From Microcyclospora pomicola (Eukaryota > Ascomycota > Dothideomycetes > Capnodiales): 64,000 bases of DNA. This document shows, piece by piece, positions 1-64,000 of the stretch. A program made the position numbers and the translations under genes. Below the pieces are notes generated by a model. It had not been told where the DNA came from. It searched no databases and worked only from the letters and a program-made list of their open reading frames with translations. Where the stretch lies: contig NHNY01000018.1 of the NCBI GenBank assembly GCA_002786065.1, positions 558,001-622,000 on the forward strand. The letters are read 5' to 3'. Each line of letters opens with the position of its first letter. The first letter of the stretch is position 1.

Positions 1-226
1 TAGGTCTCGTTCAATGCATTGGTCGTTATAAATGATGACGCTTCGTAGAATTTGATCTATCGATTGGCTGTACATCGTGTCCAGACCTTGCTGGTCTCCT
101 ATGGTATCTCTTGATATGGCTGTATTTTAAGTGAAACAGAGTTGACGCCGCCCATGCAATCATGCCAATCATAGCTGGAGAAGCAGCTACGTCGTTGCTG
201 TTATGTTACGGAACAGCACCCAGAAG

Positions 227-1683
227 CTACTTCGTGAGCGGGTCCGATTTCTCTGCAGCTGGGGTGGCTGCTGGTGAATCGATGACGGCCGAGTCGTTGA
301 TTTTGAGTTGACCGACATTGAGCTCGTCACGAAGCGATCGCTTGTACTCGCGCTCGATACCGTGGTTGACGGCGTCGAGGACAGTATCGACGGTGATCTT
401 TGGCTCGTACTTCGGCTTGGTGCCTTCTTGGAAGACACCAGTCCGCACAAGGATCGAGTACCACGTGTTTTCGGATTCCTTGTTGAACTCGTTGGTGCCT
501 CGGATGTCCGACTCGGGAGTGTCACCCACGAAGTAGACGGTCTCTGGAGGAGCGTCGATGCCGTGTGTGTATTTACGCCATTGCTGCAGCAGACGTGTTG
601 CGAACTGGAACGTGCCGATCTGGGGTTTGCCGAACGCTGTGGTGTTCAGCTCCTTGCCAGTAACGGCTTTGAACATAGCCTCGAGAGACAGCCGGAGCGC
701 ACCCATTCCAAGACGGGTGAGATCGTGGGAGGCAGACCAGACAACGTCGTTGTGAGAGAAGAAGATTGGGGGACCCTCGTCGAACGTCGTCGATCGTGTG
801 CCAAGGTAGCCACCCTTCGACATGAGAAGATCAAGAATGATCTGCTGGTCACCAGCCCAGTCGCGAGAATCCGCAAAGACAAAAATGGCGTCGATCTTTG
901 TGTCCTTGAAATTGCGCTCCCTGGAGTTCTTGAGCTCTTCTTCCGTTAGCTTGCGGAAGGGTGTGGTATCGGGGTTATCCTTGATGATGTCTCCGGGCGT
1001 GACCACGTCTTTGAAGCCGTAGCCCTCGGCGACGTGTCTACACTTCTCGCCCTCACCACCGATCACGAGGACTGTCGAGTACTTCTCCGCCATCTCTCTC
1101 ATAGGAGTGTGGCCGCAGATGAATTGACCAGGGGATACCTCAATCTCAAGCTGATTGCTCAACTGAATGCATCGCTCTTGCTCGGTCTTTCCTCCACCAT
1201 TTGTAACGAAGATGTAGGGACTGTAGTACTGTCAGTATCGGCCTTGCTGGCATAGAGACTTGAATTTACCGACATTTTGATACCAAACTTGTTCTTGCCG
1301 TTGAGAACCTGCATGGCTTCGATGGCTTCCGGAATAGGACGGCCACCACGGATCAAGACACCATCGATATCGAAAGCGAAGGCATACTTGTCGGTAGTAG
1401 TTGTCTCAGTAGGTGTGGACGGGTCCTGGCCTTCTTCATCGGCATCTTCGATCTCCAAACGAGCCATTTCCATAGCTGCTGCCACCTCACTGGCAGCACT
1501 AGGCTGGTCGAGAAGCGAAGGCGGAGCCACGATGGTCGGACCACGCAATCCAAGCTCGCTGGATGTAGCATCCTTGGAGCTCAGGCGTCGCACAGCGCGA
1601 GGCCTGGATGGGGGCAGAATTGTAGCCATTCTTGCGCAGTGTTTGGTGAAAAGGCGAAAGGGATGAAATGATAGCACAGACAC
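227..1683 (-). CDS. HAD-superfamily hydrolase, CECR5/HDHD5-like, probably mitochondrial
   Basis: Two exons, 1274..1683 and 227..1220, encode 467 aa. The first HAD motif is visible as AFDIDGVLIRGG, followed across the intron by IPYIFVTNGGGKTEQ, typical of the CECR5 (TIGR01456-type) branch, and later by a YFVGDTPESDIRGTN motif carrying the second acidic cluster. The N-terminus is basic with few acidic residues (MATILPPSRPRAVRRLSS when started at the ATG at 1629), which suggests mitochondrial import. The upstream in-frame ATG at 1683 is the longest start. The 53-nt intron must use a GTCGGT donor at 1273. The more ordinary-looking GTAAAT four bases further on would break the frame. The substrate of this family is not firmly known, so catalysis as a phosphatase is inference from the HAD fold. 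Confidence 0.86.
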
Positions 1684-3315
1684 TCCAGATGCTGTGGTGC
1701 GAACAGAGCCAAGATGTGAAGAGCGGACAGATGTAATAAAAGAAATTTCCGAGAACGCTGGGACACGAGAATGTATGTATACTTACTACGAGCTCCGGGG
1801 ACAGCGGTGTGGCCCGACGCTACCATAGACCGAATGGTCTGCAAAGCTTCTCACTGGCACCATATGACATCGAGCAGACAGATGATGCCGTAGAGCAGTA
1901 GCATTCGGATCCTGACGTTGTGGAGTCCTGCGTATGGTAACAAATTGGTGTCCCGCATTTGGCGCTTATCTGCCCCTCCATCGCCGAGCACCGCTGGCTT
2001 TGACTAGCCCTCTGTGCAGTTCCTGTCCTCTCGTGCCTTATCACGGCAATGTTTCGGCATAAGCACAGGTGCGCGGGATTGGACTGTGATCACCTTTTGC
2101 ATGCAGCCGCATATGCTGGAGTATACGAATTGACCGTGATTACTTGGGTGAGGTCTGCCAGGTCGCACGTTCATTCGCTGCTCATGCCCGACACGCTCCG
2201 GTATCCTTTCAACATCGCTCCGTTGTGGAAGAATGACGCGCTCGGCGTGCTAGCGTCCTATGAAACAAACTAGAAGAGTTTCGCCTGACACCAACGTTGC
2301 ATGTTGTGTGGTCCACAGACGACAGATCTTCCTCGTCTAGCACGATCCTCGTACAATTCGTGCTCTTGTGGGTACAGCATGCGTTAGGAGTCCAACAATT
2401 GTTGAGACCTCTTGGCGTTGGCGCGTTCGGTCAGTGCCCTGGCGTGCGATGTCGATGTCGATGTCTCAAAGCGTGGTTTGATCTCTTGTTGAATGAGGCC
2501 GAGTTCGAACGCCACCGTACCGCTTCGAAACATCGAAGTACCGTTCCCGAGCTGAGGAGGCGCGATCCCGTGTTAAGCCAGCGGGAATGTTTGAACCTAT
2601 GACGCTCGCATTCTGTTCTCTGACCTTGGGTCTCGACTGCATGCTCCGAGGGGCTAGTTCTGACACGACTCGCATTTGCTGATGAAGGAGCTATGGTTTT
2701 GTGCAGCTTCGACGCAAGCCGCAAAGAGCCATCAGCTGTATCCATTGCGGCGTTCGCTGCATACATATAGGTTTTCCTCACGTCATTTCGACGTAACAGA
2801 GTGCAGTTGAAAGCCAAGGTGTATTGCTGTCTCGAGCTCGCAGTGATGGCTGGGAGCCGCCGCATTTATGCATTGCTCCGCGCCTTCGCGATGGCTGTAG
2901 CTAACGACATCTAATGGCTGTTTGTTGCCGCTCTCAGTGGAGGCAATTGTGTACTTCTTGGGCTGAGGTGCATTTGCTTCGTAGGTATTGGTTCGGGTCT
3001 GCGCTGACATGATATGCTGCTTCTGCGATTTCGTGCCGACAAGATTGCAGACTCAGTGGCATACGATATTTTATGCCCTCGCAGGCGTTTGTCAGCATCA
3101 AGAGACACTGAGATCATCAAAGCAATGTAGTTCAGTAGTGACCGGGGAATACTATCATCAGGTGAGGACGGCGCGTTGGGTCGTACTTTCTTCGACATGA
3201 TCGCATCACGTGGGCGCACATGTCTGTCGACTTCATCTTCTGTCAGTCCACGTAGCCCGTTGGGTCCTTGCCTGATACATGTGGCCTGAAATGATTACGA
3301 ACTGCTGCCGCCAAC
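1684..3315. other. Intergenic region, 1.6 kb
   Basis: No open frame here has recognisable homology or plausible splice partners. It lies upstream of both flanking genes, so it should hold the promoters of the CECR5-like gene (leftward) and the 707-aa gene (rightward). Confidence 0.6.
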
Positions 3316-5439
3316 ATGAACTGGACAGGCGGCACTCGTCGACATTTTGCCGGAGGTAAAAAGAACTCTACAGTGCAGAAGCAAAAAGCCCATTTCGTAA
3401 GAGTGCGGGAGACGCTGGGTGATGCGACGTCCTCTCCACGATCTTTCCACCCTGATTTTCTACGTGACTCTGATAGAGTAACGATGTACAATGTGCCTGG
3501 GCCAAGGGACAGTATTGAAGGAGATGCGATGCCAAGTCATAAGGTCGACAGGAAGACCTCGTTGCCACATGCTATGATTCGCTCTGACCCAGTGGAAAGA
3601 GAATCCTACATTGAGACGAATGTTGCTGCACAAAGCAACATTGGTCACGATCGATCCGGCAGGGACGTCCACGACTTCAACAGTTCTGGACGGGCTCGAG
3701 CCTCGCATGGGACTCTAGAATCTCTCCAGTCACATGCTACTAAGATTGATAAGCGTGCTAATGTTTCGCAAGCGAACATAGATCTTGCCGCTGCTCGCAA
3801 GCATCTACTTGCACGCAATGACTGGCTTGGCCTGTCGCTGAAGCGTCCGCTCCAGTATCAGTTCTCCTCGCACGACGAGAAAGATCGAATAGGCAAGCGT
3901 CGCAAGGTTGCAAATCACCCGCACAAGGACAGACCTATTCAGGATCGCGTACTGTCGCCGCTTTTCGCGGAGCGACTAGTACGACCTGACTACATGATGA
4001 GTGGCGGTCTTCCAATCGAAGAGATTAGAGTCAAGATTGGTACAGACGCCTTCGCGAGTCAGACTCAACCATCAAGGCGATCACACACCCCTGGGAGAAC
4101 TAGTCTTCGTGCGCCATCGACAGACATGGAGTGTCTTTCTACCCCTGTGCTGCTCGGGTCTGATGGAGACATTTTCGACGGTGGCCGCTTTGCTAGGGGT
4201 GGGACTTATCACATTGACACAAGCGTAGGAGACAAAGCACATTGCCTCCCCAGCTTTGACGAGAGACGTGATTGGGAGCCGCCAGCACGAGATGCTCCTC
4301 ATCCGCCATACTGGGAGACTGGCTTGGACACATCAAATGATGGAGTTGATGTGCGTAGGCTAGAACCCCAAAGCTGGTCGAGCGCCCTTACACTGGAGCA
4401 ATACGAGATGCTACCTGCACCTAAAGACTGCTCACAGTATCTCGATCATACAGCATTGTCCGCTAGTGGAATGGCACTGAGTCACGATGCAGACGTTTTT
4501 GACCACGCTCAACTCAAAATGAGCACAGCAGCGACTACTGATATCGAGCTCACAGCTTTCCCGAGCACAAGGCCTCCTCCTGAGACCTTCAATCCCAATG
4601 ACTTGATCGATGATAGTAGTGACGATGATCAGATCTGGCGTAGTCTCATGAATGTGGACCAGAACCTTCTCCAGCCCGCGTCTGTGCTAGTCATGAGGTC
4701 TTCGAGTGAGCATCTCACAACTTCGGAGAGCAGTCATCGGCCAACAATGCATCGGACAAACAGCACGGAAGAACTTGAGCTGCTCTCAACACCCCAAGGC
4801 GCAGGTACTCAGCAGTCTAGCCTCCTCATTTCGAAAGAGCTGTCGCAACACGGTTTTCCCGTCTGTGAAGCTTCCGCGCCAGAACGTGTCGATCACACTG
4901 TGATACAAGGCGAACGAACGGGTGTTACCAAAGCTGTGAAAGAACAAGACACATCGGACAATGATCTATGGAAAACATTCGTTGGCCTCGGCAGTGATTC
5001 GGACTCGGTCTCGGTGCATGATCTGATATCTACACAGCTTTCTACGAGCACCTTCGAGCTGACCAACGAACTGCTTCCGCCTCCAGCAAGTTCTATGCTG
5101 GACGTCAGTGGTCTAGGCACGTCCGACGTAGCTACCATGGGGACTGGTACTGACGATGTTGGTGCACTCGAGTTGTCGTTGGCCACAAGGGTTCACTCAA
5201 GGGCGCACCACCAAGCCGATGCCCTGCTCATGCAGGCGAAGAGCAATGAAATGACGGTGTATGACTTTGGCTCTGACGATATAGAAGAGGTCCCTGTCAA
5301 AACAAGCATTGACCGTGACCATAACGTAGAAACACGCTCGCGGCTGGACGTGCGACGCTTCAAAGCGCCGAGTTTTGCAAACAGGCGAGCAGCCGTCAAA
5401 GCCAAGCGCTTCATTTCGACCACGATGAATAGACGCTGA
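3316..5439 (+). CDS. Conserved-looking hypothetical nuclear protein, 707 aa
   Basis: One uninterrupted frame that I do not recognise by name. Most of the protein is hydrophilic and probably disordered, rich in Ser, Asp and Thr. Features that stand out are a compact stretch around residues 160-180 (ARKHLLARNDWLGLSLKRPL), directly followed by a basic cluster GKRRKVANHPHKDR that resembles a nuclear localisation signal; an acidic run DLIDDSSDDDQIW near residue 435; and a strongly basic C-terminus (RRFKAPSFANRRAAVKAKRF). The combination suggests a nuclear scaffold or regulator, but this is inference. An upstream short exon cannot be excluded. The start at 3316 is simply the first ATG of the frame. 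Confidence 0.7.
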   Translation: MNWTGGTRRHFAGGKKNSTVQKQKAHFVRVRETLGDATSSPRSFHPDFLRDSDRVTMYNVPGPRDSIEGDAMPSHKVDRKTSLPHAMIRSDPVERESYIETNVAAQSNIGHDRSGRDVHDFNSSGRARASHGTLESLQSHATKIDKRANVSQANIDLAAARKHLLARNDWLGLSLKRPLQYQFSSHDEKDRIGKRRKVANHPHKDRPIQDRVLSPLFAERLVRPDYMMSGGLPIEEIRVKIGTDAFASQTQPSRRSHTPGRTSLRAPSTDMECLSTPVLLGSDGDIFDGGRFARGGTYHIDTSVGDKAHCLPSFDERRDWEPPARDAPHPPYWETGLDTSNDGVDVRRLEPQSWSSALTLEQYEMLPAPKDCSQYLDHTALSASGMALSHDADVFDHAQLKMSTAATTDIELTAFPSTRPPPETFNPNDLIDDSSDDDQIWRSLMNVDQNLLQPASVLVMRSSSEHLTTSESSHRPTMHRTNSTEELELLSTPQGAGTQQSSLLISKELSQHGFPVCEASAPERVDHTVIQGERTGVTKAVKEQDTSDNDLWKTFVGLGSDSDSVSVHDLISTQLSTSTFELTNELLPPPASSMLDVSGLGTSDVATMGTGTDDVGALELSLATRVHSRAHHQADALLMQAKSNEMTVYDFGSDDIEEVPVKTSIDRDHNVETRSRLDVRRFKAPSFANRRAAVKAKRFISTTMNRR

Positions 5440-7555
5440 AGTGGCCGAGGAGGCGGTATGGCAGAAATATGGATCAGTGAAAGCATAGGCGACTGTGACA
5501 TGAAGGTTGCCTCTCAAGAGGAGACACAGGCGGAAGCACAATGAGTGTCCTGTCGCCTCGGCTGGCACAGGTTCTAAACTTCATATCCTCTCTTCACGTT
5601 CATATCACAGAGTCTTGACCCGCCACCATATGAGCTCAGATGATATTGGACTAGGATTTGCTGGTCATAGTGTCTGTGAGCAGCGTTCATGGTGATATTC
5701 AGTTTTCAACCCATGTTCCAGCGGTACATGCCAAGTCATCTTCGGGCATTCGTGAAATTAAGCGGAGATTCGAATATCAGAGGCTGGGAAAAGCTACATA
5801 TACCTCGATACTGACCGCATCTTCGTTCATTCATAGTTGGAGCCTCCAAGATACCTTGATGTGATCTTCTTGAGCGGCTCACCTGGGGGTTGAGAGTATT
5901 GGTAGACGCCAACGATGCTGCTTCTCCCCAGGCATGGAAAGGACTCGAGAAGGGCGCTTACCCACCTACGTATAAGGTAGGCTGGCGTCTGCGTTCTCCT
6001 GCTTAGCGAGGCACGTCCCAGCACAGGCTTGAGGGATCCTTTCAACGTGAATAATGTCAACAAGGGAAATACGGTACAGAACAAAAGATGGCTGGTACAG
6101 CTTTCTATACTGCAAGTGAGCACGAGGTGACGCTATAGGTCCAGCATGCATCCGTATCTCTGGACGTGGTATCCTTCTCACCAAACTCTATTTCGGTGTC
6201 TCGGAGCTTGGCTAGCTGCTGACATTCGCCTGCCTATATTCGAGAAATCCATATAGGTGGGCCAATGAGACAGGGCAGCGGCTGAAGTGTTGGGCCACGG
6301 GGGTCGCAGGGATTAGCATCCAGTGAACTGACACCGACCTCTGCTGTTTGCGGCCAAGCATTTATTTGTGTCGTGCTATGTGCCGATGCCGTGCTTTTGT
6401 CGTCATCTATGCTGCCGTGCTTACTGTATCTTGAAGCAGCATTGTGTGGTTCCGGTAAATGGGTGGGCATCCTCGTATGATGTGGATCTAAGTGAGGCAC
6501 GGGAAGGATACAAGCAGTGTTCCTTGACGTGTCAGACATGTGCTTCTATCGGTGCCTTCGATGCTCCGGTCAGATGTTCGGCCTGCCATTTCTGCGTGGC
6601 TGGAAAGTCGTCGTCCAGAAAAATAATTTAGTGGAGCAGGAAACGATAACAAGATACAGATCTGGTTACCAGACATGCGGATCCTGCCATGTGTGCATCG
6701 CATCTGAACCAAGTGGTCCAGTAGCACGACGACTACAGCGAGGATCCACCGTAGATACTGCCGAACTAGATATAGAAGTCCGGACGAGCTGCGTTGTTCT
6801 CGTCTCCACCATCTCCGCCGGGCCAAGCTCCTGCCTGCACGTTTCCTTCATACAAGACTGTTGCTGCTGCTGAATCTTCTTATCGTCTGCTCACCCAACT
6901 CCTCTTGCTGCCCATCAGCCTGTCCTCGAGTCTATTGCTTGCCGTACAGCACTCGCACTGAATCAGTACTGTGGCCAAGACTCGCTTCAACCAGCCGACC
7001 GACGGCCAAGAATCTACCCATAATCTTTACCAATCCACTTTCGACCAAGATCGGACGAGTTGGAGTCGAAAGGAAGAGAGATACACACAAGCAAACGTGC
7101 ACAACACACCGCGCCTCGCACTGACAGACCTATCTACCTTTGGATTTGCACTTGGTGGACGGGCGGCTCATCACAGTTGTGCCTGGGAAAAGGTGGTGAA
7201 ACAGGTTGTTGGACATCCCAGAAAGGAAACGTGAGAAGGACGGATTGGGTCTAAAGGCGGAATACGAAGTGAGGTGAGACTTGGCCTTGCCACACCCGCT
7301 CCCTGCCATCCACCTCATCAATGTACTATTCTTACCTGCCTGCCGTGTATACCGGCCCGTGAGCCTCGTCGCTCATCCGACTTCCTTTCCTACGACCTCC
7401 TCGAATCTATCATCACCATCATTATTACCTCCATCGCCTTCGTTCAGCTATTCCCCTTCACCTCTTACTGATTCGTGACTCCAGCATACGACCTCCCCTC
7501 CGAGCTACTCCCGACCTCCAGTGCGCCCGCGGCTGGCCGCGCAACCCATCGAGCC
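5440..7555. other. Intergenic region, 2.1 kb, with pyrimidine-rich leader
   Basis: No gene seen. The last 600 bases before the mucin ATG (about 6850-7550) are markedly C/T-rich on the plus strand, as is common for the promoter and 5' leader of highly expressed fungal genes. Short frames here have no recognisable product. Confidence 0.55.
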
Positions 7556-9496
7556 ATGCTGTACATAAGATCCCTCCTCGCGCTGAGCCTTCCCTTGGCC
7601 TCGCTGTGTACCGTCCTCCCCAAGCAAGAGCAGGGCATTGAAGCGCAGGACCAAAGTCCGATCTACGACGCAGTGGCTTCTGACCATCTGACTGCGACTC
7701 TGCACACCCCTGCCACACCCGCACACCGGGACGATGGGCCGGAAACGGTACACAGCGATGAGCCATTGCCGGAAGTGTTCCAACACGAGCTGGAGCTGTT
7801 GAAGCAAAAGAAGCGGCAAGCGGTGAACACGACCTCGACAACCGAGGTCGAGACGAACACCATAGACACCACCGTCACGGATTCTAGCACGACCGCTGTT
7901 TCGTCTACCACCGAGACGACGACTGCCACTTCCGCCGTCTCTAGCACTGAAGGTCAGTCCACAACGTCTACGTCTGCAGTGCCGGTGAGCACAACATCTT
8001 CGTCGGTGGTGGTGGTGACCTCGAGCACCACCTCTGACCAGAGCACTACAAGTGTCGTCGCTTCGTCATCGACAGTTCAAGGTACGCAATCCGACAGCAC
8101 TATCGTCAGCGAGAGTAGCAGCAGTAGTAGCACCGCCAGTACTGGTGGTGTTGGTGGAGTGGTCGGCAGCACGAGTAGCACAAGTAGCACGACGACCGAA
8201 CCACAGTCTACGATCAGTACCGACTCATCGTCCACAGACAGTACCACCCAGAGCACCACTCCCACGACGGTCTCGACCACCAGCCCGACCAATGTCGAGA
8301 GCACGTCTGAGAGCACTACTTTGAGCTCTGTCACTTCGAGTGCTCAACAAGGTCAGACAGCTCCTACAGATACTTCCTCCTCCACCTCTACCGTCTCCAC
8401 GGCTACGACCGCTCCGAATACGCTGGACAGCACCACTACCAGCGGGTTGACGTCCACTTCATCCACAGCCCTCTCTGTGTCCTCCTTGACAAGCTCTGAC
8501 TCTACTACACTTCCCGCGTCGATCGTAACAAGCTCTGACACTTCCACTACTGCCATTGACACCACCACGTCCTCCACTGAACCAAGCTCATCATCATCAT
8601 TAACAGGCACTACCACTCCCCTCTCGACGACAGACAGCTCTAGCAGTCCTACTGTTACTTCCAGTGTAGCTGACTCGACCACTACAGCTAGCACCACCGC
8701 TCCCGTCACGACGACCGATTCGTCTGGCAACCCCACCACAAGCACCCCTGCCGATACCACCACAAGCATCCCTGCTGTCACCACCACGAGCACCTCGAGC
8801 GACACCTCTCTCGTCTCGACCACACAGTCAGGCGTATTAGTCCCCGTCGAGGTTTCCTCCACGGACTCTGCTGGGAGTGTAGTAGTCTCCACAACCGATG
8901 CGTTTGCATCCACAGCACCGACCACTGTCGCGGTTGCAGTGACCACCACCAACGACCAAGGCAGCACGATCACGACGTCAACGAGTGTACCCGCCGCAGT
9001 CGTGACTGGAACTGACGCAGACGGCTCAACCGTGACCAGCACAACTGCCCTCGCCAGCGTCGAAGTCGGACAAGGTGGAACCATCATCACTTCTGCTGCT
9101 GCAGTCGGGGCCACTTCTACGGCCGATCTAGTCAAGACAACGACTGACGCAGATGGTGGCACTGTCGTGCTGTCTGCGTCTTCCATGGGAGCCGTCGTTA
9201 CTACTACAGACTCCGGTGGGCGCACCGTTGTCTTCACCTACACTCCCGGTGGCGGTCAGGTATCAGAAGTTGTTGTCCAGACCACCACTGATGGGAGTGG
9301 CCAAGTTGTCACTCTCACGTCGTATGCAGTCGTCGGCGCAAATACCGCCACTTCTTCTAAGACAGGCTCCGTTACCACAGGAGCTGACGGTTCGGCCGTG
9401 CTGCAATCTACTGGTCTGGCCGCACCGACCGGCCGTTTCGCTGGAGAGATCCTGGCGTTGATGGGTGGTGCCATTGGTGTTGCTGCAATGTTGTAG
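7556..9496 (+). CDS. Ser/Thr-rich GPI-anchored cell-wall mucin
   Basis: 646 aa from the ATG at 7556, chosen because it opens directly into a signal peptide (MLYIRSLLALSLPLASLC). The in-frame ATG at 7475 would place 27 polar residues before it. A dibasic Kex2-type site (KQKKRQ) at about residues 82-87 separates a short acidic pro-region from a long Ser/Thr tract with very high O-glycosylation potential. The C-terminal third changes character and carries degenerate repeats of the type TTTDxxGxxV (for example near residues 475, 500, 535, 555 and 580). The chain ends in a hydrophobic tail (GEILALMGGAIGVAAML) typical of a GPI signal. The likely role is in the wall or as a surface mucin. A sensor role of the Msb2/Hkr1 kind is less likely because there is no cytoplasmic domain. 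Confidence 0.85.
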   Translation: MLYIRSLLALSLPLASLCTVLPKQEQGIEAQDQSPIYDAVASDHLTATLHTPATPAHRDDGPETVHSDEPLPEVFQHELELLKQKKRQAVNTTSTTEVETNTIDTTVTDSSTTAVSSTTETTTATSAVSSTEGQSTTSTSAVPVSTTSSSVVVVTSSTTSDQSTTSVVASSSTVQGTQSDSTIVSESSSSSSTASTGGVGGVVGSTSSTSSTTTEPQSTISTDSSSTDSTTQSTTPTTVSTTSPTNVESTSESTTLSSVTSSAQQGQTAPTDTSSSTSTVSTATTAPNTLDSTTTSGLTSTSSTALSVSSLTSSDSTTLPASIVTSSDTSTTAIDTTTSSTEPSSSSSLTGTTTPLSTTDSSSSPTVTSSVADSTTTASTTAPVTTTDSSGNPTTSTPADTTTSIPAVTTTSTSSDTSLVSTTQSGVLVPVEVSSTDSAGSVVVSTTDAFASTAPTTVAVAVTTTNDQGSTITTSTSVPAAVVTGTDADGSTVTSTTALASVEVGQGGTIITSAAAVGATSTADLVKTTTDADGGTVVLSASSMGAVVTTTDSGGRTVVFTYTPGGGQVSEVVVQTTTDGSGQVVTLTSYAVVGANTATSSKTGSVTTGADGSAVLQSTGLAAPTGRFAGEILALMGGAIGVAAML

Positions 9497-10955
9497 CAAC
9501 GTCATACTGGCACTCATCCCGCATTCACGATTCTTCTGGACATCCGTGTCAATATCACAATTATATCGGCCGGGATGGATTTCTGTTTCGAATTTCTGCA
9601 TAGCGAACCGAGGAGGGATAGATACGCATCAGGCAACATTTGATGGATTATTGCGATGAAGATTTTAGACATGTTTCGGGATGCGCACGGCCATTATTCT
9701 CTGGCTTGATGGAGCAGCTCGACGCATATCACGACTGGGCTGTAAGACGAGGGATTTAATGAAATGGTATGAAGTGACACCAAAAAGCGATGGCAATGAG
9801 AACAACATGATTTCATGTATATACTTGTATACATATGATCCAAGATTGGACGTACATGAGGGTGTTTGTATAGTGATCACATACCTGCCTTATCATGAGA
9901 AGCTCCCATTTATGAAGTACCCAGTGTCTTGTAAATGTACCTAATGTCGTGTGTGAAGCTAGGCAACTGAGTGAGACTACACCTCTGCCCGTGAGATCCT
10001 CTCACTAAGGTACTGACCCAAGACAACACATAGAGCCACAAACTCCCGGTTCTCCCTCTTCTCTTGGTCCCTCATCATGCTCCACCCTTAGGTTTTCGCA
10101 GCGGTCGTCCGCAAACTTGGCCCTCCGCCCGCCAAGCCCGCAATCTCACCTCCCAAGCCCGCCCGACGCCAGCGCCGTCCAGCCAAGCCCCGTTGCATGT
10201 CGTAACCACCATTCTTTTCGCCAATTACCGTAGCTAGACGTCACCCAGGCGCGCGCCGACCGTCTGGATACGAGAAACCGGATTTTGGTCTTCGTAACGT
10301 CTTGGAAGGGCTGGGCTTGATGCGGCTTGGCTGCGTGGTATGGTATGTTTTGCATGCGAGCGTGCGTGCGTGCGTGCGTGCACGTTGTGGCTGGGGCTGG
10401 GGGTGTTGATGAGAGTAAGATGGGTGCATGTGCGGCGGTGATGAAGGTAGGTAGGGATGCTGGGCGTAACGGGGTGGGCAGGAAGTGTGGTGATCGGCAT
10501 GGATGGGACAAACTACCAAGGTGATTCCTTGTTTGATGATGATAAGCTTGGGGGCGTTTTTTATTATCTGGTGACTTGATGTAAAGTAGGCAGGTAGGTA
10601 TATACATGTGCATGTGCCTACTTTCGTTACCTTGTCTTGACTTGCCTTGTCCTTCCCTGCCTTCTCTCACGACATTTGCGCCAAACCTCGAAACGCATAT
10701 ACATCGCCTCACCTGACCTTGATTATCCGCTCGGTTCACTAGATTCCTCCCAGCGATAAAGAGGTCCCTTCGATTAGCATCGCCTCACGAATAAACTGAA
10801 CCAGCTCACGCGCACCACGCTCATTTCGACATCACCCGGAAAGCCCCAACGGTAGCATCGTCAGGCAGGAGAGTAACCAAGAACTCTGGAGCGGAAGGAA
10901 GGAAAGGAAAATCAAGTTCAAAATCACCAAAGAGAATATTCGAAACGTAGGGAAA
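9497..10955. other. Intergenic region, 1.5 kb
   Basis: No supported gene. It contains a CGTG microsatellite near 10361. The 197-codon minus-strand frame across 10146-10739 is low-complexity (His/Thr/Pro-rich) and is read as an artefact. Confidence 0.55.
10361..10381. repeat. CGTG tetranucleotide microsatellite
   Basis: About five perfect tandem copies of CGTG in a non-coding stretch. Confidence 0.9.
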
Positions 10956-11286
10956 ATGCCGTTGATGTGGACGAAGCGCTTCGGGGGCAGACATGCTGGT
11001 GCGTTTCTGCGTGGCCTTCTGTGCTTTTAATTTCTGCGTGGCGATGTCTTGAGAGCGATGATAAATCTGTCGGAATTGCGATCTCCTTTGGTCTGCTTAC
11101 TTTTACCTCGCATCAATTTACTTCACTTTGATTCACGTTGCTTTTATCTGCAGAGATCAATTGAGTACCTGGAACAAAGCTGACAACATTCGTCAATCGA
11201 CAGATGCCGGAGTCGTGGTCGACAAACACGGTATTCGCCGAGGGCCCTTTCGCTTCAGTCTGGGGAAATTCAACTGTTTCCGTTAA
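10956..11286 (+). CDS. Possible small spliced gene, 57 aa, unknown
   Basis: Exons 10956..10998 and 11156..11286 join in phase to give MPLMWTKRFGGRHA, then DQLSTWNKADNIRQSTDAGV, and a C-terminus GPFRFSLGKFNCFR before a TAA. The donor is GTGCGT. The acceptor region reads CAGAG: using the first AG (11153) gives a stop almost at once, while the second AG (11155) gives the open product. I do not recognise the protein. Support is limited to the phase match, a C/T-rich polypyrimidine tract and a protein-like composition, so it could also be non-coding leader sequence. Confidence 0.33.
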
Positions 11287-11703
11287 TGGAGAGGGAGAAA
11301 TCGAGGGCGGTGGTGGTGGTGGTGGTGGTGGTGGTGGCGGGGAATGAGGGTACGAGGAGCAATGATTCGAGAGAAGAGGAGAGGAGAGAGAGACGTAGGG
11401 ACTGTTTTTCGATATGGACTTTAGCGTGAGCGAGCATGAATTTCGACAGGCTGTACTGAGTGTTGAGACTAGGAGTTTGATGCCGCGAGGACAGCCGAGT
11501 AGGAAACCCACGGGGGCGTTTCACAATATCACATTCACCACTTCTAGTTCAGCAGACTTTCGAATTGTTAGGGGTCTGTTTCACATGGGAAAAAGAAGAA
11601 GAGATTGACCGTCTTGAGTCACCTCGTCCATCACCTCACTGCTTACTGATCGATGCGTAGCGCTGATGGTCGTAAAACATGGCAGCGTGAGTCTACTCAA
11701 CAT
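11287..11703. other. Intergenic region between the small gene and sulfite oxidase
   Basis: About 420 bases containing a GGT repeat. No gene is supported. The Pro-rich minus-strand frame across 11113-11511 owes its proline run to that repeat. Confidence 0.5.
11309..11338. repeat. GGT trinucleotide microsatellite
   Basis: About ten tandem GGT units interrupted once near the right end. They lie just downstream of the stop of the possible small gene. Confidence 0.85.
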
Positions 11704-13452
11704 TCACTCTTCCGGATCTCTGCCTCCGGTGGCCTCCATCACGGAAGCATAATGCTCATCGCTCTCCAAATCGAATGGAATGGGGCGCGTGATGGGCTCA
11801 AAAGGCTCGCCATGCTCCTCAAGCATCCGCAGTCTTGCTGCAGTCGCTGGACGCGCCCGGTTGACCGAGTAAATCTTGATTCGATGGCACGACGATGTGA
11901 CATGGAGGTCGAAGTTCCTAACATGGAGGGTCAGCAGCAACGACATAAGTGGCGAGCGGGACAAAAACGCACCAGGCAGATCGCACAAATGTGGGCTGCG
12001 TGTTCATAGCATTGTCCCAAGTCCTCACGCAGAACTCGAGCCAGCCTTCATATTCCACCGGCATCTCGATACTCCACAGCCGCCAGGCGTTGTAATACTT
12101 CTTTGACATGCGTTCGAACGGCACTTGATACCAGACACTACCACCGTCGGCGCTGACCTCGACGCGCTCCGGCCAGTGACCGCCACCGCTGTACGCCCAG
12201 CCTCGCAAGGTGATCAAACCATCATGAATGATGCAGTCCTTGTCGAGCGGCGTCATGATGGCTGAGGAGACAGGCATGTCCTGGATGCTGAAGCCGTTGC
12301 TGTACTGCGCATTCTGCTTCCCGATTTGGGGCGTATAGTACAGGTACTCTTTCTTCTGGACGGGGCCTTGCGAAGGTCCGATGATGGCTTTGATGCGGTA
12401 CAGCCATTTCACCGAGCGCGCTCCAATGTAGCCCATCACGACCACGCGAAGTGGGTAGCCATGAATGTGAGGCAACGGGACGCCGTTCATGTCCCACGCG
12501 AGCAATACTTCGTCATATCGAACTTTACGCCACGGCACGGAGACGACATAATTGTAAAGCTTGCCTTTCTTGACGTACGAATCGGCGCCGTAGAACTCAA
12601 GATTGACGTCGTTGAGCGATGTTCCTGGGGGTAGGTTGAATCCGCCACAGTGCTCGACGATCGTACGAAGAGAGACACCCGTCCAGCGAGCTGTCCCAAT
12701 GGCACCTTCTCCCCACGGGGCGTTGATCATTTCGTCACCTACACACCAAAATCAATATGCTGTGCAAATCTGCGAAGGTGACACATTACCATCCCCAGGA
12801 TATTCCATGATCTGTTCCAGACGGCGCGTGCCAGCACACTGCAACGAAACTACATTCGATTGCCGCTCGAACATCGCGGAGTTCTTCAAGTCCGCCAGCG
12901 TCAGCTTCCCTGGACGTTTGAAAATGCCGTCAAGTTCTAGCTCGTATGCGTCTTCTTCGATCTCAGGGATCCCGCCATGGTTACGGACGAAGAAGTCTCG
13001 ATTGGGGGTGATCTCGGTCTCGACAAGTCGGCTCTGCATTCACCTGTCAGGACAGCGCCATCGTAGTCGCAGGCTCAAATTACCCGAGGTGGCTCGCCAT
13101 TGTACGGGAACTGCAGGACATGATTCATGTCGCTCGCCTTCTCTTCCTGGACGTATTTCCAGCTGATCGCTGGCAGATCCTTGAGCGTTTTCCCCAGCGC
13201 ATAGTGCCACTGTTTCCATCGCACGCCTTCAAGACGAGGGTTGGCATCGGGCAACGACTTGAATTGGAACTCTGGCGGATGAGGGAATCGGTATTGTGCT
13301 AAGATGGCGGCGGCTTGTCGCTTCTTTTCGGGATACTTCTCCCATTCGATGTAGCCTTTCCATCCAGCTCGCTCTTCCGGAAAGTCCGGCTCCGGGGTGA
13401 CAAGAGGAAAGTCGGCGATCGCTCCGGAGTCGAGAGATGTTGCGACAACCAT
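11704..13452 (-). CDS. Sulfite oxidase-family molybdoenzyme
   Basis: Four exons, 13084..13452, 12790..13033, 11973..12738 and 11704..11917, encode 530 aa. The introns are 50, 51 and 55 nt and all phases agree. The molybdopterin domain includes TPNRDFFVRNHGGIP and the Mo-ligand cysteine in VSLQCAGTRR. It is followed by PHIHGYPLRVVVMGYIGARS and by a C-terminal Mo-co dimerisation domain (GWAYSGGGHWPERVEVSADG). There is no cytochrome b5 or FAD domain, so this is the stand-alone form, unlike nitrate reductase. It should oxidise sulfite to sulfate or act on a related substrate. The ATG at 13452 is preferred over the in-frame ATG at 13536 because a TATAAG element sits just above the latter. Confidence 0.93.
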
Positions 13453-14022
13453 TTTTCTCACTGATGGAACGAAAAATTTGTTGGGTAAGTATAAGCAGGA
13501 AAATAGAAGGTCGATTCTGACCGGCAGAAGGCCCAAGTAATCCTCTTATATCTACGACTGTTTATCATAGCAGTAAGGTGGATGTACCGTGTGCATCCAT
13601 CAGCGTCACTGGTATGTCATTGAGGTCGACCCATGCCGTCGGAGCTGTTGGATTGAGTCCCCCGCACGGCAAGACCAGGATAGATACAGGAGTCGATCCT
13701 GACGTGAGGCCTACGTCTGATTAGCTAGAGAGAGATTGACTTGGTACGTGGTCTCTTATCGTAACGAAGGCTCATGGACCAGATGGGATTAAGTAGATCC
13801 TCAAAATTGAGCCGATGATGCAAGACGCCGATGTGCCTCGAAAGAGCTACATCCATCAGCCTCACGTAAGAATGTATAAGACCACCTACCTTAGACCGCA
13901 CTACTAGAGGGTGTGGTTATCCTGTAGCTTGGATCCTCTTGTAGTGTCAAGCAGAAGCGAAACATACTGCTATCCAAATGTTTTGATGCATTGTATAATC
14001 ACTGGTATGGTGGGTGGAAATA
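13453..14022. other. Divergent promoter region, sulfite oxidase / alpha-beta hydrolase
   Basis: 570 bases between two start codons facing away from each other. Apart from the TATA-like element I see no distinct sites. Confidence 0.55.
13545..13551 (-). promoter_or_regulatory. TATA-like element upstream of sulfite oxidase
   Basis: Reads ATATAAG on the minus strand, about 95 bases above the preferred start codon. It is only about 10 bases above the alternative upstream ATG, which argues against that ATG. Confidence 0.35.
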
Positions 14023-14958
14023 ATGACTGCACAGGCAAGAACGATCATCTATAAGACCGCTGGCTCGGTAGACATATCGTTTGATATTTACCTGCCGGAC
14101 GATCCACACGATATACCCATATTGCTGTGGTTCCATGGTGTGTTGAGAGACCTACTGGAACAACCAAAGATGTGTTGACTGATACTATCGCGTTTGTATG
14201 CAGGTGGAGGTCTACTCCAAGGCCACCGGAAGAGCGTATCTGCACACCACCTACGAGCCGTGAACAAGTATGGCTATGCATTCATCTCTGCAGACTATCG
14301 TCTTGCTCCCCAGGTTGGCATCGCAGAGATATTCGAGGACGTCAAAGACTGCATCTCATTCATTCGAATCGATCTTTGCAAACACATCGATGAGGGCATT
14401 CTCGATTCCAGCCGACTCGCCGTCAGCGGCACGAGTGCAGGTGGACATCTGGCTCTGCTCGCCGGACTGTATATCCATCCGAAACCTAATGTACTCGCAG
14501 TAATCTACCCCATTACCGACCCACTGGGTGCATTCTTTACGACATCTCAGCCGCTCCCTTCTGGTATTGAGCCTGTTGATCGTGCGACCATCGCCTCATG
14601 TCTGGACGTCAAAGGAGACATTGTAGTCAACAGCGACGATGCCAGCAATCGCAATCGTCTACCACTATACATGCTACAAGAGGCTAACCTGGCGGAGCTG
14701 TTACATATCGCACCGGGAGACGTTACCTTCAGTATCTCGAAGCACATCTATCAACATCAACTACCTCCAACCTATGTGGTCCATGGAGACGAGGACGGCG
14801 CTGTTGCGGTTGAGCAAGCGGACGAGTTGGTTGGTGTCATGGTCGGGCTTGGTCTCCCAGTCGACTACGAGAGGTTGCATGGAGTCCGACACGATTTCGA
14901 TCGCGAGGAGAGTGTTGAGCTTGGGAAGATGTACCAACTCATGCGGAAGTATCTATGA
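14023..14958 (+). CDS. Alpha/beta hydrolase (HSL/esterase-lipase type)
   Basis: Exons 14023..14137 and 14204..14958 encode 289 aa. The 66-nt intron interrupts the oxyanion-hole motif, which is restored exactly as FHGGGLL (residues 37-43) on splicing. Downstream lie the DYRLAP motif, the nucleophile elbow GTSAGG (Ser116), an acidic residue within VVHGDEDGA and the catalytic His in HGVRHDF (about residue 268). The complete triad marks an active serine hydrolase of the hormone-sensitive-lipase-like group. No signal peptide is seen, so it is probably cytosolic. The substrate is unknown. It is divergent from the sulfite oxidase gene, with no evident functional link. Confidence 0.85.
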
Positions 14959-15833
14959 TAGGAGAGTTGGTTGTCTCCATTCCGATAACACCCGTCAAGT
15001 ATCGTTGCTTGAGCGACCTGAGCAGTGGTTCCAAGGTTACCTCTACAGCTCGTGCGAGGCTGCAACCTCAGAAGAGGAGCGGGTTGATATAGCGAGACGC
15101 AGCCTATGCTTACCACGCATGTGAAACAATCGTTCATGAATTGAGACAGGTCGACGCGAGCAGCATTGCAGGAGTGGTACGATGAAAACCAAATCAGCCG
15201 AGTCCACGTAAGCCATGTGAAAGAGCAGCCTGCAACTCTGGACTCTGTTGCGATACCACCTACAGCTCGAGTGGGCTGTGAGATCATGCAGTAGCAGAAA
15301 ATCAGACCACAATTGTGACTGGGGGGCGGCTCGATAAGCACGATGGCGGTGTGGAGTGTCGGAGGGGTACCGTCAGACTATCATCCACGACCAGAGGCTC
15401 CTCGAGTGCGACAGCGATAGCAGCAACATACGAAGCATGTCTGTTGTGTCTGGACGTTGAGGTTTGCTACTTTCGATGTTTTGACCAGGTCATGTCCATC
15501 TCATATCACCTGTAAGGTAGTGTGAAAGTGATCTAGGTGTAGGACGGAATGAGAATTAGCCGGCGCGGATAAGCCGTCGCCGGAAGCTGCGCCACGCGAG
15601 ACAAATCGTTGGACTACGTGCCATCGGCCATCGGATCATCAGGAGGACCGCGACCACACTTCCCCCTCGAAGGTGGGTTTCTGAACATTCCTCGTTACAC
15701 TTGATCCAGGAGAAAGCAGACACGCTGCATACTGCACCTTCGCCGCGAGGCAGATCCCCTCCGTCACCCACTGCGACATAGTATGGCCCGGCCTGCACAG
15801 TAATCCGACTCAACGACCTTTTCAACATTCAAC
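14959..15833. other. Intergenic region upstream of the SREBP-like gene
   Basis: 875 bases, no gene supported. It should contain the srbA-like promoter and leader. Both strands have only short frames without homology. Confidence 0.5.
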
Positions 15834-18779
15834 ATGGACTCCAAAATGTGGCCACAACAGGTCGCGTTCGCCCACCAGCCTAGCGAAACTCATGGCGAGG
15901 ACTGGGAGGATTGGCTGCGCTGGGATCCAGCGGCTGACCAAGAAGGCACTTCACCCGAGGACGGGACAGTGACCACCGCGGCCTCCAGCAAGAATGACTC
16001 GCCTCTGCAAGAGAATGTCTTCCCAGTGGACGGATTTGGACACAAGATCACTGATGAAATGCCAATGATCATGGGAGTGGACAGTCTGGATTTCGCCGCT
16101 GATCCGCTCGCGGTCGATCAGCCTTTCCTTTTTGGCGCGACAGACGATGCAACATTCAGCTTCGACCAAGCAATGAGCGGCCCTGCGGTCCCCATGCAGC
16201 CAATATCGCCAATGATCACCACAGATACTCCCATCTGGCCTACTCCGAACAATGCACTTCAAGAAAAGCTTACCTTATCCACGATGCCCCACGGTCCTGA
16301 CGAGCACACTTTCTCCATGACTGGTCCTTCCTCGGCTGCGTCCACTGCCACTTTCAACATGCAATACAGTCCCCTGTCCTCGGTCCACACCCACAATAAT
16401 ACATCATCAAGCAAGTCCGAATCCTCATCACCACCCAAAGCGCCGCCGAAAAAGCGTGGTGGTCGTAAACGCAAAGTCGATATTGAAGCCGAAAAGCAGC
16501 AGAATGAAGCTAACGACGAAGGCTCTCAAGATGGGGAGGAGCCGCCGCTCAAGAAAACTTCTCACAACGTGATCGAAAAGCGATATCGAAACAACCTCAA
16601 TGACAAGATTGTCGAACTCCGTAATAGTGTCCCGAGTCTTCGTGCCATGGACAAAGCGAGTGGCGGAAGTCGTAATGAAGATCTGGAGGGCCTGACTCCC
16701 GCGCACAAGCTCAACAAGGCGACTGTCATGGGCAAAGCAACGGAATACATCCGACATCTTGAAAAAAGAAATAAGAACATGGCGGACGAGATGGATGTAC
16801 TCAAGGCTCGATTGGCTGCCGTGGAAGCGGCAATTGGAAGATCTGATGAACGCCGATCGAGCATGGGTAACAGTCCAACGGGCTTGTTCGCGCGATCGAG
16901 AGAAGGATCGCAAGGCGGCTTCCTCAATGTGCCTCCAGAGCAGTCCAGATATGGGCAGACGACGATGCAGCCGCAGTATCTGCAGCAACAACCGCCGCCT
17001 ACATATGCGCGACAGCCGAATCCTCCCGTCGATGCTCAGAATCAACCCCAGTACGTCAATGGCCGACGCGGCGGCGCAGTCAACAAGATCATGATGGGCG
17101 CCATGGCCGGTGTCATGGTGATGGAAGGCTTTCAGCAGTCAGATCAAGATACACGCGGTCTCTTTGCGGTACCTGGTGAGATCTTTCGGCGTGGGCTGGG
17201 TGTTGCCTCACCCTCCTCGTCGTACTTATCGCAGGCGGCGGTGGTGCCGCTTGTCAAACTCGTGCTTGTCATCGGTTGCCTATTCTATCTCCTCATGCCC
17301 TTTCTTGCAGCTTCAAAAGGACGTCCGCATCAGAAAATTCGGTCATCAGTTCGGCTACCACATGCTCCCTCCCTCGCATCGCCTGTTGAGGTCCGGCGGA
17401 AAGCATGGGAAACTGCAATGCAGACTGTCTATGTTCCTAAACACTTCTTGTTGGAAGTGGTCAATGTACTTAGCAAGATGGCGATTCTGAGCACTCGTCG
17501 TTTGATCGGCTCAGAAGCCTACAACTCGCTTACTGGAACCAATAAGGAGGAAGAAGCTGCACGCGTAAAGGCTTGGGATATCGCTATTGATGCTCAGCTC
17601 GCTGGCGGTGATGCTGAAGTAAGCTACTACCATCTGCTTCTGACGTTGATGGCAAGTGGAACGCTCCCCGATAGTCCTACCAGGCTGATGCAGAAGGCTG
17701 TACACTTCCGCGTATTCTTCTGGGATGTTGCGAACGCCGGCTACGGCAACATCTTCGGGTTTAAGTCTTTCACTGAGAAGGTTGGCAAAATCTATTGGGA
17801 TTCTGCAAGAAGACTCCAGAAAGAACTGGTCCATGCGCAGTCTCAAGGCCGACCATCTGCTGGCGATGAAAGCGAGTTACTTCCTGATCATCTAGCCAGC
17901 CTGCTTGAACTCGACTGCGATGAGGTCCTTACCGACGAAATGATTCAGCGCGCATGGAACCTTGCGTGGAACAAGCCGAGCGCCTATGCCTTGACACCTC
18001 ATGCCGCTAAAGATAGTGTTGTCGAGGACCACGCCATTCGTTCACCACTGGATGCCGTAGCAGCATGGTACGCCAACATGACTGTAGACGACACTCTTAT
18101 GGAGGTTCTCGGTGAGCACCATTCCTCGCAGGACACAGAGTACTATATATTCCTTGCTATTAGCATTGCACCTCCAGCATCGGCAACACATATGCGTGCG
18201 CTCACGGCCAAAGCAGTGCTGTTCAACCGCAAGCGTGAGAGTAACATTGTTGCCGCTCTTGAGGCATTCCCGATGACCTCGCCTGCCAGCGCGGGTACAA
18301 TGAACCTTGTTAATCATGCCCCTGCTTCTCCAGATGTGTGCATGGCCCTGACGCTCGCCAAACTGCTTGCACTGATCACCACAGATAAGTCTCCTGTCGC
18401 GAGAAGGAGAGCTCACGAAATGCTCGCAAGCCTTCACCTTGCGCCGGGCGACTTCAGCCTGCTGTCGGCGGTCGCGGCGTATCGTCTGCTTCGCACCAGT
18501 CATACGGACCATCGCATGTCAATCGCCACTTCCCACGGACTTGAAGACATGGCCGCGAATCTGCGTCTGTGGATCGGCACTTCTGCTGGCCGCAATGTTG
18601 GGCTCGACCAGGAAGGCTGCGGTCGTATCGTCGATCTCTGCTTGACCGTCGCCAAGAGGTTCGGCGGCTGGGATGCGCGAGATAGCGGATATGGCTCCAG
18701 CTCCCCGTCTGCTTCGGCTTCGTCGTCGGGCGAGGAGACCGCATGCGCAGAACGGCCTCAAGTGACGTTCGCAATATGA
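15834..18779 (+). CDS. srbA: SREBP-family bHLH membrane-bound transcription factor (SrbA-like)
   Basis: A single exon of 981 aa, close to the size known for Aspergillus SrbA. The N-terminal half is acidic and Ser/Pro-rich (activation region). A basic stretch PPKKRGGRKRKV precedes a bHLH at about 240-312 containing HNVIEKRYRNNLNDKI, with the tyrosine in the basic region that defines SREBPs. A leucine-rich heptad follows (TEYIRHLEKRNKNMADEMDV). Two hydrophobic segments lie near 415-430 and 468-495 (PLVKLVLVIGCLFYLLMPFL). The C-terminal part (about 510-930) corresponds to the DUF2014-type region of fungal SREBPs. Known family members are ER-anchored, released by proteolysis under low sterol or oxygen, and drive ergosterol, iron and hypoxia genes. 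That role here is inferred from the architecture. Confidence 0.94.
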   Translation: MDSKMWPQQVAFAHQPSETHGEDWEDWLRWDPAADQEGTSPEDGTVTTAASSKNDSPLQENVFPVDGFGHKITDEMPMIMGVDSLDFAADPLAVDQPFLFGATDDATFSFDQAMSGPAVPMQPISPMITTDTPIWPTPNNALQEKLTLSTMPHGPDEHTFSMTGPSSAASTATFNMQYSPLSSVHTHNNTSSSKSESSSPPKAPPKKRGGRKRKVDIEAEKQQNEANDEGSQDGEEPPLKKTSHNVIEKRYRNNLNDKIVELRNSVPSLRAMDKASGGSRNEDLEGLTPAHKLNKATVMGKATEYIRHLEKRNKNMADEMDVLKARLAAVEAAIGRSDERRSSMGNSPTGLFARSREGSQGGFLNVPPEQSRYGQTTMQPQYLQQQPPPTYARQPNPPVDAQNQPQYVNGRRGGAVNKIMMGAMAGVMVMEGFQQSDQDTRGLFAVPGEIFRRGLGVASPSSSYLSQAAVVPLVKLVLVIGCLFYLLMPFLAASKGRPHQKIRSSVRLPHAPSLASPVEVRRKAWETAMQTVYVPKHFLLEVVNVLSKMAILSTRRLIGSEAYNSLTGTNKEEEAARVKAWDIAIDAQLAGGDAEVSYYHLLLTLMASGTLPDSPTRLMQKAVHFRVFFWDVANAGYGNIFGFKSFTEKVGKIYWDSARRLQKELVHAQSQGRPSAGDESELLPDHLASLLELDCDEVLTDEMIQRAWNLAWNKPSAYALTPHAAKDSVVEDHAIRSPLDAVAAWYANMTVDDTLMEVLGEHHSSQDTEYYIFLAISIAPPASATHMRALTAKAVLFNRKRESNIVAALEAFPMTSPASAGTMNLVNHAPASPDVCMALTLAKLLALITTDKSPVARRRAHEMLASLHLAPGDFSLLSAVAAYRLLRTSHTDHRMSIATSHGLEDMAANLRLWIGTSAGRNVGLDQEGCGRIVDLCLTVAKRFGGWDARDSGYGSSSPSASASSSGEETACAERPQVTFAI

Positions 18780-19429
18780 GCGTTTGGAAACGTCTCGTGG
18801 ATTTCACTATGCTATTGATTGTGCGACTTCGCCAATCTGGAGTAACGGATTGGCATGGTAGGGGTGCTTCATCACATCCTTGGGGAACGGGAAGCTTTGG
18901 AACAAGCGTGGCGTTATAGTTGGCTGGTATCCTCACGGGAGGTGTTTATGAGTTGGGAAGTAGTTGCGAGCCTACAACAGGAACATGCACCATATTAGGG
19001 TTTGAGAAGGTCTATTCTCATCAGTACATACATGTACTCAGATGCTTCGCGCTCTCAGATACATATAATAATGAACAAAACGTAATCTCCTGCAAGAAGT
19101 GCTCCCGCGTGCTTTGCGATTCGAGGCCAGAAGGGCGGATGTTTACTCGTCAACGAACTCGTCGTCTAATGAGAACGACTCTCAGACTGGACAGGAATGC
19201 GAGCGCAAACGAAACTGTAACATGGCAGTCTTTTTCTAGTGAACAAGTCGAGATTTTACATCGGGGCATCTATATCTATGAATCGTCTATCGTATAAATA
19301 TACTTCTCGGCTTCGGAAATAGTCATGATGCGACACAGCGCTGGCAAATGCGATGCACACCCAATGCCTTCCAAGGCCACAAACGAGACGAACACACGCA
19401 AACACGCCAAGCAGACCCCTCTGCAAGGA
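18780..19429. other. Intergenic region between convergent genes
   Basis: 650 bases holding the 3' ends of the SREBP-like and SGNH genes. No gene or clear terminator signal recognised. Confidence 0.5.
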
Positions 19430-20418
19430 TCACGAACACATCAGCACTGTGGCAGTAGCTAGAGAGATGACGATGAATGCATTCAACGTCATACAAACGG
19501 AGGATGCAGCAGACGGCACCGCCTTGCCCTTCGAGGACGCAGGCGTGATGCGGTCCCCGTTGTCGACGAGCGTGTCGTACCACTGCTGGGCCATGATCTG
19601 ATAGCCTTGGTCCGTTGGGTGGGTCAGGTCGGTCTGGTTCAGGTACTGGACGCACGCAGTCATGGTCAGTTCATGGACGGTCGTCACCAATCACTAATGA
19701 TGCGGGACGTCATGATTGTACCTGATCAGTCACGGCATCGTACATGTCCGCGAACGCGATCTTCTGGCCCGTCGCATTAGCCTGGACGGCAACTCCATGA
19801 ATCTGCCTGCCCAGCGTGGCGATGCAGTCGTTCACGTCCGGTTTACCGTTATGGATCAGATTCGACACCACGACCAACGCGTCCGCCACGCTCTGGTTGA
19901 TATGGCTCAGGAACGTGCGGTACCTGGCCGCGGCGGTCTGGGGATCGTTGCCGGGAAGGTTGCAGTCGTCGGTGCCGACGTTGAGCAGGATGACGTTGGG
20001 CAGGAAGTCGAAGACGTGGTCGATGGAGGTCTGGTTGTCGACCATGGCGATGGTGTTGGAGGGGAACCCCTCCATGGCGTTGTTGCTCATGGTGCCGTGG
20101 AAGAGCGTGCCTACATAACCGACCTTGTTGCCGCCCTGCTCGAGCATGTCGCGCAAGGCCAATCGATAGCCGTTGCCGTCGCTCGAGTCCTCGCCGAAGG
20201 TGATGGAGGCGCCCAGCGGCAGGATCTTGAGGTCAACGCCATTGTTGATGGAGCTGTCGCGCTTCAGCTCGATAGGTGTTGCTTGTGAGATAGCTGGGGT
20301 TTCGTATTGTTAGTTCTTCATGCTCACCAATAAATAGGCGACCGTGGCGTAAGCATTCACCTGAAAGACAGCCAAGTGCCAATAAGCTAAGCGCGAGCGC
20401 GCGTGAGTCGCAAGGCAT
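19430..20418 (-). CDS. Secreted SGNH/GDSL-like hydrolase with hydrophobic C-terminal tail
   Basis: Three exons, 20361..20418, 19722..20293 and 19430..19645, encode 281 aa. The protein starts with a signal peptide (MPCDSRALALSLLALGCLSG) and has a KR site at residues 30-31. Block I reads ILPLGASITFGE, with Ser49 as nucleophile but Ala where the GDS(L) motif has Asp. The block-III-like stretch is VILLNVGTDDCNLPGN, and the C-terminal Asp/His pair is in DLTHPTDQGY. The pattern resembles carbohydrate esterase family 3-like SGNH enzymes, which deacetylate plant or microbial polysaccharides; the substrate is inferred. The protein ends in a hydrophobic stretch (FIVISLATATVLM) suggesting a GPI or membrane anchor. 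Confidence 0.84.
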
Positions 20419-20951
20419 ATTTGCTCACGCTCATCATGAACGAGGCGAATGGCAGGAAAGGGAGAGAATCATGAACGGCGGGACTCTGCGGCATTTTTGG
20501 GAATCTGAGGCAGATAGTGAAACTGGTTTGTTCGCCATGGTTGTGCTGTGCACTGTGCCTCTGGGTAAATCACATGTGATGAGTGACGGTAGCCTATAGG
20601 ATGCCCGGGACGCACGTGTTGGTGGTTCAACGTTGGTGCATGCATGACAAGTCGGAGCCAGGTTCTAGTTTCAACTCAATAATGCATACGAGAGTTTACC
20701 TGACTTCGAAGACGGAGGCTATCCAGATGAACATATTCGTAGCCAACACAAGAGGGGTTCTCTATGTGGTGGGACGAGGAGTACTGCAAGTATGAAGCTG
20801 GCTAGGCATAGTCAGTACATGCTGTCATTTTTGGTACATCCATTTCTTGTGCTATGTGCGAGTATGCCGGGAATATTTCAACAATGCCGCATTCTCGAAG
20901 AATGGCATTCGCGATCGCCCACTCTGCCATCTATGAAGTGCCACAGTCCGT
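20419..20951. other. Intergenic region, SGNH gene promoter and vps27 3' end
   Basis: 533 bases, no gene supported. It should carry the promoter of the SGNH gene. Confidence 0.5.
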
Positions 20952-23159
20952 TCAGAGCTCTATCAGACTCTCCTCCTTGGCAGACGCAGGGGCATGCTGT
21001 GGAGCGCTTGGGAAACTCTCCTGCCCATACCCTCCGTGTGCTGCAGGCGCCTGCGGCCACATTTGCTGCACCGCTTGCTGCGGCTGTCCTGTATAATATT
21101 GTTGTGAGAGCGACGGCTGGCGTACAAGCTGAGCTGGCGGTTGCTGGGTCTGCGGTTGCTGTTGGTATTGTGGTTGCGGTTGCGATGGATGACCCTGCTG
21201 GTGGTATGCCTCTGGACTAGGTACCTGTGGTGCTGGTGCCGATGATGATCCTGCGCCCTGCGGTAGCTGTTGCTGCTCGGTATAGTAGAAAGAGGCCGAT
21301 CGGTTATCTAGAGAGGGCGATGGAATTGCTGGTATAGAAGTTTGTGAAGTGTGGGAAGGCGCATATTGGGAGGAGTTGCGAGAATACTGCTGAGGTTCTT
21401 GTGTCGGAGGTTGCATGGAGGAGCGTTGAGAATCTGTCGGGCCCTGATGCGAGAATGGAGTAGAGATTTGCGCTTGCTGTTGATAGGATGGAAGCGGAGC
21501 TTGTTGTTGATAGTACGAAGCCTCTGTAGGCGGCGCGCCATATGCACCGGTGTGTTGTTTGTCGAAACTCGGATATGGTGCTTGACTGGAGGGAGGGGGC
21601 TGATATCCAGCATATGCGCTTTGTTGCGTTGCACCGCTTGCAGCATAGTCAACTTGTGGAGGACCGCTGGTATAGTAACTCTCTGCACCGCCGCTACCGT
21701 TCGCTATTCCCGGTATACTAGTGTTGGCAGTGAGATTTGAATACATACTGCGGCCAGCTGGCTGACCATACCGATTTGCTGTGTATGCGCTAGCCATTCT
21801 GTCCTCCAACATACGGTCGTAGTACCGCACAACAGTGCTGAGCTTGCTGTGAAGATCAAGTAAGGTATCATGCTTGCTCATCGTCTCGCCGTACGTCCGT
21901 GCAAGCTTCGGCCTGAGAGCACCAATACTCTCATACAACTCTTGGATCTGAGGCTCACGCAGTATCGTTCCTGGAGGCTGATGTTGTAGTCGATCCACCA
22001 GCGTTGAGAACAGGTTGATATTCTCTGCTTCTACTGGCGTCAGCTCGAACTGGTTGTTCTGTCTGAGTTGTGTAGCTGCCGTAGTGGTCGACGAGGACGC
22101 TTGTGCCTTCAACTCCTTGGCATGAAGTCTCTTCTGCTCCTCCATGTCTTGAAGACTAGCTGCTATAGCCGCCTCCAAGTCGGCGTCGACGTCCTCGACT
22201 TCTGGGTTTGCATTACTCCTACTGGCCTCACTTGCTGGTGGGTTTGTTTGCTGTACTTGGCTTCGGGGAACATAGCCAGATCCCGAATGTCCTTTGCTCT
22301 CTTCCAGACTCATTTCCAAAGCCTTCCTCAGATCTGCATCGAAGCTGTCATCTGCAATTCTAGCAGGCCGTGATTGTATACGCGAACTGCTCCTGCTCAT
22401 GTTTAAATCCTGCCATAGTGTCCTTGTTCCTCCTCCAGATGGGCTTTGCGGTGCCGCACCACCACGACTCTTCTCCATGAGCTTTGCATAACACCCATCG
22501 TCCACCCGTACGGGTTGCATGATGCCCAGATGAGGCAACGGCAGCGTCTTCGACGAACAGCTGTGGCAGAATATGTTACCGCAATTCCGGCAATGATGCT
22601 TCCGATTCGTGAATGTGAACTTTTCGCGACAGCGCATACAAACGTCGGAATCCGTCCACTCCGGAGGTGCACTGCTGTCGAACATACTGCTGGCCACCTC
22701 TTGTCGAGGTGGGAAGCTAAAGCCTTCCACTTGGAGTGTTCGATACGTTTCCGCTAGGTAGTTCAAGTTCTCCTTCCCTTGCGCCGCTACCGCCCAGTTT
22801 TGAACCAGCTCGAGAGCTTTCATCTGTACATCCCGGTTGACTTCTACCGAACCTGTCGCCTTGAGTATGCTGGTCAAGTTGTCCAAGAATTCGCGGCTCG
22901 CGATCTCTTGCATGAAGTGACTGCCTCCATTCTTTGCGCAAGTGTCGGTCAGGTTCAAAGCCGCCAGCTGGACGTTTGGATTCTTATTGCCTATCCGCTT
23001 TTTCAGGCTACGCATGGCTTCTTTCGGTTGAACGGTCTTGCTACGAATAATGTCTGAGATTTCGAGGTTCAGCGCCATATCCTCCAAGGAAGAAGAAGTA
23101 GCCTTCTCGATCTGCGCATCGAGCTCATTGTTCGCAGCGTTCCCGAACCAGGACGCCAT
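20952..23159 (-). CDS. vps27: Vps27, ESCRT-0 subunit (VHS-FYVE-UIM)
   Basis: A single exon of 735 aa. The VHS domain covers about 1-145 and a FYVE zinc finger 167-228, with the PI3P-binding signature RKHHCRNCG at 186-194 and eight zinc-ligand cysteines (CMRC, CRNC, CHSC and a final GC). Two ubiquitin-interacting motifs follow, [17 protein letters not shown] (about 274-290) and [17 protein letters not shown] (about 326-342). A Hse1-binding/GAT-like helical part lies near 370-460, then a long Pro/Gln/Ser-rich tail ending in a clathrin-box-like LIEL. Vps27 recruits ubiquitinated cargo to endosomes by binding PI3P and ubiquitin, and then brings in ESCRT-I. It lies head to head with a Doa4-type protease gene, and its partner Hse1 is encoded about 37 kb away. 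Confidence 0.96.
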
Positions 23160-23755
23160 GCTGGTTAATTCCCTGCTGGATATATGCGGTGAGGCTCTAG
23201 GGTGGCAGAAGCGTAGTACTGAGGCAGCTGTCGATCGTTCGTGTTCGGATCAGTCGCAGAAACCATAGGTATGGGCAAGGGACTCCATGGGTCGATGTTG
23301 AGGCCAGGTAAGCAATGCGAGTCGTATCGACTTCACGTTTTGTCCTTTGTGGTTGTCGTGTCGTGCGTGTTTGATGCCTGATCACCAGTCGAAGCTCTAG
23401 AAGTGTAGTAGCTCTAGTCAGCCGCCTGGAGATGGTGGCGGAGAGATGACGCCACGCATGAATTCGAGTGGCATCGACATGTATGGCTCGGGGAACTGCA
23501 TATCGATACTGTTGAAACATGCATAACGGACGAGATCTGCTTTCTGGTACATTACCTTCCAGAGCATTAGACGGATCACACATTCGAGTGAGGTCCTGAA
23601 ACGATATCCGCCTCATTCCACACATCTCGGCGGCTGCTCATCCTACACACTAAACACTTGTCTCGCGCTCACATCTCGTGATCATCATCCTCTCACGACC
23701 TCCCCTCCATGCGCCACGACATGAGGCATAACATACCCTGACCTGGACCGTCGAG
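23160..23755. promoter_or_regulatory. Shared intergenic region of vps27 and the DOA4-type gene
   Basis: 596 bases separate two divergent start codons, so both promoters must lie here. I see no clear TATA box. Whether a common element drives both genes is inference. Confidence 0.6.
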
Positions 23756-26700
23756 ATGAGCACTATTGCTGCTCTTTCCCATCTCGACAACGATGCCTAC
23801 GGAGGACAGGGTAACAAAGGTCCGCGACCGAACGCGAATGGCCCCGGCGATCGCCAGTTTGCACATATCAAAGATCTCCTGGCGCAAGCGCAAGCTGGCT
23901 ATGACCGGAACAGTTCGATCGCGAAGCTGCTGGGAGATGCAGAACGAGGACTCAATCAAGCAAAGACCATGAATGACTTCCGTCGTCCAGACATGGCTTT
24001 TGTGGAATATGTGCGTGCAACGGATATCGTGACGGAGGTTGTCCCAAGGCACCGAGATCGCATCGATTTCGATATCAGCCATCCGGAAGGGAAGCAAAAG
24101 CTGAGTGTGCTGTTGAAAAGGGTTCATGCTATGAGTGATCAGTACTCGAACATAAAAGCGATCATCATCAACAACAACCAAAGATATGGCACGTTGCCTG
24201 CGAGTCACGCGAGGTCAGGGTCAATCTCGCACGACCCGGTGCATCTCGAAAGTCGAACAACGAATGGACAAAGTATGGGTGCGAGTCATCCTGCCCCACT
24301 GCGAATCAAGCCAAGCCCCTCACCAAAGCCCGACATCCTGCATGGTAGGGCATTATCCGTGGTGAACTCTGGTGCGCACGGTGTAAGGGGTGTCGGTTCT
24401 CTTACAGATCGATTCGCGCGGTTGAGTAATTCGCAGGTTGAGGCCACGACGGACTCGAACCAACAAGGATCGTACAGTCAACCTCAGCCTAGCTCTCCCC
24501 CTTCACAACATGGGCGAGACTCCTTCGAGACCATGTCTTTGACGAACTCTGCCCCAGAACGGCCGCAAGGACCTCGTGGCATGCCCAACGGAGGTTTAAC
24601 GAATCTAGCGAACTTACAGACTGACCTGATCCTGCCGCAAGAACCTAAAGCCACTTATAGTCCTGCTCGGAACATGCAGACTACTGGAAATATAGCTCTC
24701 CCAAGACATAGCGCGCGGAGCCTAGCGAGCAATCCTGTCCGGAAGTCATCCATGCTTGCCTCGTCTTCGGCTTCTGCAAATGCGCCAAATGGCGCTCTAC
24801 CCAGCGGCGATTATTTCCCGACTACTGTATCGAGAGACGCCGGTACCGACAAAGCACAGCGTAGACAAGGAATGATAGTCCTCACTGAGACGAGAATTGA
24901 ACCAAGGATGCTGTACGACTATCTCGACCGGTATAACATCCTCCTGATTGACCTTCGCTCACGTCAAGAGTATGATGAGGGCCATATTGATGCCCGAAGT
25001 GTGATCTGCATTGAGCCGATATCAGTCACCCAGGGTATGAGCGCAGATGAATTGTTGGAGAGCATGGTGCTTTCGCCAGACAACGAGCAGGACTTGTTCT
25101 ACAATCGAGACAAGTTTGACCTGGTGGTGTACTACGATGCCAAGTCGTCATCATCAACATATTTGGACACGCCTGAAAGTGTTGAGGAAACAAAGTTGAA
25201 GTTTCTTCATGAGTCGCTGTTTGACTTCAACCAAGACAAACCATTGCACAGACCTCCGATCTTGCTAATTGGTGGTCTGGCGGGATGGGTTGATCTCATG
25301 GACCCTAGCGCTCTTGCGACATCGAACACGCTCGCACAAGTCAAGCAAGGTCGGCCGCTACAAAGACGACCAGTGGCCACCACTTCTACAAACGGTCATG
25401 GTCACTTGCGTGTCAACAAAAGGAGGATGCGTGACTATAATCCTCTCGGCCCCGAGGAGGAAAAGTCATGGCGTGAAAGGGCCAGAGCAGAAAGTGTCGT
25501 CTTGCCCCCTACGATGCGTCAAGAGGCCGACCGCGATGGTATCCTGGTTGAGGAAGACACGGCGCTCGATGGCGACGATGAGTATAGCAGTGTCATTCGC
25601 GATTTCAATGCACGTTTTCCAGAGGCCGGATCTCTTGATCAACACGCATTTGCGAGCGCAAAGCCGGTCAGGGCACCCCCTGCAATACCTGCAAAAGTAC
25701 CTCTGTACCCTGTGGCGCCTACCCCTTCACCCTACCCTACGGCTCCAGTTCGGCCTGCCCCGGCAGCAGCACGTATGAGCTATACTGGAGTATCTGATCG
25801 AGCTGTCGCCGTTTCCAGTCCAACAAGTAGGACGGCTTCCGGGGCGCCCTACATTCCTCCCAAATACCTTGCTGCTAATTTTCGGCTACCGCGTGTCGGT
25901 CTGACGAATTTTGGTAACACATGTTACATGAATGCCACGATACAAGCTTTGCTGGCTACCACACCTCTCAGCTCATACTTTCTGGAGGACGGCTTCAAAA
26001 GCTCGATACAACGAGACAACTGGCGCGCAAACTCGAAAGGTGTTATGGCTGAGTTGTACAGCAACCTTATCCGAAATCTTTGGAAGGATGATGTTGGTTA
26101 TGTGCGTCCGACAACATTCAGGAAATTCTGTGGTCGAGCGCTGCAACGATTTGAGAGCGATGGTGAGCAGCAAGATGCCAAGGATTTCTTGGACTTCCTT
26201 CTGGACTGCTTGCATGAGGATTTGAACGAGAACTGGGACCGAGCTCCTTTACGCCAACTCACAGATGCGGAGGAAGCGAAACGCGAACGCATGCCGAAGC
26301 TTTTCGTAGCAAAGACGGAGTGGAGTCGGTACATCCATCGTGATCTATCCTTCGTCAACAAGCTTCTTGGGGGACAACACTTGAGCAAGTTGACATGTAC
26401 GACCTGTGGCTTCACCTCTTCCAAATACGAGGCCTTCACGTCCATCTCTGTTGAGATACCTACAGATGCTCGTAAGTGGGCAAACGGTCGACTCCCTACA
26501 CTTCAGGACTGCCTCACGAGTTATTGTACCGAGGAGCTGCTCAACAAAGATGAGATGTGGAACTGTCCACGTTGCAAGACCCAGCGAGAAGCCACCAAAC
26601 GCATCACAATCACACGCGTGCCACAATTCCTCATCATCCACTTCAAAAGATTTGCTTCTTATGGCAGCACAGCACGGAAAGTTCGCATACCTGTGGACTT

Positions 26701-27040
26701 TCCATTGGAGAATCTCGATCTTGGCCCATACACGCTGCCTCAGCCAAGCTCTGAAGAGATGAAATACATCGAACAGAATTATGGCACTGAAATCACGAGA
26801 TACGATGAGAGCATGACACCACCTTATCTGTACGATGCATACGCCGTTGTTCGGCACATTGGGCAGACAATGCAATCCGGCCACTATATTACCGCGGCAA
26901 AGGACCGAGCGAGGAAACGATGGCGATGGTTTAATGACACGAAGGTATCGGACTTTGATCCCGAAGACCTGAGAGGAGCTCAGAGTCTCCAGAACGAAGA
27001 AGCATACATTGTGTTCTACCAACGGAGGTTGGACAGATGA
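23756..27040 (+). CDS. doa4: Doa4/Ubp-type ubiquitin carboxyl-terminal hydrolase with rhodanese domain
   Basis: A single exon of 1094 aa. The N-terminal 140 residues form a helical region like the USP8/Doa4 dimerisation domain (HIKDLLAQAQAGYDRN..). A Ser/Pro-rich linker precedes a rhodanese-like domain at about 375-515 (LLIDLRSRQEYDEGHIDARS). Its active-site position lacks a clear CX5R loop, so it is probably non-catalytic. The USP domain fills about 705-1090. Its Cys box is VGLTNFGNTCYMNATIQALL (Cys723), its zinc pairs are TCTTC and CPRC, and its His box is QSGHYITAA (His1043). Doa4 in yeast removes ubiquitin from cargo at late endosomes and keeps free ubiquitin levels up. Yeast Ubp5 shares the layout, so the exact paralogue is open. 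Confidence 0.93.
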   Translation: MSTIAALSHLDNDAYGGQGNKGPRPNANGPGDRQFAHIKDLLAQAQAGYDRNSSIAKLLGDAERGLNQAKTMNDFRRPDMAFVEYVRATDIVTEVVPRHRDRIDFDISHPEGKQKLSVLLKRVHAMSDQYSNIKAIIINNNQRYGTLPASHARSGSISHDPVHLESRTTNGQSMGASHPAPLRIKPSPSPKPDILHGRALSVVNSGAHGVRGVGSLTDRFARLSNSQVEATTDSNQQGSYSQPQPSSPPSQHGRDSFETMSLTNSAPERPQGPRGMPNGGLTNLANLQTDLILPQEPKATYSPARNMQTTGNIALPRHSARSLASNPVRKSSMLASSSASANAPNGALPSGDYFPTTVSRDAGTDKAQRRQGMIVLTETRIEPRMLYDYLDRYNILLIDLRSRQEYDEGHIDARSVICIEPISVTQGMSADELLESMVLSPDNEQDLFYNRDKFDLVVYYDAKSSSSTYLDTPESVEETKLKFLHESLFDFNQDKPLHRPPILLIGGLAGWVDLMDPSALATSNTLAQVKQGRPLQRRPVATTSTNGHGHLRVNKRRMRDYNPLGPEEEKSWRERARAESVVLPPTMRQEADRDGILVEEDTALDGDDEYSSVIRDFNARFPEAGSLDQHAFASAKPVRAPPAIPAKVPLYPVAPTPSPYPTAPVRPAPAAARMSYTGVSDRAVAVSSPTSRTASGAPYIPPKYLAANFRLPRVGLTNFGNTCYMNATIQALLATTPLSSYFLEDGFKSSIQRDNWRANSKGVMAELYSNLIRNLWKDDVGYVRPTTFRKFCGRALQRFESDGEQQDAKDFLDFLLDCLHEDLNENWDRAPLRQLTDAEEAKRERMPKLFVAKTEWSRYIHRDLSFVNKLLGGQHLSKLTCTTCGFTSSKYEAFTSISVEIPTDARKWANGRLPTLQDCLTSYCTEELLNKDEMWNCPRCKTQREATKRITITRVPQFLIIHFKRFASYGSTARKVRIPVDFPLENLDLGPYTLPQPSSEEMKYIEQNYGTEITRYDESMTPPYLYDAYAVVRHIGQTMQSGHYITAAKDRARKRWRWFNDTKVSDFDPEDLRGAQSLQNEEAYIVFYQRRLDR

Positions 27041-27548
27041 TGTGATTGAGACATGACCGGCTGTGACTTGTCTGGCCATTGGCGGACATTTCCACTTGCA
27101 CGAAGTGATAGCGTTCAGCAATCCAAACATCTATATTATGCGCTTGATGAGTAGCAAACGAGATCAAGACGTCAAACGTACATCACTCTTGAATGTGATA
27201 ATACTTCCATTCCTACGTGAGATCTGCCAGGCAAGAAGCTAGAGGCATGGAAACTGCCGTCTGTTTAACCATATCCAACTCGTGACCCAAACATTTGTTG
27301 GATTTGAAGCTGTGGAGCCATGGAGGATGCATCTGCCTGACAGACTTCCAATTTAACATCTTCTCCTTGCCACAATCGGAATGTGCCTCGATTACCGTCC
27401 CAAGTGGTGTGCTAGCCTACACTTGGCCGATGAACATGTCCGGGGACACTACGCAGGAGCTTCATGATAAAACAAACAACACCTAGCACTGCAAGTGACG
27501 GTGGCCAGCAGGAGCAATCCATAACTTTAGCTCATTGTAAAGCGATGT
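27041..27548. other. Intergenic region between convergent genes
   Basis: 508 bases of 3' flank for the DOA4-type gene and the six-cysteine secreted protein gene. Nothing else seen. Confidence 0.5.
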
Positions 27549-28019
27549 TCAATGAACGTAACCTCCATAGCATCCAATGAAAACGCTGCGACCACCCCTG
27601 CCCGCCACCGTCTCGCAATTGGCCTCCGACTTTGGATCGTTCGCGTTGTTGATTTGTGCGACCAGGGCTCCAGTGCAGTCGTGCATTTCGAAGACTTTGA
27701 TGGTGCAGTTCCCATACTTGGAGGCGTCACCATGCTCCCAGTCGCCCTCGCCGAATGGATCATGTGGCTTCCACGTGTAGGTGAAGTGGTCGAAGGGGAG
27801 GGCTTTGCGCCAGCTTTTGCACTTGGGAGATCCGATGGTGTCCCTGCCGATGGGCTTGGTGTCGCAGGCCTCACCGCTGTAAGGCTCCGTTGGGTCCGAT
27901 GGAGGTGCATTTGTCGAGTAGCGGTCGAATCTGACTTGATAGTCCAGTCTGATGCCGTGGCGCAGAGTGCCTGCCAAGGCGAGAGCGCTGTTGAGGAGGA
28001 TGACTGGGAGGATCCGCAT
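27549..28019 (-). CDS. Small secreted cysteine-containing protein, 156 aa
   Basis: One exon. A signal peptide (MRILPVILLNSALALAGT) is followed by about 138 mature residues with six cysteines (in EACD, PKCK, GNCT, HDCTG, ANCE and IGCY), which could form three disulfides. The fold looks like a compact beta-rich secreted domain (NCTIKVFEMHDCTGALVAQI). I do not recognise a named family. Size, secretion and even cysteine number fit an apoplastic effector or a secreted housekeeping protein; neither role is shown by the sequence. It is convergent with the DOA4-type gene. Confidence 0.75.
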   Translation of the reverse strand: MRILPVILLNSALALAGTLRHGIRLDYQVRFDRYSTNAPPSDPTEPYSGEACDTKPIGRDTIGSPKCKSWRKALPFDHFTYTWKPHDPFGEGDWEHGDASKYGNCTIKVFEMHDCTGALVAQINNANDPKSEANCETVAGRGGRSVFIGCYGGYVH

Positions 28020-28936
28020 CGTGACCAGCCGTCGTGCAATGTTCTGCGTGGTAGCTCAGGTATGCAATGAAAAGGCGGAGACAGAAGGATGGTAGAAGAT
28101 CAGAAGGTTTGGGCACGATTGGGGGGCATTGATCAGATTTAAGAACAGACTCCAAGCAGGTCGCACCTACCTACGTGATAGGATCCTCCACAATGGCAAG
28201 CCACGATGATGGCGAATAACTAAGCTTGAGTCAGATGCATTCCTACCTTTGGTCCCAGTGGCGGCCCCCTCCTTCTATCTTGAATACAACAATCCAGCTC
28301 CAGCCATAGGCTCCAGTGCTGAGCATCAGCTCCGAACCGTAGTACTGAGTTTAGTCATGGCTTAAATCGCAATGTTCGGTTGGCCGCTTGTTTCTTGACC
28401 TGTGCCTTGACGATGCTATGAGAGTCTCACAGAGGGACGGTGATAGGCAGTATAAGACGTGACGTGCACATCATTGGAACGCTGACCACGCATGTATATG
28501 TTCAGGCCGTAGTCCATGTATGTGAACTGTTAGATTGCGCTGGCCCACAATCAACGTATCAGTGTAATTCAGTATAACGGAGGTACGGCCACTCTTCAAT
28601 TTGATGGCACCTTTGTGGAGCTGGTCAAATCATCGTAAGAGGAGAGATCGTTGGTAGGCTGTCGTAAGCATAAAGTAATTGAGGTGCTGTGCCGCTCGCA
28701 CTTCTCGTATTCCTATGTCGTGATCAGTCAGCCAGACTTGAAGCTCCCATCGTGTGCTTACATAAGGTACACTGCTTCCCTGGTCATTTGGTGGACGTAC
28801 GCGTTATCTTCAATCGCATATCTCATTCACGTCAATCTACACTAAAGCCCGATGATCAGGTCAATGGTCCGCTTAGGAATTTGCTAGGTGTACAAGCTCA
28901 CGCATAGTATCTGGGAATAGGAACAGCACACTGGCC
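28020..28936. other. Divergent intergenic region, 0.9 kb
   Basis: Lies between the secreted-protein gene and the zinc-finger gene, so it should hold both promoters. The short frames have no support. Confidence 0.5.
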
Positions 28937-30882
28937 ATGGACGAAGAGGAGGACAGAGGGGAGCGCGCGCAAACCGCAGCTTCGAGTCCTTCGCAACAGG
29001 ACGGAGGAGATAGGGGCGCATCCAAATCATCCAAGGACAGGCAATGCCCATTCTGCAGTCAGGCTTTCACTTCCTCCAGTCTGGGTAGACATCTGGACCT
29101 GTACATCAAGCCCAAGAATCCAAAGCCTGCAGATGGTGTGCATGATGTTACGGAGATCAGGAAGATCAGAGGTGGTATCACCAGAAGACAGCCTCGATCT
29201 GGTGCAAGAGCAAGCACGAGCGAGGCGGGTACAAGAGGAGAAGGGGACAAGGATGAAAGTCCAAGCACCAATGCGCGAACAACCTCTTGGCCGGAAAGAC
29301 AGACCTCCCCAGGGGAGCCACCCATCCAGCGCCCAGGGCCTGATGAGCACCGGAAAGTCTTTAACTCAGCAAATTGGCACGCGACGGGGATGATCCCAAA
29401 TTTAGCAGCACGCTCATCCTCTCGCAACAGTGACACCGAAGCACGAACCGGCCAGGCGCAAAGGATGCAAGAGATGCGCCGTAATGCGCCGCCCCCCATT
29501 GTGAATACCCGATCAGAGCGCGACAACGAGAGTATCTGGAAGCTTCAGGAAGCAGCTGAAATGGGTCGGATCACAGAATTGGCACTGCGTGAGGTCCTCG
29601 GCAGTCTAGAGGCTGCTAGCAAGAAAAATGAGAACCTCCAGGCTTTCGAAGACGTGGACTTCTTCTCGTTATCGTTCCCAGGTCTTTGTCTAGCTTTACT
29701 TTCCGCACCATCAACAATATTTAGCCCTACGCCATTTCCGTCTCCCGAGTCATGGCCTCTCACGCCACCTGGTCGACAGCAGTATGAAGTCCTGATCCGC
29801 TTGATTTCTGCACGTATGAAGACCGCACGCGAAGAAGGATGGGCTCATTTCTCCGAATCTAACTCGTTCAAACACAGAGCGCATCTCGAACGCGCATTCG
29901 AGCATTGGGATCAAAGTTTGACCGATGCAGAACGTACTGGAGCTTGGAATCTGGAACTTTGCCGCGCTTTTGCGACAGTCACAAAATCGAGAGAAGAATA
30001 CATCGTGCAATTAGAGACAGCCCGGAATCGTGTTCGCCATTTGGAAAGCGAGTATGATCGCTTGTCTCGTTGTCAGCTACCGCGCGATTATCTCTTGCAC
30101 CCACCACACACCCTGCCCGTGACGAATGACGGATTGAAAGAAGTTAAGTCTTCTCAGCAGGGTTCATCATTCGCGCAAACAAATTACGATCCGGACGCCA
30201 TCTTGCGGCGATGGCGCGCAACAGTGAAGGCGACGACGCGCCGTAACCCACCGCCACCGCCTCAAGCTCCTGGTGGAGAGACGTACGACGATGCAAATCA
30301 GCAGCGTTCAATGGCATCACTTGAGGAGAGCATGATTTTCAACGGTACGGTACACGGCATTGGTGGTCCCATTGGTCCCTTCCATTCAACATACGAGCAG
30401 GCGAGGCGCGATCGCCAGAACATGTCCAGATTGTCTGAGGTCGGCTATGAGACTCCACCGGATCCTGGACAGATCATCGAAGAGCCGGTTGAAGTTGGAG
30501 GGGGAACACAACGCGAGCCAGCTGGATACCCATTGGGAAATGGTAGTAAGCAGAAGTTCTATGGGGAAGCTGCCTTTGGACCCTGTGGAATTGGTGTCCT
30601 CAACGCGAACGGAAAGCGTGCTACGTCGTCAGATGAACACACTGCAAACGGATCAATTCGTGGTCCCAAAGTACTCAAAGAGCGGCATGGCGAGGTAAGC
30701 GGTATTCGATCTTGACATGCAATCAGGAGACTCGTCTAACTCGCGTGCTTTAGCAGGACGACAGGCCCTCAGATCAAGAACAAACCACTCGCGAACCGGC
30801 TCCATCGCTTGGGCAGCAGGCTGCCAAATCGAAAGGTGGTTTGTTTCCTGGGTCTTGGATGTTCACTAATCAACCCTTGTGA
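28937..30882 (+). CDS. Zinc-finger protein with Rad18-like (UBZ4-like) N-terminal motif, 628 aa
   Basis: Exons 28937..30694 and 30754..30882. The 59-nt intron has a GTAAGC donor, and its TAGCAG acceptor can be used at either AG in phase. Without splicing the frame would end at 30715. The N-terminal motif is CPFCSQAFTSSSLGRHLDLY (C37, C40, H52), followed by a basic conserved-looking stretch (DGVHDVTEIRKIRGGITRRQ). The spacing recalls UBZ4/Rad18 fingers (CxxC, then HLDxC), but the last ligand is Tyr56. The middle (about 190-400) is helical, and the rest is disordered. The C-terminus ends KGGLFPGSWMFTNQPL. The function is unknown; a ubiquitin- or nucleic-acid-binding role is only suggested by the finger. 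Confidence 0.82.
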
Positions 30883-31978
30883 GGGCGTATCGACCAAATA
30901 GAATTGTATCATCAAACTTGTCACTCCACATCGATGGATTGAATGATCTAATGGTGCCACTTTGTCAGATATATAGTGATCGTATGCAAAATGTAGCAAG
31001 CACGTCTTCATCAAAAGAGCTGCAACTCTGTACTGCGAACCCCTCTCAGCCTGCCGAGTGCCAGAAATCCTCATCGCATCATACTAGAGCCCTTCAAGTC
31101 ATCTCCTACTAACCCTCCCATCATTCCACGCACTCGCAACATTTGACGAAGAGCGTAGACACTCCCAAGCGGAATACCTGATCTGGAAAACGCACGGAAG
31201 CCCGTTGTCATTGGTGCTTATCTCAATTAGCTGCTCGGCCACTAATGGAAGCCCGCATGACATTCAGCGACGGCCTCATCTGACAAATCTCTGGTTGGGC
31301 TTGGAGGTACGGGAACTAACGGAAGCTCATGTGTCCTTCGCGCGATCCTTGTGATTAGCTTGTAGATTCTATGCCGAATGCCTAGTGGAGATATCGCTAC
31401 GTCTTCTCGAGTTGATGCCATGTCGAGACTTTGTATTATGAGAGAGTAGCGGAGCTTCCATGACCGTTTTCACGTTTTTCGAGTTATATATTGCGTCTTT
31501 GGTAGCTCGATGTCTTACTTATGATCCATCCACAATGGAGTGCTGTGTGATAGCTCTATTCTAGGGTACTGGCGGAGGCTTATTGCCTGTACATCTTGCT
31601 GAGCCGCTGCAATACCTACGATACACATGTATACAGGTGTGTCTTTGGGTGTCACACAGAAGCATCTAAAATTCGGTGCAAAGTCATCTGGCGCTCGGAG
31701 CCTGCACATTCTCATACATGTAGTGCTAGTGGCTGTACCTCTCGCCGTGATCATTCCACCGTGACGATTGGTAGCAAGACTCGTGCAGATTTTGGGAGAG
31801 CTAATCTCTACGGTATACATTTGCTGAAGTAGAGCCAGGCACAGCGAGCACTTGTACTCAACAACTCTTCATGACTGCATACCTCCTTATCAGTGCTCGT
31901 CATGCTTAAACAAGAGCAGCCGTGACAAATATATATAATGAAGCCTTGCACAAATCATGACAGCATCTCGAGCAGGCT
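30883..31978. other. Intergenic region, 1.1 kb, between convergent genes
   Basis: No gene supported on either strand. It holds the 3' ends of the zinc-finger and 2OG-oxygenase genes. Confidence 0.5.
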
Positions 31979-33099
31979 CTAGTTGTCCAGAAACCTCGTC
32001 CCTAGGACCTTGGCCTGTTCGAAAATCCACTCCTTGGCTTCGATGCCCTGTTCATCCTGATCTTCAGCAGGAGGCACACCACTACCCTTGAGCGTCTTCA
32101 ATCGACAATGATCGGTCGGTCGCACAAAATAGACGATACTGTATCGTGGCCACTTGCCCTGCTCGCTCGGCGCCGGGACCACGCGATGGCGGCCAGAGCA
32201 CAGCACGCCGTTGGTGAATTTGACCGCCGCGTCGCCGAGGTTGACGATCGCACAGTGCCTCTTGGGCTTCACCCATAACCACTCGCCGGGCACATCTGGT
32301 TCGTGTTTGCCGGGCTGGCGAGACGATGCACTCCAGACCTGCAAGCCGCCGAGCCAGTTCATCAGGATCGTGATGGTGCCGAAGTCGGTGTGCGATGGCG
32401 TCTGGATCTCGGGCATTTCGGCGTCTTTGCGAGGAGGACCTCGAGTCAGCCGTACGTGGTCGCCGGCAGGATCTTCGATACGGTGGCGAGAACGAATCTC
32501 CTCGCGCTCGATGCCAAGTTTGTCCGCCAGGACATCCATGATGCGAAGTCCGGTGGCGTGGGCGGCACGATCATATGCAGCGAAAACCGCCTTCTTGGCC
32601 ATGACTGGTTCGGGCCATTTGCGCGCCATCTGAGCATCGGGGATGATCATGTCGTTCTTCGAGACATTGAAGAACTCCGCCGTGTCTTTCGTGCCATCTT
32701 TGTCTGTCATGGTGGCGCCGGCAATCTTGTAGCTAGGTAGTTCGCGGTGTCAGATGGAGACGCAGAAGAACGAGATACCTAGACATACCCGAACAGCTCC
32801 TTATTTCCCGGGAGATACTTCCTCTTCTCCTCGACATCGAGGCGGAAGATCTGCTCCGCTACCTGACAAAGCTCATCGGCGCCTCGGTCGATGGTGTCGC
32901 CGTCTTCAGTACCCGGAAGCTCAAGGTACGCAAAGCCACGGGTTTTGAACGCTTGAAAAGCACGTTCTTTCTCGTCGGCATCGTCCTCTGTAAGCTTCTT
33001 CAACGAGAGTGTGGTGAGCTCGACAAAGGGGAAGCCATCAGGAAATGGAGGATACTGATTCGGGGTGAACTCGGTGTAGGTTCCTTCGGCGTGAGGCAT
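31979..33099 (-). CDS. 2-oxoglutarate/Fe(II) dioxygenase, isopenicillin-N-synthase-like
   Basis: Exons 32789..33099 and 31979..32732, separated by a 54-nt intron that restores LFGYKIAGATM, encode 354 aa. The N-terminal DIOX_N-type region contains FQAFKTRGFAYLELPG. The iron ligands are visible as HTD in TPSHTDFGTITILM and the distal His in CSGRHRVVPAP. The 2OG-anchoring Arg-x-Ser is RYSIVYF. All catalytic residues are present. Fungal members act in secondary metabolism, flavonoid or xenobiotic oxidation. No biosynthetic genes lie next to it, so a stand-alone catabolic or detoxifying role is likelier than cluster membership. The substrate is unknown. Confidence 0.9.
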
Positions 33100-33754
33100 G
33101 TTGCAAAATCGCAGAGAGATAGCTTTACGATTGGCAACAGCTCGCGTGCTCCTGAGTAATACGCAGCCTGGAAGATGCTTGTGACTTTTATGTGGAAGTC
33201 AGGACAAAGAAGATATGAGATCGTGATATTTGTGGAGGCTGAGAGGGTAAATATAAGTAGTGGCAAACCTTGATCCTTCGTATACGTGAGGGATAGATGC
33301 TCAGGCTCGTTCAAGGTTCAGATTGATGCACGAGCGAGCGGAGATCAGATACATGAACTGCTTGTGTACCCTTCGGACGACTGGCATTCGAAGATACCTA
33401 GCGTCTCGTGATGTCGGCAATGGGAAAGAGGAGAAGAGCGCACAATTCCGCTCTCCCCATCAGATGTATATTTGAACCTACCACCTGCCTAGTCTATGTG
33501 CTCAATGGCACCCTCACTTCACATTGGCTTCTCCATAGAGATAGCTTGTCGGAAGTGAACACGGACTGTAAGACCATGGACGGATCGAACGAAGAATGCG
33601 AATATATTCACACTTATATACATTTTATATGTTACATTGAAGTCGAAGTGTAGCAGTCGTCGTAGATATCGTTCACAGTAGGAAGATCAACGCTTCCCAT
33701 CCTTGATGTAGTAGTACCTCGAATCTGAGGAACCTCCAAACCTCATATGAAGCC
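33100..33754. other. Intergenic region, 2OG-oxygenase promoter and ICP55-like 3' end
   Basis: 655 bases, no gene supported. An AT-rich TTATATTT on the minus strand near 33257 could serve as a TATA-like site for the oxygenase gene, but this is weak. Confidence 0.45.
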
Positions 33755-35442
33755 TCACACGTGCCTAAGAGCCTCGATCTCCGCAACATCTTTGGCGGCC
33801 ATGGAAGTCAGCACTTCCGGCTTGTCCTTCCCTACCACTACCGAGTCTTCAATCCGGATACCTATACCGCGGAAATGTTCCGGCCATCTGACGTCGTCTG
33901 GCACGTATATGCCCGGCTCGACAGTCACGCAGTAGCCTTGTTTGAGAAGGTGAGTCTTCGGGAATGTGCTAGTGTCATGGATTTCGAGCCCAATGTAATG
34001 GCCGACATGATGAGGGAAGAGTAACGATAGCGCGTCCGGTTTGCTCATGTCGAAGCCGAGGTCTTTGAGGCCAGCTTCCAATCCGTTTTCACAGATGTGA
34101 TGAATCTTGTTGAGGGTCATGTCCGCTGCTTCGTGGCACAGGTTAACGCAGGTTTTCTGGACTTTCAGGATCATGCTGTACAGATCGCGCTGGGCATTCG
34201 TGAATCGACCATTTACTGGCCAAGTCCGCGTGATGTCGGTGATATAACCGCCGTACTCGCCACCTGCATCGACAAGCACAAGATCACCAGGGTTGAGCTC
34301 TTCGTTATTGGCGACGTAGTGAATGCACAATGCGTTCTGACCACCACCAATAACCGGCACATATGCTTCTCCGTCCAGACCGCCGGTACGAAATCCATGA
34401 GCGAGGTCTGCACCTATTTGCTTCTCGGTGGTATAGGACTTGCGCATGGTGTCGGTGAAGACCGTGCCAGACACCAATGCTGCTCGCCGCATGCACATGA
34501 GCTCGGCCTCGGACTTGACGGCTCGCAGCTCGTCCATGATCGGATTGAGCCGTCTGACCGTGGATCGCGATTTCTCCAGCGCTTCCACGAAGTCCGTTCT
34601 AGGAGTACCGTTCATGTAGTCCCTGAAAGTATGTCCAGACTCACGCTGGTGTGAAGAGGTCTTGTATGCAAGGTCTGTGAAGATCGTCCGGGCCGACTCA
34701 AGAAGCTTGGGCAGCTGCACCGCAACACTGTCTATGTCCCCCGTCTCATCCGCGTTGAACACATCTTGCGCAGCTTGTATACCTGATCGTGCACCGGACC
34801 ATCTTTCGGCGTCCTTGTTCTTCGGCCGTACGAAAAGGTGGAATGTGTATTCGACGTCAGACTGTCCCTTTTCTGCAAGTAACGTGTTAATAATATGCAA
34901 GGGCTGAATGCAAGACCGAATGACGAACCTACCAATGACAGCTAGAGCATCGGGTTCGTTGAAACCTGCAAGATCGCGTATCAGCTCATATGCCTCCGAA
35001 CTTCCCCGGTAGCACGACATACATACCCGTCAAGTAGAAGAAATTGGAATCCTGATGATAGTCGTGGAAGACCGAGCCCGATCGCCATTTGACGTCGGCG
35101 GCTTTCAAGATCGCAATGCTATTCCTCGGCAGTTTGCTTGCAAGGGCGGCTCGCCGATGGTGATATTCGAGCGCGGTGATGCCAGGGGTCACTCGAGGAA
35201 GCTGTCAGTCTAGCTCAGACGCTGCGTCACCCTTGCATTGATCCATACACACATTCTCCCGGGCGTATGAGGTGCGGATGCGTCTCATGTAAGGGCTGGC
35301 CAAACTTGTAATTCGCCGCGGAGACCAGACCACGACGGGATATGCAGATTCCAGTCCGTTCGGGGAAGAGTGGTCGGGTTCGGAAGGTGGGTGTTGGTGG
35401 CAGCAATGCGCGGCGCAATGCTGGTATTAGTAGTCTCTTCAT
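33755..35442 (-). CDS. icp55: Xaa-Pro aminopeptidase, ICP55-like mitochondrial processing peptidase
   Basis: Four exons, 35253..35442, 35027..35191, 34933..34965 (33 nt) and 33755..34872, encode 501 aa. The N-terminal leader is arginine-rich without acidic residues (MKRLLIPALRRALLPPTPTF), a typical mitochondrial presequence. Splicing restores RPGELTPGITALEYHHRR and FYLTGFNEPDALAVIEKGQS, the creatinase-N domain. The pita-bread metal ligands are all visible: two Asp in VDAGGEYGGYITDITRTW, His in HVGHYIGLEIHD, Glu in VTVEPGIYVP and Glu in GIRIEDSVV. In yeast, Icp55 removes one residue after MPP cleavage and so stabilises imported proteins. Intron 1 uses a GAG acceptor at 35192. It is head to head with the sirtuin gene. 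Confidence 0.93.
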
Positions 35443-35817
35443 AGCTTCACCAGATAAGAAGAAGAGATGGTGAAAATGGTGGAGTAGGACCATCGAAGGC
35501 AGAAGATAAGAGCATCGCTGGTGGTCGTGTGAGTGATTGATCAGAAACACGCTTCTGCACTAAGGTAGCGCCGATTTCCCCAGGAAAGCATTGACTTCTC
35601 CACGTTTGACGACGAGGCTGTACTGTAAGGTAGGAATGTCGCACTGTGCCACCTCAGCACATACATGATATGCCGATGTACGATATACAGCTAGACGGCA
35701 AGGAATCTTGCCAGGATAAGCTCCCATCACTGCAGGTAACCTGATACCGTACCTTAAACGAGCACCAGCAACCAGGGTTCACGACAAACGAGGTAAATGC
35801 CTTACAAGTGACTGCCG
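35443..35817. promoter_or_regulatory. Divergent promoter region, ICP55-like / sirtuin
   Basis: 375 bases (up to 534 if the sirtuin starts at 35977) between divergent start codons. No individual element is identified. Confidence 0.5.
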
Positions 35818-36891
35818 TTGACCGCGTTTGTTGGCCCCTCCGCTCCATCTCTCGTCTTTATGAGAGTCATAGAATCAGCTCGTAAACATATTTCGACTCT
35901 CCCATCCTCTCCCTGGTGGTCATCAATACGCCTGTGCCCAAGAAACACAGCTCCATCCAGCTCATTCAAGCCCAGCATGTCTGCCAGGCCTTACATGACC
36001 CTCGAGAACGGGATGGACGATTTCCATCAGCATCTGCTCAAGTCGCGACGTGTCCTTGCCCTCCTAGGTGCTGGCCTATCCGCATCCTCAGGACTTCCAA
36101 CCTTCCGGGGCGCTGGTGGTCTCTGGCGCACGCACGACAGCGTTTCTCTTGCCACGCCCCAAGCCTTCCAACGCGACCCCGGTCTGGTCTGGCAGTTCTA
36201 CTCGTACCGACGGCACATGGCACTCAACGTGTCGCCCAACCCAGCTCACTACGCGCTCGCTGAACTCGGCCGCCGCATGCCCTCGTTCATGACGCTCAGC
36301 CAGAACGTGGATGGCTTGTCGCAGCGCGCAGATCACCCTCGTGCACAGCTTCAACTGCTGCATGGCACGCTGTTCAAAGTCCGTTGCACCTCGGCGCGCT
36401 GTGGCTATGAGGAAGAGAATTTCATCGACCCGATTGTACCAGCGCTGGCAATCCCTCGATCAGGCGAGGACGTGACCGCCTCTGCAAACCGACCAGCTCG
36501 CGACCTTGACATCAGCGACGCCAGTGTTTCCATCCCGACATTGTCGCCCAGCGACCTGCCGATCTGTCCACGCTGTCAGAATCATCTACTTCGACCAGGC
36601 GTAGTGTGGTTCGGCGAGGCTCTACCGACTGCGGTGCTTGACACCGTCGATGCATTCATCGCGGATCCAGAGCCCATCGACCTGATCATGGTCATTGGCA
36701 CGTCGGCGAAGGTGACGCCTGCCGCAGCTTACATCCAAGAGGCGCGTAATTGCGGGGCGCGGGTGTGTGTCGTCAACATGGATGCCAACGATGCCCCACC
36801 GGACGGCTATGAAGCAGGAGACTGGTTCTTCCAGGGTGATGCGGCGGAATTGGTCCCACGCATGCTGGAGCCGGTGATTGGGAGATTGTGA
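35818..36891 (+). CDS. Class III (SIRT5-like) NAD-dependent protein deacylase
   Basis: A single exon; 357 aa from 35818 or 304 aa from the ATG at 35977 (MSARPYMTLENG). The sirtuin core is complete: GAGLSASSGLPTFRG, QNVDGL, catalytic His in LLHGTLFKVRC, zinc pairs CTSARC and CPRC, and GTSAKVTPAA. The stretch VWQFYSYRRHM holds the Tyr-x-x-Arg pair that in human SIRT5 recognises succinyl/malonyl/glutaryl-lysine. Deacylation of acidic acyl-lysines is therefore more likely than plain deacetylation (inference). The extra N-terminus from 35818 is rich in Ser and Arg with one acidic residue and could be a mitochondrial leader; alternatively it is 5' leader sequence. It is divergent from the ICP55-like gene. 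Confidence 0.92.
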   Translation: MTAFVGPSAPSLVFMRVIESARKHISTLPSSPWWSSIRLCPRNTAPSSSFKPSMSARPYMTLENGMDDFHQHLLKSRRVLALLGAGLSASSGLPTFRGAGGLWRTHDSVSLATPQAFQRDPGLVWQFYSYRRHMALNVSPNPAHYALAELGRRMPSFMTLSQNVDGLSQRADHPRAQLQLLHGTLFKVRCTSARCGYEEENFIDPIVPALAIPRSGEDVTASANRPARDLDISDASVSIPTLSPSDLPICPRCQNHLLRPGVVWFGEALPTAVLDTVDAFIADPEPIDLIMVIGTSAKVTPAAAYIQEARNCGARVCVVNMDANDAPPDGYEAGDWFFQGDAAELVPRMLEPVIGRL

Positions 36892-37941
36892 TGGCACGGG
36901 TGGGCTGTGGTGTTATAGACTCACTCCAGAGCCATCGATGAGATAGCTTCGGATGGGTGCAAGCAAGGGGCGACTCAATAATCGAGAGCTGCCTTGGGCT
37001 AAGCATCAGGCGGAGGGAAGGGAAGCATTCAATAAGTGAAGGCATGATAGAACACTTTGACCAACTCGTATGACGGGGGATAGAGTAAGCGGGATCTTTA
37101 AAGAAGCACCAAAGATAGCACGATCTGACGACTGAACGACAATGACACTTCCATAGACAGACCAATAGAGAATTGACAGGTACATTTCAGAGAATACATT
37201 CAAGAGGGCCAAGTTCTGGCAATTAGGTCTGATCGTGGAGCAAGATCCACATCATGGTATATGTCTATGATCTACCTGCTTCGGACAGGATCTGCGTTTC
37301 TTCCTGTGCAGTCACATGCGTATGAAATGCGTCCCGATGGCGAGCAACGGACTTCAAGACCTGCTTCCATGAAGAAACTGACCCAAATACGCGTGCGTAC
37401 CACCGACGCACAACGCGTACATGGTCGGCGCACGTGCTGGCGTAGCTGCGCTTTCCTGTTACTCAATCCTCGACCGGGCGAGAACCTGTGCGGGATCCAG
37501 GCTGTGCTTCCACTTCGTCAGGAACTCTTGTCAGCTGCGGCATGCGAAGCGCATACTTTAGACTCCCCTTAGGGCGCTGGAAGAGGCTCATCGTGCCTCG
37601 CTCCCAGATCTACAGCTATGGCAGGGTGGTGATTCGTGTCCTCTGAATCAGAACGCTGGCCAGTTTCTGTACGGGAGTCCCTAGGTCCATCAGGATGCAG
37701 CAGTATTGCAGCTTTGTTGAGACGCTTTTCGCCAAATTATGTGCTTCGCCATGCTCGGCGCATGCCAGAAGCACAGGACTTCACGGACTAAGCTCGCATG
37801 GATCTGTCCCTGGACTACCAGAAATGTGACGGATCCGGAAGATGCCACAGCATTCGCGCTGCCCAAAAAGGCTTTGCTCCCGGTGAAGACTTTGATAATG
37901 AGCTGTGTGTGCTGGGCGAATCCCAGCAACAAGCTCCCCTC
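36892..37941. other. Intergenic region between convergent genes, 1.05 kb
   Basis: Only short unsupported frames. It contains the 3' flanks of the sirtuin and kinase genes. Confidence 0.5.
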
Positions 37942-39756
37942 TCATCCTTGCGAGACGACCACCCTTGCGCCTTCTTTCCCGAGAACGCCGCGCTCTCGCT
38001 CTTTGCCACGCGGGCTTCGATCCCGTCCTTTCCTACGATTCAAAAATCCCAGCATCCCGCTAGGCTTCTCGTTACGTCTCTCCTCACCGATCGTGCCTTG
38101 AGCTTGCTGATTTGCTATGGTGGCGCTCCAGGCAAGGTGCTCGTCCAGCTTCATGCTGCCTACGGACGTACTTCGTGACCCGATTTTGGGTCTTTTGGCT
38201 GGATGCGCCGAGACTGGACTTTGAGGCATGTTGTCGTCGAATGTCGCGACCCGGGATTTCAACACAAGATTGGGGCGGGGATGAGATGTAGGGCCTGGTG
38301 AATGCGGCTTTGGGAAGCCATTCGGAAGTGGTTGGTGCTGTTGAGGCTTGGTGCTGTTGGTATATGCAGTTGATAGCGCGGCAGTCGCCAAAGGTGGTGA
38401 GCCCTGGGGAGAGTTTGCCGCTGATGAACCAGTTCGAGACGCATTGCCTGATGTCTGCGGAAGCGATGGTGCCATCGAGTTGGGCGGTGGAGTTGTACGC
38501 GCCGGATTTACGGGCGAACTCGCTCCACTCTTCGTGTGTGCTGGTGCAGATGTTTGACTTGCGCGTGTAGCGGGTAAGGTGGACCTTCCAGCCTCATCTC
38601 GATCTGTAGACATGACCTCGTAGTTGAATGGCTCAAACATCGTCTCGATCATCTTGTGCAGCTCATCCGCGCGTATTTCCTGCTGTGTAGCGTCTTCCCG
38701 CAGTTCCGCTCGCGGCTTCTGCTTCCGCGCTCGCGCTTCCAACGGCGCCTCTTCGAGCAACAATTCCTCCAGATCGTATGTTGCATCGAAGTTCGTTTTA
38801 TCGCTCGAGGGGCAGAAAATCGGATCGATTTCTTTCCTCTCCAGAGCCTCAAAATCCAACTCACGGAAGAAGGGATTGTCAGTAAAGGTCCCAAACCCGA
38901 TCGCGCCAATTCGCAGGCTTTTATCCTTCTCCAGCAACGAGCTGATGGCGTGGAGGCAGGGCATTGATACTGGTGGAGACGTGATTGGGAAGGGCGGATC
39001 TGCTTTCACAATTGCTGTGGCCAGAGCTTCTTGATGACTTCCTTCGAATGGTCGTTTGTTATATATGCATTCGTAGAAGAGTACACCAAGTGACCACCAG
39101 TCGACTTGCGACGTATAACCTTTCCCCCTGTAGACTTCCGGAGCAAGATATGCCAGCGTACCTGACTTGCTCGTGAGCTGCTTCCCAGGTGTGAAGTCAG
39201 ACGCCACATTGAAATCCGCCAGATGCACGTGACCTTCGGAATCGAGCAGGACGTTGTCTGGTTTCACGTCGCGATGGACGATGCCTTGAGAATGAATGTA
39301 TCGTAGAGCACAGCCGAGTTCCGCGATCCAGAAGCGGACTGCCTCTTCCGTGAACGTCTTTCGTGTGATGTGGAACCGCAAGTCACCACCAGTCATCAAG
39401 TCCACCACGATATATCTGAGTCGCGATTAGACAAGCCAGCACTCTGAATGTTGTATGCACACAAAAACGCCGACTCACAGATATTCCACATCTTGAAAGC
39501 TATACCGCAGATTGCAAAGGAACGGGTGGTTCAAGTGCTCCAGCATCCGCCGTTCACGGATGATATTCCGTACGCTTTCTGACCTCACGACCTCGTCCTT
39601 CCGTATGTATTTCAAGGCAAATGTGAGCCCTGTATCCTTCCTTTCAACGATGCGCACTTTGCCAAAAGCTCCCTTGCCCACCACGCGGAGAAGACGGAAG
39701 TGATTGAGATTGACCTCGTCGGTGAGTACGACAGGCTTGCCGCTGGAATTGCCCAT
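37942..39756 (-). CDS. YANK/STK32-like serine/threonine kinase (AGC-related)
   Basis: Exons 39479..39756 and 37942..39415 encode 583 aa. The start MGNSSGKP is an N-myristoylation consensus, so membrane association is likely. Kinase motifs in order are the glycine loop GKGAFGKV (27-34), ATP lysine in FALKYIRK (Lys49), HRDVKPDN (HRD 140-142), and then DFN at 160-162 in place of DFG, followed by SGTLAYLAPEVY and WWSLGVLFYE. The DFN variant, myristoylation site and C-terminal extension match animal YANK/STK32 kinases. The tail after about residue 380 is disordered and Pro/Ser-rich, ending in basic residues. The cellular role in fungi is not established. Confidence 0.9.
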
Positions 39757-40970
39757 GGTATGAGATCGAGAACGAGCGGTGGGAGGTACGAACGCAGGAT
39801 TGTACGGAGAGAGTCTCTGGCCCGGTCAATGGGATGAGAAGTGACAGTCCGGGAATGCGCAGAGGAGGTCTCGAGCGAAAAAACCTTGTAATCCTGCTAT
39901 TCCGACATTATGCAGCTGGCCGACAATAGCCAGTGCCGTTTTACCTGGTAGTGGCAGCAGAGGCGTAGTATATGCAGGTGGTCATGCCCCTTGGAGTCTG
40001 AGCCAGAGCCGCTGTTGCGGTATGATCTTCGCAGAATCCGAATGCTCCTAGACAGTGCCTGTGCATGTGAGGCGCGTGACACAGCGTTGCCTATAGCCCA
40101 GCCGTGGAGAATGCAATGAGGTATGCCAGTAATTGGGTCCCCAGAAACCCAAAAGAAATGCACGTCACTTCCTTCGTCCAGCGGATGAGGTCGACAATGC
40201 AGCAGATATGACGTGGAGGCTTGTCAGAGCGGTCTCCGAAAAGTCAGGTCAGAAAAGCGTATCGACGGGCGAAGCGAGATAAGGTATAGCGGTGGAGAGA
40301 GGTGTGGTGCCTTCGGCGGGCCAGGAAGGGCACAATCCAAGTCGACCGGAGGGGCAGAGGCGGGAGGATATATAAGAAGCAGAGCTCGATGCCGCCAGGT
40401 CGTAGGGACAATCAAGTGAGTAGGGCAGAGGATGGGCCATAGCAGACGCATCCATAACGTGTGGCCGCCGCAACATGGCACTCACGTTTCCTGCCCGGGC
40501 ATCCGAGATGGGCCTAGCGATCCCTCGCGGGGCGGATGGCTTCAGCCATACCAGGAGCCTATTTGGCCTTCACCCGCTCGCCGAAGGGAGATTTTGCACC
40601 ACAGGAGGCTATAGTGGACGTTGTCCCGGAGCAGACATGACCGGACCCAACCCAAGGCCAACTGGACGGGCATTTGCTGATCGTTGCGGTCTGCGATAGG
40701 CTGGAGGCTTGTTGCGGTTCCATCGAAGCTCCCCTCTACGCGCAGGATCTAGGAAAAGCTGCGCTGGCTCCCGTGCATTACGAGACCCCTGACGGCCATC
40801 TGGTGCTCCTCCCTGTACACGCTACATTCCTATGACCTCTCCCTGGTCTAAACGAGCAATCTTGGTCACCAACACGTGGCCGAACCGCGGGAAGGAAGCG
40901 AGTGGCGCTCGCGTCTGAAATCTACAGACTACATTCAGTCCTGGCTTCCCAGAGATCTGGCAGAATTACG

Positions 40971-41027
40971 GTGCTGTCACTATGGATCAATGCAGGACTA
41001 CTGTGCTGTCTCTATGGATCAATGCAG
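40971..41027. repeat. Short tandem duplication, 25-bp copies
   Basis: Copies at 40971-40995 and 41003-41027 differ at one base and are spaced 32 bases start to start. Both contain TATGGATCAATGCAG. It is a small local duplication in non-coding DNA. Confidence 0.85.
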
Positions 41028-41685
41028 CGCTGTTCAGCATCCGCCCACGCACACCGATCGTGTGTAGATCCCGATGAGATCAGGCGGACCGCAAAGGAGC
41101 GTCCGGGACGCCGTTTATTACGCCGTACCGAAATCTCATTCTTCTATCTTCCCGAGAAAGTCTAACCCGATATCTCAAGTAGCCTCGAGATGGAGTTCAG
41201 ACCTTGCTGTGCCCCTCACATGCGTCTCCGAAGGAATCGAGCGCCGCATAGGTAAGGCAGCCACCGTTTTCTTCCGTCGATGCAACCTTCTGCCCACGTG
41301 TGATGGATCAGTTTATGTCGCTCTGCCGGTCAGCTTCTTGCATGAATATTCACCCAGCTAGAGGTATCGTGCTGGCGGCATGCCGCCCCGGAGCATCAAA
41401 TCTCATGCGTCGTAGGATCCGACTCTGAAGTATAACACATTACTATAGTATATAGAACTCGTCCAGCAAAACCTTCTCATCCACCTCAAGAGCCATCCGC
41501 GCCTCCCTTACCCTCCAGCAGCAAAGTAGCATGAAATCACCGACTTACAGCTGTGATGATCAGCCCACCAGTCTGAGATGTCGCCAAGCCACGTCAGCTC
41601 CACCATGCTTGTAGCTTGATCCTTGCTTGCGCTTCGCAAAGCTGCATCCTCTTCCTGTGGAGCTACCAATTATTAAGCGCCATGC

Positions 41686-42102
41686 TTACATCCTGGCGTT
41701 GGATGTGCCCTCGTCTTGCTGAATCTCTTGCGCAACACTTGCTTCAGACCATGTAGCACTGTTGTAATATAAGCGTCCCCGCGAGGTTGAAAGCATAGCG
41801 CCACCCCATCCACGCCATCCCAACCTCATGTCAAATCCTCGCTCGTCAAGAGCATCAGACAGCTTGCAAATTGATGTTGAAAGGTCAATCATATCACTTG
41901 CCCGAATAATGCGCACAATATCCCAAGCACCGCCATCCACATGCATGAGCCCTACGAATACATTTCCAAAACCTAGGACTCCATACGCATTTCTGTCCCA
42001 AAATCCCTCGCCGACACCACTCCCGCCTACGCTCCACTTCAACCCCGGAGACTCGTACGGAGTACAACGGGCATGAAACCAACACCTTGCCGCCATGGCC
42101 AA
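41686..42102 (-). CDS. Possible unrecognised gene or exon, 138 codons
   Basis: The frame opens at 42102 (MAMAARCWFHARCTPYESPG) and has a protein-like, Gly/Trp-rich composition (KWSVGGSGVGEGFWDRNAYG; DMIDLSTSICKLSDALDERG). Just before its stop is a good donor, GTAAGC. Downstream on the same strand, further protein-like frames are visible (near 41640-41560, SKDQATSMVELTWLGDISDWW, and near 41500-41447, REARMALEVDEKVLLDEFYIL before a stop). I could not join these with in-phase splice sites of normal length. It may be a real multi-exon gene, a decayed one, or chance. Confidence 0.25.
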   Translation of the reverse strand: MAMAARCWFHARCTPYESPGLKWSVGGSGVGEGFWDRNAYGVLGFGNVFVGLMHVDGGAWDIVRIIRASDMIDLSTSICKLSDALDERGFDMRLGWRGWGGAMLSTSRGRLYYNSATWSEASVAQEIQQDEGTSNARM

Positions 42103-43236
42103 GCGTACGGAAGGCGTGCACCTAACCCGGAACGCCGGATGGGCGGCAAAGCCTGCGATGGAGTCGAAGAACTTTGGCGCAAAATTCCTACCTTCGGACG
42201 CTGCTCAACGCGCGCACGATCCTCTAGAGACCCCTTTCTTTTGATCCCAGCCAGGAGTCATGCGCGGGGTGTTGCAGCCCTTGCTGACTGTCGATCTGTG
42301 AGCGTTTCTGCAAGTCGGAGCTGATAGAGGGGAATGCTGGGGAGCGTGATGTAGCATTAGAATCTCGTGGAGAGGGTCACTGGTTGTCTTCCATTGCTTT
42401 AGGGTAGATTTGTATGCAGCGATGGTAGGACATACAGATGGCACACGGTGGGGACAAGCACGACGAGATGTCGGATCAGCGAGGGACGTCATCATGCTGA
42501 CCCGGTCATACAGGAGGTGGCTCGACTTGAGGGTGGATTCCCAAGTGGGTGAAAGGGTGAGTGCAGCATTCAGGAATCACGACCTGGGCGAGCATAATGT
42601 TGTAGATCTTCCCTGGATGCGGTGCGCATGAGATTAGGCGCATAGGATCGGGTGACACGTGGTGACCTGTAGCTAACGATGCGTCGTCGCTAGACGATAT
42701 GAGTCGAAGGATGCACAGAGAAGACGGTGAGGGAGGTGCTGGTCTCCTTTCGTTGGTCGACAAGCATGGGAACATTGGAGCCCTGCTTGGACAAGATGAC
42801 TGTGTAGATCTGATGCCGAGGATCTATTTCCTGCACCCCTTATAGGTCAACCATCTCGAACTATTGCTCCGCTGCAGGGCATAGAAGGAAGCGGTGTTGT
42901 GCAAAGGGATAGCCCGACTTGTCGAAGTGCTATGTCAGGATGCGCTGCACGGCATAATCGGCAAGGTAGATGCTGAAGAAGGTACACGTACTGGTGGGAG
43001 CTGAAGCGGATGTAAAATTTGTTATTTCTCGTAGGAGTAGATGATGATCAATAGCAAACAGGAAGTCCTCCTGGGACCAAGGGTGCACAACCGAAGACCA
43101 GAGTGAGCTGAGAGGTCGCAAACTCCGCAAAGCAATCCCGAACACCGGGCCCCTACCAATAGTGCAAGCCGTGCTCGAGTCGTTATGTGGAGCAGTCCAT
43201 ATTCCGATTTGCGCCGAAAGAGATCTGAGCCACATA

Positions 43237-44197
43237 CTAGAGCTCATCCATAGCTCCCGCGGGCTGTTCATCCTCTTCGTCCTCGTCGAAGCTGCCTACA
43301 CTGCTCATCTCATCGCTGTCGTCCGTCCCGTCACCGGCATCATCGACTTGCTCTTTGGTTGCGTATCGCGTCACATACTCTGGAATCGACCATTAGTAAC
43401 GACGCCGTACAAAGCCCATTACTAATCAAGAGTTTCTCGATCAGGCTGATCGATATTGCTTACCCTTAACCTTCGACTCGTAACCCTTGGTATCTCGCAT
43501 CATCAACGCAGCAGCCTCGCCATTCAGCGGATCGGTGGGGTTGGGGTATCGTAATAGTTGTGGCAGGAAGACTTCGAAGATGTTTACCATATCGTACATC
43601 GGCGACCATGTCTGGTTGATGACATCGAGACAAACGCTGCCGGACAGTTCATCGATGTTCGGGTGGAAGATCCGATTGACAAAGCCAATGCTTGGGCTCT
43701 TGTATGGGTATTGATCGGGCAACTCCACGTGGATCTTCCAAAGACCACCAGAGAAAGGTGCTTTCATACGTTAGCGGCTGCAAATTTGGAAGGATCTGAG
43801 AATCTGCAGCTGTACATACTTTCGTCTGGGCCCTTGAACCGAACGTAGAATTCTTGCCTAGAGCTGCATTAGTTGCACAAACGTCGTCAATCTTCCAAGA
43901 CATAACGAACACTGCAAGGAATGGATGTCAGTGAAGGTGACTCCAATGAGGGCGAAGACTTTATGTTGTGCTTGACCTACTGTTATCGTTGACCAGAGTG
44001 ACCTCATAGTCGCTCATCAGCCTATACATACATTAGTAAGGTCCTAGAAGATATCTGGCTTCATTCACAGTAGCTTATGCATGATCCGTACATCTTCATG
44101 ACCTGCAATATAACAACATCAGCATAGAACGACCGATGATGTTCGCAAGCGATGTCCAACCTACATCAGTCTCGATCCGACGCTTGGGACTACTCAT
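43237..44197 (-). CDS. ubc8: Ubiquitin-conjugating enzyme E2, UBC8/UBE2H type
   Basis: The minus-strand exons read 44165..44197, 44092..44102 (11 nt), 43981..44021, 43911 (1 nt), 43820..43857, 43464..43760 and 43237..43379, giving 187 aa with all phases closing. The product is [20 protein letters not shown], then [20 protein letters not shown], then [20 protein letters not shown]. The catalytic Cys lies in [20 protein letters not shown], and the C-terminus is acidic ([19 protein letters not shown]), as in UBC8. Yeast Ubc8 works with the GID ligase in degrading gluconeogenic enzymes. The Met of NDNMQEF is obtained only by a one-base exon. An alternative donor at 43976 would give NDNSRQEF instead. 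Intron 5 ends in AAAG after a CTAAC branch site. Confidence 0.9.
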
Positions 44198-45266
44198 CTT
44201 GACTCTGACTTCCTTTCCTTACCGGTCTTTGTGACCAACTGTTCTTCTCCACTATATTGCAAAGGTTCTTTCGAGTAGGATATGCTCTTTCACCAACTGA
44301 TCTTGCTCGTAATGCAGGGTCACAGATGGCTTGTAACCGATCCACAGTAGCCGATGTAGCAATCAAGGCTCCGAACGTGCGGTATCAAACGATGGCAATC
44401 TCGAGCCGGAAAGCACCACTTCGAAACGTTGTCAGAAATGTACGAGTTGTGCTCAGTAGTCGTGTGATAGCTGGGAGAAGCACGTCTCGCAGGGCTTGAT
44501 ATAGTTCAAGGTGATCTGCGCGATTTGTGGGCTTCTTATAGTACTGAACCGGCTGTTGGGAGACTGTGCACAATCTCGGGCGTTGGGAATGGCTCTTAGT
44601 GGGGAACTGAATCGGTCAGGTAGGCTCAAGGTTGGCATGAAGGAGAAGAGGTAGAGGTGCTGACCTTCAAGGTGATGTGCTTCGATCAGTCAAGCACATG
44701 ACAGGCGTCGGGGTAGCTCTGACGATATCGGTTACTTATCTACCTTCTCCGCTGTCCGTTGTCCGAGGCCAAGCGAAGACGAAGGGTCATCATGACATTG
44801 AACACCTTCAGTGTCGAGGGCATATGCATGGAGTCTCCCAGACATAGCCGGAGTACGAGCATAATGATGCATGCCAGTAAATGACAAGGGGGTTGCAGTA
44901 ATACACCAGGACGTACAACAGGATTCCCCTTACCGTCACAGACCGATGGTCCGCAAGCTGGCCGGATGATGGCCGGACAGCTTAAAAATACATCTCTTCC
45001 AGGCAAAGACATGGTCAGAACAATTCACGGACAACACTACATCAGCGACAAAGTCACTGCGTTGATCGTGCCACAGTATTAAAGCCTCATACTTTCATGG
45101 CTCACAACGATGTCTATAGGGGAACTTCCTGTAGAGATCGCCGTCTACGTCGAGGTCGGCAATTGCTTTCATAGACCGACTATTGCCTCTGGTACTACAT
45201 GTAGGTCTTTCTTCGCCCTGGGCATTATTCCTGCTCTCCCTCTCCAACAATCCTAGCCAATCCAAA
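44198..45266. other. Divergent intergenic region, ubc8 / SDR, 1.07 kb
   Basis: No gene supported. It should hold the promoters of ubc8 (leftward) and the SDR gene (rightward). Confidence 0.5.
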
Positions 45267-46108
45267 ATGTCCAACTCAATCCAAGAGCTGTTCTCCCTCA
45301 ACGGACAGACCGCATTGGTCACTGGCGGAACCAGAGGAATCGGTCAAGCCATGGCAATTGCACTGGCAGAAAGTGGTGCGGATCTCTTACTCGTCCAGGT
45401 CTGTCTGAACGCCCATTGATGAAGGACGTATGAGCTGACAGAGCATCTCAGCGAGACGACTCCAATCAAATCACTAAAGAGGCCGTCGAGAAACTCGGAC
45501 GAAAAGCCACAATCTACACAGCAGACCTATCGTCCGCTTCATCCATGTCTGCTCTCGTTCCCCAAATCCTGAAAGACGGCCACACGATCCACATCCTACT
45601 CAACTGCGGCGGCATCCAACGTCGCCACCCGTCCCATCAATTCCCCGACGATGAGTGGAACCAGGTGCTGCAAGTGAACCTCAGCACCGTCTTCACGCTA
45701 TGCCGGGACGTGGGTGCACATATGCTCTCACGCGATCTGGATACGCACGGCCGCCGCGGGAGTATCATCAACATCGCCTCGTTGCTGTCGTTTCAGGGTG
45801 GCATCACGGTGCCAGCGTACGCCGCGAGCAAGGGCGGCGTGGCGCAGCTCACGAAAGCGCTCTCGAACGAGTGGGCGGGCAAGGGTATCAGCGTCAATGC
45901 CATCGCGCCTGGCTACATCGCGACCGACATGAACGAAGCGCTGATGAAGGATGAAGCCCGCGCAGACAGTATCTTGGCGCGGATCCCGGCAGGCAGATGG
46001 GGCTCGACGGATGATTTCAAGGGTAGCGTTGTATTCTTGGCTAGTCGAGCGTCCGGCTATGTCAGTGGAGAGGTGTTGACTGTGGATGGGGGTTGGATGG
46101 GCCGGTAG
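45267..46108 (+). CDS. Short-chain dehydrogenase/reductase, 2-deoxy-gluconate 3-dehydrogenase (KduD)-like
   Basis: Exons 45267..45398 and 45452..46108 encode 262 aa. The cofactor motif is [16 protein letters not shown], with the NNAG-equivalent as NCGGIQRR. The catalytic Ser is in [11 protein letters not shown], the YxxxK in [10 protein letters not shown], and the tail [11 protein letters not shown] is typical of classical SDRs. The GIQRRHP and QVNLSTVF stretches resemble the KduD/gluconate 5-dehydrogenase-like group that handles sugar acids from pectin or gluconate breakdown; this substrate assignment is inference. The start at 45267 is preferred to the in-frame ATG at 45183, because the latter would add 28 residues before the canonical N-terminus. 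Confidence 0.9.
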
Positions 46109-46416
46109 TATGGATTTGCGAATTGCGGAAACTGTGGCATTCGATAACAACCGCTGTCCCATACTCCTTTCCCGATTCACGTCATAGGTTGAGATTGAAA
46201 GGAAGAGGAGATACTGGGTTGGAGACTAGATACGCATGGCAGATCAAAGGTCACGGTTTGGGGCTCTGGTGTGATGAATGACATATATCACCGTGATGTC
46301 TAGTCACCACAAAGAGTTCAAGGTTCCAGGCTATCTACCTGTTGTCTCAAAATTGACTATGCTGCGAGGCGAAGGCACATAATGTGCAGACAGAAACGAC
46401 GCAGTATATTCTACCC
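46109..46416. other. Short intergenic region between convergent genes
   Basis: 308 bases of 3' flank for the SDR and KRS1 genes. Nothing else seen. Confidence 0.5.
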
Positions 46417-48368
46417 CTACTTGTGGGTCACTCCCTCGACCGGCATCGGGGTGACATCAGTAACCTCCGCGGCCTTTGGCTTCGAAGCGATATCCTGATC
46501 CTTCATGAATGGGAAAGTGAGGACCTCCTTGATGGAGTAATGATTGGTCAAGAACATGACCATGCGATCGATACCCATGCCTGTCAAAACACAATGGTTA
46601 GCACAATTCTTTACTGTTTGGATGAATATAGCGACGACTTACCCCAGCCACCAGTTGGTGGAAGACCATATTCCATCGCAGTCAAGAAAGCCTCGTCAAG
46701 GACTTGTGCCTCGTCATCACCTTGGGCCTTCTGTCGTGCCTGCTCCTCAAATCTCAGTCGCTGATCAAAGGGGTCGTTCAACTCAGTGTATGCGTTCACG
46801 ATCTCCTTCTTGCAGACGAACGCTTCGAATCTCTCACACAATCCAGAGTGTTCACGGTGGTACTTGGCCAGAGGACTCATCATCTGTGGATGTCCAGTGA
46901 TGAAAGTGGGATTTATGCACTTCTCCTCGATAAACTCACCCACAAGCTTGTCCAGCATGCGAGCATTGGTGAGAGGTGGCGTACACTCCACCTTCACCTT
47001 CTTAAGCATTTTCTTGAGGAAATCGTTGGTCTCTTGCGTGTGCAGCTCGTTGCTTGGAGGGAACTTCTCGTCACATGCTTCCTCAAGCGCGGTCATCATG
47101 TCCACGCGCTTCCACGGCTTGGCCCAGTTGACGTTGTAAGTCTCGCCGGTCTGTGTGTTGAAAGTGGTTTGTAGTGAACCGCAGATCTCCATGACCATGC
47201 TTTCGACGAGCTCCTCGGTCCGTTCCATCACATCGTACACGTCGGCGAACGCCTCGTAGTACTCGCACGTAGTGAATTCTGGGTTGTGAGTCAGATCGAT
47301 GCCCTCATTTCTGAATTGACGGCCGATCTCGTAGACTTTGTGGATGCCACCAACGATCACTTGCTTGAGCGGTAGTTCGGTAGCGATACGAAGGGCAAGA
47401 GTCATCTTGAGGTCGTTGTGCTCGGTCTCGAATGGCTTGGCCGTGGCACCGCCAGCGTTCTTGAGCAGAATCGGTGTCTCGAGCTCGTAGAAGCCGTTGC
47501 TATCGAAGTAGTTGCGGACGTGCTTGACGATCCTCGAGCGAGCCTTGAAGGTCTCAACAGTGCTCTTGTTCATGATGAGATCTAGATGTCTGTTTCGGTA
47601 CCGCTCCTCCTGGTCTTTGAAGCCATAGTGCTCGGACGGGATCTGGTGCAAGCAGGGTGCAAGCAGGGTCACCTCGCGCGCGAATATAGAAAGCTCGCCA
47701 GGGTTGTCCTCTCTTTTGGGGCTGGTTCTTCCGGGGAATCCCTTGACACCGATGATGTCTCCTCTGCGTAGAATATCGTGCTGCTCAGCAAATGGGATCG
47801 TGGATTTAGTGTGTAGGTTCGTGGCCATGATCTGTGTCTCGGCGCCATCAACAGACACCTCGTAGAATCGCAAGTTCTCACCCGCGGTACGGGTGTTATA
47901 AATTCGGCAGCCCACTGCAATCTCCTTGTCCTCGACGGTCTCACCCTTCTTGAGATGACCATACTCCTTTTCGAAGTTTCGCAAATCGTACGTGACATGA
48001 AACTTGTGCGGGTACGGGTTGGGGCTATTGGTCTCCTTCATTCGCTTGACAGCACGCGACCGAATCTCGAAGTATTGGTTTGGGTTGAGCTTCTCCTCAT
48101 CTTCACCAGCAGATGTCTTCTTCTTCGATGCTGGTGGAGCTTGTCTTTGGCTTTCGCGTTCGGCTTTCTGAGCCTCCTTCTCGCGCTGCTTCTGACGCTT
48201 CTTCAACTCCGACTTGGAAACCATCTCCCCAGTCACTTCATCTTTCTGTAAGTTTGGCGTAGTCTCCGTGGAAGCACTGGCACTTCCACCGGTAGTGAGC
48301 TGCGAGACTTGATCGGCGACATTGGACACTGCGTCCTTGACAGCATCAGCAGCTTGCTGAGCAGCCAT
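46417..48368 (-). CDS. krs1: Lysyl-tRNA synthetase, cytosolic type
   Basis: Exons 46643..48368 and 46417..46580 encode 629 aa. The N-terminus bears the eukaryote-specific lysine-rich helix (SKSELKKRQKQREKEAQKAE). An OB-fold anticodon-binding domain follows (about 110-225), then the class II core with motif 2 at EGIDLTHNPEFTTCEYYEAF. The motif 3 region is completed across the 62-nt intron (GLPPTGGWG, then MGIDRMVMFLTNHYSIKEVL). It charges tRNA-Lys in the cytosol. No mitochondrial presequence is seen. An unspliced reading would end at 46611 and lose motif 3, so the intron is required. Confidence 0.97.
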
Positions 48369-48898
48369 GGTGAGAAGGTGTGAGAGATTGAATGGAATAG
48401 GGAAGTGAGGAGAGTTTCGCGACTACATATATTCAGGAAAACATGAATCACTCTGGTGACTCTACCACCAAATTCACATCTTTTCGTGGGGTAATTAGAT
48501 AGAGGCGGGGCATGAGTGCCTGAGGCGGAAAACCATTGGCAACGAAGCACTGTGGGCTTAAGGGATGCCTTTCTGGACAGAATGAGTTTTGATAAGGATA
48601 TATACACATGTCAACGCCATACTTGTCATACCAGCGCCTTGCGACTCATAGTGCATTCAGCGACTGCTCTCTAAAGCACAGAGCGAAACGATGGACGCAC
48701 TTCTGGGCGCCGAGATTGCCACTCGTGTCCGGCCTAGTGTAACAACAATACCGCCACCCTCGCATTCCACCGCATGTTTATACAGAACACTCAGCCCAAT
48801 GCCTGACCTTCAGAGATAGATGCTATTCTAGTGGATGGCTTGAAACTTCCCTTGCAGATATTTGCTGGTGGTGGCATCAAATCAAAGCTTGGAGCGCT
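48369..48898. other. Intergenic region, krs1 promoter and bye1 3' end
   Basis: 530 bases. An ATATAT element on the minus strand lies about 60 bases above the krs1 start. Nothing else is supported. Confidence 0.5.
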
Positions 48899-51439
48899 CT
48901 ATGCCCCACTCATCAACTGCTTCGCCAGTGCTTCAATGTTTGTCCTCGCTTCTGGCTGCTGCTCAAGGATCTTTCGGAGGTTCTCCAGCTTCTCGCGGTC
49001 GATGTTAGGCTCAGCTGCAAGAACTTGGACTGCCGTTGGACAGCTATACAGATTTCCAAGGATCTGAGCAGCTAGAGGGTTCGAAGCCGCCTGTGGTTGC
49101 TGTTGCAGATGAGCATATCCGTCGGGCTGTGGCGATGCTTGAGGTGGGCCGTACGGATTCGGTGGAAACGAATGAGGCCCATTAGCACCGTTGTGCGACG
49201 GCGAGAAGACCGGAGTCTGACTGGCGATGGGTGAACCTGCTGGCCCAGGACCACCACCTCGGATGTGCTGAGGGAGTTGGTGACCATTCGTGCTCGATGG
49301 ATGGACCGGTGTCGAGGTTTGCGACGCTGCTTGTATTCCCTCAACCGGACGCGCAATGACGAATGTGGCTAACAAAAGACGCTCCTCGATGGGTGTTTTG
49401 ACCTTGCATAGGTCCAGCTTCCCAATGTGTTCCGGCAGAGCACCGCCGATATCGACAGGAATAATGTACAGATCCTTGATCACGCTCGGTAGGTGCTTTG
49501 GGCTGACAACCGCGTAGCGTTTCCGAGAATTGAAGTACTCGAACAGTGTGTTGAAGGTGTCAGCATCGTCGTAGGGAGTGAGCGCGAGCACCGAGACGTC
49601 GCTGTTATTACTCCATTGAAGTCCGCAAAGATACTCTTCTGCCTTTTGTATGGCGAGACGACCATCTATGGAGAGCTTCCCAGGGAGCAAAGTATTCCAC
49701 GGTACGGTAGAAACACGACCAGCTACAAATCGTGCGTTGACAGTAGGCTCGCCGTCGCCTTGGGCAAGCTTACCACGCCAGATGATGGAATCATCGCCGG
49801 TGTAGTCGGCGGGAGAATATGCCTCGTCGTTGTCTTCAAGCATTCGGTCGACGTCAGGATCATGCGTGGCCCCATCTGCTTGCTCCGATGTACCAGGACC
49901 GGAGCTCTGACGGCGTGGTGGGATCGGCAGCTGTCTAGCACCCTGCTGCAAACTTGGCGACGGGGCTGTCTTCGCCCAGATGTTGTTGGCGTCAAACTGC
50001 TGGCTGGAAGTTCTCCTGCCTCCTGAGTTCGGTGGCCCATTCATCTCGCTAGCAATGGGCTGACCACTTTGCTTTGGCGATCCATTGGTAGCCCCGATCT
50101 TAACGGGACTGCCTGTAGCCTCGCCATCTTCAGCAATACTCGCCCTTTCGCGCACAGGCTGTGCGTTCATTGACACTTCAGGCACCACATGTGCTTCGTT
50201 CTCTATGATCTCATCGCCCTTGTGCGTGCGCCGAATCCGCGGACCTTCTTCCACAATAGCTGTAGCTTGCCGATCGAGCTCCTTTTTCAGATCTGCGCGT
50301 TCACGCTGGAGCGCTTCGCTCGCCATATCCTTGCTGTCCATGGTCGCGAGGTCGTCCGCTGTCAATGAGTCGTTGAGAAGTCGTTCTATGAGCATCTTAT
50401 TACTCTTGAAGTTGGCATTCAACGCGAGGAATTGTTGTTTGTACGCAGGCTGGCCACCGTGGTTGATATGCAGTGCATATTCAATGCGAGCAGCATGGTG
50501 ATCACCTAGTGACCTTGCTGTGTGGCCGTCTGGGATTCTGAAGCCACCGGCTACTCTTCGCGTTATATCCTCTGCAATAGCTTTGCTCAACGCTCGAGCT
50601 GGTTTCTGGCGATCAGCCGGCAACTGATCTATCTCAACCAGCGCAGTATCCGTGTCTAGCTCCATCTTCGGAACAGCAGACGACGACTTGCGTCGTTTGT
50701 CTTGTCTTGCCGGCCGTTTAGAGACATCTTCCTCATCATCTGTCTCCTTCGACTCCTCGAGCTTCCGTTTAGTCCCAGCTTCTTGTGGCTCCACCACATC
50801 GCGCGATTCTACCTTCTCAGCGGCCTCCTCAGGATCGATCTCCTTCTTAAGCCAGCCAGGCGGTGCATCTCGTCCTCCTCGGCTCTTGCGACCCTTGCTC
50901 TTCTTTTCGTTTTGCCAGATTCTGTTACGTGTCTCCCAGATCTTCTCTCCTCGGCTCAACGCCAGCATTGTCTCCGCGTGGTCCTCCGGACGACAGTCTT
51001 CGCAAAAGTAATGATCTGGCACATCCTCTTCATCGATCGGCATGCCCATGCACACATTGTGTTGCCATACAGTGCATGCATCGCAGCCTATGAAGGCTCT
51101 TTTGTCCTTGGGATCTTCATTGCCACAGATACACCTGATCTTATCGTTCTCTCCGTCGTCTTCCTCTTCAACATCTGGCTCGGCCTCCGGCTCGCTGGAC
51201 TTCTTAGTCGATTTGCCCTTTGCCGACTTTGCAGCTTTTGGCGCCGGTGCTGGGGATGGTGATGCGTTCTTGTGCTGGCCTTTGGTAGCTCGGCCAGATC
51301 GTCGCGGTTCGTCTGTCTTGGTGATTAGCACGTGTTTCATGGCCATGACACTGGTGCGACTGCTCCATTTGCCTGTCATCAAGACTCGGAGGTGCCTCGA
51401 TGGACTACGCTACGGAGTGCATATCTGCTTACCTGCCAT
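48899..51439 (-). CDS. bye1: Bye1-like transcription elongation regulator (PHD-TFIIS central domain-SPOC)
   Basis: A 7-nt coding exon (51433..51439, ATGGCAG) joins 48899..51372 to give 826 aa starting MAGKWSSRTSVMAMKHVLIT. A PHD finger spans about 80-135 (CICGNEDPKDKRAFIGCDAC, with HNVC and CEDC ligands). A helical TFIIS-like central domain lies near 255-365, and a SPOC domain near 525-680 (IIWRGKLAQGDGEPTVNARF). The tail is Pro/Gln-rich. Bye1 binds RNA polymerase II and H3K4me3 nucleosomes during early elongation. If the micro-exon is not used, translation would begin at internal ATGs (51382 or later) and lose only a few residues. Confidence 0.92.
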
Positions 51440-52514
51440 GCTCGGCTGCAGCGCGTTCACGCGGCTATGCCAATCTGCGGACAAACTCCTTGGATGAGGC
51501 TGTAGGGTAGGGTACGCGGTCGATAAATCACGCAAGGCTTTCTATATGAAATGCTTCTGTCGCGTAACAAGGGCACCAGAACTGATAGTGCAATGATATC
51601 TGAAGTTCACGAGAAGAAACCTCCGCCCAAACACAGACGCCCGTTTCCGCGACCTTCACCAACGTTTCGCCCTATTCGCAAACAGCGGGGCGCAACTTCT
51701 TGCGACTGTTGTGTCCTTGGCCTTGACGCCGAATTGTGCGCCAACCAAGTTTGCTGTCCTGATCACTCTCCGCCTCAGAGGTCGATCTTGCGGATGGTAG
51801 CGCGTCGCGTTACCGTGGATCGCCGCTATGCGCTTCAGATGCCTCTTTCCTGTCCTTCGCGATAGCTCGAGGAGGAGAGCTGTCACGCGACTTTGTTCTT
51901 GCGCCAGTACACGCAAACAGTATGGAACACGGGCAGGCGCGTTACAAGCGCGCTATGTGTGAAGTTGCGATGAAGGCGCTTGTTGATCTGAAAGACTTTT
52001 TGCAGAATGCGATGCGTGGTGGTGTCGAATGGAAGTGGAGTCATGATGAGGGGAATCGTGCTTCGTGAGAATCAGATGGCAGGTCCGTATCACGTGATCT
52101 ATAATGCACGTGATCAGATAGTAGTTCATCATGCCTGTGCGTCCAACATACATATACTGTTCTTGCATGTATGAATTTTGGACGAATATATGTGATCGTT
52201 TTGATGGCAAGATCTAGGTATTTACAGATGATATTACCAATAGTGAACAGTCTTGATGAGTAGCTTGGTGCTTCGACACAGCAATTACAAGTAACGTTTA
52301 GGACATATCTGAAGACTGAACAGTCCGCATCGTTTCGTATCTACATTTGATCACGACCCAAGACATCTCTATGATGTGTTGATAAGAAGGATAGCTGACC
52401 GCTGGACCACAGTTCCTACATTGCGGCTGTCCTGAACCAGTATCCCCAAACAAGTCCTCCTCCCCAACGATCAGATTCATAGCACATTGATCGTCACGCG
52501 ACTGCCAGACTTAT
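51440..52514. other. Intergenic region, 1.1 kb
   Basis: Bye1 promoter on the left side and NTF2-like gene 3' end on the right. No gene supported. Confidence 0.5.
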
Positions 52515-53123
52515 TTAAGCTGGCACCACAGTGCCGTCGGGATACACGAACTTGTAGCCGGTGTTCAAGCCCCAGGCAATCGAGTCGAATTCAACATAGA
52601 GCTGGGTGAGCTGGTTGCTGTGAGTCAAGTTGAAGTAGTTGAAGCCCTTGACGGGGTATCGTGAGCTGCCCACGCCGTTGAACTGCCACTGCCAGACGAT
52701 CGAGTGGCAGCCAGAGACGAAGGTGTTGATTGTCTCGATGCCGTTGGTCGGGGGAGCGTGCGCGATGCCCTCAATGTATATCTCCTTGGTGGCAGCGCTG
52801 GGTCCGCCGAGCTATGATGTCGAGGATCAGCATTGATGCGGGAGTAGTCATCTGCAAAGAAGACTTGATCTTACAGGTCGGCCTTCCAACTCAAGGATCG
52901 AGTTGGAGATCTCTTGGAAGTTGTTGTCAAGAAGCTTGTCGGCGGTCACAGTGACGTTGCCAAGGTCAGAGCCCTGGCCGTTCAAAAGGCCACTGAATCT
53001 TCTGACGAAAAGGTTGGCATCACTCTGGCTAAGACAGCCGAAGAACGGAAAGGTGAGACCGAATGGTGTTGCAGACACGGTGGCTGTAAGTGCCAGGGCA
53101 GAGACAAGAGCTGTGAACTTCAT
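52515..53123 (-). CDS. Secreted NTF2-like domain protein, 181 aa
   Basis: Exons 52875..53123 and 52515..52811, joined by a 63-nt phase-0 intron. A signal peptide (MKFTALVSALALTATVSA) precedes CLSQSDANLFVRRFSGLLNG, a helical start typical of NTF2/SnoaL-like cone folds. The mature chain continues QEISNSILELEGRP, LGGPSAATKEIYIEGIAHAP and IVWQWQFNGVG, and ends GYKFVYPDGTVVPA. There are two cysteines in the mature part. Similar secreted NTF2-like proteins are common in Dothideomycetes; I recall the family type but cannot search it here. The function is unknown; a secreted enzyme, binding protein or effector are all possible. Confidence 0.87.
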
Positions 53124-55282
53124 CTTGAAGGCTGGAATGCTTGAGTGGGTAAAGGTATGGTTAAGTCGTTATTGTCAGTCGACGCGCTGGGAACGAGCAA
53201 GTTGCGTGATGATGTTCGTGCCATTTATACCCAGCCATGCTGACTGTTGGTCGACAACAGAATGCTTCCGACCGGCATCACGAGCGGCGTGTTCTATTCT
53301 GATATCGCTCATTAAGCATTTTACGGGTGGTATGTGGTTATGCGAAGGTTCGCGGAAGACAGTGTAGCCCGCCACGGAATGCACAACCTGGGAAGATGGA
53401 GCTTCAGCTTGCATTTTGCGAATCAGGTACAGTCCTGGGGCGTGAGGCTTGCGTAGGGAACCTTGCGTGCCGTCCTTGGGCATGCAAGTCTCGTAGCGTT
53501 CCTGCGTCCGGTACCGTCTATGTTCCACGAATCATGTATCGGAGGGCCAGCACACGTGTGTGATCGTATAGCTATTGTTGTGCATGTCTTTGTCGGACTT
53601 CATCACAACGTGGAGATCCTCAGGAGCCTTCTATTCATCGTCAGCGTGAGACTTGCCACTGGGAGGCTGGGCGTTGTAAGGTAACTCTATTAAGCTATGC
53701 AAGAAGAATGTGGCGTGATCGAGCACTGCTGACGGCCTATAAGCTTACCGCGGCCGTCAGCGTCGTACTCCCCACGAGGGAAACGTGAAGGGGGCGGTCA
53801 ACTCCGGGATACTCGGACAATGATCCCTACAGCAGCAGCTCAAGGACACGAGACGGGCGATGCAACATCCCTTTTCGTGCCTGGGAAGCCTTAATTCCAA
53901 GGATGGACCAGACTGCTCGTGCTGTGCGACATGCCAGCTGCAAATGGCGAGTTTGTAACGAGTTTTATGCCATGTATCTGCGGAGAATGGTCCGGTCTTG
54001 GGTACATTCAGCATGTGGGCTACGCGTGCAGTGGTGTTAGCAAGTTCCTCTTCAAGAAGCATACGCCAATAAGCTGCGGCTGCCCCTGAACACCCCTGTG
54101 CTCAACGCCACCGCGATCGACAAAGCATCGAAGATGCTCTCATACGGCTGACTGGGATGAGCGTTTGCCAATACGGTCCAATGCTGCATACGGCAGATAC
54201 ATCCTTAGAGCTGTGAACGGACTTTTCCCAGCTCTGCGCCTCGCCTCGCAGCAACCACTAGTCTTCGTTAAAGCTGCGACGCGGCCGTCAGGGAAGATGA
54301 AAAGGATTGAAGAGCTAGAAGTCTACCGCTTGCCGCCTTGCTGCAGAAGAGCCCATGCTCGCAGACCCTCCCAATGCCTGATTGCATAGCGGACATATAT
54401 ATTCCGAACATAGCCCCAATGCGATTATACAGTATTGGTGTATGATGGAGCTGATCCGTTCCCGACGACACTACTCTAGAGGATCATGTGTGGTATACCT
54501 ACACATCTCTAACCCTTGTAATCAAGATACTGGACACACGTTGACATGACTCATCCCACACAGCGAACATACATTGAGGTGCGTTGTTATACCACGTAAT
54601 TTCAACCTATCGTTTGAGTGAAACATCACCATACTGTTGCGACACGTGACATCGAAGCAAGATCGCGCTTGGCGCGGCGCGCGCCGGCCAACGTATATAA
54701 GATTTCTGCTGCTCCAACATTCCTGTCCTTCTCTTCCTTCTTCATACTTACCTTGTTGGCCCAACCTCGCTCACGAATGAGGAAGGGTGGTGGCAGGCCC
54801 TGCATTGCACAGCGCGGTGGTTCTCTACTATGCGGTGTCTTCGGATGTCACACTGGCGGAATTTTTGCTGTCTTCCATATCATCACTTTCATCAGATTCC
54901 TTGTAGCTTGACCGCTGGAGGCTGGAGAAGGATGAAGGACAGCAAGGGTTCTGCTGACGAGACTCTTCACGTTACGATGTCACGATTTGCTCTGTTCATT
55001 CCGACGTTGCAGTGCTCTTGATGGGATTCATGAAAGTGGTCACAGGCTTGGTGTAGTCGCAAGTCACATTCATCATATTAGATGTATCTGTACCTACCTA
55101 TCTACCAACACTACTCAGTAGTTTCAATTCTCGAGGTCACTACCGTTTTGAGGCTGTTGGCTTCCAAGTACTTAATGGGCAAATTCCATACACGAATGGG
55201 AAATGTCTGTCATGGCGCTGTTACAGTGACTACTGCAGCTTTGAATGCTTGGTGTATCAGATAATGTACATTATGTCTACAT
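53124..55282. other. Gene-poor region, 2.2 kb
   Basis: Apart from the TATA box there is no supported gene. A short GC-only run lies near 54672-54690. The minus-strand frame at 53757-54062 is not protein-like enough to call. Confidence 0.5.
53224..53229 (-). promoter_or_regulatory. TATA box upstream of the NTF2-like gene
   Basis: TATAAA on the minus strand about 100 bases above the start codon, a usual distance for inducible fungal genes. Confidence 0.45.
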
Positions 55283-56133
55283 CTACTTAATCTTCTTCGC
55301 TTTGAGCTTGATCGTCTCATCGTTCACGAATATGCCCTTGCCCTTGTACGGCTCTGGTTTTCGCCACGCCCTGATCTTCGCCGCAAATTCCATCACCACT
55401 TCCTTCTCGCAACCCTCGAGCAAGATACGCGTGGGCTGCGGAGTGCTGGCCTTCACGCCCGGCGGCACCCCTAGCTCGATGGGATGCGAGTACCCAACCT
55501 TGAGCGACACGAACTTTTGTCCTACGTACTCGGGCTGCTTGGTGACTGCCTTTTCTTCGATAGTCGCACGGTACCCGACACCCACCAGCCGCAGGATCGC
55601 TGTGTGTCCTTCACTCACGCCTAGAATGTGGTTCTGTAGATACGCACGTGCAGTGCCTGTGATCATTACACGCGTCAGTACAGCTCTCACTGAAGGCCTC
55701 GATTGTTCATTCTAGTGAACTCACCCCACATGGCTTTCTGCTTCTTGTCTTCCGTATCCAAAATACTGAGCGTATGTGTCCGGGCTTCTTTGTTCGTGGT
55801 GATGCTCATATATGGCGGCACGGTGTAACTCATGTTTCCCAATGGTCCCTCGATGCGGACAGTAGACCCGACTTGCGTTGAGCTGATGCCAGTCCGGCGA
55901 GCCTGAACAGGGGGCGGTTCAGTTACAGTGAAAGTGACATCTGGCGGCAGTGAAAGAGGTGCCGCGCCGATTTTGGAGCTGCATTTCGATGTTGTAGAGA
56001 AGTGAGAGGTTTGCGAAGGGGATGCGAATGCTGGGACCAGGAATGCGGGAAGAGTGATGTCGTATCGCGTAGGTACGGTGTATACAGTCTGTAACCCTCG
56101 TATCGAGCGTCTGCAATTTTGCAACGCGGCCAT
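55283..56133 (-). CDS. mrpl6: Mitochondrial large-subunit ribosomal protein uL6m (MRPL6)
   Basis: Exons 55725..56133 and 55283..55656 encode 260 aa. A 68-nt intron restores KAMWGTARAYLQNHILGVSE. The leader MAALQNCRRSIRGLQTVYTV is a plausible mitochondrial presequence. The uL6 repeat domains are recognisable in STQVGSTVRIEGPLGNMSYT, in GVSEGHTAILRLVGVGYRAT and in YSHPIELGVPPGVKAS, ending with EPYKGKGIFVNDETIKLKAK, which matches the conserved uL6 C-terminal signature. The in-frame upstream ATG at 56283 would add 50 residues without presequence character, so 56133 is chosen. Confidence 0.93.
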
Positions 56134-56645
56134 TGTACTGTTGATGGATTGCTGTACACAGGAATACGAACAATACCTACCTGATGGTGGAAGACCTCCG
56201 GGCATAGTCGAATGCCGCAATCTGCGAATTCGGTCTAGCTCACTTTCCAAGCTATTCACACCCAACTCCAAGTGACCGAACATTCCAACTCCACCTTGCC
56301 AGTGCTTCCAAGCATCAACACTGAATAGCCAGGCTCACTTTACCGTTCACTCTTTCACTTAGCACCTTCACATGCGTGTAAACTGCTGCGCAGCTATCTC
56401 GTGACAAACAGTGTCTCGCCAATGGCATACCTGAAATAAGTATATTCAAACACACGATCTCCTGTCCTTTTCCTTTCACAACAACTTCTTCGACCACGCC
56501 TTTGTGAGTCTTTCTTGGTCTCGTGTCCAACGACGACGACCTCTACTACTCTACACAACAATCACTCTTCAATCCACTTCCACTTGTGTTGGGACCATAA
56601 GTACAAAAGCTTTGTCCGCTTCGATCTTCACCAGCTCGAATGCCA
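56134..56645. promoter_or_regulatory. Divergent promoter region, MRPL6 / KAR5-like
   Basis: 512 bases between divergent start codons. It is C/T-rich on the plus strand toward the KAR5-like gene. No distinct element called. Confidence 0.5.
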
Positions 56646-58419
56646 ATGGCTGTTCTCAAAGACACCATGGCCTTCAAGAAAATGTTTAGCATTCTGTCGT
56701 TGCCTCGTACATACCGTTTCCTTATTGCCTTCATCCTCCTTACATCCGTCTCCAACATCGCTTCGCCGGTGTATGCTCATGGTACGTCAATGAAATCAAC
56801 GCTCGATGTTTTATGATAGGCAATACTGATTCCCCACAGATGCCGATCTTTCCCAGGTCTCGGATGATCCTCTGAATGATGCTCCGATATACCTTCGTCT
56901 CTCCAGTACTCTTCAGGGAGCGCTGGATGTCATCCACAGCGTTGAAAAGCTACCCTCCTGCAACAAAATGGCCGCCTCAGCACTCATCAACTCTTGCTCT
57001 ACCCTCGAAGCCACTGACGCGGAGACAGGCGATGATCCATCGTCGATTCTCAGTGTGGACGATGTCAAGAAACTCTACGCCGTCAGACTCGCAGTTTGTG
57101 AATTAGACGACGCCAAGGTTGCCGTGCCTCGGCAATGTCAATGTTTCCTACCATCAACCCAGGCCGCCAAGAAACGAAGCTTCCGGGGCCTGATCGCCAA
57201 GCTGGGATCGGCCAGCCCGACTGTGTCATATCCCCGATACGAGGAGCTGACTGAACAGAACTTGGATGCTTGCCTACTCGCACTTCACCACTACGGTTCT
57301 GGACAAGGCTGGACCAGCTACAGCAACAACAAGAAGAACGCCGTTGCCATATGCCATGCCGTTCGCGCTGAACTGGAAAAGGACGAACAGATCGAAACAT
57401 TCAAAATACTGACCGAGTCCGTGATAGGTGTGGAGCAAAGTCTCGCGCGTTCGAAGCAGGAATGGGATGAATTTCGCTCGACGTTCCAGGTGATGAGATC
57501 TAGTGTTCGTCAGTTCCACGTCGACTTGCAGGAGCAAGACACAACCCGACAGGAAGCAGTTCTTCGCCATTGGGCAGAGGTTGAGACGCGTTTCCAAGAT
57601 GGCATAGACGAAGTGATGGCACGTCTTGATCGAAAGGCCGATCAAACCGGCCAAATCATCGACACCAATAATGTGGCCATGAATGACGTCTTTGTCGAAG
57701 TTAGAGACAACCTCGACATTTTCGCCACGCATACACACGATACAGTGGGCGTGCTTGCCGATGATGCTGCGGCTATGATCAAGACCACGACGCACGATCT
57801 TCAGTCCATGCAACATACCGTCGAAGAAAGCGCCAACATTGTGTTGTGGATGGGTCAGCATGTTGCGACACTGCCCGAGCAGCTGAAGGCAGGTTTTGCA
57901 ATTGCTGTTGCGATGCTCAATGCCAGTGCCGATCAAATGCATGAATCTCAAATGCAGCAGCTCCTCGAAGTACAGCAGACACTCTCGCACCTGAGGGTCA
58001 TCAACGAAGAAGTTCAGACTATACCAGCCAGAATTGCGAAAGGACTCCTTGACACCGGTCTGTCTGTCACAAAGCCTTACATCGCTGCCTGTGCCTTCTT
58101 CTGCCTCATCTTCTTCACCTCGACTCTGACTGCAGCCGTCGCATGGCGTAGCTTTCTCGGCCTCGGTGGCGTCAATACATTCTGCATGGCTGTGGCTACA
58201 GGATTTTCTATTGCTAGCCTCATTACCGTTTCGGTCGACGCAATTGACCTCAAAGCAAGCATCAGAAAGGTTTTACAGCCAACGATGACGGAGATCGTTC
58301 CCTACCTCATGATTACATCGGTACTGTTTGTCATGGTGCAGCTGCTTCGGGGCGCTCGGTTCTACCTCGCGAGCAGAAAGACGAAGTCCGCTACGCTGGA
58401 CAAGGAGCTCCCAAAGTAG
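56646..58419 (+). CDS. kar5: Kar5/Tht1-like nuclear fusion protein
   Basis: Exons 56646..56781 and 56840..58419 encode 571 aa. A hydrophobic ER signal lies near residues 23-45 (TYRFLIAFILLTSVSNIASP). The lumenal part contains conserved-type cysteines (LPSCNK, INSCS, VCELDD, RQCQCF, DACLLALH, AICHAV), as in the cysteine-rich Kar5/Tht1 family. Coiled coil follows (about 200-400), then three hydrophobic segments at the C-terminus (YIAACAFFCLIFFTSTLTAA; CMAVATGFSIASLITVS; YLMITSVLFVMVQLL). In yeasts this family sits at the nuclear envelope/ER near the spindle pole body and is needed for nuclear membrane fusion during mating. The same role is inferred here. Confidence 0.85.
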
Positions 58420-59017
58420 CAATCTGGCAATGGGACACGACCCAAAAGATCTGAAGGCAGATTCTGCTGAGTGCTACTCACTGTACTCAGCGAGATGCGT
58501 ATGCGGCTATATCTCTTGGACCATGATGTGAACATAGAACCACACAGGCCATGGTATGGTCTGTGATGGGAGGATCTCTTGGGAGCTGTGCGAGCAGACA
58601 ATGCTTCATCTTGGCGGAGACGGACACAGCAGAGGTAGCTCAAAACAATCTCCCTCATGTTGGAGGAGATCATTGGTTTGGAGCAGAGGTTGCTCCTTTG
58701 CTCCTTTGCTCCTTTGCTACAACATTATTCCATAGCATCGAATATATATATATTTCATCATCACTCCGATCGAACTATTCGGAATCGTCTCACGTGACTC
58801 ACATGTGACAGTAGACCCTTTCTCCCAGCCAATGGTACGAGGCGATGTCTGGCTGACATTTACCGAGTTCGGACTGCTCATCAATCGATCCCCGGAATTC
58901 CGCTCTGCTTTCGACCCATTAATCCACCTTTTTGCTCCTCCAGAGACCACCATATCACCCTTCTCGTCTTCGCTTTTTCACCCAGTGCAGCAGCAGCAGG
59001 ATCAACCGCCCGCCACG
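58420..59017. other. Intergenic region, KAR5-like 3' end and cytochrome b5 promoter
   Basis: 598 bases. It contains a small tandem repeat (58693-58716) and an alternating TA run near 58744. The 100 bases before the b5 ATG are C/T-rich. Confidence 0.5.
58693..58716. repeat. Three tandem copies of an 8-bp unit
   Basis: CTCCTTTG repeated three times without change in non-coding DNA. Confidence 0.9.
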
Positions 59018-59772
59018 ATGTCTGAAACGAAGGAATTCACGTACGCCGAGGTGGCGCAGCACAACAGCAAGAAGGACCTGTACATGGTCGTGCACGACAA
59101 GGTGTACAACTGCGGCAGCTTCGTCGATGAGCACCCGTAGGTCTACCTCCTTCGCTGGCGCCGAAGAAAAAGAAGAAAGCAGTCTCCAATGGCTACATTC
59201 CCCCAATTCGATCCATCCATGATTCCTCTCGCCATGGCTTTCTCGACTATCGCCAGGCAGCCGAATTCCCCCCCATCCATCGACCCCACCTCCACACATC
59301 TCCCGCATGGAAAGAGAGCAGACCAAACAAACACACGGGGGAGAATTGAAAACAGCAAGCTAATCAATGCGTCCTGCAGCGGTGGAGAGGAAGTCATGCT
59401 CGACGTCGGCGGCCAGGACGCCAGCGAGGCGTTCGAGGACGTCGGCCACAGCGACGAGGCGCGCGAGATCCTCGAGGGTCTGCTGGTCGGCAACTTGAAG
59501 CGTACTGTACGTTTGCCTCTCCCTCTCCTTTCCCCATCATCCTCCTCCGCCGAGAGAAGAACCTGTCTCGCTGACTCACTCTTTCTTCCCGCAACACACA
59601 GGCCGACGACCCTCCCGCCAAGACAACCGCCTCCGCCTCGGGCGCCGTCAAGACCGCCGGCAAGGACACCGCCGGCCTCGGCGTGGGCGTCTACGCGCTC
59701 ATCGTCGTGGGCGGCGCGGTGGCGTACTTCGCGTACCAGTACTTGCAAACGCAGAGCTCGAACAAGGCTTAG
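59018..59772 (+). CDS. cyb5: Cytochrome b5, tail-anchored
   Basis: Exons 59018..59136, 59380..59506 and 59602..59772 encode 138 aa. The heme domain includes [20 protein letters not shown] and [20 protein letters not shown], with the first axial His in HPGG and the second in [10 protein letters not shown] linker rich in Ala/Lys/Thr leads to a C-terminal membrane segment ([20 protein letters not shown]) with a short polar tail, as in tail-anchored ER b5. It donates electrons to desaturases and P450s. The first intron (243 nt) is long for this window and splits the HPGG motif between its Pro and first Gly; splicing restores it exactly. Confidence 0.95.
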
Positions 59773-60306
59773 ATGGATGAAAAGCATGGATGGGTGAATG
59801 GGAAGAGAGAGGGGGGAGAAGAACAGAGGATGAGCGAAGTCGAGGAGAAACGAAGAAGGAAGGGAGAGACAGAGGAGACCAAGGGTAGCTCGTGAGACGG
59901 CCCGAGTTGGCTAGATGGTTTGAAGTCGACGAGGAAGAAGAGGGCCTGGTGATTGAAGCACAGCACGCGAAGAGACATGTAGAGACGGCTGGGACCGATT
60001 TAGACGAGGGCGGAATGAATGTTCTATTTTATGTGCAAACATCGTGGCTCATGTCCGGTTCGGTTGTTTTGTGGACGTTTGCGTATGCTGAACAGAAATG
60101 TGAATGAAGACATCTAGCATCACACTCGTGTGCTGCCATGCACATCCGACATGAACACAGGTGCTTCTTACGACACAATACGAGACTTGCGCAACGCCCA
60201 CTCATGATGACATATGTACAAATCCTGACATGAAAGTCATAGTATCTTGATCCGACCACCTCACGCTACAAAACTAAGGTGGCTAGTCCTGCATACGCAA
60301 TCCCCC
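59773..60306. other. Intergenic region between convergent genes
   Basis: 534 bases. The first 130 are purine-rich on the plus strand (3' UTR of cytochrome b5). No gene supported. Confidence 0.5.
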
Positions 60307-62527
60307 CTATCGGTAAAAGTCCTGCGGATCCGCCCCACCACTCGGCACTCGCTGCTCCTGCGGGCGGTAAGCCTGGTAAGCCTGCTGATACGGGGCTTGC
60401 GCGTCGGGACTGCCAGGGACGCCCGGCGGAGGCGCGGAGGGCTGTAGGGGCGCGTGCTGGCCGTCGGCAGGGTCGGGGTTGTAGACCTGGTATTGCTGTG
60501 GCGGCGGTGCGGAGGCTTCTGGTTGATAGGATTGCTGTGGCGGGGCGTAGAAACCGCTGGGCGACTCGATACTTTGCGTGCGCTGGCGGCTGGGGAGAGC
60601 GTCGCGGTCGGTGCGTGGTTGTGAGGGGGCTGATGGTGCTTGCTGCGGCGGCGGCTGTTGCTGTTGTTGAGGAGGGTACGCATCATAAGGAGCAGAGGCT
60701 TGCCCAGGGGGCGCCATATTCTGGGCGGACGGGTAGCTGTGTCGGTTGTCGATGGGTGATTCATACCCGCCCGTGGCTAGTTCTTGCGGGTTGCCGCTGT
60801 TGAGTGTATGAATGCTGTTGGGGCGTATCTGCCCTTGGAAGCTGGGACCGGGATTGTATGGACCATTGGGGGCATGGGCCGGGGGGCCTTGAGGGCTTGG
60901 CTTTCGCCGGATCTCTTGCGGGGGTGCTGGTGAAAGGACACCGCCAGGGATAATGTGGAATGGTGCCGGTCCATTCGAAGGGAGACCTGGAGCCGCACCA
61001 TCTTGCTGTGGATACGCGTTACCATACCCAGGCTGTCGGCCTGGCGGCTCTGCGGGAGACGGCGTGTAGAAAGATTGCGGGTCTTGTTGCGGGGGAACTT
61101 GGTTGAGATGTGGTTGGCTTTGCTGTGCAAAAGGCTGTTGTGGTGGGTAGCCTTGGACAGAGGGAGGCGGACCCTGCTGAGGATAGGCTTGTCGTGGAGG
61201 TTGCTGGCTGTATTGTGGTTGCTGTGCATACTGTGCTTGACGAGGTCGGACAGGGTATTGTTGTTGATATGGTGTCTGAGACATGGAAGAGTCGAGGAGT
61301 GCTTCGTAGTCGCGTCGCGCCTTGATGAACTTCTCATTCAATTGGGTGAAGTCGTCTGCAGCAGTTCAGTCAGCATGCATTGCTCAAAGGAGAGTGTCTT
61401 GCGCACGCACCTTTCTTCTGGGAATACCTCCCGATCAGCTCAATCAGTTTTGGTCGAATACTCAACGTCCGCTGGTACAGTTCGCTGATCTCCTCCTCTT
61501 CCCTTTCACCACGACGCCCTCCACCCTCGCCACCAACACTGAGCAGCGCCAATAGTTTTTCCACATTCTTAATCTCCCCAAACACTTCGCCTTCCATCTG
61601 TGCATCCCGCTCCAGTTCCTCTCTCGTCGGGTCCTGCAGCTTCTCCACATAATTCAATGGAAAAATACCCGTCTGGCCACGCAAGCTTCCCTTCCACCAA
61701 TCCTTGTAGACCGATTCCAGGACCGCAATAATATCGTTTTTCTTGAACGCCAGCTCCCCTGCCTCGGAAGGCGTGAAGTCATACAGAGCCCGTACTCTGC
61801 TAACCGTCGCGGCCGTCGTGCCCTGTGACGGTGCTGCCGTCTGCGCCTGCTGTGCTGGTTGCTGCTCACTATCATCCCTGCCACCAACCGGCTGTGTGCT
61901 CCCCGCCCCTTTATCCTTGATACTCAACGCCAGCGCCATCTGCAGCTCCTCATCCTCCTTCTTCCGATCCTCCGTGCTGATCTCCTTCTTGACCGGCTTG
62001 CTCGGCGGCATCAGCCCCGGCTGCTGCACCCGCAGCTTCTGGTACGCCTGCTCCATGATGCCGAGCTCGGGGCTGCGCGCGAACTCGTCTGTCCACGTGC
62101 TCATGCGCTCGAGCACCTTCTGCTTGACCTGGGCGTGGGTGTTGCGGTCGGCGGCGAGGCGCAGCAGGGCGTCGGTGAAGGCCTTGGACGCCAGCTCGCG
62201 GTGCAGGTCGGCGCCGCAGTTCTGCGACAGCGCGTTGGCCAGCTCCAGCGTGTACAGCTGCACGTTGGCGTTGCGATGAGCGAGCCGCTTGATCATCGAC
62301 GCCACGGCCTGTTGCGGGCCTGATGAATTGCCCGACACCCGGTCGCACACATCGAGGATCGTCGCCCAGTCTTCGCTCGTGAGCGTCTCGTCCGTCGCCC
62401 GGACTGTGGTGGCAGTTCGTGTCAGTCGTCTGCTGTTCGTACTTCCCACGAGCCTGAATCAGGCGACAGCTTGTGGGGGACACTCACCAACGGCATCGTC
62501 CATGGGGTTCTGCTGTGTTCGAAACAT
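60307..62527 (-). CDS. hse1: Hse1, ESCRT-0 subunit (VHS-UIM-SH3)
   Basis: Exons 62488..62527, 61411..62403 and 60307..61355 encode 693 aa. The start is MFRTQQNPMDDAV, joined in phase to VRATDETLTSEDWATILDVC. A VHS domain covers about 14-145 and a UIM about 164-179 (DEELQMALALSIKDKG). An SH3 domain follows at about 216-269 (RVRALYDFTPSEAGELAF, DWWKGSLRGQTGIFPLNYVE). Then comes a GAT-like coiled region and a long Pro/Gln/Tyr-rich tail. Hse1 (STAM in animals) pairs with Vps27 to sort ubiquitinated membrane proteins into multivesicular bodies, and its SH3 can recruit deubiquitinases or ligase adaptors. Vps27 and a Doa4-type protease are encoded earlier in the window. Confidence 0.96.
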
Positions 62528-63492
62528 TGCGAATAGACCAAGGGAATGTGAACGGGTGAATTGGGTGAAAGGAAAGAGGAGTAGGTCGCGCCAGGCAGAC
62601 GAATTCCAGCAGACTCGTGTAGCATGTGTGTAGCATGTGATGTGCAGTGACTATAGTGTATGTGGAGGGACGTCATGGCAGCGCCACACTGCCGCCACAG
62701 CTCAGGGCATTGTCAGGATAGTGGTATCAAAAACCACTGCAACTAGATCGACAGAACAACGAAGTCACCATCAGGAAACAATGAAACAAAAACCTCCGCG
62801 ATGTTTATGCCTCTCGCAAACCTCAATCATAGAGGGCGGGCGTGGTTGACCGTTGTCCGACTGTATACATAGCTACACATCCCTCCATCGTTCCTCCATG
62901 GTACATTTCAACATTTCCAGCTCTTGTTATGTCTCTCTGCTGCCGCTCCCCTTCCTCGAGCAAGGGGAGAGGTCTCTCATATGTGCGTTCAGGCGTGTCG
63001 AGAAACCCCGACAGTCGTAGATCTTGTTGTGTTCGTTTTTATATCCCCAACCATCATCCATCATGTACAGCATTTGTGCGTGGTCACATGGAACTCCTTA
63101 CCGACGCCCCCACTCCTGAATGTCTCTGCCGTATCCGCGTAGTCGCAATCATGGAGAGCAATCTCACTGCTGCGCCGTGTATTGTGTGTGCGGTCAAGGA
63201 GACCGTACCTTGAGTCGCCGCTCGAATTCGTCCTGGCGCCTCTCATATCTTACTCCGACCGAATCGAAACAAACCCCTTGTATACATTTGTACCGTGATG
63301 ACCGTTGGGTAATTCATACACGACACGGTCGTGATTGTGCCCGAAACCTCGTGAACCTAGAGCATTCGAGAAGCGGTCGTATCGTCAGTGGACTCCGCGA
63401 CTCTGCAGGTTAGTCGAGCGTAGTCTGAACTCTCTTCAATCATCAAAGTAGGATGGACGAGAAGAGTGCTGAAGGATTTGCCGTTAGCGGAA
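62528..63492. other. Intergenic region, hse1 promoter and Ste20-type kinase 3' end
   Basis: 965 bases, no gene supported on either strand. Confidence 0.5.
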
Positions 63493-64000
63493 TCAGCTGC
63501 CGCCTTTCTTGGCTTTCTCTTCCAGTCTCGCGACCCGGGCAGCTTTGACGAGCGGCGCAAGCGTGGCGAGGGGTTCTGCGGTCTGGATGAAATTGTGCTG
63601 GAATGTATATCAGCAAAAGTCACACGACGAAATTAGCATTTCAATCCCAACTAACCTTCAATAAGTCATGGGCGCTTGCACGCTTCTCGGGGTCGACTTT
63701 CAGTGCAAAGGCCAGGAAGTCACGGAAGATGGGCGTCAAATTCTGCGCATCCTTGATCTCCGGCGTGCCATTGGTGGCAATCAGATACAGCGCACGAAGT
63801 GGCGACTCGGTCAGGTATGGGGGTTCACCCTCGATCATCTCGATGGCCATGATGCCAAGCGACCAGATGTCAATTTTGCGACCGTACTCTTTTCGCGTCA
63901 CCACCTCCGGCGCCATCCAGTACGGTGTTCCGACCATGGTAGTCCGCTTCATGTGTGCCTCGTTGATTTGCGCACAGAAGCCAAAGTCCGTCAGTTTGAT
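63493..64000 (-). CDS. ste20: PAK-family kinase, Ste20 type, C-terminal part (runs off the window)
   Basis: The visible exons are 63656 to beyond 64000 and 63493..63597, with a 58-nt phase-0 intron. The 149 residues seen run from the DFG motif ([16 protein letters not shown]) through activation-loop [13 protein letters not shown] and the APE-helix region [20 protein letters not shown] and [20 protein letters not shown] to the last kinase helix ([18 protein letters not shown]). The C-terminus is [20 protein letters not shown], ending AKKGGS. The [20 protein letters not shown] and [15 protein letters not shown] forms are closer to Ste20 than to Cla4. The PBD/CRIB and N-terminal parts would lie to the right. 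Ste20 acts below Cdc42 in mating, filamentation and MAPK signalling. Confidence 0.88.

Follow-up and report, generated by a model that had tools for sequence, protein, structure and literature searches.

In the plant literature, one-nucleotide microexons are on record in the land-plant genes APC11 (PMC4674806) and VPS55 (PMC8831610), where they are described as conserved from flowering plants to moss and/or Selaginella and as missing from reference annotations (PMC8831610). The authors of the APC11 work argued for removal of the introns by intron definition, one after the other (PMC4674806), and for VPS55 some plants are described as switching between inclusion and retention, with two proteins as the outcome (PMC8831610). 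For fungi, a study of the Fusarium P450 gene CYP621A describes a one-nucleotide exon that its authors call the second example (PMC12940212). Outside the spliceosomal world, two further reports describe group II introns separated by a single base, in the mitochondrial rnl of fungi (PMC12308204) and in the mitochondrial cox1 of placozoans (PMC5436844). A first-pass annotation of the DNA analyzed here, which put forward a further one-base exon, was right to call such exons rare but too narrow in naming a single plant case, since published examples come from two or more plant genes and from a fungal one.

In this work we analyze that further case, base T43911 of a UBC8/UBE2H-type gene on the minus strand of a 64,000-nucleotide stretch (the window) of contig NHNY01000018.1 of Microcyclospora pomicola, whose assembly comprises 23.4 Mb in 58 contigs. 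From the anatomy of the sequence, the splice scores, the Met of homologues on short contigs and the pattern of errors in published gene models we infer, with high confidence, that T43911 is a constitutive one-nucleotide exon whose flanking introns, I3 and I4, would be removed stepwise, in an arrangement probably ancestral to Pezizomycotina or nearly so. Among the listings and passages covered by a search of the open-licence PMC literature, none reports a one-base exon in UBC8.

The gene and the middle base of its Met29 codon

The features of the gene are collected in Table 1, together with neighboring gene-finder models identified by eye. Judged by its sequence, the minus-strand gene is a UBC8/UBE2H orthologue, its product carrying the UBC fold as a UQ_con domain (PF00179) and having as its closest solved structures 8pmq_E (E2-24 kDa) and 8pjn/2z5d (UBE2H). 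Residue C85, in the 14-residue stretch of exon 6, aligns with the Cys of 2z5d and is taken here to be the catalytic Cys; the role of the enzyme is presumably ubiquitin transfer in the GID/CTLH pathway. Among the best 120 of more than 5000 hits, the highest-identity fungal matches are Baudoinia (90%) and Teratosphaeria and others (89%), and the top-scoring match is a plant model with a duplicated domain; the fungal matches by themselves place the source among the filamentous ascomycetes, probably in Dothideomycetes. A 42-residue protein query found no match in the source's own genome, as expected for a gene split in pieces, and tRNA and Rfam scans of the whole window returned nothing. With its 11 nt, exon 2 appears to be a second micro-exon in addition to the one-base exon, both within a row of four short exons.

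Table 1. Features of the UBC8-type gene and its neighbors, in window coordinates
Feature	Position	Strand	Description	Basis
UBC8 gene	44197-43237	minus	seven exons; encodes a 187-residue E2 ubiquitin-conjugating enzyme	
Exon 1	44165..44197	minus	33 nt; ATG start	
Intron I1	44103..44164	minus	62 nt; GTAGGT...TTGCAG	gene finder
Exon 2	44092..44102	minus	11-nt micro-exon	gene finder
Intron I2	44022..44091	minus	70 nt; GTACGG...GTATAG	gene finder
Exon 3	43981..44021	minus	41 nt; ends in AAC-A (...GATAACA), the final A being base 1 of the Met29 codon	
Intron I3	43912..43980	minus	69 nt; phase 1; GTAGGT, CTGAC branch (A 43928), TTGCAG	splice scores
Predicted one-nucleotide exon	43911	minus	T; middle base of the Met29 codon	gene finder, splice scores, homologue Met
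Intron I4	43858..43910	minus	53 nt; phase 2; GTTCGT, CTAAT branch (A 43869; ACTAAT), CTCTAG	splice scores
Exon 5	43820..43857	minus	38 nt; starts G-CAA-GAA-TTC, the first G being base 3 of the Met29 codon	
Intron I5	43761..43819	minus	59 nt; GTATGT...TGAAAG	gene finder
Exon 6	43464..43760	minus	297 nt; contains a 14-residue stretch with an active-site-type Cys	gene finder
Intron I6	43380..43463	minus	84 nt; GTAAGC...TTCCAG	gene finder
Exon 7	43237..43379	minus	143 nt, including the stop codon	gene finder
Neighbor, presumably sirtuin-like	35995-36891	plus		gene-finder model, read by eye
Neighbor, presumably AGC-type kinase-like	37942-39756	minus		gene-finder model, read by eye
Neighbor, presumably short-chain dehydrogenase-like	45351-46108	plus		gene-finder model, read by eye
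Neighbor, presumably lysyl-tRNA synthetase-like	46417-48656	minus		gene-finder model, read by eye

The exon ends, the two introns and the motifs that the first-pass annotation had placed around 43858..43981 were all recovered as described. Exon 3 ends in phase 1 and exon 5, which opens from 43857 with GCAAGAATTC, begins in phase 2; a direct join of the two breaks the frame, and one base (mod 3) is required from between them. T43911, preceded by AG and followed by GT, has a plausible U2 intron on either side and completes the codon as A/T/G (slashes denote splice junctions), that is Met29, to give NDN-M-QEFYVRF. By computation, skipping of this base shifts the frame to a stop at codon 100, 120 nt upstream of the last exon junction, retention of I3 leads to a stop after 34 codons, and retention of I4 shifts the frame. 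The base is thus needed to join these exons in frame; three other in-frame joins exist, and across the four readings the Pfam domain scores 136.2 bits with Met, the highest value, 133.4 with SR, 130.3 with ISR and 128.8 with KF.

Homologues, splice scores and the competing in-frame joins

Three protein searches, each contributing the best 120 of more than 5000 hits, yielded 211 distinct homologues. Named genome annotations account for 157 of these (Pezizomycotina 148, other fungi 7, plants 2, with the subphylum assigned by general taxonomy and checked for eight species). The remaining 54, proteins without a name, were drawn from metagenome or transcript collections, in which their contigs measure at most 7.3 kb (for one, no contig is listed). 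We read this contig-type set as largely transcript-derived, because it carries the frame of an intron-rich gene unbroken on contigs that are mostly about 1 kb long. Met occupies the column of position 29 in all 54 listed contig-type homologues. Plain Met is found in 19 of the 148 listed Pezizomycotina genome models, four Cladosporium models among them, which perhaps reflect intron loss or a correct model, and is missing from the other 129. Searches for related loci in viral and genome contigs, and tblastn against plasmids, found no genomic DNA of relatives.

Splice signals were scored with a simple, homology-free exon-intron model trained on 264 kb of the same genome (200 kb plus the window), which in its last training round comprised 92 genes and 265 introns. 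The donor, acceptor, branch and length estimates were redone without the UBC8 gene, on 259 predicted introns, and intron scores, in nats, consist of intron terms only, the coding terms for the few extra bases being left out. The gene finder itself places T43911 as a one-base exon. With the CTCTAG acceptor this arrangement scores 2.31 (I3 2.45, I4 -0.15), so that the two flanking introns, which had been described as looking real, together score above either single-intron reading of the region. In 5000 dinucleotide shuffles of the interval between the exons, with the donor hexamer and the last acceptor held fixed, 220 could be divided at AG-N-GT in such a way that each half scored more than -5 nats; none reached the real score.

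The gene finder also proposed a second one-base exon, GGAG/T/GTATGT, at about window coordinate 89416 on the minus strand of the same contig, downstream of the window within the fetched 622001-662000 stretch. This exon is probably false, because it adjoins a five-base exon and follows a weak acceptor, and since another such exon was placed in 264 kb the gene finder alone is not specific for one-base exons. We take the own-genome splice model as support for a one-base exon at T43911, and not as proof.

The first of the other in-frame joins dispenses with the one-base exon by means of a single 119-nt intron, from a GTCAAG donor (43976) to CTCTAG (43858), and does, as had been proposed, read NDN-SR-QEF in frame. 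It calls for one splicing event only, and its length does not exclude it, because 40 of the 259 predicted introns are at least 119 nt long; the equivalent +4 donor is, moreover, the one used by 26 of the 148 listed Pezizomycotina models. Its donor, however, occurs in none of the 259 predicted introns, which use GTAGGT 14 times and GTTCGT five times, and only 1.2% of donors score lower. The total of -4.98 nats places it some 7 nats (intron terms) behind the one-base exon, and it would put Ser-Arg where all 54 listed contig-type homologues have Met and none has S-x. We consider this reading very improbable; an mRNA reading AACATGCAAG would be incompatible with it.

A further in-frame join had gone unlisted in the first-pass annotation: a single 128-nt intron from GTAGGT (43980) to GCAAG (43853), giving NDN-KFYVRF. 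Its donor is good and an equivalent acceptor appears in 11 of the 148 listed models, but the acceptor is weak, the total is -4.75 nats, two conserved residues are deleted, the Pfam score is the lowest of the four and KF is absent from the 54 listed contig-type homologues. Its probability is next to negligible, and CAAGAATTC after exon 3 in the mRNA would be incompatible with it.

The remaining join concerns the acceptor of I4. Use of the CAG six bases earlier (43864) does yield NDN-ISR-QEF, as had been noted, but it was wrongly set among the competitors of the one-base exon, because T43911 is still used as one. As the main or an alternative product this form is favored by its score (3.12 versus 2.31 for CTCTAG), by being the gene finder's first choice and by a similar shift in a Beauveria model (NDN-IR-QEF). 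We nonetheless reject it, as a very remote prospect, because only 5 nt separate the branch A from the AG, a distance of 5 nt or less being found in 9 of the 195 introns whose branch site is good, and because the homologues have Met: two residues would be added at a conserved codon, the Pfam score is the lowest but one of the four, and ISR is not seen in the 54 listed contig-type homologues. The two acceptors, CAG and CTCTAG, lie six bases apart (43858-43869, minus strand), a spacing with which an in-frame M/ISR alternative is possible.

Errors in the gene models of relatives and their spread

Among the 148 listed Pezizomycotina models, 114 carry an indel at the Met29 junction, as compared with 14 at I1, 71 at I2 (which adjoins the 11-nt exon), 3 at I5 and 3 at I6. 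The same test on the 54 contig-type homologues gave none at the Met29 junction, 7 at I1, 3 at I2 and none at I5 or I6. Sorted by what they place at the junction, the 148 models comprise 19 with Met, 26 with S plus one residue, 11 with KF, 17 with an M-start that reads on into I4, 8 with S...V, 8 with a single R, 54 with mixed errors and 5 that could not be parsed (two long insertions without a QEF end and three with upstream residues lost).

Several of these classes can be decoded. The 26 S-plus-NNG models fit a donor that slipped four bases to the second GT of A/GTNNGT, and the residue after S (K 14, M 5, E 3, T 2, G 1, Q 1) is consistent with donors GTAAGT, GTATGT, GTGAGT, GTACGT and so on. 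The 11 KF models fit an acceptor that slipped five bases to GCAAG/AATTC, and the 8 S...V models fit a read-through of I3 to AG-T followed by a join to G. The donor slip of +4 and the acceptor slip of +5 each add one base mod 3, the shortfall that T makes good. The S-x of published models is the choice expected of a gene finder that is forbidden a one-base exon.

The inserted peptides obey the same logic. Their first residue is ANN-codable in 105 of 105 cases (39.5% of interior residues), and their last is NNG-codable in all 98 that stand directly before QEF (interior 73%); they enter in phase 1 and leave in phase 2, a combination that is out of reach of one intron. In 51 of the 98 the closing residue is R or V, the outcome expected of a read-on to AG/G or AG-T/G (interior R 5.8%, V 7.8%). 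In the 17 M-start insertions the next residue is TNN-codable in 16 and V then follows in 14 (interior 36% and 7.8%), the M-TNN-V pattern expected when A/T/GTNNGT is read on, and the misfit is a Mollisiaceae model incompatible with T/GT. A true coding extension in the M-Y-V models was considered and rejected, because relatives disagree in its length and it is missing from the 54 contig-type homologues.

Five Fusarium models (three species, four distinct peptides) read through the entire region, and each peptide admits exactly one A/GT...AG/T/GTnnG...AG/G split with introns of at least 40 nt, the two introns measuring 47 and 52 nt in F. coffeatum and F. flagelliforme and 49 and 56 nt in F. pseudograminearum, with branch-compatible residues in both. 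After shuffling, the four peptides admitted the split in 424, 83, 75 and 542 of 5000 cases, and in 60, 19, 29 and 140 of 5000 the split came with both branch sites. The 30-residue peptide of Claviceps africana contains no AG/T/GT split.

The eight single-R models come from Baudoinia, Dothistroma, Monilinia, Trichophaea, Terfezia claveryi, Microthyrium, Ascochyta and Ascodesmis. Arg as the true residue 29 was set aside, being found in these 8 of 148 models only and suspected of being a forced alignment; we think that a transcript with one extra base may have been forced onto an intron G (A+G+G). One-residue oddities of this kind at introns might flag more one-base exons in public annotations.

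Among the listed models, 83 of the 93 genus labels (two of which are family names) include at least one model without plain Met. For species whose class was looked up, broken models occur in eight classes: Pezizomycetes, Lecanoromycetes, Coniocybomycetes, Geoglossomycetes, Dothideomycetes, Leotiomycetes, Eurotiomycetes and Sordariomycetes, although the Geoglossum error, being one of the mixed ones, carries little weight. The M-TNN-V signature is seen in five of them (Dothideomycetes, Eurotiomycetes, Sordariomycetes, Lecanoromycetes and Coniocybomycetes), and Morchella shows the AG-T read-on.

An exon that is real in M. pomicola would also be compatible with a pattern in relatives that reflects, in the main, routine mistakes of annotation or origins that recurred independently. 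The evidence from gene models is indirect, misannotation affects short exons in general (as at I2, in 71 of 148) and the 54 mixed errors are only partly decoded. Against this stand the ordinary junctions I5 and I6, wrong in 3 of 148 models each, the uniform start and end letters of the insertions, and the recurrence of M-TNN-V in five classes and of the AG-T read-on in Morchella, which together make such an explanation decidedly unlikely.

The one-base exon thus appears, from these comparisons, to be common to many filamentous ascomycetes; what the first-pass annotation had treated as an oddity of one gene looks, from the homologue Met and the model errors, like a conserved feature. Because broken models occur in eight classes, Pezizomycetes included, it probably dates back to the ancestor of Pezizomycotina or close to it. 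Plain Met is found in all seven listed fungal models from outside Pezizomycotina (Saitoella, Lipomyces, Gamsiella, Borealophlyctis, Chytridium, Paraphysoderma and Neocallimastix), all read as protein sequences, and is consistent with an exon that arose in the ancestor of Pezizomycotina or a little earlier. The proposal of T43911 as a one-base exon is hence supported by the gene finder, the splice scores, the 54 Met homologues and the decodable errors.

Predicted splicing path and comparison with known systems

I3 and I4 would be ordinary short U2-type introns lying one base apart inside the Met29 codon, excised one after the other by intron definition to leave A/T/G. Consecutive removal is suggested because the I3 acceptor and the I4 donor adjoin and could hardly both be occupied. 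T43911 would probably never be recognized as an exon itself: once either intron had been removed, the other would be an ordinary intron whose flanking exons are of the usual length. We lean slightly towards I3 being removed before I4, because I3 scores higher and its removal would improve the context of the I4 donor, from AGT/GTTCGT (3.39) to CAT/GTTCGT (4.39) in the splice model. The arrangement has probably been retained because a conserved enzyme would be read out of frame if the base were lost or skipped. It seems unlikely that the base is kept as a frame switch, with the efficiency of two-step splicing setting the level of UBC8 across filamentous ascomycetes; skipping or intron retention would then lead, through a frame shift or early stop, to mRNA decay.

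If the exon is real, this junction offers a ready test of splicing order where an acceptor adjoins a donor, in a gene present in most filamentous-fungus laboratories. Most of the UBC8 models examined (129 of the 148 listed) are wrong at the Met29 codon, and such errors in protein databases may offer a cheap route to further one-base exons.

Stwintrons, as described in three papers (PMC9024468, PMC12403724, PMC5639578), resemble the UBC8 arrangement in being adjoining U2 introns of filamentous ascomycetes that are removed consecutively. What sets stwintrons apart is that a splice site of the external intron is split by the internal intron, whereas both UBC8 donors are contiguous and the base stays in the predicted mRNA. 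We rejected a stwintron reading of I3 and I4 because GTAGGT and GTTCGT are each contiguous and a D-type ([D1,2]) arrangement from the second GT of GTAGGT breaks the frame; no ubiquitin or micro-exon terms were found in these three papers. The mitochondrial rnl and cox1 cases likewise leave a single base as an exon, but the introns described there are group II introns and those of UBC8 are spliceosomal.

APC11 and VPS55 are closer, with one base between two spliceosomal introns, essential to the frame, left out of annotations and spread over a wide clade. They concern other genes in another kingdom, and the sources as cited report them as RNA-verified, whereas the UBC8 case is known here from sequence. 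APC11 is also a ubiquitin-system gene, a feature shared with UBC8 probably by coincidence. The CYP621A exon, in the account cited above (PMC12940212), is like the UBC8 one in being fungal, in supplying the central base of a codon that belongs to a conserved motif, in lying between a phase-1 and a phase-2 exon and in being wrong in most models. Its base is a G in a Gly codon, it is described for Fusarium species only, and RNA reads confirm it in two species; the UBC8 base lies in a conserved, housekeeping-type gene, with a pattern seen across many classes. The nuclear genes with a one-nucleotide exon that we found in print are APC11, VPS55 and CYP621A, and UBC8 would be the fourth. If the comparison holds, it would be the first such exon to extend across many fungal classes in a conserved gene, and would indicate that one-base exons can persist for very long in two kingdoms.
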